Source: an uncultured Oscillospiraceae bacterium (GTDB lineage Bacteria > Bacillota > Clostridia > Oscillospirales > Oscillospiraceae). Taken from it: DNA of 43,400 nucleotides. Numbering within the stretch: position 1 is the stretch's first letter; every line of letters starts with the position of its first letter. Position numbers and translations under genes: made by a program. The notes beneath the pieces were generated by a model. It was not told the DNA's origin. It searched no databases and saw only the letters and a program-made list of their open reading frames with translations. Of this stretch, positions 1 through 43,400 are shown piece after piece. The stretch covers positions 1 through 43,400 of the forward strand of contig CANQRM010000023.1 of assembly GCA_947626265.1 (NCBI GenBank), read 5' to 3'.

Positions 1-131
1 TCTGCCGGCGCCGCCGGCGCCCCGGGTCCCGCCGTTTCCTCCGGCTCCGCCGCCAGCGCCGGCATGACCGCGCCCAGGATGAGCGCCGCCGTCAGGGCCA
101 GCGCCAGAAAGTATCTCGCGCTCCGTTTCAT
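1..131 (-). CDS. Secreted protein, N-terminal part only (runs off the window)
   Basis: The first 43 codons of a gene that continues beyond the left edge. The product starts MKRSARYFLALALTAALI and has a basic N-region, a hydrophobic core and an ALAA cleavage site near residue 28. After that it becomes Pro/Ala/Glu/Gly rich, so it is exported and probably has a low-complexity linker behind the signal peptide. A clear AAAGGAG ribosome binding site precedes the ATG. It starts 15 nt after the stop of the last small peptide gene and is on the same strand, so it is probably the distal gene of the LytTR/peptide operon. The function cannot be told from this fragment. Confidence 0.8.
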   Translation of the reverse strand, partial: MKRSARYFLALALTAALILGAVMPALAAEPEETAGPGAPAAPA

Positions 132-146
132 GTCATATCTCCTTTA

Positions 147-341
147 TCACACCGGCATCGGCACCCCGCACCCGGGGCAATTGCCGTTATGCGCCTCAAT
201 GTCAGATTGTTTTGACATGGCACCGCAGCTATTGCACACACATTTTGGAGTAAATGCATCAAGCATACCGCCCCCGGCCACCTGGTCCAGTGCCTCGTCG
301 GCCAACTCTTCGTTGCTCTTTTTGTTCTCGTTGTCATTCAT
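147..341 (-). CDS. Double-glycine leader peptide A1 (64 aa), CxxC core
   Basis: Small RiPP/bacteriocin-like precursor. The ATG at 341 is chosen because AGGAGG precedes it. The leader is Asn/Lys/Glu rich and ends EALDQVAGGG, the double-glycine pattern cut by C39 peptidase-type ABC exporters. The core of about 40 residues has CVCNSC and CPGC, two Cys pairs like a small zinc ribbon or a disulfide/thioether scaffold. Its ATG overlaps the TGA of A2 as ATGA, so the two are translationally coupled. No modification enzyme lies beside it. Precursor status is inferred from the leader and from two paralogous neighbours; the final product is unknown. Confidence 0.75.
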   Translation of the reverse strand: MNDNENKKSNEELADEALDQVAGGGMLDAFTPKCVCNSCGAMSKQSDIEAHNGNCPGCGVPMPV

Positions 342-559
342 TGTGATACCTCCTGATATTCCAGCGACGGCAGTTCTATTGCGGGGCAGTAGGGGCAATA
401 GTAATGGCCATCGCGCCTCTCAGCCTGCCCAAGCAGGATGTGTCTTTGGCATTTCGGACACATGGCACCCTGGCTCTGTCTTCCACCACCGCCCGTTACC
501 GCGGCCAGCGCCTCATCGGCCAGCTCTTCATTGCTCTTTTTGTTCTCGTTATTCTTCAT
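338..559 (-). CDS. Double-glycine leader peptide A2 (73 aa), two CxxC pairs
   Basis: Second of three tandem small genes. Its leader, starting MKNNENKKSNEELADEAL, is nearly identical to that of A1 and ends AAVTGGGG, whereas the core is unrelated. The core has CPKC and CPYC about 22 residues apart, the spacing of a zinc-ribbon knuckle pair, and an acidic tail. GGAGAAC precedes the ATG. The stop overlaps the A1 start. A conserved leader with divergent cores is the usual signature of a family of secreted peptides sharing one maturation and export machine. A small intracellular zinc-ribbon protein is the alternative, but it would not explain the shared double-Gly leader. Confidence 0.75.
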   Translation of the reverse strand: MKNNENKKSNEELADEALAAVTGGGGRQSQGAMCPKCQRHILLGQAERRDGHYYCPYCPAIELPSLEYQEVSQ

Positions 560-578
560 GTTTGTTCTCCTTTTTTCC

Positions 579-782
579 TTACGCCTTACCGGGGCAGAGC
601 GTATCGCCCCATTTTATATAGCCATAAAACGGACCACCGTAGGGACAGTCAACATTAAAGTGGCAGCAGACCATACAATTGTTCTCTTTAAATCTATTCG
701 GAATGTTAGCTTTTTCCCCGCCGGTCACTGCATCCAGAGCTTCGTCGTCGAGAGCTTCAAAGCTCTTATTGTTGTTTTTCAT
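579..782 (-). CDS. Double-glycine leader peptide A3 (67 aa), Cys-rich core
   Basis: First peptide gene after the LytTR regulator. The leader is short (MKNNNKSFEALDDEALDAV) and ends in TGG. The core of about 45 residues contains C-x2-CC, then DCPYGG and DTLCPG, five cysteines in all, with several aromatic residues (FYGYIKW). AAAGGAG precedes the ATG by 7 nt. The 5' leader DNA at 806-841 is shared with the Nif11 operon at the far end of the window, so the two loci are related in regulation or origin. Target and activity are unknown. Confidence 0.72.
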   Translation of the reverse strand: MKNNNKSFEALDDEALDAVTGGEKANIPNRFKENNCMVCCHFNVDCPYGGPFYGYIKWGDTLCPGKA

Positions 783-805
783 AACAGTTCTCCTTTCTGT
801 TTTCT

Positions 806-841
806 GTCTTTTTATACGTTCCAGCGGGGCAAAAGGGCCAA
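806..841 (-). repeat. Leader block shared with the Nif11 peptide operon (copy 1)
   Basis: On the minus strand this 36-bp block includes TTGGCCCTTTTGCC and then CGTATAAA. It matches 37477-37512 at 32 of 36 positions. Both copies lie upstream of the first peptide gene of their locus. It could be an RNA leader element, a processing site or a weak internal promoter; the sequence does not decide. Confidence 0.7.
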
Positions 842-950
842 AGGGGCGGGATATTTCCTGCTCCCGGTCATGTTCAGCCGCTGCCTGCGGGCAGACAGCG
901 GCGCGGAGCGTTCGCGGCGTTTCGCCAATATACGCTCATGGCGCTCCCTC

Positions 951-1667
951 TCACAGGCCCCTTCGCCGGTTCAGCCGGTCGAAGACGTAATTATCGTAGG
1001 CCGCCCGGATGGCGGCGCTCTGCCGTATCGCGATGGGCAGGCGGCTGCCGTCCTGAAGGGTGCATATATCCGTCTCCATATGTACGATGTAGTCCATGTT
1101 CACCATGATGCCCCGGTTGATGTGCAGAAAGCTCCCATTCAATTGCTGCGCCAGCTCATTGAAGGGCGTCCACACCTTCAGCCGCCGGCCATCGGAAAGG
1201 GATACGTTCACGGCGTGGTTGTCGTTTTCCAGAAGGGATATCTGGTCCATGAAAACCGTGTACCTGTCCGGCCCAACGGCAAAGGATATCCGCTCCCGTT
1301 GCCGGGAGCGCAGCTCCGTCAGCCGCCGGAATGCCTCCACCACGCCCTCGGTGGTCACCGGCTTCACCAGATAGTGCAGGGCCTGCAGGGAGAAGGCCTC
1401 CACCGCGTGCTCCCGGCTGGTGGTGACGAAGGCGATCCCTGTCTCCGGGGATATCTCCCGCAGCGAACGGGCTATGTCCATGCCGTTTTCGCCGGGCATG
1501 TAGATATCCAGGAACACGATGTCGAAAGGCGGAGCCTGCCGGGCGGCCTCCAGCAGCGCCGCCCCGCTCAAAAACTTCTCCGCGCTCCGGGTCGGATCCC
1601 ATCCGTGCAGCGCCGTATCGAATTGTTCCTGTTCCGCAGGGTCGTCATCGCAGACGGCGATCCGCAT
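951..1667 (-). CDS. LytTR-family response regulator (AgrA/LytR type)
   Basis: A 238-residue two-component response regulator. The receiver domain (residues 1-120) has the acidic pair D8-D9, phospho-acceptor D54 in FLDIYMPGENG, T82/T83 and K102 in VKPV, so all phosphorylation residues are present. A LytTR DNA-binding domain follows (about 135-235, with FLHINRGIMVNMDYI). Proteins of this family bind pairs of direct repeats about two helical turns apart and commonly control peptide or bacteriocin genes. GGGAGG precedes the ATG. The gene lies behind a promoter with a direct-repeat operator and upstream of three peptide genes on the same strand. No cognate kinase is in the window; it may lie beyond the left edge. 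Confidence 0.93.
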   Translation of the reverse strand: MRIAVCDDDPAEQEQFDTALHGWDPTRSAEKFLSGAALLEAARQAPPFDIVFLDIYMPGENGMDIARSLREISPETGIAFVTTSREHAVEAFSLQALHYLVKPVTTEGVVEAFRRLTELRSRQRERISFAVGPDRYTVFMDQISLLENDNHAVNVSLSDGRRLKVWTPFNELAQQLNGSFLHINRGIMVNMDYIVHMETDICTLQDGSRLPIAIRQSAAIRAAYDNYVFDRLNRRRGL

Positions 1668-1698
1668 ATGCCATCCCTCCCATAGCGATGCCCATTGC

Positions 1699-1779
1699 TT
1701 ATGTAATACTACCCGCAGTCTGCATGTCCATGGTACTGGTGCAGGTCATGCCCATGGACGATGCCTGTGCTTTCTCCAT
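1699..1779 (-). CDS. Possible 26-residue peptide in the lytTR leader
   Basis: A short ORF lies between the promoter and the LytTR gene on the same strand. It begins MEKAQASSMGMTC, has five Met and one Cys, and ends SIT. GAGG lies 3 nt before its ATG, which is close for a ribosome binding site. It ends 31 nt before the regulator's ATG. It could be a leader peptide, a pheromone-like peptide or chance. No homology is recognised. Confidence 0.35.
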   Translation of the reverse strand: MEKAQASSMGMTCTSTMDMQTAGSIT

Positions 1780-1816
1780 GTTCCTCTACCCTGCTTTAAA
1801 GCAACTTTCTTTTATA

Positions 1817-1892
1817 ATTTTATCATTCCAGCCGAAACGCATCAATGTAAGAGCCCTGACGTTTTCGCGGTCAGACTTGACTTTTGCGAAGT
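1817..1892 (-). promoter_or_regulatory. LytTR-type operator and promoter of the regulator/peptide A operon
   Basis: On the minus strand a 39-bp operator (1854-1892) contains two direct repeats, CGCAAAAGTCA and CGCGAAAACGTCA. Their GTCA elements are 21 bp apart, the two-turn spacing used by AgrA-like LytTR proteins. Eight bp downstream is a -35 TTGATG (1840-1845), then a 17-bp spacer and -10 TAAAAT (1817-1822). The same module occurs at 37538-37613 with identical spacing. Autoregulation by the LytTR protein is inferred. Confidence 0.8.
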
Positions 1893-2008
1893 GGGGCCGT
1901 TGGCCCTTCATACATGCTTTTTCCCTTCATCAGTAAAGCATCAAGGATTCTCGGCTGCAAGCCGAGAGGCCTGGTGGAGTCCATTAGCGACTCGCTGCAG
2001 CGCGCCCC

Positions 2009-2037
2009 TTGCAAAATTTTACGGGGCCTGCTATAAT
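2009..2037 (+). promoter_or_regulatory. Promoter of the MATE leader
   Basis: TTGCAA (2009-2014), a 17-bp spacer and TATAAT (2032-2037). Transcription would start just before the two-hairpin leader at 2041. Confidence 0.85.
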
Positions 2038-2040
2038 ACA

Positions 2041-2115
2041 CCCGTTCATCGGAGGATGATAGCCGCCAAACTATCAGGCCGGATAAGATGCTCTGGGCGT
2101 CTTATCCGGCCTTTT
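2041..2115 (+). promoter_or_regulatory. Probable guanidine-IV (mepA-type) riboswitch with terminator
   Basis: A compact leader sits between a strong promoter and a MATE gene. The first hairpin is TCATC/GATGA with loop GGAG (2046-2059). A second, partly overlapping hairpin is TGATAG/CTATCA (2057-2076) with loop CCGCCAAA. CGG and CCG in the two loops could form a kissing contact. An intrinsic terminator follows directly: GGCCGGATAAGA (2077-2088) pairs with TCTTATCCGGCC (2100-2111) and runs into TTTT. Guanidine-IV riboswitches are short kissing-hairpin RNAs found in front of MATE (mepA) genes in Clostridia, where guanidinium relieves termination. The class is assigned from architecture and context, not from a covariance-model score. 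Confidence 0.65.
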
Positions 2116-2128
2116 CACGGAGAGATAT

Positions 2129-3478
2129 ATGAAAAGTGATTTCACTCAAGGGAAAATTGTCCCGGCGCTTGTCCGGTTCGTGTTCCCCATCATGTTCGCC
2201 ATGCTGATCCAGTCCCTGTACGGAGCGGTGGATCTGATGATCGTAGGACAGTTCTCCGACGCCGCCAACGTGTCGGCGGTGTCGGTAGGCAGCCAGCTTA
2301 TGCACTCGCTGACCATGGTCATCACGGAGCTGGCCGTGGGCACCACAGTGCTCCTGGGCCAGTACATAGGCCAGCAGCGGCAGCAAGACTGCGGCCCGGT
2401 GGTGGGCGCCACTATCTTCTCCTTCACCGGCATGGGGCTCATTCTGGCCGTGGCCATGCAGTGGCTCTCGGCGCCGGCGGCGCGGCTTTTGAACGCCCCG
2501 GCGGAGGCTTTCGCCCAGACCGTGGCTTATACCCGCATCTGCTGCGGCGGGGCGGTGTTCATCGTGGCCTACAACATTCTGGGCAGCGTGTTTCGGGGCA
2601 TTGGGGACGCGAAGATGCCTTTGGTCACCGTGGCCATTGCGGCGGTATTCAACGTGTTCGGGGACCTGCTGTTCGTGGCGGGGCTCCATATGGGCGCGGC
2701 AGGGGCCGCCATCGCCACGGTCATGGCCCAGGCCCTCAGCGTAGCGCTCTCCTTCATCATCATCCGCCGGCGCGGCATGCCTTTCCCCTTCTCCCGCCGG
2801 GATATAGGCTTTCACAAAAAGGTCATCGGCCGCATCCTGCGCCTGGGCGCGCCCATCGCGCTGCAGGACCTTCTGGTGTCCATCAGCTTTCTCATCATCA
2901 TGGCCATCGTGAACAAGCTGGGGGTCGTCGCCTCGGCGGGTATCGGCGTGGCGGAGAAGCTGTGCGGGTTCATCATGCTGCTGCCCTCGGCCTTCTCCCA
3001 GGCTATGAGCTCCTTCGTGGCACAAAATTACGGCGCCGGGAAGATGGTCCGGGCGGAGCGGGCCCTCCGGTGGGGCGTCGGCCTCAGCTTTGCCTGCAGC
3101 CTGGTGCTGGGATATCTGGCCTTCTTCCAGGGGGTGCCCCTGAGCACCATATTTGCCAAGGACATGGAGGTCTGCCGGGCCTCGGCGGAGTACCTGAAGG
3201 CCTACGGCATCGACTGCCTGCTCACGTCGTTTTTGTTCTGCTTCATCGGCTTTTTCAACGGCTGCTCCCGGACCGGCTTTGTCATGGTCCAGGGCATCGC
3301 CGGGGCATTTGGGGTGCGGGTGCCCCTGTCCATCCTGTTCAGCCACATCCGGCCGGTGAGCATATTCCGCATCGGCCTGGGCACGCCATCCTCCACCTTC
3401 GTGCAGATCATCCTGTGCTTCATCTACTTCTTCCACTGCCGGAAGGAGTATGTGGGCACCGGCGTCTGGCGGGAATGA
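2129..3478 (+). CDS. MATE-family multidrug/cation exporter
   Basis: A 449-residue polytopic membrane protein of the NorM/MepA superfamily, the usual length for a 12-helix MATE antiporter. The N-terminus KIVPALVRFVFPIMFAMLIQ and the following YGAVDLMIVGQF are typical of the family. The second half repeats the pattern (LGAPIALQDLLVSISFLIIM). MATE proteins export organic cations in exchange for Na+ or H+. The riboswitch-like leader suggests the substrate may be guanidine or a guanidine-like toxic cation, or a co-exported drug. It is monocistronic as far as can be seen: the next gene has its own promoter. Confidence 0.93.
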   Translation: MKSDFTQGKIVPALVRFVFPIMFAMLIQSLYGAVDLMIVGQFSDAANVSAVSVGSQLMHSLTMVITELAVGTTVLLGQYIGQQRQQDCGPVVGATIFSFTGMGLILAVAMQWLSAPAARLLNAPAEAFAQTVAYTRICCGGAVFIVAYNILGSVFRGIGDAKMPLVTVAIAAVFNVFGDLLFVAGLHMGAAGAAIATVMAQALSVALSFIIIRRRGMPFPFSRRDIGFHKKVIGRILRLGAPIALQDLLVSISFLIIMAIVNKLGVVASAGIGVAEKLCGFIMLLPSAFSQAMSSFVAQNYGAGKMVRAERALRWGVGLSFACSLVLGYLAFFQGVPLSTIFAKDMEVCRASAEYLKAYGIDCLLTSFLFCFIGFFNGCSRTGFVMVQGIAGAFGVRVPLSILFSHIRPVSIFRIGLGTPSSTFVQIILCFIYFFHCRKEYVGTGVWRE

Positions 3479-3610
3479 GGCAAAAAGTAGAAAGGTTCGA
3501 GTAATTGCCGTCGATCCATCGGCGAAGACAAGCAAGCTTCTGGAATACTATGTGAGGGAGTTTGGCGCCCGGCACCATGTGACACCACAAGGTTCTCAGG
3601 CCTCTCTTGA

Positions 3611-3640
3611 TTGCGTTTTGCTCAACAAATGTGCTATAAT
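3611..3640 (+). promoter_or_regulatory. Promoter of the nucleotidyltransferase/HEPN pair
   Basis: TTGCGT (3611-3616), an 18-bp spacer and TATAAT (3635-3640). The expected transcription start is near 3647, right at the GGAGGTG ribosome binding site, so the mRNA leader would be only about 14 nt. Confidence 0.7.
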
Positions 3641-3659
3641 AGGAATGGAGGTGTGGCCT

Positions 3660-3998
3660 ATGTGTACGCAGAGCCAGCTGAATGAGATCCTGACGAGGAC
3701 CGTGGAAGAGGCAAAGAGGATCTTTGTTTCAGCCTTTCACGGTGCCATCCTCTATGGCTCCTTTGCCAGGGGGGATTATGATGATGAGTCCGACATCGAC
3801 GTTTTGCTCCTGGTAGACCTCCCCGCTGAGCAGCTCGCCTGCTACCGCGAACAGATGGATCATCTCTGCGGCCAGATCCTCTTTGAGTATGGGATCGTGC
3901 TTTCCATCGTAGAGAAGGACATTGCGACATATGAAAAATACCGGGAGGCCTTGCCGTTTTACAGAAACATCGAACGGGAGGGACGAAGAATTGCCTGA
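3660..3998 (+). CDS. Minimal nucleotidyltransferase (MNT) antitoxin
   Basis: A 112-residue single-domain nucleotidyltransferase. It carries the core motif GSFARG (residues 33-38) followed by SDID, with metal-binding D45 and D47. The ATG at 3660 is preceded by GGAGGTG 6 nt away; an upstream in-frame extension to 3450 lacks such a site and overlaps the MATE gene. In studied MntA/HepT systems the MNT protein neutralises its HEPN partner by adding AMP to a residue near the HEPN active site. Here the next gene is a HEPN protein overlapping by 8 nt, so a type VII-like toxin-antitoxin role is inferred. Confidence 0.85.
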   Translation: MCTQSQLNEILTRTVEEAKRIFVSAFHGAILYGSFARGDYDDESDIDVLLLVDLPAEQLACYREQMDHLCGQILFEYGIVLSIVEKDIATYEKYREALPFYRNIEREGRRIA

Positions 3999-4383
3999 CG
4001 TACTGAAAGACCTGTCCACAGCGCGTATAGAACGCTCCAAGGACTGTCTCCGGGAGGCCAAGCTCCTGCTGGACAACGGCGAGTACCGAGGTGCCGCGAA
4101 CCGCGCTTACTATGCCGCGTTCCATGCTCTGCGGGCCGTTCTGGCGCTGGATGACTTTGATTCAAAAAAGCACTCCGGCATCATTTCAAAGTTCCGGGAG
4201 ACGTATATCAAGACCGGCCGGTTCACGCCCGAGATGTCCGATACCATCAGCAGCCTTTTCAGGATTCGCTCCGCCAGCGACTATGATGATTTCTATATTG
4301 CGTCCAAGGCAGACGTGGAGGCACAGTATCAGCGGGCGGAAAAGCTCGTGGCAGAAATCGAACGGTATTTAGCTACGAAATAG
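3991..4383 (+). CDS. HEPN-domain protein, probable toxin partner
   Basis: About 130 residues and all-helical. The HEPN signature RAYYAAFHAL is present (R38 and H45, an Rx6H spacing), followed by KKHSGIISKF and a C-terminal SDYDDF, as in the PF05168-type HEPN proteins. HEPN proteins of such pairs are RNases or tRNA-modifying toxins. The start is taken as TTG at 3991, with GGAGG 9 nt upstream and an 8-nt overlap with the MNT gene. An ATG at 3922 would give a longer protein with 76 nt of overlap and is less likely. The pair sits at the edge of a mobile element. Confidence 0.82.
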   Translation: MPDVLKDLSTARIERSKDCLREAKLLLDNGEYRGAANRAYYAAFHALRAVLALDDFDSKKHSGIISKFRETYIKTGRFTPEMSDTISSLFRIRSASDYDDFYIASKADVEAQYQRAEKLVAEIERYLATK

Positions 4384-4474
4384 TACGCAGCATAACACTT
4401 AATAGTGAGCAGCATAGGCGGGTAGCGGACACCGCTCTGGTGAAAGCACATAGCACTGACTATAATCAGAACAG

Positions 4475-4511
4475 GCAGGGTCTGGAACGCCTTTCGCGCT
4501 TCAGACCCTGC
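4475..4511. terminator. Bidirectional hairpin between HEPN and recombinase genes
   Basis: A perfect 10-bp stem, GCAGGGTCTG (4475-4484) with CAGACCCTGC (4502-4511), sits between two convergent genes. It is followed by TTACTTT on the plus strand. Confidence 0.75.
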
Positions 4512-4542
4512 TTACTTTGAACTCCAAAAATGGCACTGATAG

Positions 4543-6198
4543 TTAATATACTTCTATTATCCTTTGGGGCGTGACCTCGCTTTCATCCTTGTTCGCTGGC
4601 AGCACAAATAGCTCCCCCTCGATTCCTTTGGAAGAATCCAGCGTATATAGCTGCCCTTTTTTGAGAGAAATATCGACCTCCATCATGTTACACCGAGGAG
4701 TGCCTGAACTCTCCATACGTATTCGTCTGCTTCCGTTTTTCCTTTTGGTCGGTATCTGCGTCGGCTTCGTTTCTTTTTGCCCGTCCTCTGTCACATACCG
4801 GTCCAGAACACAGCGAATGTAAAGTTGCCCTTCCGGTGAAGTAAAACTCCGGTAGTGGTCAGCAGTCACACTCGCGATCTTCTTCAAGCAGAGGAAATCC
4901 AACAACCCTTTATCTGTCTCCAGCCCGCATTCCAGCAGCTTCGCCAGATAGTTTTTTTGCAGGAATTGTGTTCCCATACCTACACTTTTGTCTTGGTTCT
5001 TTGACGGCGCCAATGTTGAGTTCTTGACGCCTGCATGTAACAGAGCATTACGGATATATGCTGTAATTTCCGCAGTCGATACTCTTTTTGGTGTGTTGTC
5101 ATTTGAGGAAACAACTGGGAGGTCATCTATTGAAATCTGCCCTTCATTCGATAGGAGTCTGTATTTCTCATAGATGAGTTCTCCTTCTGCGCGGAATAAC
5201 GGCCGTGTATAATCCTGCGTTGCCCATGTGCTGTTGAGCCTTTTGACATGCACACGCACGTCAGATGGATCATCATTATTGATGGTAACATCTCCCCATG
5301 TCAGCGACGTTTGTGCAGACGGCGGGATACCACCCCCGTTCAGCAGAAGGACCGAAAGCGACAGTCCTTCTTCAATATGTTCCCTCACGAACTGAAGAAG
5401 CTTTTGTTCCTGTTTTTTCTCCAGCCGACCAGGCAGCTTTTCACGGTTTGTCTGCTTTCGTGGTTGCCGATTTCTTATACCAGGGTTTTCTTTTATGTAC
5501 TGCTCCACAGGATTCCGCCCATCAATGAGACGTTTACTAAAGCAGTAATCCCAGAACCTTCTAAGAAGCGATAGTTTTCTCTTGCGTGTCTCGTTGTTCC
5601 CGGTGAGGTTCCTGGCAAAGCGGTGAATATCATCTACCGTTATGTCGCACATTGCCTTTTCGGACAGTTGATAGCACATTTTTTCCAGCAGCACAAGGTT
5701 CTCGTTGGCTCTTTTGTTATCTGTCCTGCCAGAGATGCTGGCGATAAAGTTTTCACCCTCAGCCTGAAAGGCCTGTTCCGCGCTTATATGCTTGTCCATC
5801 GGTCTGCCTGTGGCAGCCCGTATTTCCTCCCCATAATCGCCATACATCTCATTTGCTTTTCTCTCTACGATCACTCGTATCTCTTCCAGGCTGTCCGTTG
5901 CGATATAAAAATCATCTGCCGCCATCAATTCCCGAACCCGTCCTCCTTTTTCAGCGAGTTCTCGTTTGTCCTCAGTCAGTTTCTTCATAAGCCTCTTTCT
6001 TTTTTCCCCAACGACCTGCAGCACTTTCCCATCCTGTGGAGAGATGATGGACATATGGCCTCTAAACAAGTATCCCTGTACCTTTGTAGGATGAAGACTG
6101 AAAACGAAGGTGATGTTTTTTCTCACTACACGCCCGGTCATGTCCACTCTTCCATTATTTCCTGAAACTGTTTTATTGATCTCATACGTATCTTTCAT
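4543..6198 (-). CDS. Degenerate tyrosine-recombinase-like protein
   Basis: 551 residues. The region around LLNGGGIPPSAQTSLTWGDV aligns with the first catalytic box of tyrosine recombinases (usually TGLR-S-E), but the Arg is replaced by Pro. The H-x-x-R box and the LGH box also read as non-catalytic (KNYLAKLLECG; LKKIASVTADHY), and only the terminal Tyr is clear. The N-terminal half holds a helical core-binding-like region. It starts 3 nt after the partner recombinase's stop, with AGGAGGAATG as ribosome binding site. It may be a structural partner of the upstream, more intact recombinase. Codon use is AT-richer than in the flanking genes, consistent with acquired DNA. Confidence 0.65.
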   Translation of the reverse strand: MKDTYEINKTVSGNNGRVDMTGRVVRKNITFVFSLHPTKVQGYLFRGHMSIISPQDGKVLQVVGEKRKRLMKKLTEDKRELAEKGGRVRELMAADDFYIATDSLEEIRVIVERKANEMYGDYGEEIRAATGRPMDKHISAEQAFQAEGENFIASISGRTDNKRANENLVLLEKMCYQLSEKAMCDITVDDIHRFARNLTGNNETRKRKLSLLRRFWDYCFSKRLIDGRNPVEQYIKENPGIRNRQPRKQTNREKLPGRLEKKQEQKLLQFVREHIEEGLSLSVLLLNGGGIPPSAQTSLTWGDVTINNDDPSDVRVHVKRLNSTWATQDYTRPLFRAEGELIYEKYRLLSNEGQISIDDLPVVSSNDNTPKRVSTAEITAYIRNALLHAGVKNSTLAPSKNQDKSVGMGTQFLQKNYLAKLLECGLETDKGLLDFLCLKKIASVTADHYRSFTSPEGQLYIRCVLDRYVTEDGQKETKPTQIPTKRKNGSRRIRMESSGTPRCNMMEVDISLKKGQLYTLDSSKGIEGELFVLPANKDESEVTPQRIIEVY

Positions 6199-6201
6199 AC
6201 A

Positions 6202-7980
6202 TCATTCCTCCTGCTTTTTCTCGCTTTCACTTTGGTTTTTCTGAATGATCCTTTCGGCTATATCATGTGCCCTACGCCTAAGCTGCTCATACTTCTGCGG
6301 AGGCAAGTTGGTCATCGCTGGAACAATTCGGTTCATACGGTCACCGGTCTTTTCCGGTTCTGTTTTTCTTCGTAAAGATTTTGCGTCATACTCCCCCTCC
6401 GTTACTAAATAGAGGTGGTCCACCGCTTCAGTATTGTGCACTACCGCCCGAATGGTGCAATCTACTTCTGCCTCGAACTGATAGGCCGTGTTATTCATAA
6501 GCCTTACGCAGTCACCCGGTTTGACGATCACAGGCACGACTGCCGGGTTTATAGAAAACTCCGGGGCAGTTACATAACGGTCCAGCCGTTGGGCTATACT
6601 CCTGATCCAATCGGCTGTTCCTTTCTCTGCTTTTACCCTCTCATATCCAACTTCCTCCGACACATGCCCAAGCAGATAATCCATTTCTGCCGGCATGATC
6701 CCGCAGCAGTTGATCCCTCTTGTAGTGAAATCTCTCCTGAGTATGTATGCTGTCATATCTCCCCGTTCCTCACGGCCAACACACCGCTCCTCTGACTCGT
6801 CCACCAGAGCAAACCGTTCCTGTTCCACACCACACTCCTGTAGTATATCCTTGATAAAGCCTGACAGTACACTTGCCGCAACAAACGAACTATTCTTATC
6901 TTCATATGAGACCAAGGGCACCTGCTCTATTTCCTTGTCACTGTAGCCTCTCTGTCGAAGCTGTTCAATGCGCAGCTGAACAAACCGGACCGCGCCAAAC
7001 GGGAGGACGACCTGCCGGTATGCTTTGTCTGTTTTCAGGGTGTTGGTTTCTTTACCCTGTCGGATTTGGCGGGACACAAAATATGTCGCAAAGTTCCCAT
7101 CGTCACTGATGATGATATCCCCTATGAGTGGACCCACTGCCTCGGCTGTACGAAGCCCGCAATAGTACATCATGACCGCGCCATAGGCCTCCGGGAACTT
7201 GGCTTGTGCTAATTCCCAGAGCACGTAGACAAACAGAGTTCTCTCTTCGCTCTTTAGCGATTTCTCCTGCTCGGTGATTGCCGCCTGCCCAATATAGACG
7301 GGTGGAAACTCCATCTCAAAGCGTCTTATTTCTTCATAATCGCGCTGCAACCGTCTGAAAAGCTTCTCGACTCGAATCAATACCGTTTGGATGTTCTGTT
7401 TGGTGGCTCCCTCGTGCTCGCCGCTTCTTTTGTTTGCAAGAGCACTGTCTACCAGCGCTTGCACGACTCCCTCCATAGTATCATTGGCAATCATATTAAA
7501 TGCGACACTGTTTATTAGATAAGACAGCGTTCTGTTTGCCGTGCTCTCCGCCCATCCGAATGTTTTCTGTGCTATTTCGATGAGTCTATCGTGGTCATAT
7601 TTGTCGATCTTTTTTAGGCAATCATACAAACTCAGTTCTTTTGTTCCTGATCCGTTCCCTTTTCCCCTCTCGCAGTCCTTCGCTATCTCAAAGATAACGG
7701 CCCTCTCTGCGGCTGCAACGTCCCCGAACTTCACCTTGCATTGGTGGTCAACACAATCGTCCGCACGGTCTGATGTCCCCCGAATAACGCCATACCCTTT
7801 CACCCGAATGATCTCTTTATCTCCAGCGGTACTGTAGTAGTACAGCCTAGCGTCCACGTCATCGTAGTTGCGCAGGCGAATTATCTTCGTTTTCTGCCTC
7901 TGGGTCTTCTTTGTCCTCTTGCTAAAAAGCTTCTTGGCCTGCCCGGGGGTTATTACGCTATTTGTAATGTTTCCGTTCAT
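6202..7980 (-). CDS. Tyrosine recombinase (integrase-like), element-borne
   Basis: 592 residues starting from the ATG at 7980, which has GGAGGTG in front. The catalytic domain is recognisable: YCGLRTAEAVGPLIGDI (Arg I box), AYILRRDFTTRG (second box with the usual His replaced by Tyr but Arg kept), LLGH, and a Tyr about nine residues on (VGYERV). An unusual C-terminal extension of about 120 residues follows the Tyr box and includes an SH3/cradle-like stretch (VPVIVKPGDCVRLMN). Together with the degenerate protein downstream and the divergent zinc-finger gene it forms a three-gene element. Paired recombinases recall the Tn554 TnpA/TnpB arrangement, though I see no sequence-level match. Confidence 0.75.
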   Translation of the reverse strand: MNGNITNSVITPGQAKKLFSKRTKKTQRQKTKIIRLRNYDDVDARLYYYSTAGDKEIIRVKGYGVIRGTSDRADDCVDHQCKVKFGDVAAAERAVIFEIAKDCERGKGNGSGTKELSLYDCLKKIDKYDHDRLIEIAQKTFGWAESTANRTLSYLINSVAFNMIANDTMEGVVQALVDSALANKRSGEHEGATKQNIQTVLIRVEKLFRRLQRDYEEIRRFEMEFPPVYIGQAAITEQEKSLKSEERTLFVYVLWELAQAKFPEAYGAVMMYYCGLRTAEAVGPLIGDIIISDDGNFATYFVSRQIRQGKETNTLKTDKAYRQVVLPFGAVRFVQLRIEQLRQRGYSDKEIEQVPLVSYEDKNSSFVAASVLSGFIKDILQECGVEQERFALVDESEERCVGREERGDMTAYILRRDFTTRGINCCGIMPAEMDYLLGHVSEEVGYERVKAEKGTADWIRSIAQRLDRYVTAPEFSINPAVVPVIVKPGDCVRLMNNTAYQFEAEVDCTIRAVVHNTEAVDHLYLVTEGEYDAKSLRRKTEPEKTGDRMNRIVPAMTNLPPQKYEQLRRRAHDIAERIIQKNQSESEKKQEE

Positions 7981-8209
7981 AGTGCACCTCCGTAGTTTTT
8001 TCTGAATTTTACCGCACAAAATAACAGCCTCCGTTAAAGTGCGTCAGCCTCGTTCAGTTTTCAGATACACCACGGGACACTGCGGAAGGTAAACGATTTC
8101 AGCAAATTGATGGGTTGCTCCAGCCCTTAATGGAAAGGTTTGCGTAATTAGTTCTTACACGTTCATTTAACTTCACTCCTGTGAAGGAGAAGCGATGGGA
8201 GGGCTGTAA

Positions 8210-9853
8210 GTGTCTACACCAGGTATGCCAAGGAGAAAACGTCGCCATACATGCTACCCGCATGAATTCACATCCATTCATGACGCCAGTGTTAAACAAT
8301 ACGATTTCGCCGAGGAGCGCGAGGATATAGAGACTTTCCTCTTGGACTACGAGAATCTTCCCAATGATTTGATCGTCAAAGGGTCACTAAACACATCTGC
8401 CGTATCATGCCAAATGCACGAAGAACTTTGCAATGAATGCAAGGCCTCTGCAAATGGCATCTATGATAATTGTTTCCTGACCAAAACCACTTTCCAGCTG
8501 GAAAACTGCATCCGGTTCTCGCTCTCATTTCATCCCCAAAAAACACACTTGCGCTGTCCTAAATGTGGGACTTATTCCGGGGTCAGCGGTTCGTCAAGGG
8601 AGAGCGTTGTAGAGGTTCGAGACGTACGCCTTGAAAACATGCCGGCGAAGCTGCTGATTTTCCGAAGCCGGCCCATGTGCTCAAACGAACACTGTAGGAA
8701 CCTTCTTGGCGAGCAGAGAATAGTTGGCCTGGAAAGCTATGCCGCCGGCGGCATGACGCTCCGGCTTACCGCATCTGTACTAGCCTGCCACCTGAACGGT
8801 ATCAAACGCAGCTATATTGCAGAAGCATATGCCATATCAAAAAGTCAGATAGACCGGATAAAATCTCGTGTCATAGGCATGATGAAAGATGCCAGCTGTA
8901 AGGCTGACGTACTTCATGTAATTTCAGAAGGCAAGCGTATCGAGCGCAGCCGCTTCGAAATAGCAGATCACCAGCAATCACCTATTGAGCTGTTCTTCGA
9001 CTATTGTTCCTCTGCAGGTGAGATAAGGCTGGCCTCAGCGTATAATAAGAGTACAATGGATCGCTTTCAAAACTTTCTTCAGACTGAAAACCAAGAATTC
9101 TTTTACGAATTCGGTTCTCAACAGGAATTTATGCTCACCGGCATGGACTACTACGCCGGTTACTGCGGTACGACCGGGCAGAAGCTTCTACAGCATGTTG
9201 CCGCGTTGGGAATACTCTACAGCGCCGTAATGGACGATGACAGCGACACGCCCACACCTGTTGAAATGCGCGATGCCCTAGACTCGTTATTCAATGCCAT
9301 GAAGGATGGTAAACATTCTCTGAAGGCTGCACTCAACAAAATCACCAGGATATACCACAGCCCAGCGCTGCTTAATGACTCAATACATAATTACTTGTCA
9401 TCGCCCTCGTTCCAGTCACTTTGGACAGCCATCAACAACGCCGATACCACAGAGCATTTGACACGGTCAGAACAGCGGCAGGACAAGAGGGAGCGAAATG
9501 TTGCCATGAACGCTGCCGCTGAGCTAATCCAAGCAAGTGTTTCTATATCTGACCTTGCAGATAACGAACTCATTGAGCGTCTGCTCTACTATAATCCTGC
9601 TGTTATCCCGCCTCAGGTCATGGACCTGTTTGGAACGGCCGCGGGTGATGTCAGCCTCGCAGAAAATGACTATGAGGAATACATGAGTTCTGTCCGTTAT
9701 GGCTTACCGCTTGCGTGCCTTACACATCTACTCAAGGAGGGCCTGCTGGAGGACAGTGAATTACCCCTGCACTGCCACCTGACCGGCAGCGACGGCGCAT
9801 GCCGCCCTAATTGTGGTTCCTACCCTCTTATGTGCCCCCACTGGAAACCATGA
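8210..9853 (+). CDS. ISL3-like zinc-finger protein of the recombinase element
   Basis: 547 residues from a GTG start with GGGAGGG upstream. The N-terminal part has a treble-clef-like zinc site, CPKC (116/119) and C157-x4-C162, followed by an HTH-like segment (RSYIAEAYAISKSQIDRIK), as in ISL3-family transposases. The DDE catalytic domain is not evident: the middle (IELFFDYCSSAGEIRL) is only faintly similar. The C-terminus has a second Cys/His cluster (LHCHLTGSDGACRPNCG, then MCPHW). It is divergent from the recombinase operon and shares its low GC. It may be a transposition accessory or DNA-targeting protein. Confidence 0.5.
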   Translation: MSTPGMPRRKRRHTCYPHEFTSIHDASVKQYDFAEEREDIETFLLDYENLPNDLIVKGSLNTSAVSCQMHEELCNECKASANGIYDNCFLTKTTFQLENCIRFSLSFHPQKTHLRCPKCGTYSGVSGSSRESVVEVRDVRLENMPAKLLIFRSRPMCSNEHCRNLLGEQRIVGLESYAAGGMTLRLTASVLACHLNGIKRSYIAEAYAISKSQIDRIKSRVIGMMKDASCKADVLHVISEGKRIERSRFEIADHQQSPIELFFDYCSSAGEIRLASAYNKSTMDRFQNFLQTENQEFFYEFGSQQEFMLTGMDYYAGYCGTTGQKLLQHVAALGILYSAVMDDDSDTPTPVEMRDALDSLFNAMKDGKHSLKAALNKITRIYHSPALLNDSIHNYLSSPSFQSLWTAINNADTTEHLTRSEQRQDKRERNVAMNAAAELIQASVSISDLADNELIERLLYYNPAVIPPQVMDLFGTAAGDVSLAENDYEEYMSSVRYGLPLACLTHLLKEGLLEDSELPLHCHLTGSDGACRPNCGSYPLMCPHWKP

Positions 9854-9887
9854 CCTTCGCCTATCGACTCGATTCTTTACAAAAAAG

Positions 9888-9922
9888 TAGGGCTGTCATC
9901 GCATCTGCTGATGACAGCCCTA
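9888..9922 (+). terminator. Terminator of the ISL3-like gene
   Basis: TAGGGCTGTCATC (9888-9900) pairs perfectly with GATGACAGCCCTA (9910-9922) and is followed by CCCCATTTT. Confidence 0.85.
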
Positions 9923-9931
9923 CCCCATTTT

Positions 9932-10324
9932 CTGCTGTTGCCAGCCGCCTATTACGTAACTCGTCATTCTAAAACTCATGGATCACGAAGGTCATTGCGG
10001 ACGCATTTACGTACCAAACAGCTTCTTCGGGAGTTCAAATTACTTAAAGCATAGCCTGCCCTCTCGCACTATTTTGCGAACTATATGGCCCCTCCCCCTG
10101 GTGGTTTTCCAGACAGCCTTCTCTTTTCATGGGGGCGAGAATCACTCGATTCAATGTTTTCTCCCAAACCGAATTTCTGCGCCTTTCATCGTTATGTGTT
10201 TGGGAGGTTATTACGTGATCGATAATTATTCAAAGGCTTGAATCGCTTGTGCCGCAACGGTTTGCGGGAATCCATCGTTTCCGGATCAAGCAGCAAAGCC
10301 ACAGACATCCTTATTCACATTTGC
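9932..10324 (+). repeat. Direct repeat of about 390 bp, copy 1
   Basis: About 90% identical by eye to 33808-34198, in the same orientation, 24 kb apart. It starts CTGCTGT, contains CCGCCTATTACGTAACTCG and ends ACATCCTTATTCACA. Reading frames are broken differently in the two copies, so it is probably not a gene. Both copies have AGGTTATTACGTGATCGATAA, an RBS-like sequence plus a GTG codon: copy 1 stops after 10 codons and copy 2 runs about 48 codons. It follows the recombinase element directly and may be its terminal sequence. Confidence 0.85.
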
Positions 10325-10402
10325 GGGTTTTGCCACATCGTATTGGCTCCACGCACCACGCAAATGCCGTGACTACTATATGCCAGACAGACTACTTCGA
10401 GG

Positions 10403-10930
10403 TTGTTTCGGGCCTTTGTGAGGCGGCCTTATCATACGATAAAACCGGCTGTGGACTCTAACACTTGGCATGACCATGTTTGCCTGGCACTGCGGCTGGG
10501 GCCGGAGGTGTATGAGGCGTTTTGCCCTTATGCCACAGAGCAGGTGTTTGAATCGGAGGTCGATGACCGATGTGAACAGTGCGAGTGCTTCTCGACCATT
10601 TATGCGTCAGATGGAAAACTTCGCCTTGTCACCCCGGCGGCATGCGGCACAGTCACAAGCCAATGAATCAATACAAGCAAATCACCATGCGCTTTGGCGA
10701 CGGGTACATATCAGCCACCCTGACTGATTTCTTTCTATTGCTGCCCTTGGCGAATACCAATGCTCTGTTCAAACTATTTTCACCTACACGCGGCAATGCC
10801 ACATGTCATGTTGCAGTTATCTTGGCATTTTTGGATGGCTTGCAGGGCCCACGTCTTCTTTTGGCTTTCCCAGTCACTTCCTCCTCCCGCATTTACAGGA
10901 TCGCGGGCTCATATCCCTTACCCCCTGTTG
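10403..10930 (+). other. Gene-poor stretch with two overlapping decayed-looking ORFs
   Basis: An 88-codon frame ending at 10666 (with VCLALRLGPEVYEAF and CEQCECF) overlaps by ATGA a second frame beginning at 10663, MNQYKQITMRFGDGYISATL. The second frame runs on through a hairpin and has no natural end. The ATGA overlap suggests a former gene pair from a mobile element, now frameshifted. I recognise neither. Confidence 0.3.
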
Positions 10931-10954
10931 TAGCCATTCTCCTGCAACAGGGGG
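10921..10954 (+). terminator. Strong hairpin, plus-strand terminator
   Basis: CCCCCTGTTG (10921-10930) pairs with CAACAGGGGG (10945-10954) and is followed by ACCTCTTTT. Confidence 0.7.
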
Positions 10955-10993
10955 ACCTCTTTTCTACTATCCGCTTTTATGGGGGTAAATATA

Positions 10994-11020
10994 GAGCCGC
11001 AGGAGAAACTCCTGCGGCTC
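10994..11020 (-). terminator. Terminator of the adhesin gene
   Basis: GAGCCGCAGGA (10994-11004) pairs with TCCTGCGGCTC (11010-11020), 10 bp past the adhesin stop codon. On the minus strand it is followed by TATATTT. Confidence 0.8.
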
Positions 11021-11030
11021 CGGATGGTCT

Positions 11031-14000
11031 TTACCGGTCAGAGGGCCGGTGGGGTTTTCTTCTATGCCGCATGGCCAGGATAACCAGGCCGGCGGCGCAC
11101 AGGGTCAGCAGCAGCGCCCAAGGCTCGGGGGATATGCCGTCCCCCGTAGCGGGTGCGACGGGCTCGCCGGGCACGGGCGTGTAGAACGGCGGGGAGGTCG
11201 TCACGGGCGGCAGGGTAGGTCCAGGCGAACCGCTGGGTCCGGGCGAACCGCTGGGTCCGGGCGAACCGCTGGGTCCGGGCGAGCCGCTGGGCGCAGGCGA
11301 ACCGCTGGGCGCAGGCGAACCACTGGGCGCAGGCGAACCACTGGGCGCAGGCGAACCGCTGGGCGCAGGCGAACCACTGGGCGCAGGCGAACCGCTGGGC
11401 GCAGGCGAACCACTGGGCTTGTCATTGACCACTCTCGCCTCCACAGTCCCGCCACGGGGGATGGTCCCTGTCGCGCCGGAGAAACTTGTCGTATATCCGT
11501 TCTGGTCAGCCTGCTTCTCTGTCACCGTATAGGTAATACCCGATGGGAGGCCATTGGCCGTGCAGCTCTGCCCGCTTTTCAGCGTGAACTCAGCCACACC
11601 GGCATCAAAGTACATATCGCCGTAGCGGCCTGTGATTTGAGCGCCCAACTCGACCCGGAAACTCCAGTTTCTCTCTGTCTCTCCACCGCTGCCGGTGACG
11701 GTCTTGGTCACCCGCAGACTGCCGGTGCGTGGCGGGCCGGGCGGGTTGACAGGCGGGGGATCCTTGGAGTTGACGAATTCCGCCGCGGCCATGCCGCCGG
11801 GTATGATCTCTCCCGTGTTGCCGGTGGCGTTAGTGGTATAGCCGTCCGAGTTGGCCTCGGCCTCGGTCACGGTGTAGGTGATCCCGGCGGGCAGACCTTC
11901 GGCAGTCGCTGTCGCGCCGTGCTTCAGCGTAAACCTGGCCACGCCGTCGGCGAACGTCATATCGCCGTACACGCCGTTGATGGACGTGTCGCTCAGCGTC
12001 ACGGTGAAGTTCCAATCCTTCGTCGTGTCGCCGTCCGTGCCGGTGACGGTCTTAGTGACCTTCAGACCGCCGTTTTCGGTATTTTCGGTATAAGTGTTGG
12101 TGACGGTGACTTGCGTATCGCCGCCGACGGTGACAATGGCCTCGCCCTCGCCGGTGACGTTCAAGGTGTAGCCCGTCACTTCCGTTCCCGCGTCATCCTC
12201 CGTGACGGTGTACGTGCCTACATGCAGACCATTCACCGTCTCGCTGCCCGCACCGGTGATAGTGACCGTATGTTTGTATCCTTCGGGGCCGGTGATGTAG
12301 AAGGTAAATGTCTTTGCCTCCGCTTCTTCACCGCCGCCCACGATCGCTTTGGTGATGGTCAGATTGCCAAGCTCGCTCTTGGGCTTTTTATTGTTAAAAG
12401 TGGCTTCTGTCAGTTTGCCAGCGGTGATGGTCCCGGACGCGTTGCCGGCGTTCGTGCTGTAATCGTCCGAGTTGGCCTCGGCCTCGGTCACGGTGTAGGT
12501 GATCCCGGCGGGCAGGCCGGTAGCAGTCTTGCTCTCGCCGTGCTTCAGCTTAAACGTGGCCTCGCCGTTGGTGAATTGCATGCCGCCGAAGTCGCCGTTG
12601 ATGGTATTGTCGCCCAGCGTCACGGTAAAGTTCCAATCCTTCGTCGTGTCGCCGTCCGTGCCGGAGACGGTCTTGCTCACGGACAGATCACCGGTCTTGC
12701 GGGTGTTGGTGAACGCGGCCTCCGCCGTTTGGCCAACGCTGACGGTCCCGCTCGTATTATCGGGGCTGGAATCGTAGTTCGGGTCTGCCGTCACCTCTTC
12801 GACGGCATATTCCGTGCCGTCGGGCAGGCCCTTGATGGTGATAGACTGGCCGTGCTTGAGCGTGACCGTGGCGGTATAGCTGTCGCCATCAGGCGTGACA
12901 TCGATCGTTCCCTCGCTTCTGCTCTGGTCTATGGTGGGATAGCTCCCGGCCAGCTTTATGCCATCCGGAGGCCTCAGCGTGATCTTGAACTCCCATTCCT
13001 TTTCCGTTTCGCCCAGCGTACCATTCACGGCCTTGGAGACCGTCAGCTCCCCGGTCTTGAGGGTGTTCGTGAACTTGACCTCTTGTGTCGCTTCGACCTT
13101 GATATCGCCGTTGGTCGTGTTGTTGGTATCTTCACCTATTTTCGTCTCATAACCAGGTACAGATGTTTCCGTGATCGTATATTTTGTGCCCGCGGGCAGG
13201 TTATAGATGACCATGCGCTGGCCGTGCTTGAGGGTGACGTTCATGTCGTTAAGCTGCTTGACAATCATCGCCCCGCCATCACCTTCCGCGAGCTTCACTG
13301 TGCCATTGGACAACGCGACATCGTTCCCCACCGTATAGACCTCGCAGGCGAATTCATCGCCCACCTTGACGTTGTCCCCGGTCAGCTCGATCTTGAACTC
13401 CCAGTCACGGTCCTTCTCGCCGAAGTCGCTTACCTCTTTTTCCAGCGACAGCGAGCCGAATTCAAAGTAGTTGGTGACGGTGAAGCTGAATTGATCAACT
13501 TCAGTCTCATTTTCGTCTCCATATTTATCATCCGTCGGCACAATCGTCACATTGCTCGCGCCGCCGCTATCGATCTCCTCCAGCAGGAACTTGTAATTGT
13601 ACTTTTTTACCTCATCATTAGGTTCGGTAGGCACATGGATTCCAATACTTTCCTTATCGAGCCCCTCGATTTTTATCCAACCCGTGCCTTTCAGCTTGAG
13701 ATCGCAATAGATCCGTGCGTATTGTCCGGCATCAAGTCCGCCGTAATACGCCTCTTGCCCCTCCTCAACGGTCAAGGTTTCAACATGGAATTCCGTTCTA
13801 TCGCTGCCTTTGTCCGTTTGATAACTGACCGTTCCGGGCGACTTAAGCTGGCCATTAACGTTATTCTTGCTCTCCACATCGATGATGTTGAACCGGAATA
13901 TATATTCATGTTCATTCCTGAGATAATTACCCTTCTCGTCGGTCGCGCCCCTGACATTGACGTTCTTCGTCACGTTGATGTTGAACGTACCCGCGACGAC

Positions 14001-17000
14001 CTTGCCGTTGACCATCATGCCGCCGCCGCCGTATTTAGCGCTCTTCGTATCGTTGTCGGTGATGCGGACGGCGTAGCCGCCGCTGCCGCCGGCCGCCACG
14101 GTCTGGATGCCGGTGTCGGGGATGTGGGCCCGGAAGCCCACGGGGTTCAAATTGTCCTCGCCGCCGCTGGGGCCGAGGGCCGCCGGGGCGACGCCGCTGC
14201 GGATATTGGTCCAGTCATACTCGCCGGTGCGGGCCGTGCCGCCGGACAGGTCGGTCCAGTTGTAGTCCTGGCCGTCGGGGGTGGTGTCGCTGACATAGAG
14301 CTTGGCGGGGGTCTCGTGGTCGATGACCTCGTCATAGGGCACGGCCAGGATGTCCATGCCGCTGTCGCCGTTGCCGTAGATGGTGGCGCCGTGCTCTGGG
14401 TACAGGAAGACCTGGGCATTGGGGCACAGGGCGATGCCGTTGCCCACCGTCGTGCCGTCGTTGCCTCCATCCACATGGTTGCCGGTGATCAGCGCGTCCT
14501 GCATGTAGCAGGTGATGTTCTCGCCGATGTACACACCGCCGGTGTTATAGTGCTTCGTAGGATTCAGGTCGGACTCTTTGTAGTTGTCGAAGTTGGCGTT
14601 GCAGTGGTTGCCGATGATCTGTGCGGACTGAAGCAGCACCGTGCCGTAATAGTCAGCGCCCTTCCGGCGGACGGAGAACGCGCCCGCGTTCACGTCGGCA
14701 GTGTTGTTCTCAAACCTCGCGCTGCCTTTGACCGTCACCGTGCCGCCGTTCAAGTTGGCCCGGAACGCGCCGCCGGAGCTGCCGGAGCTGTTGCCGGTGA
14801 AGGTGCCGCCGTCGATGGTGATGTTGGAGTTCTCACCATCGCCGGGGAAATAGAGGCAGCCGCCGTCGCCGGTTTTGGCGGTGTTGTTCGTAAAGGTGCA
14901 GTTCTTGACCTGGATGTTGCTCTGGGGCGGGAAGCCGCGCCACACGCCGCCCTGGTTCTTGGCGTAGTTCCCGGTGAAGGTACTGCTCTCAAAGGTGAAC
15001 GTCGTGCCCTGGGCGTCCACCGCCGCATAGAAGCAGCCGCCGTTATTGTTGCTGCTGTTGTTCTCAAAAGTGCTGTTTTTGACTGTAAACTTGGAGTTGG
15101 GAACGTTATACTGTATGACGCCCGCGTTGTCGGTGGCTTTGTTGCCGCTGAAGGTCACTCTATCCACCAGGAATTCTTTGATGGCATCCGCGTTGTCCTT
15201 TGTGACGCAGACGCAGGGGCCTTTATTCGCTGTATTATTGATGAACTGTGTCCCGCCGCTGATCGTGAATCTGCCGTTTCCATTCGGCTCCTTCGCAGCG
15301 TTTGCCGCCTTATAGATGCCGCCCTCTTTGGCCGCGCTGTTGCCGCTGAACACAGCGCCGCTGATGTCGATGGCGGAGTTCTTGGAAGAGATGAAGGCGA
15401 TGGACCCATAGGCCATCGCAGTGTTGCCCGTAAAGGAGCCGCCCGTTATTGTCAGGGCGACCGTATCCGCGTCGATACCGGTGCTGAAAGCGCCGCCGCG
15501 CTGGGCGCTGTTGCCCGTGAACTGGGCGCTGCCGCCGATAGTGACCTGAGTGGAGGCCGCGCCGTCCACGTGGAGCGCCCCGCCGTAGGCCTGGCCGTCT
15601 GTGGCCGTGTCTGCCGTATTCTCGGAGAACGTACCGCCGGTTACCGACACGGTAGAATCGTAAGCGTAAACGCCGCCGCCGCAGATGGCGCTGTTGCCGC
15701 TGATCTCTCCGCCGGTCATATCAATGGAGCTGTTCACCATGAGGACAGCGCCGCCAAGGCCTTGCTTTCCGGCATTCGCACTGTTATAGGCGAAGCGGGT
15801 CCCGGTGCCATATGTTTTTATGGCTGCCGTCGTCTCATCTGTCGTCGTGGCGTTGCCACTGATCACGCCGCCATTGATATCAATAATGGAGCCGTCCAGA
15901 TACACCGCGCCGTAAGACTTGTTGTTCACCAGCGCCGCGCCCGGGTTCAGGGTGAGGGTCGAGCCGCCGGTGGCAGTCACGGTCCGGCCCAGGATATTGA
16001 GCGAGGCGTCCACTGTCACATTCACCAGGGTCAGGGATGCGCCATTGGTGAGGGTGAACATGTTCTCCGCCTCGCCGGACTTGGTCACGGTAAAGGGCGC
16101 GCCCTCGCCATAGGACTCGATCGTCACGACCTTGCCGTCGATGACCGCCTCGTTCAGGGCAACGTCCTGGGTCAGGCAGATGACGCCGCCGTTGGCCAGA
16201 TTCTCCAGCGCGGCCTCGATGGTGCCGGCAACTACACCCTCCATGCCCTCCGGGGCCGTGGGGACATAGACCACCTGCTTCGGGCCGACCGCGCGCCGCA
16301 CCAGGGCAGGACCCATCACAGAGAACGAGTTGACAGCAAACGTCACCGTGCCGTCGTCCGCCGTCGCCGGCTCCAGCTTCTCCACGGCGCCGTTGTCCAG
16401 GATATGTACCATGAACCGCTCCGTCACCATCTCCGGAGCCGCCTCGGGCTCGCCCACGCCGGGCTCGTCAAAGCTGGGGCCCTCCATGCCAGGCTGGGAG
16501 AGCGGGCCGTCCGCCAACCTGTCGTCCTCCCCGCCGCTGAGAAAAGCCGCAAAGGGGTCGGCGGGAAACTGCATACTCACAGTCACCAGGCCGGCAACCG
16601 GCTCTTTCCGGCTGCCGTCGGCCGCCGTGAAATAGACGTCATAGGGCAGGAAGTACAGCTCGTCGCCTGCGGTCAGGCCCAGCGTCTGCCACAGCGTGTC
16701 GTAGGCCTGGGTGTACTCCGCGGTGTCCTCGGCTATCTTGTCCGCGTGGAGCTGGGCATCCGCCGGGATGCCGCTTTCCGGAGCCGCCGCCGCGTTGACA
16801 GTCACGCCGTCACCGGCGCAGGCATAGCGCTGCTCCCCGGCAGTCTGCGGCTCGTCGGTGGCTTCCGGCTCGTCGGTGGCTTCCGGCTCGTCGGTAATTT
16901 CCGGCTCGTCGGTAGTTTCCGGCTCCCCGGTGGCTTCCGGTTCCTCCGTGACTTCCGGCTCCCCGGTGGCCTCCGGCTCCCCGGTGGCCTCCGGCACCTC

Positions 17001-17255
17001 GGTAGCTTCCGGCACCTCGGTGACTTCCGGTTCCCCGGTGGGTCCGCCGTCTTCCGTCTGATCCCCCGGCAGGGGATCGCCGATGGCCGGCTGCCCGTCC
17101 GGTTCAGGCGCCGTCTCCTGAGGCATGGCGGTCTGAGAAGGTTCTGGAGTCCCCGTCTCGCTTTCCTTCAAGGCCATGCCGGAAATCAGTCCCAGCACGA
17201 TGGAAAGGCACAAGACAAGTGCCAGCGCCCCAGATACTTTCCTGCTCTTTTTCAT
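11031..17255 (-). CDS. Giant sortase-anchored surface adhesin, beta-helix plus prealbumin-like repeats
   Basis: 2074 residues. Order: signal peptide (1-28); Glu/Pro/Thr repeat spacer (72-138); a globular region (150-320); a right-handed parallel beta-helix (about 345-960) with repeated GG-F-GN motifs such as GGTFTGNSS; a linker domain (1080-1260); six prealbumin/Cna-B-like domains (1266-1945), each with KT/SVSG, an LKHG strand and GLPAGITYTVTE; eleven PSGSP[A/G] wall-spanning repeats (1947-2013); PATGD (2035-2039), a hydrophobic helix and a RHRRK tail, a sortase-type sorting signal. GGGGAG precedes the ATG. No promoter points at it in the present orientation; the nearest strong one lies in an adjacent invertible segment facing away. 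Role: cell-surface adhesion or biofilm, inferred from architecture. Confidence 0.9.
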   Translation of the reverse strand: MKKSRKVSGALALVLCLSIVLGLISGMALKESETGTPEPSQTAMPQETAPEPDGQPAIGDPLPGDQTEDGGPTGEPEVTEVPEATEVPEATGEPEATGEPEVTEEPEATGEPETTDEPEITDEPEATDEPEATDEPQTAGEQRYACAGDGVTVNAAAAPESGIPADAQLHADKIAEDTAEYTQAYDTLWQTLGLTAGDELYFLPYDVYFTAADGSRKEPVAGLVTVSMQFPADPFAAFLSGGEDDRLADGPLSQPGMEGPSFDEPGVGEPEAAPEMVTERFMVHILDNGAVEKLEPATADDGTVTFAVNSFSVMGPALVRRAVGPKQVVYVPTAPEGMEGVVAGTIEAALENLANGGVICLTQDVALNEAVIDGKVVTIESYGEGAPFTVTKSGEAENMFTLTNGASLTLVNVTVDASLNILGRTVTATGGSTLTLNPGAALVNNKSYGAVYLDGSIIDINGGVISGNATTTDETTAAIKTYGTGTRFAYNSANAGKQGLGGAVLMVNSSIDMTGGEISGNSAICGGGVYAYDSTVSVTGGTFSENTADTATDGQAYGGALHVDGAASTQVTIGGSAQFTGNSAQRGGAFSTGIDADTVALTITGGSFTGNTAMAYGSIAFISSKNSAIDISGAVFSGNSAAKEGGIYKAANAAKEPNGNGRFTISGGTQFINNTANKGPCVCVTKDNADAIKEFLVDRVTFSGNKATDNAGVIQYNVPNSKFTVKNSTFENNSSNNNGGCFYAAVDAQGTTFTFESSTFTGNYAKNQGGVWRGFPPQSNIQVKNCTFTNNTAKTGDGGCLYFPGDGENSNITIDGGTFTGNSSGSSGGAFRANLNGGTVTVKGSARFENNTADVNAGAFSVRRKGADYYGTVLLQSAQIIGNHCNANFDNYKESDLNPTKHYNTGGVYIGENITCYMQDALITGNHVDGGNDGTTVGNGIALCPNAQVFLYPEHGATIYGNGDSGMDILAVPYDEVIDHETPAKLYVSDTTPDGQDYNWTDLSGGTARTGEYDWTNIRSGVAPAALGPSGGEDNLNPVGFRAHIPDTGIQTVAAGGSGGYAVRITDNDTKSAKYGGGGMMVNGKVVAGTFNINVTKNVNVRGATDEKGNYLRNEHEYIFRFNIIDVESKNNVNGQLKSPGTVSYQTDKGSDRTEFHVETLTVEEGQEAYYGGLDAGQYARIYCDLKLKGTGWIKIEGLDKESIGIHVPTEPNDEVKKYNYKFLLEEIDSGGASNVTIVPTDDKYGDENETEVDQFSFTVTNYFEFGSLSLEKEVSDFGEKDRDWEFKIELTGDNVKVGDEFACEVYTVGNDVALSNGTVKLAEGDGGAMIVKQLNDMNVTLKHGQRMVIYNLPAGTKYTITETSVPGYETKIGEDTNNTTNGDIKVEATQEVKFTNTLKTGELTVSKAVNGTLGETEKEWEFKITLRPPDGIKLAGSYPTIDQSRSEGTIDVTPDGDSYTATVTLKHGQSITIKGLPDGTEYAVEEVTADPNYDSSPDNTSGTVSVGQTAEAAFTNTRKTGDLSVSKTVSGTDGDTTKDWNFTVTLGDNTINGDFGGMQFTNGEATFKLKHGESKTATGLPAGITYTVTEAEANSDDYSTNAGNASGTITAGKLTEATFNNKKPKSELGNLTITKAIVGGGEEAEAKTFTFYITGPEGYKHTVTITGAGSETVNGLHVGTYTVTEDDAGTEVTGYTLNVTGEGEAIVTVGGDTQVTVTNTYTENTENGGLKVTKTVTGTDGDTTKDWNFTVTLSDTSINGVYGDMTFADGVARFTLKHGATATAEGLPAGITYTVTEAEANSDGYTTNATGNTGEIIPGGMAAAEFVNSKDPPPVNPPGPPRTGSLRVTKTVTGSGGETERNWSFRVELGAQITGRYGDMYFDAGVAEFTLKSGQSCTANGLPSGITYTVTEKQADQNGYTTSFSGATGTIPRGGTVEARVVNDKPSGSPAPSGSPAPSGSPAPSGSPAPSGSPAPSGSPAPSGSPAPSGSPGPSGSPGPSGSPGPSGSPGPTLPPVTTSPPFYTPVPGEPVAPATGDGISPEPWALLLTLCAAGLVILAMRHRRKPHRPSDR
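11217..11417 (-). repeat. 18-bp tandem repeat encoding PSGSPA/PSGSPG
   Basis: Eleven in-frame 18-bp units, grouped as seven Ala-type then four Gly-type copies. The near identity makes copy-number change by slippage likely; it would vary the wall-spanning stalk length without a frameshift. Confidence 0.9.
16842..17042 (-). repeat. 18-bp tandem repeat encoding [G/D/E/V]EPEAT units
   Basis: About eleven degenerate 18-bp units give an acidic Pro/Thr spacer just behind the signal peptide of the adhesin. Confidence 0.85.
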
Positions 17256-17364
17256 GCTCGGTCTCCCCTTCTCAACTGGTTACCATCAATAAAGGCAGCA
17301 AGGTACAGCCCGCGCGGTCTCTCGACTCCTAATGACCACTGGGCAGCGCCTCCCCCGCCTGACT

Positions 17365-17385
17365 ACATAATCAGTATTACGTAGT
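17365..17385 (+). repeat. Inverted recombination site, left (IR-L)
   Basis: 21 bp, matching the reverse complement of 17651-17671 at 20 positions. It is itself a core site: arm CTACATAAT, spacer CAGT, arm ATTACGTAG (17364-17385). This is the layout of a tyrosine-recombinase crossover site. Confidence 0.88.
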
Positions 17386-17570
17386 AATAGACGGCCTTGA
17401 AGGGTGCAAAAAAGAACCGGCTATCCATTCACCGTGAAGGCAAATTCGTGGCCGGTTTGTCGGCATATGCACAAATCTTTGTCATTCTGGGCATAGCTGA
17501 TTTGAGCACCCTTGCTTTAGCGTGCCCATTTTTCTGGTAAAATGCACAAATTTGTCACTGAGAATGCTGC

Positions 17571-17580
17571 GGGGGGGGGG
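17571..17580 (+). repeat. Homopolymer G10
   Basis: Ten consecutive G, ending 9 bp before the -35 hexamer of the invertible promoter. Tracts of this length are prone to slipped-strand change. Confidence 0.95.
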
Positions 17581-17589
17581 TATTCGGGG

Positions 17590-17618
17590 TTGACAATAGC
17601 GCTTCTACACGCTATAAT
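17590..17618 (+). promoter_or_regulatory. Consensus promoter inside the invertible segment
   Basis: TTGACA (17590-17595), a 17-bp spacer and TATAAT (17613-17618), matching the sigma-A consensus at all 12 positions. In the present orientation it transcribes toward 17690, antisense to the recombinase gene. Confidence 0.92.
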
Positions 17619-17650
17619 CTGAGCGTCATTTAATATGTTATTGTTCTTTG

Positions 17651-17671
17651 ACTACATAATACTGATTATGT
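17651..17671 (-). repeat. Inverted recombination site, right (IR-R)
   Basis: Mate of IR-L with one mismatch. Its spacer ACTG is the reverse complement of the IR-L spacer CAGT, so recombination between the two would invert rather than delete the DNA between them. Confidence 0.88.
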
Positions 17672-17689
17672 GGTTATCAAATTATCCGT

Positions 17690-18526
17690 TTACATCAGCA
17701 GCGGCAGGCGTTCGATCTGCCGCTGCTGTTCCGTTCCTGTGCGGCTTGTGTAGATGCGGGTGGTGTCGATGCTGGCGTGTCCCAGGATGTCTGCCAGCCG
17801 AACGATATCTTTGTATACTTTGTAATATGTCCGTGCGAACAGGTGCCGCAGGTTGTGGGGAAACACCTTCCCCAGTTCCACTCTCGCCAGCACCGCCAGC
17901 CGCTTCATGCTTTTCCAGATGTTGCTCCTGTCCAGCGGCTTACCGGTCCGCGTTACAAATACCTGTCCGCTGTGGATCCTCCGTTTCCTGCAATAGTTCT
18001 CCAGCGTCCTGCACAGCTTCCTGGGTATCAGGATCACCCGTATCCGCCCCTTGCTGCGGATCTCCGCTTGACCGCGCCGCAGGCTCTCCACCGTGATGGC
18101 CCGCACCTCGCTGACCCGGATGCCTGTGGCACATATCGTCTGTACCAGCATGGCAAGGCGTTCGTTTCCTCTGGCCTTGGCCGCTTGAAGCAGCTTTTCA
18201 TAATCCTGCTGTGACAGTTCCCTTTTTCCGTCCGAGAATGTCGTCCGCTGCACCTTCAGAAAACGCAGCTTCCACTCCGGACGCCCGGCAAACTCCAGAA
18301 ACCGGTTCACTGCCGCCAGCATAGAATTGACGCTGCTGGCCGCATATCCCCGCTTCTGCAGGTCCTGCTTGAAGGAAATGAGCGTGCTCTTATCCCCCAC
18401 GCTCCCGCCGCAGAACAACCGCAGCTACTCTACATCGCGTGAGTATTTGCTGACCGTCGTCTCACTGCATTCCCGCTCATGCAGATACATACAAAATGAC
18501 GTTATTGATTCCCTGCTTATCAGCAT
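17690..18526 (-). pseudogene. Tyrosine recombinase (probable invertase) with amber codon 34
   Basis: The gene starts at the ATG at 18526 behind a perfect AAGGAGG and would encode about 278 residues. Codon 34 is TAG (18425-18427), between SKYSRDVE and LRLFCGGS; it is one base from CAG or GAG. Downstream the frame is intact and all catalytic boxes are present: GIRVSEVRAIT, HNLRHLFA, LGHAS and nucleophile Tyr in TRIYTSRTG. It may be dead, may reinitiate at TTG 18418 (giving 242 residues without the start of the core-binding domain), or may reflect a sequencing error. Its end lies 19 bp from IR-R, so it is the likely enzyme for the adhesin switch. Confidence 0.8.
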
Positions 18527-18529
18527 AAC

Positions 18530-18937
18530 ATGACCTCCTTTCGGCTATTCTACCCAAAAGGAGCAGATAAAGCCTATCAAGCACCTTTTCCGAACATTTT
18601 ACTCGTTTTCCCATACTTCATAGCATATCGAACAAAACTTGGGCTGACACAGGAACAGTTTGCTGAGATGACAGGGCTTACTGTGAATTACATCGCCCGC
18701 GTCGAGCGTGGTGAATCCTTTCCTCGGCTGGATAACCTGGTAACTATCATCAACACTTTGGGTGTTACAGCCGACGCCATCTTCTGCGACGTGATAGACA
18801 AGTCAACGAACCATCCGATCTCATCCCTGGCACAGGAATTGGACTCACTCTCACCCAATGACAAACTGCAGATCATGGATGTCCTCCGCGTTTTGATCCG
18901 TCAGGCAAAGGACCGGGAGCAGAATCGCGCCACATGA
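18530..18937 (+). CDS. XRE-family helix-turn-helix regulator
   Basis: 135 residues if read from the ATG at 18530. An HTH of the Cro/C1 type is clear at about residues 32-90 (GLTQEQFAEMTGLTVNYIARVERGE, quoted in part: LTQEQFAEMTGL and VNYIARVERGE), followed by a helical C-terminus. The first 30 residues are atypical and the ATG lacks a ribosome binding site, since the DNA there is the recombinase's own RBS; the true start may be a downstream non-ATG codon. It is divergent from the recombinase, with 5' ends touching, so it may repress recombinase expression. That role is inference. Confidence 0.75.
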   Translation: MTSFRLFYPKGADKAYQAPFPNILLVFPYFIAYRTKLGLTQEQFAEMTGLTVNYIARVERGESFPRLDNLVTIINTLGVTADAIFCDVIDKSTNHPISSLAQELDSLSPNDKLQIMDVLRVLIRQAKDREQNRAT

Positions 18938-19020
18938 GACCAAAATATACAACATTTAGAGCGCCTGCTCTCTTTATCCGCAGCGTGTCACAAAGCCCCT
19001 GAAAAGGCCCCGAAAGATGT

Positions 19021-19056
19021 AACACCTCCCTGCCGCGTCTGCGGCAGAGAGGTGTT
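19021..19056 (+). terminator. Terminator after the XRE gene
   Basis: AACACCTC-C-CTGCCGC pairs with GCGGCAG-A-GAGGTGTT around loop GTCT, then TTAC. Nothing else is seen in 18938-19158. Confidence 0.8.
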
Positions 19057-19158
19057 TTACCTTGATCCTGTTTCACAAATCTCACGCAGATATTGTTAGC
19101 AGTGTTTCCTGCGAAAGCGTTATACGTCCCACTACAAAACAGAGAGCACTGCACACAG

Positions 19159-19359
19159 AAACGCATCGTCCTGAACTCCATCAACACCGACGGCGTCCGG
19201 GGCGGCTTTGACATCCCCATGCTGGACGCGGTGTGCCGGGCGGTGAACGTGCCGGTGATCGCCTCCGGCGGCGCCGGGTGCATTGGGGACTTCATCACCC
19301 TCTTTCAATCTCTGCCCAAGGTGGACGCGGGCCTCGCCGCCGGCATCTTCCACTACGGA
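19159..19359 (+). pseudogene. hisF: hisF remnant (C-terminal third)
   Basis: The frame encodes VLNSINTDGVRGGFDIPML and [15 protein letters not shown], then LAAGIFHYG. These are the C-terminal TIM-barrel strands and phosphate-binding loop of imidazole-glycerol-phosphate synthase HisF. About two thirds of the gene is missing upstream, and no start or ribosome binding site remains. It joins directly, in another frame, to a hisE remnant. It is therefore a deletion scar of a histidine operon and no product is expected. Confidence 0.85.
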
Positions 19360-19466
19360 CAAGATCCTCAAGAAGATCGGCGAAGAGGCCACGGAGGCGA
19401 TCATCGCCGCCAAGGACGGCGACAAGCCCAACACCGTCTACGAGCTGGCGGACCTTGCCTATCAGT
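19358..19466 (+). pseudogene. hisE: hisE remnant
   Basis: The frame encodes [20 protein letters not shown] and [11 protein letters not shown], the core of phosphoribosyl-ATP pyrophosphatase HisE. The N-terminal part is missing, as are the last residues after LAYQ. The remnant ends where the convergent ATPase gene ends (stop 19467-19469), so both ends were lost by deletion. Confidence 0.85.
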
Positions 19467-20720
19467 CTATGGATCCTCTTCCGGCGCTTTGCACTGCAGG
19501 TCGCTGACGAACTGCTGGGCTGTACGGCCGGAGCGATTGCCGCGGCGGACCTGCCAGGCGGCGGCCGCCGCACGCAGCGCCTCATCCGTCATGCTCCCCT
19601 GCACGCCTGCGCGCTGGGCCAGAGTCCGGACAATGGTGTGATATTCCTCAAAGCTGGGGTTGGGGAAATAGATCTGAAGCCCGAAGCGGCCGGACAGAGA
19701 CAGCTTTTCCTCCACGGTGTCGGAGCGATGGATGTCCCCGTCGTGCTGCATGTCACTGCGGTCAGACCAAGTCTCTTTGATGAGGTGCCGCCGGTTGGAG
19801 GTGGCATAGATGAGCACGTTTTCCGGCGCAGCCTCACCACCGCCCTCCATCACCGCCTTCAGGTGTTTATATTCCACCTCGTTCTCCTCAAAGGATAGAT
19901 CATCCAGCAGCAGGATGAAGCGGTAATGGCGGCTCTTGATGCGTCCCAGAAGATCAGGGATGAGGGCAAACTGCTGCTTATACAGTTCGATGACACGCAG
20001 TCCCCGGCAGGCATACTCACAAGCCAGGGCCTGTACGCTGGTGGATTTTCCCGTGCCTGCGTCCCCGTACAGCAGCGCGTTGTTGGCCCGGCGGCCGCCC
20101 AGGAAGGCCAGCGTGTTGTCCAGCAGCAGCTTTTTCTGGCTGTCGTAACCCACCAGGTCATCCAGCACGACCCGCCGCCGGCCCTCCACAGGGAGCAGAG
20201 CCGTCGCCCCGTCCCGCTGCTGGACCCGGAACAGATCACCCAGCCCCAGCATGCCCACGCCGTGGTCCCGGTAAAAGTTTGTGAGGAGCACGAGCATCTG
20301 CTCCGGATCTGCCGCGGCGTTCAACTGTTCTGCCAGCGCCTGGATGCGTCTGCCTGCCTCTTTCCGTGGAGCGTCGGGCGCATTGTGGATAAAGTGCCGG
20401 GCCCTCTCAAAGACCGGCGGCAGTGAAAGCCCAAACAACTCCCGAAAGACCTTCATGTCCTCCAGAGCTATGTCCCACAGGCTGTCCCGAACGGCTGGGC
20501 GGCGCTCACAGGCCAGAGAAAAGGGATTCTCGCTTTCCGCCAGCGCCTGGGCCAGGACGCAGTGCCACAGATCGCCCTGCCAGCCGCAGTCCACAGCCTG
20601 CTCCAGTATCCGGCGCAGGCACTCGCCCTCGCTGTCCCGCTCGAAGCCCATCCCGGCCAGCAGTCCACTGCGGGGCCGGAACAGGATCAGCTTTTCCAAT
20701 AGATCGTTGACGCACTGCAT
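19467..20720 (-). CDS. DUF815-family AAA+ ATPase
   Basis: 417 residues. It has an N-terminal helical region, then a P-loop ATPase domain with Walker [10 protein letters not shown] (219-227), Walker B ILLLDDL (269-275), a sensor-like ATSNRRHL and arginines after it. The [15 protein letters not shown] context and the following [13 protein letters not shown] are typical of DUF815 (PF05673) proteins, whose function is not established. The start lies 3 nt after the ilvD stop, so it is the last gene of the ilv transcript, with a weak ribosome binding site. A link to branched-chain amino acid synthesis is not known and may be only transcriptional. Confidence 0.88.
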
Positions 20721-20723
20721 GGC

Positions 20724-22385
20724 TTACTGCAATATGGCCCCCTTGTCGGCGGAGGAGACCAGCCTGGCGTACCGGGCCAGGTACCCTGTCTTTACCTTTG
20801 GCTCCGGGCAGACCCATGCGGCCTTCCGGGCGGCCAGCACGGTCTCGTCCACCTCAAGGGTGATGGTGTGGGCGGGGATGTCGATGGAGATCGTGTCTCC
20901 TTCCTCTACCAGGCCGATGAGCCCGCCGGAGGCGGCCTCAGGGCTCACGTGGCCGATGGACGCGCCCCTGGTAGCCCCGGAAAAGCGCCCGTCTGTGACC
21001 AGAGCCACACTCTCGCCCAGACCCATGCCGCAGATGGCGGAGGTGGGATTGAGCATCTCCCGCATGCCAGGGCCGCCCTTCGGTCCCTCATAGCGGATGA
21101 CCACTACGTCTCCCGGATGGATACCGCCGGCGTAAATGACGGCAATGGCGTCTTCCTCCGAGTCGAATACACGGGCAGGACCGGCGTGGACCATCATCTC
21201 CGGGGCCACAGCGCTCTGCTTGACTACGCAGCCGTCCGGAGCCAGGTTGCCATACAGTACCGCGATGCCGCCGGTGGGGGAAAAGGGCGCCTCCAGCGGC
21301 CGGATGAGAGAGGCGTCCCGGTTGTGGACGCCTGCCAGGTTCTCGCCCACGGTCCTGCCGGTGACGGTCAGGCAGCTTTCGTCCAGCAGCCCGGCCTTGG
21401 TCAGCTCCGCCATCACGGCCCACACACCGCCAGCCTGGTCCAGGTCTTCCATAAAGGTGTCTCCGGCGGGGGCCAGGTGACACAGGTTGGGGGTCCTGGC
21501 GCTGATGTCATTGACCATGTGCAGGTCTATATCCAGGCCGGCCTCGTGGGCGATGGCAGGCAGGTGCAGCATGGTATTAGTGGAGCAGCCCAAGGCCATA
21601 TCCACGGTCTCGGCATTGTGAAAGGCCGCGGCGGTCATGATGCTGCGGGGTCTTATATCCTTTTCGATGAGTTCCATGATCTTCATGCCGGTGTGCTTGG
21701 CCAGACGCAGCCGGGCGGAATATACAGCGGGAATGGTGCCATTGCCGCGCAGGGCCATGCCGATGGCCTCTGTCAGGCAGTTCATGGAGTTGGCAGTATA
21801 CATGCCCGAACAACTGCCGCAGGTGGGACAGGCGTTTTCGGTAAACTCTGCCACGCCGGCCTCGTCCAGCGTTCCGGCGTGGTAGGCGCCTACGGCCTCG
21901 AACATGTGGCTGAGGCAGGTGCGCCGGCCGTCGGACAGCCGGCCTGCCAGCATGGGTCCGCCGGAGACGAAAATGGTGGGGATGTTGATCCGCGCCGCCG
22001 CCATGAGCAGGCCCGGCACATTCTTGTCACAGTTGGGGATCATCACCAGCCCGTCAAACTGGTGGGCCAGGGCCATAGCCTCGGTGGAGTCGGCGATCAG
22101 GTCCCTGGTCACCAAGGAGTACTTCATGCCGATGTGGCCCATGGCGATGCCGTCGCACACGGCGATGGCGGGGAACATAATGGGCGTGCCCCCGGCGGCA
22201 CGGACGCCGGCCTTGACGGCCTCGGCGATCTTGTCGATGTTCATATGGCCGGGGACCACCTCGTTGTAGGAACTGACCACCCCGACCAGGGGGCGGCTCA
22301 GTTCCTCGTCCGTATAGCCCAGGGCGTAGAGCAGGCTGCGGTTGGGCGTCCGCTCCACGCCGGACTTGATCTTTTCAGAGCGCAT
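20724..22385 (-). CDS. ilvD: Dihydroxy-acid dehydratase
   Basis: 553 residues, standard length. It dehydrates 2,3-dihydroxy-isovalerate and 2,3-dihydroxy-3-methylvalerate to the 2-oxo acids that lead to valine, leucine and isoleucine. Iron-sulfur ligands are visible in NCDKNVPG and [19 protein letters not shown] (quoted in part), and [13 protein letters not shown] is in the C-terminal domain. ATG 22385 has AAGGGGGC upstream and is 11 nt after the ilvC stop; upstream extension of the frame overlaps ilvC and is rejected. Fourth gene of ilvBNCD. Confidence 0.97.
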
Positions 22386-22396
22386 GGTGTGCCCCC

Positions 22397-23425
22397 TTAG
22401 TTGGAGGCGTTGTCCAGACCCTTGTCGCCGTCGGCGGAGTCCTTCCAGAGCATGTTGTCGCGCAGCTGCCTGCCGATGACCTCCATGGGGTGTGCGGCCA
22501 ACTGTGCCCGCTTGGAGTTGAAGAAGGTACGGCCGTTCTTGTTCTCGGCGATCCAGCGGCCGGCGAAGGTGCCGTCCTGGATGTCCGCCAGCACCGCGCG
22601 CATGTTGGCCTTGACCTGGTCGTGGGGCAGTACCCGCGGACCGGAGACATACTCGCCGTATTCGGCGGTGTCGGAGATGGAATAGTTCATGGCTGCCACG
22701 CCGCCCTTGTTGATGAGGTCGATGATCAGCTTCATCTCGTGGATGCACTCAAAATAGGCGTTCTCAGGGGCGTAGCCAGCCTCGCACAGCACCTCGAAGC
22801 CGCACTGCATCAGATCCACCACGCCGCCGCACAGGACGGTCTGCTCGCCGAACAGGTCGGTCTCGGTCTCGTCGTGCATGGTGGTCTCCATGATGCCGGC
22901 ACGGGCCCCGCCGATACCGGCGATGTACGCAAGGGCGATCTCCAGGGCGCGGCCGGAAGCGTTCTGCTCCACTGCCACCAGGCAAGGCACGCCCTTGCCG
23001 GCCACATACTGGGAACGGACGGTGTGACCGGGGCCCTTGGGCGCGGCCATGAACACGTCCACGTCGGCGGGCGGCACGATCTGGCCGTAGCGGATGTTGA
23101 AGCCGTGGGCGAAGGCGATGGCCTTGCCGGCGGACAGGTTGGCGGCCACGGACTCCCGGTAGATGTCGGCCGCCCGCTCGTCGTTGACCAGCATGACCAC
23201 GATGTCCGCCGCGGCGGTGGCCTCGGCCACGGTCAGCACGGGGAAGCCGTCCTCCTCCGCCTTGGTCCAGCTCTTGCCCTTGCGCAGCCCTACGATCACG
23301 TCGCAGCCGGAATCCCGCAGGTTCTGGGCATGGGCGTGGCCCTGGGAGCCGTAGCCGATGATGGCGATCTTCTTGCCGTTGAGCACATTGAGGTCGCAGT
23401 CCTGTTCATAATACATCTTTGCCAT
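22397..23425 (-). CDS. ilvC: Ketol-acid reductoisomerase (class I)
   Basis: 342 residues, the short class I form. It isomerises and reduces acetolactate or acetohydroxybutyrate using NADPH and Mg2+. The Rossmann motif [14 protein letters not shown] is followed by GLRKGKSW, whose basic/Ser residues suit NADPH. The metal and catalytic parts are in [20 protein letters not shown] and [11 protein letters not shown]. It lies between ilvN (30 nt upstream) and ilvD. Confidence 0.97.
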
Positions 23426-23455
23426 GATAAAAACTCCTTTATTTTCAAAAATACT

Positions 23456-24007
23456 TTATCGAACATTTTTGCCGTAGTTGAACTCGCCTTTTTCCTTGGT
23501 GTCCTCGTCGATGGTGTAGGCACCCCGTTCCAGGGCCACCACGCCGGTGCGCACCAGTTCCAGAATGCCGTGCTGCTTGAGCAGTTCGCAGATGGCGTCG
23601 GTCTTTTCCTCCTGGCCGATGACGGCCACAGTCAGAGAGCCGGGAGTCACATCGATGACGTTTGCCCGGAAGATGTTGGCTATCTGGATGATCTCGTTGC
23701 GGTCCTCGCTGTTTTCTGCCCTGACCTTGATGAGCACCAGTTCCCGGCGGATGGACCGATCGGGTGACAGCAGCTTCACGGAGTGGACAGGGAAGAGTTT
23801 GCGCAGCTGGTTGCACAAAAGATCTGCCCGTGCGTCGTCCTCTGCCATGACCTCGATGGTGATGCGGCTGACGCTGGGACTGTCCGTGGTGCCCACGGCC
23901 AGGGATTCGATGTTGTAGTCCTTGCGGGAGAACAGACGGGATACCTGGCTGAGAACGCCGGACTCGTTGTCCACCAGCACGGCCAGGGTGTATCGGTTCT
24001 TTCTCAT
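23456..24007 (-). CDS. ilvN: Acetolactate synthase regulatory subunit
   Basis: 183 residues. The N-terminal ACT domain (residues 4-75, with VLVDNESGVLSQVSRLFSRK) binds valine in homologues and gives feedback inhibition. The C-terminal half resembles the IlvH type. It starts 15 nt after the ilvB stop and partners the catalytic subunit. In this size class the names ilvN and ilvH are used interchangeably. Confidence 0.95.
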   Translation of the reverse strand: MRKNRYTLAVLVDNESGVLSQVSRLFSRKDYNIESLAVGTTDSPSVSRITIEVMAEDDARADLLCNQLRKLFPVHSVKLLSPDRSIRRELVLIKVRAENSEDRNEIIQIANIFRANVIDVTPGSLTVAVIGQEEKTDAICELLKQHGILELVRTGVVALERGAYTIDEDTKEKGEFNYGKNVR

Positions 24008-24022
24008 GCCTGCTCGCCTCCC

Positions 24023-25729
24023 TTAATTTATCAGGAATTGGGTGATGTGGTCGCCGCCGTTGACCATGGGCCGGACCTTCTCGTCCACGTCGATGACACA
24101 GTCGATCACATACCCGTGGCCGCAGGAGAGGGCCTCTTTCAGGGCATCCTCAAAGTCGGCGGCGTTATTGACCCGTCTCCCGCCCAGTCCGTAGGCCTCC
24201 GCCAGCTTTACAAAATCCGGCTCCACAGCAATGTCTGTCTCACAGTAGCGTCCATCATAAATGAGCGTCTGCCACTGACGGACCATGCCCAGAGTCCGAT
24301 TGTCAAAGAGGATGGTGACGATGGGCAGGTCATAGTAGGCAACGGTCGCCAGTTCGTTGCAGTTCATGCGGAAGCTGCCGTCGCCGGTGATATGCAGGAC
24401 GGTTTTGTCCGGATGACTGACCTTAGCGCCGATGGCAGCGCCCAGACCGAAGCCCATGGTGCCAAAGCCGCCGGAGGTGAGCAGCTGGCCGGGGTAGTCA
24501 TAGTGGAAATGCTGGGTCACCCACATCTGATGCTGGCCCACGTCGGTGGCCACAATGGTGTCCCATGGAGCGGTGCGGGCCACGACATCGGAGATCTGCT
24601 TGGGCGTCAGCGAGTCGCCGGCGAGGGAGTACTCCGTCTCTGTGGGGAAGGAGAATACGTAGTCCTTCCAGGGCTTGTTGTCCTTCTGGGCCACACGGAC
24701 GTTGAGCAGTTCCAGCACCCGCTTCACGTCGCCCACGATATGGTGGCTGGTCTGTACGTTCTTGTTGATCTCGGACCGGTCGATATCCACCTGGACGATA
24801 ACGGCCTGGCTGGCGAAGGTGGTCGGGCTGAGGGCTACCCGGTCGGAGAACCGGCAGCCCAGGGCGATGAGAAGATCGCACTTGTCCACGGCCATGTTGC
24901 TGGCCTGGGAGCCGTGCATGCCGATCATGCCGGTGGTCAGCGGGTTGCGGCCGTTAAAGCCGCCCGCGCCCATGACCGTGATGGCCACAGGGGCGTCTAT
25001 CCGCCGGGCAAACACATCCAGTTCCTTATGAGCCCGGCCCCGGACCACGCCGCCGCCGCAGATGAGCAGCGGCCTCTCGCTCTCGGCGATCAGCTGCACC
25101 AGGGTGTCGATGTCCTCGCTGTCCGGTTCGGGAGCAGTCATGTTGTGGCTGGCCCGGCCGATAAGGCTTTTCAGCCGCCCCACGGTGTGGTGCCGCTCCA
25201 GGGGAAGAGGGTAGTAATCCGCCTCCTCCGCTGTGGCATTTTTCAAAATATCGATGAGCACGGGGCCCGGCCGGCCGCTGCGGGCGATGGCGAAGGCCTC
25301 CCGGACGATGTCCGCCAGATCGGTGGCGTGACGGACCATATAGTTGCATTTGGTGATGGGCATGGTGATGCCGGTGATGTCCACCTCCTGGAAGGAGTCT
25401 CTGCCGATGAGATTCTCGCCCACATTGCAGGTGATGAACACCACGGGAGAGGAGTCCATATAGGCGGTGGCGATGCCGGTGACCAGGTTGGTGGCACCCG
25501 GACCGGATGTGGCGAAGCACACCCCCACCCGCCCGGTGGAACGGGCATAGCCGTCCGCCGCGTGGGCAGCGCCCTGCTCATGGGCAGTGCGGATGTGGCG
25601 GATGCGGTCCCGGTAATCGTACAGGGCGTCGTATACGTTCAGAATGGTGCCGCCGGGATAGCCGAAGACCGTATCAACGTCCTGCTCCAAGAGGCACTCC
25701 AATAAGATCCTTGCGCCGGTGAGTTTCAT
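24023..25729 (-). CDS. ilvB: Acetolactate synthase, catalytic subunit
   Basis: 568 residues. A ThDP-dependent enzyme joining two pyruvates, or pyruvate and 2-oxobutyrate. Visible are GYPGGTILNVYDAL at the N-terminus, the catalytic-Glu region HEQGAAHAADGYAR, the FAD/central domain (GCRFSDRVAL), and the ThDP-Mg motif GDGSFRMNCNELATV followed by NRTLGMVRQWQ. First gene of ilvBNCD. AAAGGAG lies 13 nt before the ATG. Expression is probably controlled by the attenuator-like leader just upstream. Confidence 0.97.
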   Translation of the reverse strand: MKLTGARILLECLLEQDVDTVFGYPGGTILNVYDALYDYRDRIRHIRTAHEQGAAHAADGYARSTGRVGVCFATSGPGATNLVTGIATAYMDSSPVVFITCNVGENLIGRDSFQEVDITGITMPITKCNYMVRHATDLADIVREAFAIARSGRPGPVLIDILKNATAEEADYYPLPLERHHTVGRLKSLIGRASHNMTAPEPDSEDIDTLVQLIAESERPLLICGGGVVRGRAHKELDVFARRIDAPVAITVMGAGGFNGRNPLTTGMIGMHGSQASNMAVDKCDLLIALGCRFSDRVALSPTTFASQAVIVQVDIDRSEINKNVQTSHHIVGDVKRVLELLNVRVAQKDNKPWKDYVFSFPTETEYSLAGDSLTPKQISDVVARTAPWDTIVATDVGQHQMWVTQHFHYDYPGQLLTSGGFGTMGFGLGAAIGAKVSHPDKTVLHITGDGSFRMNCNELATVAYYDLPIVTILFDNRTLGMVRQWQTLIYDGRYCETDIAVEPDFVKLAEAYGLGGRRVNNAADFEDALKEALSCGHGYVIDCVIDVDEKVRPMVNGGDHITQFLIN

Positions 25730-25798
25730 GCGTAGTGTAAGGCTCCTTTCATATTCTGTCCAGAATGGCCCGGACCATCTGGCCGCTTGGATGATAAC

Positions 25799-25911
25799 AA
25801 AAAACCGTGCGGTCCGAAAAGTCAGACCGCACGGCTCAAATCACGATTTGTTCCGGTCTCCCGGCTCGCCATCACCCGGTGATCACAGCATGACTTTTCG
25901 CGTTATTCTTG
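25799..25911 (-). promoter_or_regulatory. ilv operon leader with terminator and alternative hairpin
   Basis: On the minus strand, before ilvB, an intrinsic terminator is formed by CCGTGCGGTC and GACCGCACGG followed by six T. Upstream is a string of small hairpins: ATCACC/GGTGAT, CCGG-GAGA-CCGG and CAAATC/GATTTG. AGACCG of the second can also pair with CGGTCT inside the terminator stem, giving an antiterminator. I find no T-box sequence and no Leu/Ile/Val-rich leader peptide, so the signal sensed is unknown. Confidence 0.75.
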
Positions 25912-25929
25912 ACAGAGCACAGTCGGTCA

Positions 25930-25957
25930 ATAATAACGCTGATAAGCAGGCTGTCAA
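25930..25957 (-). promoter_or_regulatory. Promoter of the ilvBNCD operon
   Basis: On the minus strand TTGACA (25952-25957), a 16-bp spacer and TATTAT (25930-25935). Confidence 0.8.
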
Positions 25958-26131
25958 TGGGGAAACGGCGCATGGAAAATCCTCGCTCAAGAAATTTTTT
26001 CTCAATATATCATAAGACGCGGAACATGTCAAACACTTTCGTATATTTTGATACCTTCCCGAGAACACGGTTAAAGAACACCGTATTTGAAAACCTGCGG
26101 CTCCCTTCAAGATATGTTCTGCTGATGCCTA

Positions 26132-26160
26132 TTGCCTCAGTTCTAAGATAGCTGTAAAAT
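26132..26160 (+). promoter_or_regulatory. Promoter of the DUF2325 gene pair
   Basis: TTGCCT (26132-26137), 17 bp, TAAAAT (26155-26160). Confidence 0.6.
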
Positions 26161-26222
26161 GGAACTGCTACTTTCACTGCCCAATCTAGTCAACGGAGAA
26201 ACTTCAGGAGGAGTTGGTATCC

Positions 26223-26867
26223 ATGAAAAAACAGCCTCGGCATTTCCTGCCGCCGCCTATGCCCCCATTTGAGCCGCATGGATCATCCAGCGGACGCTGC
26301 AACTGGTACAAGATAACACAGGAAAGTATCCGGAGCGTCAAACGATACCTTCGCAGGTATGACATCCAGACCCCACCGGATATGTCGGAAGCCATTCTCC
26401 GTCGGCGAGCACAGACGGTCGTCGAATATACCGACAGGGTCATCGACCGATATAAGACTATTCCCGGCCTGGAGGAAGAGCAAAAGGCGGAGACCGGCAA
26501 CCTATGGATCAGCCTTAACTTTGTACCCAGCAGAAAAACCTATGAGGCCCTAATAAACCTGATCCCCGAGGATACGATTGAGAAGGCTGCCAAGGACTTA
26601 GAGACGCTGCTGTGGGCCTGGACAGACAGGTATTTTTCCTGCATTGCGCCTATAAGCGCCGCCAGTACGGCTGCTGTGGAAACGATCAACCAGATCGGCC
26701 GGCGTTACAATGAGATCCGGGAAGATTTCGGCAAGGCCATGGAAGAAGCTGAAAACGCGAAGAATGCGCGCCTTCAGCAAATAAAACAGCGTAAGCCTTC
26801 CATCAATCCCTTGCAGGTGACCTCTGCCGCCAGTATAGATGACCTTCTGGGCAAGCCTGCGGGTTGA
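26223..26867 (+). CDS. Uncharacterised protein, first of a coupled pair
   Basis: 214 residues. The ATG at 26223 has AGGAGGAG 9 nt upstream; a TTG at 26214 is too close to that site. The N-terminus is Pro-rich (FLPPPMPPFEPHG). The middle is helical and contains RRYDIQTPPDMSEAILRRR, and near residue 170 there is a probable coiled coil (EAENAKNARLQQIKQRK). No signal peptide or membrane segment. I do not recognise the family. Its stop overlaps the next start as TGATG, so the two proteins are made together and probably work together. Confidence 0.75.
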   Translation: MKKQPRHFLPPPMPPFEPHGSSSGRCNWYKITQESIRSVKRYLRRYDIQTPPDMSEAILRRRAQTVVEYTDRVIDRYKTIPGLEEEQKAETGNLWISLNFVPSRKTYEALINLIPEDTIEKAAKDLETLLWAWTDRYFSCIAPISAASTAAVETINQIGRRYNEIREDFGKAMEEAENAKNARLQQIKQRKPSINPLQVTSAASIDDLLGKPAG

Positions 26868-27853
26868 TGCAGGAGATCGTGGAAAGTCTTCCATGGGGCA
26901 TCATTGAGTATGACGAATTTGACGATCCAGTGTGGTCGCCGGAGGACGATGACGCCGGTGAACAGGTTTCATCTGACAGCCAGGAAAAACAAAACGCTCC
27001 CGCCAAGCAGAGCTCCATCCCTGACTGGTATGAGCGCAAATATGTACCGAAGGACGAGGACGAACTGTTCACCTTCAACCGCAGCCTGGCCCAGATCGTC
27101 TATGAAGAGACCGGCTGCATCATGCCCCGGGATATGAATAAGTACGCCGACCGTCTGCGAGCCGTCAAGGGCTACGGCGTCAGAGGGAAAGACTCCATGG
27201 CCCTGCTATATCTCTTTTCCGCCTTGTCCCAGGCCCGAAGACAAGCCCCAGCATTTAACCTGAGCGATGATGTGGATTTGTTATACGGAAATGGACTTGT
27301 GGAAAAGCAAACCAAGCAGCCGCTGACATATGACGAACTGAGCGAGCGGCTGAAGCAGGCCTTGGAAGAAAACAAACGCCTGCGGACATCACTTCATGAA
27401 AGTGAGCGTTCCTCTCGTGAGATAAAAAAAGAGTTGTCCACCATCCGTGATACTGCCGGTCTGGAGCACCGCGAGCTGGCGGACCTGCGGGAGCTGGTCT
27501 TTAATCGCGAGTCAGCCCCCGAGCAAGAACTTTCGGAGGATGCGGGCTCTGATTCCGCATTTCCCTACGAAGTAGGGAGAAACACGGTCGTATTTGGCGG
27601 CCACGAAACATGGCTGAAGGCGATCCGGCCTATGCTGACGGGCAATATCCGCTTCATCGATAAGGACATGAAAAACTTTGACATCAGCATCATTCGGAAC
27701 GCAGATATCCTGTGGATCCAGCAAAATGCTGTGTCGCATAACCAGTACTACCGCATTATTGACGCGGCCCGGTCATACCAAAAACCGGTGCGCTATTTTA
27801 CCTACGCAAGCGCAGCAAAATGCGCATCGCAGGTGATGAACGAGGATATATAA
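26867..27853 (+). CDS. DUF2325-like protein with central coiled coil
   Basis: 328 residues. An acidic N-terminal region precedes a helical domain (residues 70-130), then a coiled coil (about 150-215, with ERLKQALEENKRLRTSLHE). The C-terminal domain (235-325) contains VVFGGHETWLKAIRPML, IRNADILWIQQNAVSH and a final YFTYASA. The GG-x-x-x-W start, the I-R-N-A-D/SH pattern and the length fit DUF2325, a Rossmann-like domain of unknown role, often fused to coiled coils. It is translationally coupled to the upstream gene. A nucleotide-binding or stress role is possible but not shown. Confidence 0.65.
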   Translation: MQEIVESLPWGIIEYDEFDDPVWSPEDDDAGEQVSSDSQEKQNAPAKQSSIPDWYERKYVPKDEDELFTFNRSLAQIVYEETGCIMPRDMNKYADRLRAVKGYGVRGKDSMALLYLFSALSQARRQAPAFNLSDDVDLLYGNGLVEKQTKQPLTYDELSERLKQALEENKRLRTSLHESERSSREIKKELSTIRDTAGLEHRELADLRELVFNRESAPEQELSEDAGSDSAFPYEVGRNTVVFGGHETWLKAIRPMLTGNIRFIDKDMKNFDISIIRNADILWIQQNAVSHNQYYRIIDAARSYQKPVRYFTYASAAKCASQVMNEDI

Positions 27854-27879
27854 AGGCTGGTTTTGTTTCTCCTGGAAAA

Positions 27880-27904
27880 AACACCCTGTCTTTGGCAGGG
27901 TGTT
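27880..27904 (+). terminator. Terminator of the DUF2325 pair
   Basis: AACACCCTG (27880-27888) with CAGGGTGTT (27896-27904), then TTC. It sits 26 nt after the stop codon. Confidence 0.85.
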
Positions 27905-27997
27905 TTCATATCAAAGAGTCAAGCAGGTGTGAAATCCAGGATATGCGGCGTTTCTCTGTGCCAAATCAATATACAGTGGGTCATTCAGCGGTGAGTA

Positions 27998-28897
27998 TCA
28001 ATTTCCAGCAGCAAAGCTGTTGGCTACCATTCCCGTTACGATGAGTGCAATGCCCACAAATCCAAGGGCGCTGGGCAGGGTATCGCCCAAAAACAGCACG
28101 CCGCCCAACAGAGTGAACAGCACCTCCCCTGACTGAGTCGCCTCGACCATGGCAAGTTGCCGGGGATCGTGCTTGGAGAGATCCGTTGCCTTGAAAAAGA
28201 GCAACGTAGCAATGACGCCGGAAAAAAGAGCCACCGTGAAGCCTTGGACTATCTGCCCCGCCGATGGCAGGCCATGACTGGCCAGGGCGATGGCGCTTAC
28301 CACCAGCCAGAAAGGCATACTGCAGAGGGTCATGCCAAATACCCTTTGAAATGTAGAGAATTCTTCCGGACAACAGGCCATCATCTTCCGATTTCCCAGT
28401 GGGTATGAAAAGGCCGCGATAAGGATGAGCGCCAGTGCCGGCAGCGTCCCTTCTAGCCGCATGGTACGAAAGTGCACCGCCTGTAAAAGAAAAACACCCA
28501 ACAGAATAATGCCGGAGCAGGCCAGGTTCTTTCCAGGGATCTTCTTTCCGAAAAGAGGCGTCAGCATGATCCCGGCTACGATGGTCAGCTGCCAGGTAGC
28601 CGCCACGAACCAGCTCTCCCCATACACCGATGCCCAAGTGAGCGGGGCATAGAAGAGGCCAAATCCCACCGTGCTCCAGAGGAGCCAAGGTCCTGGGTGC
28701 GCTCTTATTTCTTTCAGCACGGCCCTTGCCCCGCCTCGTCGGCTTGCCAGAAGCCAAGTCATAGGCAGCATGAACAAGTACCTGAGGCTGGCGCTCCACA
28801 TCCAATATCCCCCACCCAAGTTCATGCTGCGATTCAAAATAAACGTGGCCGCAAAGAAAAGCGAGGCCAGTATACCTAAAACAATGGGTCTCTTCAT
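27998..28897 (-). CDS. DMT-superfamily multidrug exporter
   Basis: 299 residues from the ATG at 28897, which has AGGGGGA close upstream; the ATG ten codons earlier has no ribosome binding site. Ten hydrophobic segments are expected, in two EamA-like halves (LGILASLFFAATFILNRSM; GVIATLLFFKATDLS). The start is typical of the multidrug-resistance efflux transporter family (PF13536-like): NRSMNLGGGYWMWSASLRY. The substrate is unknown. It is monocistronic, and the intergenic DNA before it (28898-29029) shows nothing notable. Confidence 0.85.
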   Translation of the reverse strand: MKRPIVLGILASLFFAATFILNRSMNLGGGYWMWSASLRYLFMLPMTWLLASRRGGARAVLKEIRAHPGPWLLWSTVGFGLFYAPLTWASVYGESWFVAATWQLTIVAGIMLTPLFGKKIPGKNLACSGIILLGVFLLQAVHFRTMRLEGTLPALALILIAAFSYPLGNRKMMACCPEEFSTFQRVFGMTLCSMPFWLVVSAIALASHGLPSAGQIVQGFTVALFSGVIATLLFFKATDLSKHDPRQLAMVEATQSGEVLFTLLGGVLFLGDTLPSALGFVGIALIVTGMVANSFAAGN

Positions 28898-29029
28898 CTG
28901 TCCCCCTGAAGTTGGCGTATCATCCATATTAGTGCTTCATGTTCTCTGTAACAAGGGCCGCACCGCAATGCCTTGCAACCTCAGGAAATTTCCTGTCGCT
29001 CTCATCGGTAAACGAGACATTCTTCCGGT

Positions 29030-30433
29030 TCACGGCCGGACAGCCGTGTGCTCCATGAGGTGTGCCAGGACCCGGATGCCCTGGGCATAGGCCCGGACAG
29101 CGATGCGCTCGTTGGTGCCGTGGACAGCCCGCTCCACTTCCTCCGCGCCGCCTATGAAGGGGCTGCACCGCAGGCAGGTGTCGCAGACGATCTCGTACTG
29201 GCGGGCGTCGGTTGCGCCGGGGGTCATGGAAGGGACGAACACCACTCCGGGGAAGTACCGGCCCATGGACCGGGTCAGACGTTCATAGCCGTAGCCGTCG
29301 CTGCGGGCGGCATGGGAGGGGTCGTTGGCCTGGAGGAATCGCATGGACACGTCCAAGTCCCCCACGGCGGCCCTGGCGTGCTCAAATACCTCCTGGACCG
29401 TCCCGCCCTGGTCGATGCGGAAGTTGACCACGGCAGTCATGTTCTGGGGCATGACGTTGCAGGCCTCGCTGCCGCCCCGGATGACGGTGGGGGCGATGGT
29501 GGTGGTCACGTAGGGGAACAGAGTCCGCTGGCCATAGCAGTACCGGGCGATGGCGTCGGCGTTGGCGTCCACGTCACGGACCAGGGTCCGGAGGGGCTCC
29601 TCGGTCACATAGGGGGCCAAGGCCTTGAACGCGCCGGCCATCACAGGAGAGAGCCGGACGGGAAAGGGAGCCTCCACGATCCGGGCGATGGCCTGGCTCA
29701 GGCGGCCCAGGGAGGTGCCGCCGAAGGGGCGGCTGGAGTGGCCGCCGGCGCTTTGGGCACTCAGCTCCAGGTCGGCATAGCCCTTTTCCAGCAGCTCCAC
29801 GGCGCACAGCGCCGCCTCCGGCGCCCCGTAGGGCGCGCCGCTCTCGATCTTGCCGCCGCCCTCGTCCAGGACGAATTCCAGCGTCACGCCCCGGTCCCGG
29901 AGGGTCTCGGCGATGGCCTTGGCTCCCAGATTCAGCGTCTCCTCGTCATCCCCAAAGGCCAGGTACACGGTCCGGGCGAAGGTCCTGCCGTGGGCCAGAA
30001 GATACTCTGCCGCCTCCAGGCAGCCGAAGACCTGCTGCTTGATGTCCAGGGCGCCCCGGCCCCAGATATAGCCGTCCGCGATGGTCCCGGAGAAGGCGGG
30101 ATAGGTCCAGTCCTGCTCCGTGCCCTCCACCACGGGCACTACATCCTGGTGGGACATGAACAGACAGGGCCGCAGGGCCGGCTCGCTGCCGGGCAGGGTG
30201 ATGAGCAGCGCGCGGCAGCCCAGGACTTCGAAGGTCCCGGCGGCCATGATATGGGGGTAGCTGGCCCGGATGTGGGCGTGGAGCCTGTCGAACTCGCCGT
30301 GATCGGCGAGAGAGTGGTCCGCCGGGTTGACGGTCCGGCACCGTATGGCCTCGCCCAGGCGCTCCGCGGCCCCCCGGACGTCCAGGTCCGGCAGGTCGTC
30401 CTCGTGGGCGAAGAATTCAAAGACGTCCTTCAC
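29030..30433 (-). CDS. M20-family metallopeptidase (PM20D1/CPS1-like)
   Basis: 467 residues from a GTG start that overlaps the ABC ATPase stop by 4 nt. The di-zinc ligands are in SHQDVVPV (H95, D97), GRGALDIK (D130) and GDDEE (E164 general base, E165), with a dimerisation domain containing [11 protein letters not shown]. Such enzymes split dipeptides or N-acyl amino acids. As the last gene of a lysine-riboswitch operon that also encodes an amino-acid importer, it probably releases lysine from imported lysyl dipeptides or N-acyl-lysine. The substrate is inferred from context only. Confidence 0.9.
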
Positions 30434-31176
30434 GGCTTTTTGTCCTCCAGGTACCGGCTCAGAAACTCCCGGGTCCGGGCATATTGGGGGCTGCCGAAGA
30501 CCTGGGCGGGGGTGCCCTGCTCCAGGATGACGCCCTGGTCCATGAAGACCACCCGGTCGCTGACCTCCCTGGCGAAAGCCATCTCGTGAGTAACGACCAC
30601 CATGGTCATGCCCTCCCTGGCCAGGCGCTTCATCACGTCCAGCACCTCGCCCACGATCTCCGGGTCCAGGGCGGAGGTGGGCTCGTCGAAGAGCATGATC
30701 TCCGGCTCCATGCACAATGCCCGGGCGATGGCCACACGCTGCTTCTGGCCGCCGGAAAGCCGGCGGGAGTCAGCGTGGATGAAGTCCTCCAGTCCCACGG
30801 TCCGCAGATGCCGGATGGCGGTCTGCTCGGCCTGGGCCTTAGGGATATGCCGGACAGCGATGGGGGCCATGGTGCAGTTGTCCAGCACATTTTTATTGTT
30901 GAATAGGTTGAAGCTCTGGAAGACCATGCCGATGCGCTGGCGCAGGGCGTTGATGTCGGTGCTCAGGTCCATCAGGTCCTTGCCGCCGAACCATATATGG
31001 CCGGAGTCGGCCTCTTCCAGCAGGTTGATGCACCGCAGGAGGGTGGATTTGCCGGAGCCAGAGGCGCCGATGATGCAGACGACCTCGCCCCGGTCCACCT
31101 CCAGGTCGATGCCCTTGAGCACCTGCAGGTCTCCGAAGGACTTCTCCAGATCTTCGATCTTCAGTATCTGTTCCAT
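30430..31176 (-). CDS. Polar amino-acid ABC transporter ATPase
   Basis: 248 residues. Walker [10 protein letters not shown] (37-45), Q-loop, signature LSGGQKQR, Walker [14 protein letters not shown] and switch His in VVTHEMAFA are all present. It belongs to the GlnQ/HisP/ArtP group of the PAAT family and energises the permease encoded 10 nt upstream. The lysine riboswitch upstream of the operon points to lysine or another cationic amino acid as substrate. Confidence 0.95.
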
Positions 31177-31186
31177 GGAGACCTCC

Positions 31187-32347
31187 TCAATTGGAGCTGG
31201 GGATGCCCCGGGTGTTGGGCATATCCAGCTTGCGGGACAGGTATCGCAGCAGCAGGGAGCTGAGATATGTCAGAATGAGATACAGGATGGCGGCCATGCA
31301 GTAGATCTCCAGCTGCCGGTAATAGATGCCGCTGACGCTCTTGGTGGCGAACATCAGGTCCATGCAGCCGATGACGGACAGCACGGAGGAGTCCTTGATG
31401 TTGATGATGAACTCATTGCCGATGGCAGGGATGGAGTTTTTCACCGCCTGGGGGAAGACTACCTTCAGCATGGCCTGCCAGCCGGTCATGCCCAGGGAGC
31501 GGGCGGCCTCAGTCTGGCCCACGTCCACGGACTCCATGCCGCCCCGCAGCACCTCCGCCAGGTAGGCGGTGGAGTTCAGGGAGATGGTGATGAGTCCGGC
31601 GGTGCTGGTGGACCAGATACGGTTGATCTCCGCCACGGACAGGTCGGTGAAATGGGTAAAGACGTTGAAGCCGGCGAAGAAGATGATGAGGGCCTGGACC
31701 ATCATGGGGGTGCCCCGGATGACGGTGATATAGAAGGAGGCGAAGGTCCGGGCCGCGGACTTGAGGAATTTCACAAAGTCATTGTCCCGCTTGTCCGGGG
31801 TCTGGATGCGGAAAAAGGCCATCAGAATGCCCAGCACGAAGGCGATGGCGGTGCCGGCCAGGGCCAGGAACACGGTGGTCTTGACGCCGTAGGCGATGGT
31901 GCCCATGGATTTGGAGGTCATGTAGAACATGGACAGGAAGAACTCCGGCGGGTTGCTGTCCATGGCGGCGCACATGCGGACGGTGTCCGCCAGCTTGACG
32001 GCGAGCCGGTCCGCGGCCAGCAGGGCAAAGACCGCCGCCAGCACATAAGAATATATCCGGGCGGCCCGCACCGGTCCGGGCTTTTTCAGGAAGGTGCCGC
32101 CGTAAGTCTTCCAGTGGGTCAGCTTCACGATAAGGGCCAGGGCTGCGGCAGCCAGAAAGACGCAGCAAATGCCCGTCAAAAGGCCGCAGATGAAGTTGTC
32201 CGTCCCCAAGAAGCTGTGCTCCGACGGGGCGGCGGAGATGAGCGCCAGGCACACCAGCGCCAGCAGGCCGCCCCCCAGGAAGACATAGCGGTGGTCGTTT
32301 CGGACGAAGGCGCGCAGCCGTCCGCTCTTTCTTGTTGCTTGGTTCAT
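31187..32347 (-). CDS. Polar amino-acid ABC transporter permease with extended N-terminus
   Basis: 386 residues from the ATG at 32347 (GGAGGGA upstream). The C-terminal 230 residues are a HisM/GlnP-type permease with the EAA-like loop [19 protein letters not shown] that contacts the ATPase. The N-terminal 150 residues are extra: they carry three or four hydrophobic helices ([37 protein letters not shown]), so the protein is much longer than the usual 220-residue form. Only one permease gene is present, so it probably forms a homodimer. Confidence 0.92.
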
Positions 32348-32380
32348 GTTCTGTCCCTCCAAATAACGCCGTTGGGGTGT

Positions 32381-32407
32381 GGGAGGGCCGTTTTACGCGG
32401 CCCTCCC
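32381..32407 (-). terminator. Hairpin between substrate-binding protein and permease genes
   Basis: GGGAGGGCCG (32381-32390) pairs perfectly with CGGCCCTCCC (32398-32407). It has no good T-run, so it probably acts as a partial terminator or mRNA stabiliser that keeps binding-protein mRNA in excess. Confidence 0.7.
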
Positions 32408-32417
32408 GGGTTTAGAT

Positions 32418-33347
32418 TCAGGTGGGCTGGCCCGCCACGGCGGCGTTCCACATCTCGTCCCGGGCAGCCTGGTCCAGATCAGCCAGGGCGGCATCCACCT
32501 GCTCCAGCAGGTCGGTATCGCTCTTGCGGATGCCCACGCAGGCGCCCTTGGACTCCAGCGTGAAGCCGTTGGCCTCGTCGAAGGTGACGACGCGGAAGCT
32601 GGCGTTGGAGGCCAGGTAGCCGTCGGCGTTCTCCAGGTTGATGACGATGGCGTCGCAGGTGCCCTGCTGCAGGCGGGAGATCATGTCGGGCACGCTCTCG
32701 GCGGGGGTCAGGTGGTCCACGCCCTCGATCTGGTCGATGACGGTGTCCAGAGCGGTATCCTTCTGGCCCAGGACGCTGGCGCCGGAGAAGTCCTGGATGG
32801 AGGTGGCGTCCACATAGGGAGAGTCCTCGTTGACCATCATGGCGTAGATGGTCTCATGGTAGGGGGCGCTGAAGTTGATGGCCTCCTTCCGCTCGGGGGT
32901 ATCCATCATGCCGGCGATGATGGCGTCGATCTGGCCCTGGTTCAGCGCCTCGATCAGGCCGTCCCAGCCCAGCTTTACGATCACCAGCTCCCTGCCCAGC
33001 GCGTCGGCGATGTACCGGGCGACCTGCACGTCGTAGCCCTCGGCGTAAGCGCCGGGCACGTTCTCGATAGGCACGTTGGTATCCGTCGCCTCGGTCTCCT
33101 GCCAGTTGTTGGGGGCGTAGGCACACTCCATGCCCACCCGGAGCTGGCCGCCGTCGGCAGTCTCTTCAGCAGGGGCTTCCTCCCCGGCGTCGGCGTCGGA
33201 CGCCGCCTCAGCGGGGGTCTCTTGTTCAGCAGTCTCTTCGGCGGGGGTCTCCTCCGGGGCGGTCTCCTCCTTGGCGCCGCCGCAGGCGGCAAGGCACAGC
33301 AGCATGGCCAGGGCCAGGAGCAAAGCGGTCAGATTTCTCAGTTTCAT
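32418..33347 (-). CDS. Lipoprotein substrate-binding protein, probably for lysine
   Basis: 309 residues. A lipoprotein signal with lipobox LAAC (Cys22) is followed by a 40-residue Glu/Ala/Thr-rich tether, then a family-3 periplasmic-binding-type domain: GQLRVGMECAYAPNNW, GYDVQVARYIADALG and LIEALNQGQIDAIIAGM. It delivers a polar amino acid to the membrane complex encoded downstream. It is the first gene after the lysine riboswitch, so lysine or another basic amino acid is the likely ligand. Confidence 0.95.
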   Translation of the reverse strand: MKLRNLTALLLALAMLLCLAACGGAKEETAPEETPAEETAEQETPAEAASDADAGEEAPAEETADGGQLRVGMECAYAPNNWQETEATDTNVPIENVPGAYAEGYDVQVARYIADALGRELVIVKLGWDGLIEALNQGQIDAIIAGMMDTPERKEAINFSAPYHETIYAMMVNEDSPYVDATSIQDFSGASVLGQKDTALDTVIDQIEGVDHLTPAESVPDMISRLQQGTCDAIVINLENADGYLASNASFRVVTFDEANGFTLESKGACVGIRKSDTDLLEQVDAALADLDQAARDEMWNAAVAGQPT

Positions 33348-33388
33348 GATGATCTTCCTTTCTGATTTGATACTGCAATAAAAATATC

Positions 33389-33418
33389 AGCCATGGATGC
33401 TGCGGAACATCCATGGCT
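33389..33418 (-). terminator. Riboswitch expression-platform terminator
   Basis: On the minus strand AGCCATGGATG pairs with CATCCATGGCT (11 bp), then GATATTTTTATT. It lies between the lysine aptamer and the binding-protein gene. Confidence 0.88.
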
Positions 33419-33466
33419 GGCATTTCAAAAATGATGGGCTCTCCCAGACGGGGAAAGCTGTCGGCC

Positions 33467-33632
33467 AATGATAGCGCTCCACATACGTGACAGTCCGGCA
33501 GATATTCTCGACCGGCCCAGCAGAACGCGCCGCAGGAGGCGCATTCCGCTTCGGCGGCGGGCCCTTTCCGTCCTCCGGGAGATCCTGCTCCCATGCCGGA
33601 GGTCTACTCATGCGCGCCGCGCCTCTATCATT
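33467..33632 (-). promoter_or_regulatory. Lysine riboswitch (L-box) aptamer
   Basis: P1 is closed by AATGATAG and CTATCATT (8 bp). In order on the minus strand the conserved L-box blocks are AGAGGCGCG, ATGAGTAGA, GGAAAGGGC, GCCGAAGCGG, CTGGGCC, GGACTGTCAC and TGGAGCGCTATC. The terminator at 33389-33418 follows. In known cases lysine binding favours termination, so the transporter operon is expressed when lysine is scarce. Confidence 0.95.
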
Positions 33633-33678
33633 GTCTCGGCCCGGACAGGGCCGAAGCAACTCTGTGAAATTTTTCCTG

Positions 33679-33707
33679 ACTTTAACGCATTAGCGTTTGA
33701 ATGTCAA
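33679..33707 (-). promoter_or_regulatory. Promoter of the lysine transporter operon
   Basis: On the minus strand TTGACA (33702-33707), 17 bp, TAAAGT (33679-33684), about 47 bp before the aptamer. Confidence 0.82.
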
Positions 33708-33807
33708 GGGCTTATGGGCAATTTCTGTGGAATGGGCAAAAATATAGCGTACAGTTTTTCACCTTTTGTGCACTTTGGGGCAGTAAATTGAAAAAGCTCA
33801 CGGGAAA

Positions 33808-34198
33808 CTGCTGTCAGCCGCCTATTACGTAACTCGTCATTCTAAAACGCATGGATTACGAAGGTCCTTGCGGACGATTTTACGTACCAAACAGCTTCTT
33901 CGGGAGTTCAAATTACTTAAAGCATATCCTGCCCTCTCGCCTCTTTTTGCGAACTATATAGCCCCTCCCCCTGTTGGTTTTCGCAGACAGCTTTCTCTTT
34001 TCATGGGAGCGAGAATCACTCAATTCAATGCTTTCTCCCAACCTGAATTTCTGCGTCTTTCATCGTTATATGTTTAGGAGGTTATTACGTGATCGATAAT
34101 TATTCAAAGGCTTGGATCGCTTGTGCCGCAACGGTTTGCGGAAATCCATCGTTTCCGGATCAAGCAGCAGGGCCACAGACATCCTTATTCACAGTTGC
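33808..34198 (+). repeat. Direct repeat of about 390 bp, copy 2
   Basis: Second copy of 9932-10324, same orientation. Its right end abuts a truncated pdaB gene, which puts the repeat's boundary at about 34198. The GTG frame following AGGAGGTTATTAC runs VIDNYSKAWIACAATVCGNP and on to about 48 codons here; copy 1 has a stop at the Trp codon. Confidence 0.85.
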
Positions 34199-34413
34199 CG
34201 CACTCTTACATCACCCCAGGCGGCGTCGAAGGTGAGGCTCACGGCCTTGTTGTCCCGCTGGACGGAGTAGATGGGCAACTCCTTGGACGCGGCGGATACG
34301 CCCACGATATCCGGGCTGTTCACTACCCAGAATATAGCCGCCACCGCAAGCACCAGGGCGGCGGGCCCAAGATACCTGCGGTGTTTCATAAGTACGGTTT
34401 TCAGTTTGCTCAA
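34199..34413 (-). pseudogene. pdaB: Truncated sporulation polysaccharide deacetylase (pdaB)
   Basis: The first ~66 codons of a PdaB-like protein remain: SKLKTVLMKHRRYLG, a membrane anchor (AALVLAVAAIFWVVNS), then KELPIYSVQRDNKAVSLTFD and AAWGD, the first catalytic motif of the deacetylase domain. The sequence then runs into the ~390-bp repeat and stops. The start is TTG 34413 with GGAGG upstream. About 180 residues, including the other catalytic motifs, are lost, so the fragment cannot be active. PdaB acts on spore cortex or forespore peptidoglycan, so this supports a spore-forming ancestor. Confidence 0.88.
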
Positions 34414-34507
34414 CGCTTCATGACCTCCGGGTTCGATGTTTGTACATCCTATGTGCCCGGAGGGGCGATTATGTGCCTGGCGGCAGGATCGACTGTGTGG
34501 CGTATGC

Positions 34508-34634
34508 ACGCGGGGCTCCTCTCCTGCGGAGACTGCGGCCGCTCATGTGCAAGACCACCTGGAACGGACGTGTGACGTACTCCTGTGGGTCTTACCACCG
34601 CTATGGAACATCTGTCTGCTCTCCTCACTTGTGA
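34508..34634 (+). pseudogene. Serine recombinase zinc-ribbon fragment, frameshifted
   Basis: One frame reads GLLSCGDCGR; after a one-base loss near 34545 the next frame reads MCKTTWNGRVTYSCGSYHRY and then GTSVCSPHL. Together they form the recombinase zinc beta-ribbon (CxxC ... C ... C) of large serine recombinases. The catalytic domain is absent. It is a relic of an integrative element next to the truncated pdaB. Confidence 0.75.
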
Positions 34635-34650
34635 CAGTTCCTTGATGCGG

Positions 34651-34679
34651 TTGACAGACAAGGCGGCTTACTTTAAAAT
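34651..34679 (+). promoter_or_regulatory. Promoter of the prenyltransferase-like gene
   Basis: TTGACA (34651-34656), a 17-bp spacer, TAAAAT (34674-34679). The start codon follows 41 bp later. Confidence 0.8.
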
Positions 34680-34719
34680 GGGGCCAGTTCTATTCTATTC
34701 ATGGAAAGGCGGTGCTCTC

Positions 34720-35586
34720 ATGGCGGACTGGCATGAGAAACTGGATGGATTCGTGGCACAACACAGCGAGGACTATGCCCAAAAGCGGGTGGATTATCTG
34801 GGCGTCAACCTCGGCGGGGAAGAGCCGCTGTTCAAGATATACTACAAAAATAACTACACCAGCGCCCGCAGCGAGGGGCGGCAATCCTCCCTCATTGACC
34901 TTTTGCGGGAGCGGGATATGATAAACTTTCTCACCCTGGCGGAGGACACCGGCGGCTGCCAGCGGTACCGCTACGACATCGGCCTGAAAAACCGCACTGA
35001 CGAGAATATGGAGGCCCTTTTCGCCTGGCTGAAGGAACACGTCGCCGTGTTCTCCCAGCGGGAGGACGAAATCAGAAAGCTGGCCGCTATGCGGGTATAC
35101 AGTGAGGAGGAATTCCGTCTGGCCGCCATGCACTTTCTGGGCTTCATCGACCAGGCCGGCCAGGTCACCGCCCTGAAATGCCACTATCTCTGCTGGATGC
35201 ATAAGGACCTCTCCTCCCTGCGGGGCCATTTCCCCGACGACTACTATCTGTCCTGTCTGGAGCAAAGCGGCATACCCGTCTTTCAGCGTCTCTGCCCTCT
35301 GGTCCGGGACGTGCTCGGCCGCTGCGGCGGGCACGTGTTCATGGCGGGGACGGACTACTGGCTCACCGGGGAGCGAAAGTACAAAATTTACGTCATCGAC
35401 CCGGTGTTCCTCTACCAGGGTCTGGCAGAGGTGTTCGGGAAGGAACAGGACCCCCGGCTGCTCCGGCAGCTTGAAGAGCTGATGGCCTGGGACGACGCCC
35501 GCCCTCGGTTTTACTGCGTGGGACTGGCCCTGGCCCTGGACGACCGGGACCGGCTGACCATCAATTTCTATTACCTGGAGACATAA
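34720..35586 (+). CDS. Possible ABBA-fold prenyltransferase (unrecognised family)
   Basis: 288 residues from the ATG at 34720 (AAGGCGG upstream). No signal peptide. The protein seems built of four or five repeats of a beta-hairpin plus helix: VDYLGVNLGGEEPLFKIYY (residues 24-42), RYRYDIGLKNR, VTALKCHYLCWM, AGTDYWLTGERKYKIYVI and LALALDDRDRLTINFYY. G-x-D/N...K-x-Y strand pairs repeated around a barrel are the hallmark of ABBA prenyltransferases, including the cyanobactin PatF/TruF type (about 290-320 residues). It faces an operon that contains idi, which makes the allylic donor. I do not recognise the family by direct similarity; the fold call is pattern-based inference. Confidence 0.45.
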   Translation: MADWHEKLDGFVAQHSEDYAQKRVDYLGVNLGGEEPLFKIYYKNNYTSARSEGRQSSLIDLLRERDMINFLTLAEDTGGCQRYRYDIGLKNRTDENMEALFAWLKEHVAVFSQREDEIRKLAAMRVYSEEEFRLAAMHFLGFIDQAGQVTALKCHYLCWMHKDLSSLRGHFPDDYYLSCLEQSGIPVFQRLCPLVRDVLGRCGGHVFMAGTDYWLTGERKYKIYVIDPVFLYQGLAEVFGKEQDPRLLRQLEELMAWDDARPRFYCVGLALALDDRDRLTINFYYLET

Positions 35587-35590
35587 TGAT

Positions 35591-35850
35591 GCTCTCCCAG
35601 TCGGGAGAGCTCTGCTTGGAGGGCCCCCTTGTGTAAAGGGGGCTGTCGCCGCCGACGGGGCCCCCACGCGAGCCCAGCGAAGCGGGTCGCGTGGGGAAGA
35701 GGAGGAGCCGCGGGCCATTCGAGCTTTGCCGCTTGCGGCAAAGGGAGACCTGGCAGCGCGTGCTCCAACGAGGTGACTGATGGATTGTCGTTTTACAACC
35801 CCTCCGAGCGGCTATCGCCGCCCACCTCCCCTTGCACAGGGGAGGCATAT
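35591..35850. repeat. Hairpin-rich intergenic repeat element
   Basis: A palindrome, GCTCTCCC/GGGAGAGC (35591-35610), is followed by a mosaic of short inverted motifs: CCCCCTT...AAGGGGG, CCACGCGA/TCGCGTGG, GCTTTGCCG/CGGCAAAG and CTCCCCTTG/CAGGGGAG. There is no ORF. This looks like the GC-rich intergenic repeats common in Oscillospiraceae-type genomes. Confidence 0.6.
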
Positions 35851-35853
35851 CAT

Positions 35854-35893
35854 ATGACAAGGAGCTGCCGCGGATGCGGCAGCCCCTTGTCAT
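35854..35893. terminator. Bidirectional terminator after peptide B3
   Basis: ATGACAAGG pairs with CCTTGTCAT and, inside it, CTGCCGC with GCGGCAG. The hairpin lies 10 bp past the B3 stop and serves the two convergent units. Confidence 0.8.
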
Positions 35894-35902
35894 AGTTTGG
35901 AA

Positions 35903-36145
35903 TTACACTCCAAAAAAGGTGGAGCCCATCCATTCCTTGACTACGTCAACGGCACCTTGGACGCCCCCGGCGACAGCCTCCAGGTCGTCTTCGGACAGTT
36001 CGCCGGTCACGGAGTTCTTCACCCGGTCCAACAGGGCCTGCGCCTGCTCCAAGGTCAGTTCCTTGCCGTGCTCCTTCGCAATGGCGACCACTTCTTCAGG
36101 AGTCTTTACCCCCCCCAGGAGCTCTTTCAGCATTTTCTCGTTCAT
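35903..36145 (-). CDS. Nif11-type leader peptide B3 (80 aa)
   Basis: Full-length Nif11-like leader: MNEKMLKELLGGVKTPEEVV, then a helical stretch and GELSEDDLEAVAGG, the double-glycine cut site. The predicted core is 19 residues, VQGAVDVVKEWMGSTFFGV, with one Trp, two Phe and no Cys. AGGAG precedes the ATG. The 18 bp upstream of the gene are a near copy of those upstream of B1. A run of eight G occurs in codons 10-13. It is last in the operon after idi. In other bacteria Nif11 leaders guide RiPP-modifying enzymes. Confidence 0.85.
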   Translation of the reverse strand: MNEKMLKELLGGVKTPEEVVAIAKEHGKELTLEQAQALLDRVKNSVTGELSEDDLEAVAGGVQGAVDVVKEWMGSTFFGV

Positions 36146-36192
36146 GGTGTGTCTCCTTCTTAAAATGTATTTGAAACGCGCTTCGCGTCGTT

Positions 36193-36759
36193 TCACTGAT
36201 TTATATACTGCTCGGCCAATTTGAGCGCCGGGGGGAACCATGCGGCGAAGTCCTCCGGCTGCCGGGTCATCCAGGTGTGCAGTTCCGCCATGGTCACCAA
36301 CCGGAGCTCGGCGATCTCCGACCGGTCGAAGGCCAGGGCGTCCGCGCCCACCGCCTCCGCCGGGCTGTACAGGAACACGTGGTCTATCTCATGCTCGCCC
36401 ACGTCCCCCTGGCGCATCTCATAGAGGAAGCTGCCGCAGGGACGGAACCCCTCCCCGGCCTCAGCCGCGATGGGAAGGCTTACATGCAGGCCCAGCTCCT
36501 CCCCCAGCCGTTGGTTCAGACACGCCTCCATGGTCATGCCCTTCCGGGGATGGGAGCAGCAGGCGTTGGCCCAGAGGCCCCCGGAGTGGTACTTTCCCAG
36601 GGCCCGCCGCTGCAGGAGCATGCGGCCTGTTTGCTTATCGTAGATAAAGATGGAGAACGCCCGGTGCAGCAGTCCCTTCCGGTGGACCTCCATTTTTTCG
36701 CCATAGCCCACTATCTCGTCCCGGTCGTTCACCAGGAGGATGTCCCGCTCACCGCTCAT
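36193..36759 (-). CDS. idi: Isopentenyl-diphosphate delta-isomerase, type I
   Basis: 188 residues, a Nudix-fold enzyme that interconverts isopentenyl and dimethylallyl diphosphate. Metal and catalytic residues match the E. coli pattern: H26, H32, C68 in ANACCSHP, H70, and E122/E124 in GEHEID. The ATG at 36759 follows AAAGGAAAC. It lies inside an operon of Nif11-type peptide precursors, 51 nt after B2 and 47 nt before B3, and faces a possible prenyltransferase gene. This setting suggests a dedicated DMAPP supply rather than general isoprenoid metabolism. Confidence 0.92.
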   Translation of the reverse strand: MSGERDILLVNDRDEIVGYGEKMEVHRKGLLHRAFSIFIYDKQTGRMLLQRRALGKYHSGGLWANACCSHPRKGMTMEACLNQRLGEELGLHVSLPIAAEAGEGFRPCGSFLYEMRQGDVGEHEIDHVFLYSPAEAVGADALAFDRSEIAELRLVTMAELHTWMTRQPEDFAAWFPPALKLAEQYINQ

Positions 36760-36810
36760 GGCCCTGTTTCCTTTTGTTATCCATGGCGTTCCTCCTGTTC
36801 CCGTCCCACA

Positions 36811-37080
36811 TTACATGAGCGATGCCAAAGCTTTCACGACGTCCGGGCCAAATTTTTTGATTTGTTCGTCTACATAACCCCAGTCCATCCCGCCGCCGGC
36901 GACGCCGGCCAGCTCCTCGTCGGTCAGCTCGCCCTTCTTTCCGCGGAGGGCTTCCTCCAGCTTCGCGAGCTTTTCCGCCGTCAGCTCCAGGCCGCACTCC
37001 TTCGCGGCGGCCTCCACCTCCTCCGGGCTCTTGGCTTGCTTCGCCTTTTCCACGAATTCCTCGATCTTTTTCTTCTCCAT
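36811..37080 (-). CDS. Nif11-type leader peptide B2 (89 aa)
   Basis: The leader is rich in Lys/Glu/Ala helices (EEFVEKAKQAKSPEEVEAAA; LTAEKLAKLEEAL) and ends GELTDEELAGVAGGG, typical of the Nif11 class. The core of about 25 residues, MDWGYVDEQIKKFGPDVV and then KALASLM, has Trp, Tyr and Phe but no Cys, so lanthipeptide-type crosslinks are not expected. AAAGGAG precedes the ATG. It lies 23 nt after B1 and upstream of idi. An aromatic residue just after the cleavage site would be a plausible prenylation site. Confidence 0.85.
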   Translation of the reverse strand: MEKKKIEEFVEKAKQAKSPEEVEAAAKECGLELTAEKLAKLEEALRGKKGELTDEELAGVAGGGMDWGYVDEQIKKFGPDVVKALASLM

Positions 37081-37103
37081 GTTCGTTCTCCTTTCCGCGC
37101 ACG

Positions 37104-37421
37104 TTATTTCCCGCCCCAGCCTTCGGTCACTTTATATTTTTTCCTTTCGTCCGTGACGCACTTGGAACACAAGTACATCCCGGAGGAGCCGCCGTTGCCG
37201 AAATCGATCGTATATAATATAATGGGTGCAACGGACTCATCACTTTTATGGCAAATGCCGCATGGGATCACCCTGGCCGATGAGCTTTCCCATGGCCATT
37301 CCCAGCCACCGGCCACCCCGTCCAGCGCCTCGTCGGACAGCTCCCCATTTTTGGCGATGGCCAGGACCTCTTCAGGGGACTTACCCCCCCCCGCCAGCTT
37401 TTTCAGCATTTCCTCATTCAT
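37104..37421 (-). CDS. Nif11-type leader peptide B1 (105 aa), Trp- and Cys-containing core
   Basis: The leader is a shortened Nif11 form, MNEEMLKKLAGGGKSPEEVL then AIAKNGELSDEALDGVAGG, lacking the middle helix found in B3. The core of 66 residues begins WEWPWESSS and holds CGIC and CSKC, again a zinc-knuckle-like pair as in the locus A peptides. It ends KVTEGWGGK. GGAGGG precedes the ATG at 37421; the longer upstream frame is rejected because it runs through the promoter. First gene of the operon, behind the LytTR-type operator. A G9 tract lies in codons 10-13. Confidence 0.85.
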   Translation of the reverse strand: MNEEMLKKLAGGGKSPEEVLAIAKNGELSDEALDGVAGGWEWPWESSSARVIPCGICHKSDESVAPIILYTIDFGNGGSSGMYLCSKCVTDERKKYKVTEGWGGK

Positions 37422-37476
37422 TGTTGTTTCTCCCTCCAAAAATGTATTTGAAATGCACTTGCTCATCTCATGTTCC

Positions 37477-37512
37477 GTCTCTTTATACGTTTCACCGAGG
37501 CAAAAGGGCCAA
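37477..37512 (-). repeat. Leader block shared with the peptide A operon (copy 2)
   Basis: 36 bp, 32 identical to 806-841. Here it lies in the mRNA leader, about 25-60 nt downstream of the -10 element. Confidence 0.7.
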
Positions 37513-37537
37513 CAAACTTTCGTACTTTGCTCATTTA

Positions 37538-37613
37538 ACTTTATCATTTTACGCCGGTATCTTCAACGCGCCATCCCTGACGTTTTCGCGGTCAAACATG
37601 ACTTTTGCGAAGT
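37538..37613 (-). promoter_or_regulatory. LytTR-type operator and promoter of the Nif11/idi operon
   Basis: The 39-bp operator (37575-37613) matches 1854-1892 at 37 positions, including both direct repeats. After the same 8-bp gap come -35 TTGAAG (37561-37566), a 17-bp spacer and -10 TAAAGT (37538-37543). Both promoters have ATGA just before the -10. The geometry puts the operator directly against the -35, as expected for an activator. Confidence 0.82.
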
Positions 37614-37646
37614 TGCCTTATAGGCGGCCCCGGCGCACAGCAGGAA

Positions 37647-37664
37647 GCTCCCCTTACGGGGAGC
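37647..37664 (-). terminator. Hairpin after the Sel1 lipoprotein gene
   Basis: GCTCCCC-TTAC-GGGGAGC. On the minus strand TTCCT follows. A weak terminator candidate. Confidence 0.5.
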
Positions 37665-37704
37665 CTCTTGAATTTCATCGGAGTAAGTTAAACTGGGTAA
37701 TTTT

Positions 37705-40700
37705 TTACTCTCCGGCGGGCTCCGCCGCCAGGTCCGCCAGCCGCTGGGCGGCTCTGTCAAGCCCCGACGCCGCAGCCTGTTCATAGAACTGCCGGGCCAT
37801 ATCCAGGTCCTTGTCCACGACCTTGCCGCGCTCGTACGCCATGCCCAGTATCTCCATGGCATAGTACTCCCCCTGCTCTGCCGCGCCGGTCAGCAGCTCC
37901 AAAGCCTTTTCCGTGTTCTGCTCCACGCCCTGGCCGGCAAGATAGCAGAGGCCCAGCATATACATGGCTTCCCGGTCGTTGTCCCCGGCGGCGCCGGCCA
38001 GCAGTTCCGCGGCCCTTTCATAGTCCTGCTCCACGCCATGGCCATTGAGGTACAGCATGCCAAGGGTCCGCTTATCGGAGATGTCCAGTTCGTCCCCGGC
38101 CTCCCACGCCAGCAAAAGCTCCGCGGCCCGGCCGAAGAGCTCTTCGGCCCTCGCCTCGTCCTTTTCCGCGCCCTCGCCGTTTTTGAAAAAAGCGCCCAGC
38201 TCGACCATGGCCTCCACATTCTCGTCGTCCGCCTCCAGGGTCTTTTCATACCACTCCACGGCCTTGGCGTCGTCCCGCTCCACCGCGCCGTAGCCGTACT
38301 CATAGAACTGGGCCAGCTGACACATGCCGGAGCTGTCGCCGGCCTCCGCCGACTTTTCGGCCAGCTCGAAGGCCTTGCTCTCGTCCCGCTCCACGCCCAG
38401 GCCGCAGGCGTACAGCCAGCTCAGGTTCGCCGCGGCCATCGAGTCGCCTTGGTCCGCGGCCTGGGCGTAATACTCCGCCGCCCTGGCGTAATCACGCTCC
38501 ACGCCGTCGCCGTATTCGTAGAGGCAGCCCAGGTTGTTGAGCGCGCTGACATCGCCCTGCTCCGCCGCCTTCTCGTACCACTCCCTGGCCATGCCATAGT
38601 CCTGCTCCACGCCCTCGCCGTAGTCGTACATCACGCCCACGTTGAAGGCCGCGCCGGCGTTGCCCTGCTCCGCCGCCTTTTTGTACCACTCCATCGACTT
38701 GGCGTAATCCTGTTCCACGCCCTCGCCGGCATAGTACATATAGCCCAGATACTCCCAGGCGTCGGGATAGTCCTGCTCCGCGGCCTGGCTGAAGAGATCG
38801 AAGGCCTTTTCAAGGTCCTGCTCCACCCCCAAGCCGAAATAATACATACAGCCCAGGTTGTGCATGGCCTCGGGGATGCCGTGCTCCGCCGCCTGGGCAT
38901 AATACGCCGCGGCCTGGGCTTTGTCCACGTCCACGCCCTTGCCGAAGTAATACATGTCGCCCATGTCCTCCGCCGCCCGCCAATAGCCGTCCTCCACGGC
39001 GGCGGCAAGCAGCGCCGCAGCCCGCTCGTCGTCCTCTTCCAGGCCGTAGCCGAAATCATAAAGCTTGCCCAGCACCCGCTTTTCGGCGGCGGTGAGGTCC
39101 TCCTCCGCCTTTTCCGTGAGCTGGGCGGCCAGGCTCTCGCGAAGCTCCGCCGCCTTTGCCTCGTCCAGCTCCACGCCCTTTCCGCTCTTATAGAGCCTTG
39201 CCAGGGCATACATAGCCTCCGCCTGATCCTGTTCGGCGGCCTTTTCATACCATTCCGCCGCCTGAGCCGGGTCCACATCCACCACACCGTGGCCGTTTTC
39301 ATAAAAATCGCCCACCGCGTACTGGGCGTCGGGATCGCCGTCCTCCGCGGCTTGGGTGTAATACCCGAAGGCCCTGGCCTTGTCAAGCTCACGGCCGCCG
39401 GCGTAGTTATAGGCGTCGGCCACAATGTTCATGGCGTCAGTGTCGCCCAGGTCCGCCGCCTTCTCGTAATAGTCCAGGGCCTTGGCATAGTCCTGTTCAA
39501 CACCCTTGCCATACCTGTACATATAGCCCAGGTTGTACATGGCATCGGGGACGCCCTGTTCCGCCACCTGGCTGTAGAGCTCAAAGGCCTTGGCGTAGTC
39601 CTGTTCCACGCCCTCGCCGATGTAGTAAAGAGTGCCCAGGTTGAATATGGCCTCGGGGACGCCCTGTTCCGCCGCCTGGCTGTAGAGCTCAAAGGCCTTG
39701 GCGTAGTCCTGTTCCACGCTCTGGCCGTCAGAGTAAAGATTGCCCAGGTTCACCATGGCATTCGTGTCGCCCAGAGCCGTGGCCTTTTCATACCACTGGA
39801 CCGCCTGGGCTGTGTCCTGCTCCACGCCGTCGCCGCGCTCATACATCAGGCCCAGGTCGAACATCGCGCCGGCGAAGCCCAGCTCCGCCGCCCGGGCGTA
39901 ATACTCCACGGCCTTGGCATAGTCCTGTTCCACGCCCTGGCCATGCTTGTACATATAGCCCAGGTTGTACATGGCCCTGGGGACGCCGTGCTCCGCGGCC
40001 TGGCGCGTATAGTCTATTGCCTTTTCGTAGTCTACGTCCACGCCGTCGCCGTAGTAATAGGAAGCGCCCATCTCATTCACCGCCGGCCAGTCGCCCGCTT
40101 CCGCCGCGGCGGAGAACAGCTCAAAGGACCTTGGCTTATCCTCCTCCACGCCGGCGCCGAACAGGTACATGCTGCCCAGCACCCACTTTTCGGCGGCGGA
40201 GAGGTCGTCCGCCGCCGCCTTTTCCATGAGCTGCGCGGCAAGGCTTTCGTAAAGTTCTTTCGCCCTTGCCTCGTCCTTTTCCACGCCCCGGCCCTCTTCA
40301 TACATTACCGCCAGGGCGTAGGCGGCCTCCGCTTGGTCCTGCTCCGCGGCCTTTTCAAGCCACTCGATCGCCTGGGCCTGGTCTGTATCCACAACGCCGT
40401 AGCCGTTGGCATAGAAATTGCCCACCATATACATGGCGTCGGCGTCGCCGTCCTCCGCGGCCTGGGTGTAGTATTCAAAGGCCTTGGCCTTGTCCAGCTC
40501 CACGCCGTCGGCGTAGTTGTACATGTCTCCCAGGGCCGTCATGGACCACATGTCGTCCATGGCCGCGCCCTGCTCATAGAGCTCCTTGGCCTTGGCCAGG
40601 TCCTGCTCCACGCCGGCGCCAGTCCGGTAGACCCGGGCCATGTAGCCGTAGGCCTCCGGCACGCCGTGGGCCGCCGCGTCTTCCAGCATCTCCAGGCCCT

Positions 40701-43305
40701 TGGCCTCATCCTTTTCCGTGCCATAGCCCAGGATGTACATCATGCCCGCATGGCACTCCGCCTCAAAGATGTCGTCCTCCGCCGCCGCAGTGAAGTACGC
40801 AAGGGCCTTTTCATCGTCCTGTTCCACGCCCTCGCCGTTTTCGTAGAGGTAGCCCAGCACCAGCGCGTTGTAGCTGTAGTCCTCGTCCTCCGAGGCGGCC
40901 TCAAAGGCCTGGGAGAAGAGCTCCGCAGCCTTGTCCTTATCCATCTCCACGCCCTGGCCCTGCTCATAGAGCCAGCCCAGGTACAGCATGGCCTCAGGAT
41001 CGCCCTGATCTGCGGCCTTCTGGTACCACTCCGCGGCCTTTGCATAATCCACGTCCACCACGCCGTAGCCGTAGTCATAGTACCGGCCCAGGGAGGTCTG
41101 GCCGTCCACATAGCCCAGCTCCGCCGACTGGGTGTAGAGCTCAAAGGCCTTTTCCTTGTCCATCTCTACGCCCATGCCGTAGTCATAGAACCAGCCGTCG
41201 TTCTCCAAAGCGTAGCCCAGCTCATCGTCGTTCTGGGGGCGGGTCATGGTCTGCTCATAATACTCCCGCGCCTTGGCGTAGTCCTTCTCCCCTCCCATGC
41301 CGTACATGTACATGTCGGCCAGGTAGAAGCAGACGTCGACAGCGCCCAGAGCCCCGCCCTGTTCCAGCAGCTCCCGGGCCTTTTCATAGTCCTGCTCCAC
41401 GCCGGTGCCGTCCACATAGGCGTGGCCCAGATAGTAGTATGCTTCGGGCACGCCGCGCTCCGCCGCGTCCTCCAGCATCTCCAGACCCTTGGCCTCGTCC
41501 TTCTCTGTGCCAAGACCCCTGAGATACATCGAACCCGCATGGCACTCCGCCTCAAAGATATACCTCTCCGCCGCGGCGGTGAGATACGCCAAGGCCTTTT
41601 CATAGTCCTGTTCCACGCCGGTGCCGTCCATGTAAAGGTAGCCCAGCACCAGCTGGTTATAGCTGTAGTCCTCGTTCTCCGAGGCGGCCTCAAATGCCTG
41701 GGCATAGAGCTCGTCGGCCTTGGCCTCGTCCTGCTCCACGCCACAGCCCTGCTCATAGAGCCAGGCCAGGTACACCATGGCCTCCGCGTCGCCCTCCGCC
41801 GCGGACTCATCGTACAGCTCCGCCGCCTTGGCATAGTCTATGTCCACCACACCGTAGCCATAGTCATAGAACCGGCCAAGAGAGGTCCGTCCGTCCGTCC
41901 AGCCCAGCTCCGCGGACTGGGTGTAAAGCTCAAAGGCCTTTTCCTTGTCCATATCCACGCCGAAACCGTACTCATAGAACCAGCCGTCCATCTCCGCGGC
42001 GTAGCCCAGGGACCGGTCGCCCAGTTCCGTGCGGGTCAGGGCCTCCTCATAGCCCGCTCTCGCCCGGGGATAGTCTATCTCCACGCCATAGCCGTACATA
42101 TACATGTCGGCCAGATAGAGGCAGACGTTAGGCTCATCCAGGGCCTCGGCCTCATCAAACAGCTCCAGAGCCTTGCTGAAGTCCTGCTCCACGCCGATGC
42201 CGTAGCAGTACATGGCGCCCAGCGACACCATGGCCTCGGGCATGTTCATGTCCGCGCACTCGTTCAAAAGCTCCAGGGCCTTGTCATATTCACCCGTTTC
42301 ATAATAGCAAAGGGCCAGGTCATACATGCCGTCCGGGTCGCCCAGCTCCGCGGAGGCGGTTAGGTATTCCATCGCCTTGTCGGCGTCTTCCTCCACACCC
42401 AGGCCGTACTTATAAATATACCCCAGGAGGAAATAGCCGTTGTAATACTGGGTGTCATCGCCTTCCTCGGTTAGGGTCTCAAGCGCCTGGCTGTAGAGCT
42501 CATCGGCTTTGGCCTCGTCCTGCTCCACGCCCAAACCGCTGGCGTAAAGGTCGCCCAGGAAGATCATGCCGCCCGCGTCGCCCTGGTCCGCGGCCTTCCG
42601 GTACCACTCCGCCGCCTGAGCATGGTCTATGTCCACTACGCCGTATCCAAAGTCATAAAACCGGCCCACATACTGCTGGGCGTAGGCGGAGCCGGCCTCC
42701 GCCGCCTGCGTGAACAGTTCCAGAGACTTCTCAAAGCTCTGCTCCGTGCCCCGGCCGAAGAAATAGGACTCCGCCAGGTTCTGGGCGCACTGGGTCTTGA
42801 ATTGCCCCTCGGCGCATTCCTCCACGCCTTTGGTCCAGCACTCCGCGGCCTTTGCATAGTCCTGCTCCGTGCCCTCGCCATTGAAGTAGGCAACGCCCAG
42901 GTTGCCGTAGGCGTCGGGGGTCAGCTCCGCCGCCGCGGTGAACAGCTCAAAGGCCCTGGCCTCGTCCTGCTCCACGCCTCTGCCCATGGCGTACATCGCA
43001 CCCAAGCGGAGCATGCTGTCACCGTCGCCGCCGTCCGCGGCTTTTTGGTACATCTCCGCGGCCTTGGCCAGGTCCTCCTCCACGACGTCGCCGCTGGCGT
43101 ACATGTCGCCCAGCGCCGCGCTGGCGGGGGCATAGTCCTTCTCCGCCGCCTTGGTCAGCAGCTCCTCGCCTTTGGCGGTATCACCACTGTCCAGGGCCTC
43201 CATGGCCTCGTCGTACATCTCCTCGGGCTTTTTTCCGCAGCCCGCGCACAGTCCCAGCAGCATGGCCGCCGCCAGGATGAATGCCAATACCTTCCGCAGC
43301 TTCAT
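37705..43305 (-). CDS. Giant Sel1-repeat lipoprotein
   Basis: 1866 residues. A lipoprotein signal ends in GLCAGC (Cys23). The rest is an almost unbroken array of about 50 Sel1-like repeats of ~36 residues, with consensus GVEQDYAKAxEWYxKAA and then EQGDxxAMxNLGxMY. Sel1 repeats form alpha-alpha superhelices that bind proteins or peptides. Internal duplications are large: residues about 393-655 repeat at 656-918 (offset about 263), and about 930-1130 repeat at 1300-1500 (offset 370). It is very acidic and should sit on the outer face of the membrane. The ATG overlaps the stop of the upstream gene as ATGA. Partner and role are unknown. Confidence 0.92.
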   Translation of the reverse strand: MKLRKVLAFILAAAMLLGLCAGCGKKPEEMYDEAMEALDSGDTAKGEELLTKAAEKDYAPASAALGDMYASGDVVEEDLAKAAEMYQKAADGGDGDSMLRLGAMYAMGRGVEQDEARAFELFTAAAELTPDAYGNLGVAYFNGEGTEQDYAKAAECWTKGVEECAEGQFKTQCAQNLAESYFFGRGTEQSFEKSLELFTQAAEAGSAYAQQYVGRFYDFGYGVVDIDHAQAAEWYRKAADQGDAGGMIFLGDLYASGLGVEQDEAKADELYSQALETLTEEGDDTQYYNGYFLLGYIYKYGLGVEEDADKAMEYLTASAELGDPDGMYDLALCYYETGEYDKALELLNECADMNMPEAMVSLGAMYCYGIGVEQDFSKALELFDEAEALDEPNVCLYLADMYMYGYGVEIDYPRARAGYEEALTRTELGDRSLGYAAEMDGWFYEYGFGVDMDKEKAFELYTQSAELGWTDGRTSLGRFYDYGYGVVDIDYAKAAELYDESAAEGDAEAMVYLAWLYEQGCGVEQDEAKADELYAQAFEAASENEDYSYNQLVLGYLYMDGTGVEQDYEKALAYLTAAAERYIFEAECHAGSMYLRGLGTEKDEAKGLEMLEDAAERGVPEAYYYLGHAYVDGTGVEQDYEKARELLEQGGALGAVDVCFYLADMYMYGMGGEKDYAKAREYYEQTMTRPQNDDELGYALENDGWFYDYGMGVEMDKEKAFELYTQSAELGYVDGQTSLGRYYDYGYGVVDVDYAKAAEWYQKAADQGDPEAMLYLGWLYEQGQGVEMDKDKAAELFSQAFEAASEDEDYSYNALVLGYLYENGEGVEQDDEKALAYFTAAAEDDIFEAECHAGMMYILGYGTEKDEAKGLEMLEDAAAHGVPEAYGYMARVYRTGAGVEQDLAKAKELYEQGAAMDDMWSMTALGDMYNYADGVELDKAKAFEYYTQAAEDGDADAMYMVGNFYANGYGVVDTDQAQAIEWLEKAAEQDQAEAAYALAVMYEEGRGVEKDEARAKELYESLAAQLMEKAAADDLSAAEKWVLGSMYLFGAGVEEDKPRSFELFSAAAEAGDWPAVNEMGASYYYGDGVDVDYEKAIDYTRQAAEHGVPRAMYNLGYMYKHGQGVEQDYAKAVEYYARAAELGFAGAMFDLGLMYERGDGVEQDTAQAVQWYEKATALGDTNAMVNLGNLYSDGQSVEQDYAKAFELYSQAAEQGVPEAIFNLGTLYYIGEGVEQDYAKAFELYSQVAEQGVPDAMYNLGYMYRYGKGVEQDYAKALDYYEKAADLGDTDAMNIVADAYNYAGGRELDKARAFGYYTQAAEDGDPDAQYAVGDFYENGHGVVDVDPAQAAEWYEKAAEQDQAEAMYALARLYKSGKGVELDEAKAAELRESLAAQLTEKAEEDLTAAEKRVLGKLYDFGYGLEEDDERAAALLAAAVEDGYWRAAEDMGDMYYFGKGVDVDKAQAAAYYAQAAEHGIPEAMHNLGCMYYFGLGVEQDLEKAFDLFSQAAEQDYPDAWEYLGYMYYAGEGVEQDYAKSMEWYKKAAEQGNAGAAFNVGVMYDYGEGVEQDYGMAREWYEKAAEQGDVSALNNLGCLYEYGDGVERDYARAAEYYAQAADQGDSMAAANLSWLYACGLGVERDESKAFELAEKSAEAGDSSGMCQLAQFYEYGYGAVERDDAKAVEWYEKTLEADDENVEAMVELGAFFKNGEGAEKDEARAEELFGRAAELLLAWEAGDELDISDKRTLGMLYLNGHGVEQDYERAAELLAGAAGDNDREAMYMLGLCYLAGQGVEQNTEKALELLTGAAEQGEYYAMEILGMAYERGKVVDKDLDMARQFYEQAAASGLDRAAQRLADLAAEPAGE

Positions 43306-43400
43306 TTTCTATGTACCTCCCCTGTTTGTTCTTCGCCGATGTGCTCCAGCAGCTGGACGGCATCCTCGTCGCCCAGCGCAGCGGCCTGTTCCAGCAGTTC
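43302..43400 (-). CDS. C-terminal end of a Sel1-like protein (runs off the window)
   Basis: The last 32 codons of a gene entering from the right edge: ELLEQAAALGDEDAVQLLEH then IGEEQTGEVHRK and TGA. The ELLEQAAALGDEDAVQLL stretch matches the Sel1 repeat pattern, so it is probably a related solenoid protein. Its stop overlaps the start of the giant lipoprotein by 4 nt, so the two are co-translated. Confidence 0.75.
   Translation of the reverse strand, partial: ELLEQAAALGDEDAVQLLEHIGEEQTGEVHRK

Follow-up and report, generated by a model that had tools for sequence, protein, structure and literature searches.

The locus at 34651..37613 of the window (the whole stretch of DNA analysed, 43,400 nucleotides from an uncultured Oscillospiraceae bacterium) very probably encodes a RiPP system built around a small ABBA-fold prenyltransferase (PT), which attaches an isoprene unit to precursors with Nif11 leaders. 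The analysis thus supported the prenylated-RiPP interpretation that an earlier, sequence-only reading had given of the locus. In the proposed mechanism, the leader would dock on the PT through its Nif11 part and its L(X)4L-VAGG region, and a core side chain, most likely that of a single Trp, would enter the beta-barrel. The enzyme would then transfer a dimethylallyl (or geranyl) group, the donor diphosphate being bound by Lys/Arg and Tyr side chains of the even-numbered strands, with DMAPP supplied by a type I isopentenyl-diphosphate isomerase (Idi). Cleavage after the GG and export of the product would fall to a C39-type exporter, which is probably the NHLM pair in genomes that have it. Each genome would use one to three PTs for several precursors dispersed around its chromosome, some of which may be switched on and off individually by poly-G runs in their leaders.

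The plus strand carries the gene for the 288-residue predicted PT (34720..35586), preceded by a sigma-70-like promoter (34651..34679, plus strand; TTGACA at 34651-34656, 17 bases, and TAAAAT at 34674-34679). The region delimited by the sequence-only reading starts at 34651, the first base of the TTGACA box. A TTGACA box followed by a TTTAARRT-like box lies upstream of 7 of the 10 PT genes listed, and the other three (L021 to L023) follow a precursor gene. Facing the PT gene are four minus-strand genes, at the positions given earlier: P0002 (35903..36145), a Nif11-leader precursor with the predicted core VQGAVDVVKEWMGSTFFGV after VAGG; idi (36193..36759); P0004 (36811..37080), a Nif11-leader precursor with the predicted core GMDWGYVDEQIKKFGPDVVKALASLM; and P0005 (37104..37421), a hybrid precursor with a poly-G Nif11-type start, a short double-glycine leader, and a WEWPWE... 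core with CxxC...CxxC. In-frame G runs lie within the leaders of P0002 (8 G, C on the plus strand; 36109..36116) and P0005 (9 G; 37384..37392, minus strand). Upstream of P0002 is the palindrome GAAACGaCGCGAAGCGCGTTTC (36173..36194, minus strand), of a kind common to many precursor genes, and a shared-element search placed the element CGTATAAAGAGACGG (37475..37489, minus strand) upstream of the precursor/idi genes. We judge the locus to be more than a chance arrangement because of its synteny, the co-occurrence of its genes, and purifying selection on the 288-residue gene (dN/dS of 0.17 to 0.38 in eight pairs).

An AF2 model and fold searches predicted that the 288-residue protein folds as an ABBA barrel, with five alpha-alpha-beta-beta units supplying ten antiparallel strands; any other predicted fold would have counted against the sequence-only reading. 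A relative, folded separately, was also predicted to be ABBA (two of five runs were confident for this second model). The structure models of the PT were built from nine sequences only. KgpF and PatF were among the fold matches, and the closest matches were enzymes for Trp, indoles, or cyclic dipeptides; a BFVD fold search gave just two matches below 0.001, both without a name. At the sequence level, the protein had no match to NCBIfam models at an E of ≤1, only DUF494 in Pfam (E of 0.087, under its cutoff), and none in the PDB, so these searches detected no similarity to any known prenyltransferase. The functional assignment therefore rests on models, which suggest that the PT belongs to a new ABBA subfamily without a family-model match.

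Both of the G-x-D/N...K-x-Y pairs first seen in the sequence (G28-x-N30...K39-x-Y41 and G210-x-D212...K222-x-Y224) lie on predicted strands, and all of their residues are invariant across 10 aligned PT sequences. The invariant residues K39/Y41, R82/R84/Y85, K153/H155/Y156, K220/K222/Y224, and N282/Y284 map on or beside strands 2, 4, 6, 8, and 10, as placed by alignment and model. The alignment omitted the PT copy of genome G012 (L020), as did two others, because its open frame is chimeric; this copy looks degraded. The G014:C22 PT, whose open frame extends to residue 330, was trimmed at residue 290 for alignments, and the locus count excludes a partial PT sequence in G009 (L023, 6638-7021). 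A diphosphate-binding and tyrosine-shield layout is described for TleC in the available part of the source (PMC4786772). The invariant K39, Y41, R82, R84, Y85, K153, Y156, K220, K222, Y224, and Y284 resemble that layout as described there, which argues against a noncatalytic ABBA barrel with a chaperone or regulatory role in leader binding. The absence of sequence similarity to known enzymes and of a known activity favors such a barrel, but a noncatalytic protein would not account for the co-occurrence of Idi with the PT, and we consider this alternative highly improbable.

P0002 and P0004 score above the cutoff of the NCBIfam Nif11-leader model TIGR03798 (33.4 and 34.5 bits; cutoff, 32.3), whereas P0005 falls under it (12.5 bits). 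The first 23 residues of P0005 match the precursor model built in this analysis (E of 1.1e-6), but its leader is shortened and its core contains two CxxC pairs, so we class P0005 as a hybrid and not a clear Nif11 precursor, which corrects the sequence-only reading. The L(X)4L motif reads LSEDDL, LTDEEL, and LSDEAL in the leaders of the locus, and the three Trp motifs reported for the cores (WEWPWE, MDWGY, and KEWMG) are present. The P0004 core recurs with one difference adjoining idi in G027 (L049). Thirty of 35 precursor-model matches became loci, which with P0005 gave 31 genes examined for frame and tract; four were left out. Trp occurs in 28 of 30 cores and is missing from 2 (L070, which is Nif11-like without GG, was excluded from core counts). 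Compared with other double-glycine peptides that follow the same upstream element, the precursors show a marginal enrichment of Trp (25/27 versus 13/19; P = 0.05), the control being the 22 other leader peptides minus 3 near duplicates. Cys occurs in 3 of 30 cores. LANC_like was absent from all eight genomes searched, so no lanthionine cyclase was found, and no other modification enzyme recurs beside the precursor/PT loci in our own reading of the neighbor lists.

Across the 35 genomes of the genus (draft assemblies, metagenome assembled by title), PT relatives occur in 6. Type I Idi was found in exactly these 6 genomes and not in the other 29, and related Nif11-type precursors occur in 8, the 6 PT-positive genomes among them. 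In relatives, the PT gene is thus found together with idi and Nif11 genes, an association whose absence would have counted against the sequence-only reading. Three of the six PT-positive genomes are <90% complete, and completeness is 82% for G034, the informative negative. Because no relative was found outside one genus, events are few (three changes on a tree that took in 30 of the 35 genomes). An order-wide PT search of 394 genomes returned the source genome and one partial match (E of 0.008) that we take as chance, and a search of viral contigs and plasmids returned no PT relatives.

A Nif11-type gene (out of frame in three cases) lies no more than about 320 bp from each of the 11 PT loci, which sit at several different chromosomal sites. 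This association, together with the co-occurrence of precursors and PT across genomes, argues against an ABBA protein that prenylates a small aromatic compound or free Trp while the adjoining Nif11 peptides are modified by something else. The action of the nearest folds on Trp, indoles, and cyclic dipeptides does favor a small-molecule substrate. However, no other recurrent modification enzyme appears in the neighbor lists, and the LANC_like result points the same way; we regard a small-molecule substrate as very unlikely and peptide prenylation as the better reading. We rejected the NHLM exporter as a specific partner of the PT, since it is above the cutoff in 13 of 35 genomes but in just 4 of the 6 PT-positive ones (an NHLM ABC1 exporter over the cutoff was not found in G009 or G012).

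The isomerase at the locus scores 53.7 bits against the NUDIX family PF00293 (cutoff, 21.1) and 101.8 bits against TIGR02150, just short of the 105.8 cutoff; its relatives in G033, G014, and G009 score above that cutoff. Its CCSHP and GEHEID motifs align with the solved Idi 2icj, which makes it type I, and a genome search found no further copy in this genome. In many bacteria, Idi contributes to isoprenoid supply in general, and this role favors a housekeeping gene placed among the precursors by accident. Against this, Idi was not found in 29 of 35 genomes of the genus and is present in exactly the 6 with a PT. Furthermore, of seven idi genes in the genus (including one truncated at a contig end but not a 48-residue fragment), five adjoin Nif11 genes and two lie in an NHLM exporter/leader-peptide cluster, and two, both in G009, are directly behind the shared upstream element. 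Outside the genus, six strong idi matches had no Nif11-type or PT(-like) neighbor in the stretches examined, one of them just 3.2 kb (10 weaker matches of 43 to 53 bits were left out), and we count this against housekeeping as well. An accidental placement is very unlikely in our judgment, and a link between Idi and the peptide system is preferred. One idi gene outside the genus, in G116, adjoins an apparent UbiA-like gene and radical-SAM genes.

The shared upstream element is found ahead of leader peptides and of some idi genes. Of its 46 sites, 40 were read, with counts of 32, 2, 2, and 4 by reading. The 32 sites precede leader peptides. Ten of these are Nif11 genes and are circular as evidence, since Nif11 upstream regions served to define the element, and the 22 others are not; these leader peptides include one with DG for GG and three out-of-frame copies reading as 12 to 13 residues. 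Two sites precede idi, one of which had been seen before the element search. The sequence CGTATAAAGARACNG may be a shared promoter of the precursors and idi, and Idi seems to be under common control with the precursors.

A run of 7 to 10 G occurs in the leader of 11 of the 31 precursor genes, and its length and frame differ among copies: 4 are in frame, and 7 are out of frame but open beyond the tract. This pattern suggests phase variation of some precursors, unless it reflects assembly error. Assembly errors or dead genes are a less probable explanation, though one that carries real weight given the draft, metagenome-assembled data, the out-of-frame state of 7 of the 11 tract-bearing copies, and weak constraint past the tract in two of six sequence pairs (dN/dS of about 0.7). 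Yet all seven frame breaks fall at the tract, and the 20 examined genes without a tract are in frame. Past the tract, pairs with an out-of-frame member had dN/dS values of 0, 0.23, 0.30, 0.71, and 0.73; the pair at 0.23 would count against errors or dead genes, as would two out-of-frame copies from different genomes that differ by five synonymous and no nonsynonymous changes. G/C runs of at least 8 are also scarcer in the 273 kb of loci than a first-order model predicts (7 versus 41) but concentrated in precursor leaders (5 of 7), which argues against errors or dead genes. We see about even chances that prenylation is the only dedicated modification, with a new ABBA subfamily and a co-regulated Idi acting on dispersed Nif11 precursors, several switched singly by poly-G slippage in the leader, giving each cell its own peptide combination.

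The suggestion that Nif11 leaders guiding a prenyltransferase form a new RiPP type had to be dropped, as Nif11-guided prenylation by an ABBA enzyme is already published for MppC/MppE of the Moorena producens prenylated lanthipeptide (PMC12715784, available part). MppE, a soluble ABBA-type enzyme as the PT is predicted to be, depends on an L(X)4L motif in a Nif11-like leader and acts on Trp in the core, according to the same portion of the source (PMC12715784); the precursors here likewise have L(X)4L in the leader and, in most cores, Trp. In M. producens, the core is described there as macrocyclized by the lanthionine synthetase MppM (PMC12715784), whereas here LANC_like is found in none of eight genomes and few cores contain Cys. 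What is new relative to MppC/MppE is the ABBA subfamily without a family-model match, the lack of a detected lanthionine cyclase, the linked Idi, and the many, dispersed precursors. The cyanobactin enzymes PatF, KgpF, and PagF share with the PT an ABBA fold (predicted here), a length of about 290 residues, and RiPP substrates (proposed here), but no sequence similarity to it was found and, as the available text states, they work without a leader (PMC12715784). The DMATS/indole enzymes FgaPT2, CdpNPT, NotF, CymD, and TleC act on small molecules and are 7 to 13% identical to the PT. Prochlorosin-type systems likewise have many dispersed precursors for few enzymes, with a lanthionine synthetase in place of the prenyltransferase. 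ComX, like the products proposed here, is a bacterial peptide with a prenylated Trp. Its enzyme, ComQ, is described in the accessible part of the source as trans-isoprenyl-diphosphate-synthase-like, not ABBA (PMC13290415).

A literature search found no paper on a prenyltransferase with ribosomally synthesized peptides under the stem Oscillospir-, and none joining Nif11 to phase variation or phase variation to a homopolymeric bacteriocin precursor peptide. If the tracts act as proposed, this may be a case of slippage-controlled RiPP precursors; papers do come up for slipped-strand phase variation together with bacteriocins, and we make no claim of being first. An enzyme that is directed by a leader to linear Trp peptides would also be a useful lipidation tool. 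If the reading is true, it would add an ABBA enzyme subfamily that family models do not detect, show that an enzyme of isoprenoid supply was recruited into the neighborhood of a peptide system, and extend leader-guided peptide prenylation to gut Oscillospiraceae. The small peptides predicted for these uncultured gut bacteria would thus form a family that carries an isoprene lipid from a previously unrecognized enzyme.

The gene for a 288-aa predicted peptide prenyltransferase (PT; 34720-35586, plus strand) is oriented toward a minus-strand group encoding the precursor peptide P0002 (35903-36145), a type I isopentenyl-diphosphate isomerase (Idi; 36193-36759), and the precursors P0004 (36811-37080) and P0005 (37104-37421). 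PT had no usable sequence match in Pfam, NCBIfam, or PDB; it very likely adopts the ABBA fold. The sequence-only reading had described an operon of two Nif11-type precursors, Idi, and a third precursor; P0002 and P0004 exceeded the Nif11-leader model cutoff, and P0005, a hybrid with a CxxC...CxxC core, fell under it. VAGG precedes the predicted cores of the precursors. The operon adjoins a 1866-aa protein (37705-43305) with Sel1-like repeats by reading of its sequence, and large repeat proteins of a similar kind are found beside leader-peptide clusters at loci L018, L023, and L049.

Six of 35 genus genomes contained PT relatives, and type I Idi occurred in exactly the same six. The Nif11 precursor model matched these six plus G034 and G021 (a single match each). 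The PT/Idi overlap gave P = 6e-7 with genomes treated as independent, which they are not, since a marker tree (30 genomes) places PT in two clades (3 changes needed versus 5.6 in shuffles). Among the 13 best-quality genomes, the overlap was 3/3 versus 0/10 (P = 0.0035, kinship ignored). G034 is sister to G012; neither PT nor Idi was found in it, and its one precursor match is out of frame and followed by a gene that, by reading, resembles the one after idi, precursor, and PT in G012. Loss in G034 is not certain because that genome is only 82% complete. An order-wide search (394 genomes) gave a convincing PT match only in the window's own genome, and a pattern-based scan of genome contigs (84,980 species) yielded eight PT loci, all titled uncultured Oscillospiraceae, "Lapin" isolates; from this French word, we infer a rabbit host. 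IspH was present in 33/35 genus genomes, and these bacteria therefore most likely use the MEP route, where Idi is not essential.

At all 11 PT loci, which are spread over several different chromosomal sites, a Nif11-type gene lies within about 320 bp of PT (out of frame at three). The same pair of flanking genes encloses a PT locus in four genomes. In G009, G012, and 11 PT-less genomes, the upstream and downstream flanking genes lie close together without an intervening PT (PT of G009 and G012 sits outside the pair); the remaining 13 PT-less genomes of the tree showed no match to the upstream gene in the examined flank. Degraded or partial PT copies were seen at L020 868-1757 (G012) and L023 6638-7021 (G009). 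At L021, L022, and L023, a terminator-like hairpin separates the precursor from the downstream PT gene and, judging from sequence, could yield more precursor than enzyme. Five of seven idi genes adjoin Nif11 genes, and the other two belong to a cluster that also encodes double-glycine peptides and an NHLM exporter pair. Beside such idi and NHLM clusters is a 432-aa protein (L046 6799-8097 in G033; L047 6900-8198 in G014) resembling, by reading, an alcohol acetyltransferase/condensation domain. In G116, from another family, idi (L138 6498-7016) adjoins a putative UbiA-like membrane prenyltransferase and several radical-SAM genes. A search of eight genomes revealed no lanthionine-cyclase homologue.

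Upstream regions also linked these genes: GTATAAAG occurred in 13 of 31 precursor upstream regions, and the pattern CGTATAAAGARACNG had 11 sites in the window's genome and 46 sites in 8 of 11 genomes searched, with zero for its reversed control. At the 40 sites read, the following gene encoded a leader peptide (32; 10 Nif11-type and 22 other), Idi (2), a STAS-like protein (2), or something else (4). Because the pattern was derived from Nif11 upstream regions, only the 22 other leader peptides and the idi sites are independent, and one of the two idi sites had been seen before the pattern search. A palindrome, GAAACGaCGCG...CGCGTTTC, directly precedes many precursor start sites. The CGTATAAAGARACNG element is common to a family of short double-glycine-leader peptides (L142-L179 and window 37104-37421), the majority of whose cores contain CxxC-like cysteine pairs.

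Among 31 Nif11-type genes examined (of 35 precursor-model matches), 11 carried a run of 7 to 10 G near codons 9 to 13; four of these were in frame and seven out of frame precisely at the run, whereas all 20 genes without a run were in frame. Out-of-frame copies stayed open past the run to the core end. Five pairs that included one or more out-of-frame copies had dN/dS values of 0 (5 synonymous, 0 nonsynonymous changes), 0.23, 0.30, 0.71, and 0.73, the last two stemming, by reading, mainly from divergent cores. G/C runs of at least 8 numbered 7 in 273 kb of loci versus 41 predicted by a first-order model; five fell in precursor leaders, a count favored by the selection of loci around PT and idi genes. 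The runs may switch precursors on and off, and assembly error could also account for the frame differences. Elsewhere in the window, 30-nt inverted repeats (17362-17391/17645-17674; 87% complementary, 253 nt apart) flank a G10 run and a promoter-like TTGACA...TATAAT, making this a candidate invertible promoter; it adjoins a putative tyrosine recombinase (by reading; 17690-18418, minus strand) and a 2074-aa surface-like protein (11031-17255, minus strand).

Trp was present in 28/30 cores and in 25/27 distinct cores (7.4 expected at an assumed Trp frequency of 1.2%), with exactly one in 23/27. Of 19 further double-glycine peptides located downstream of the shared element, 13 also contained Trp, a marginal contrast with the precursor cores (P = 0.05). 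Trp is the best candidate acceptor, and Tyr or other residues are possible.

The proposal of a new RiPP type does not hold in principle: MppC, an ABBA prenyltransferase of Moorena producens, geranylates a core Trp of MppE and already depends on its Nif11-like leader, including an L(X)4L motif (PMC12715784). A peptide is the likely PT substrate, with Trp as acceptor and DMAPP as donor plausible. Within the openly licensed literature, and as far as we found, what is new is an ABBA subfamily with no family-model match, a system in which no lanthionine cyclase was found, the linkage to Idi by gene order, element, and co-occurrence, and a dispersed, possibly phase-variable set of precursors.
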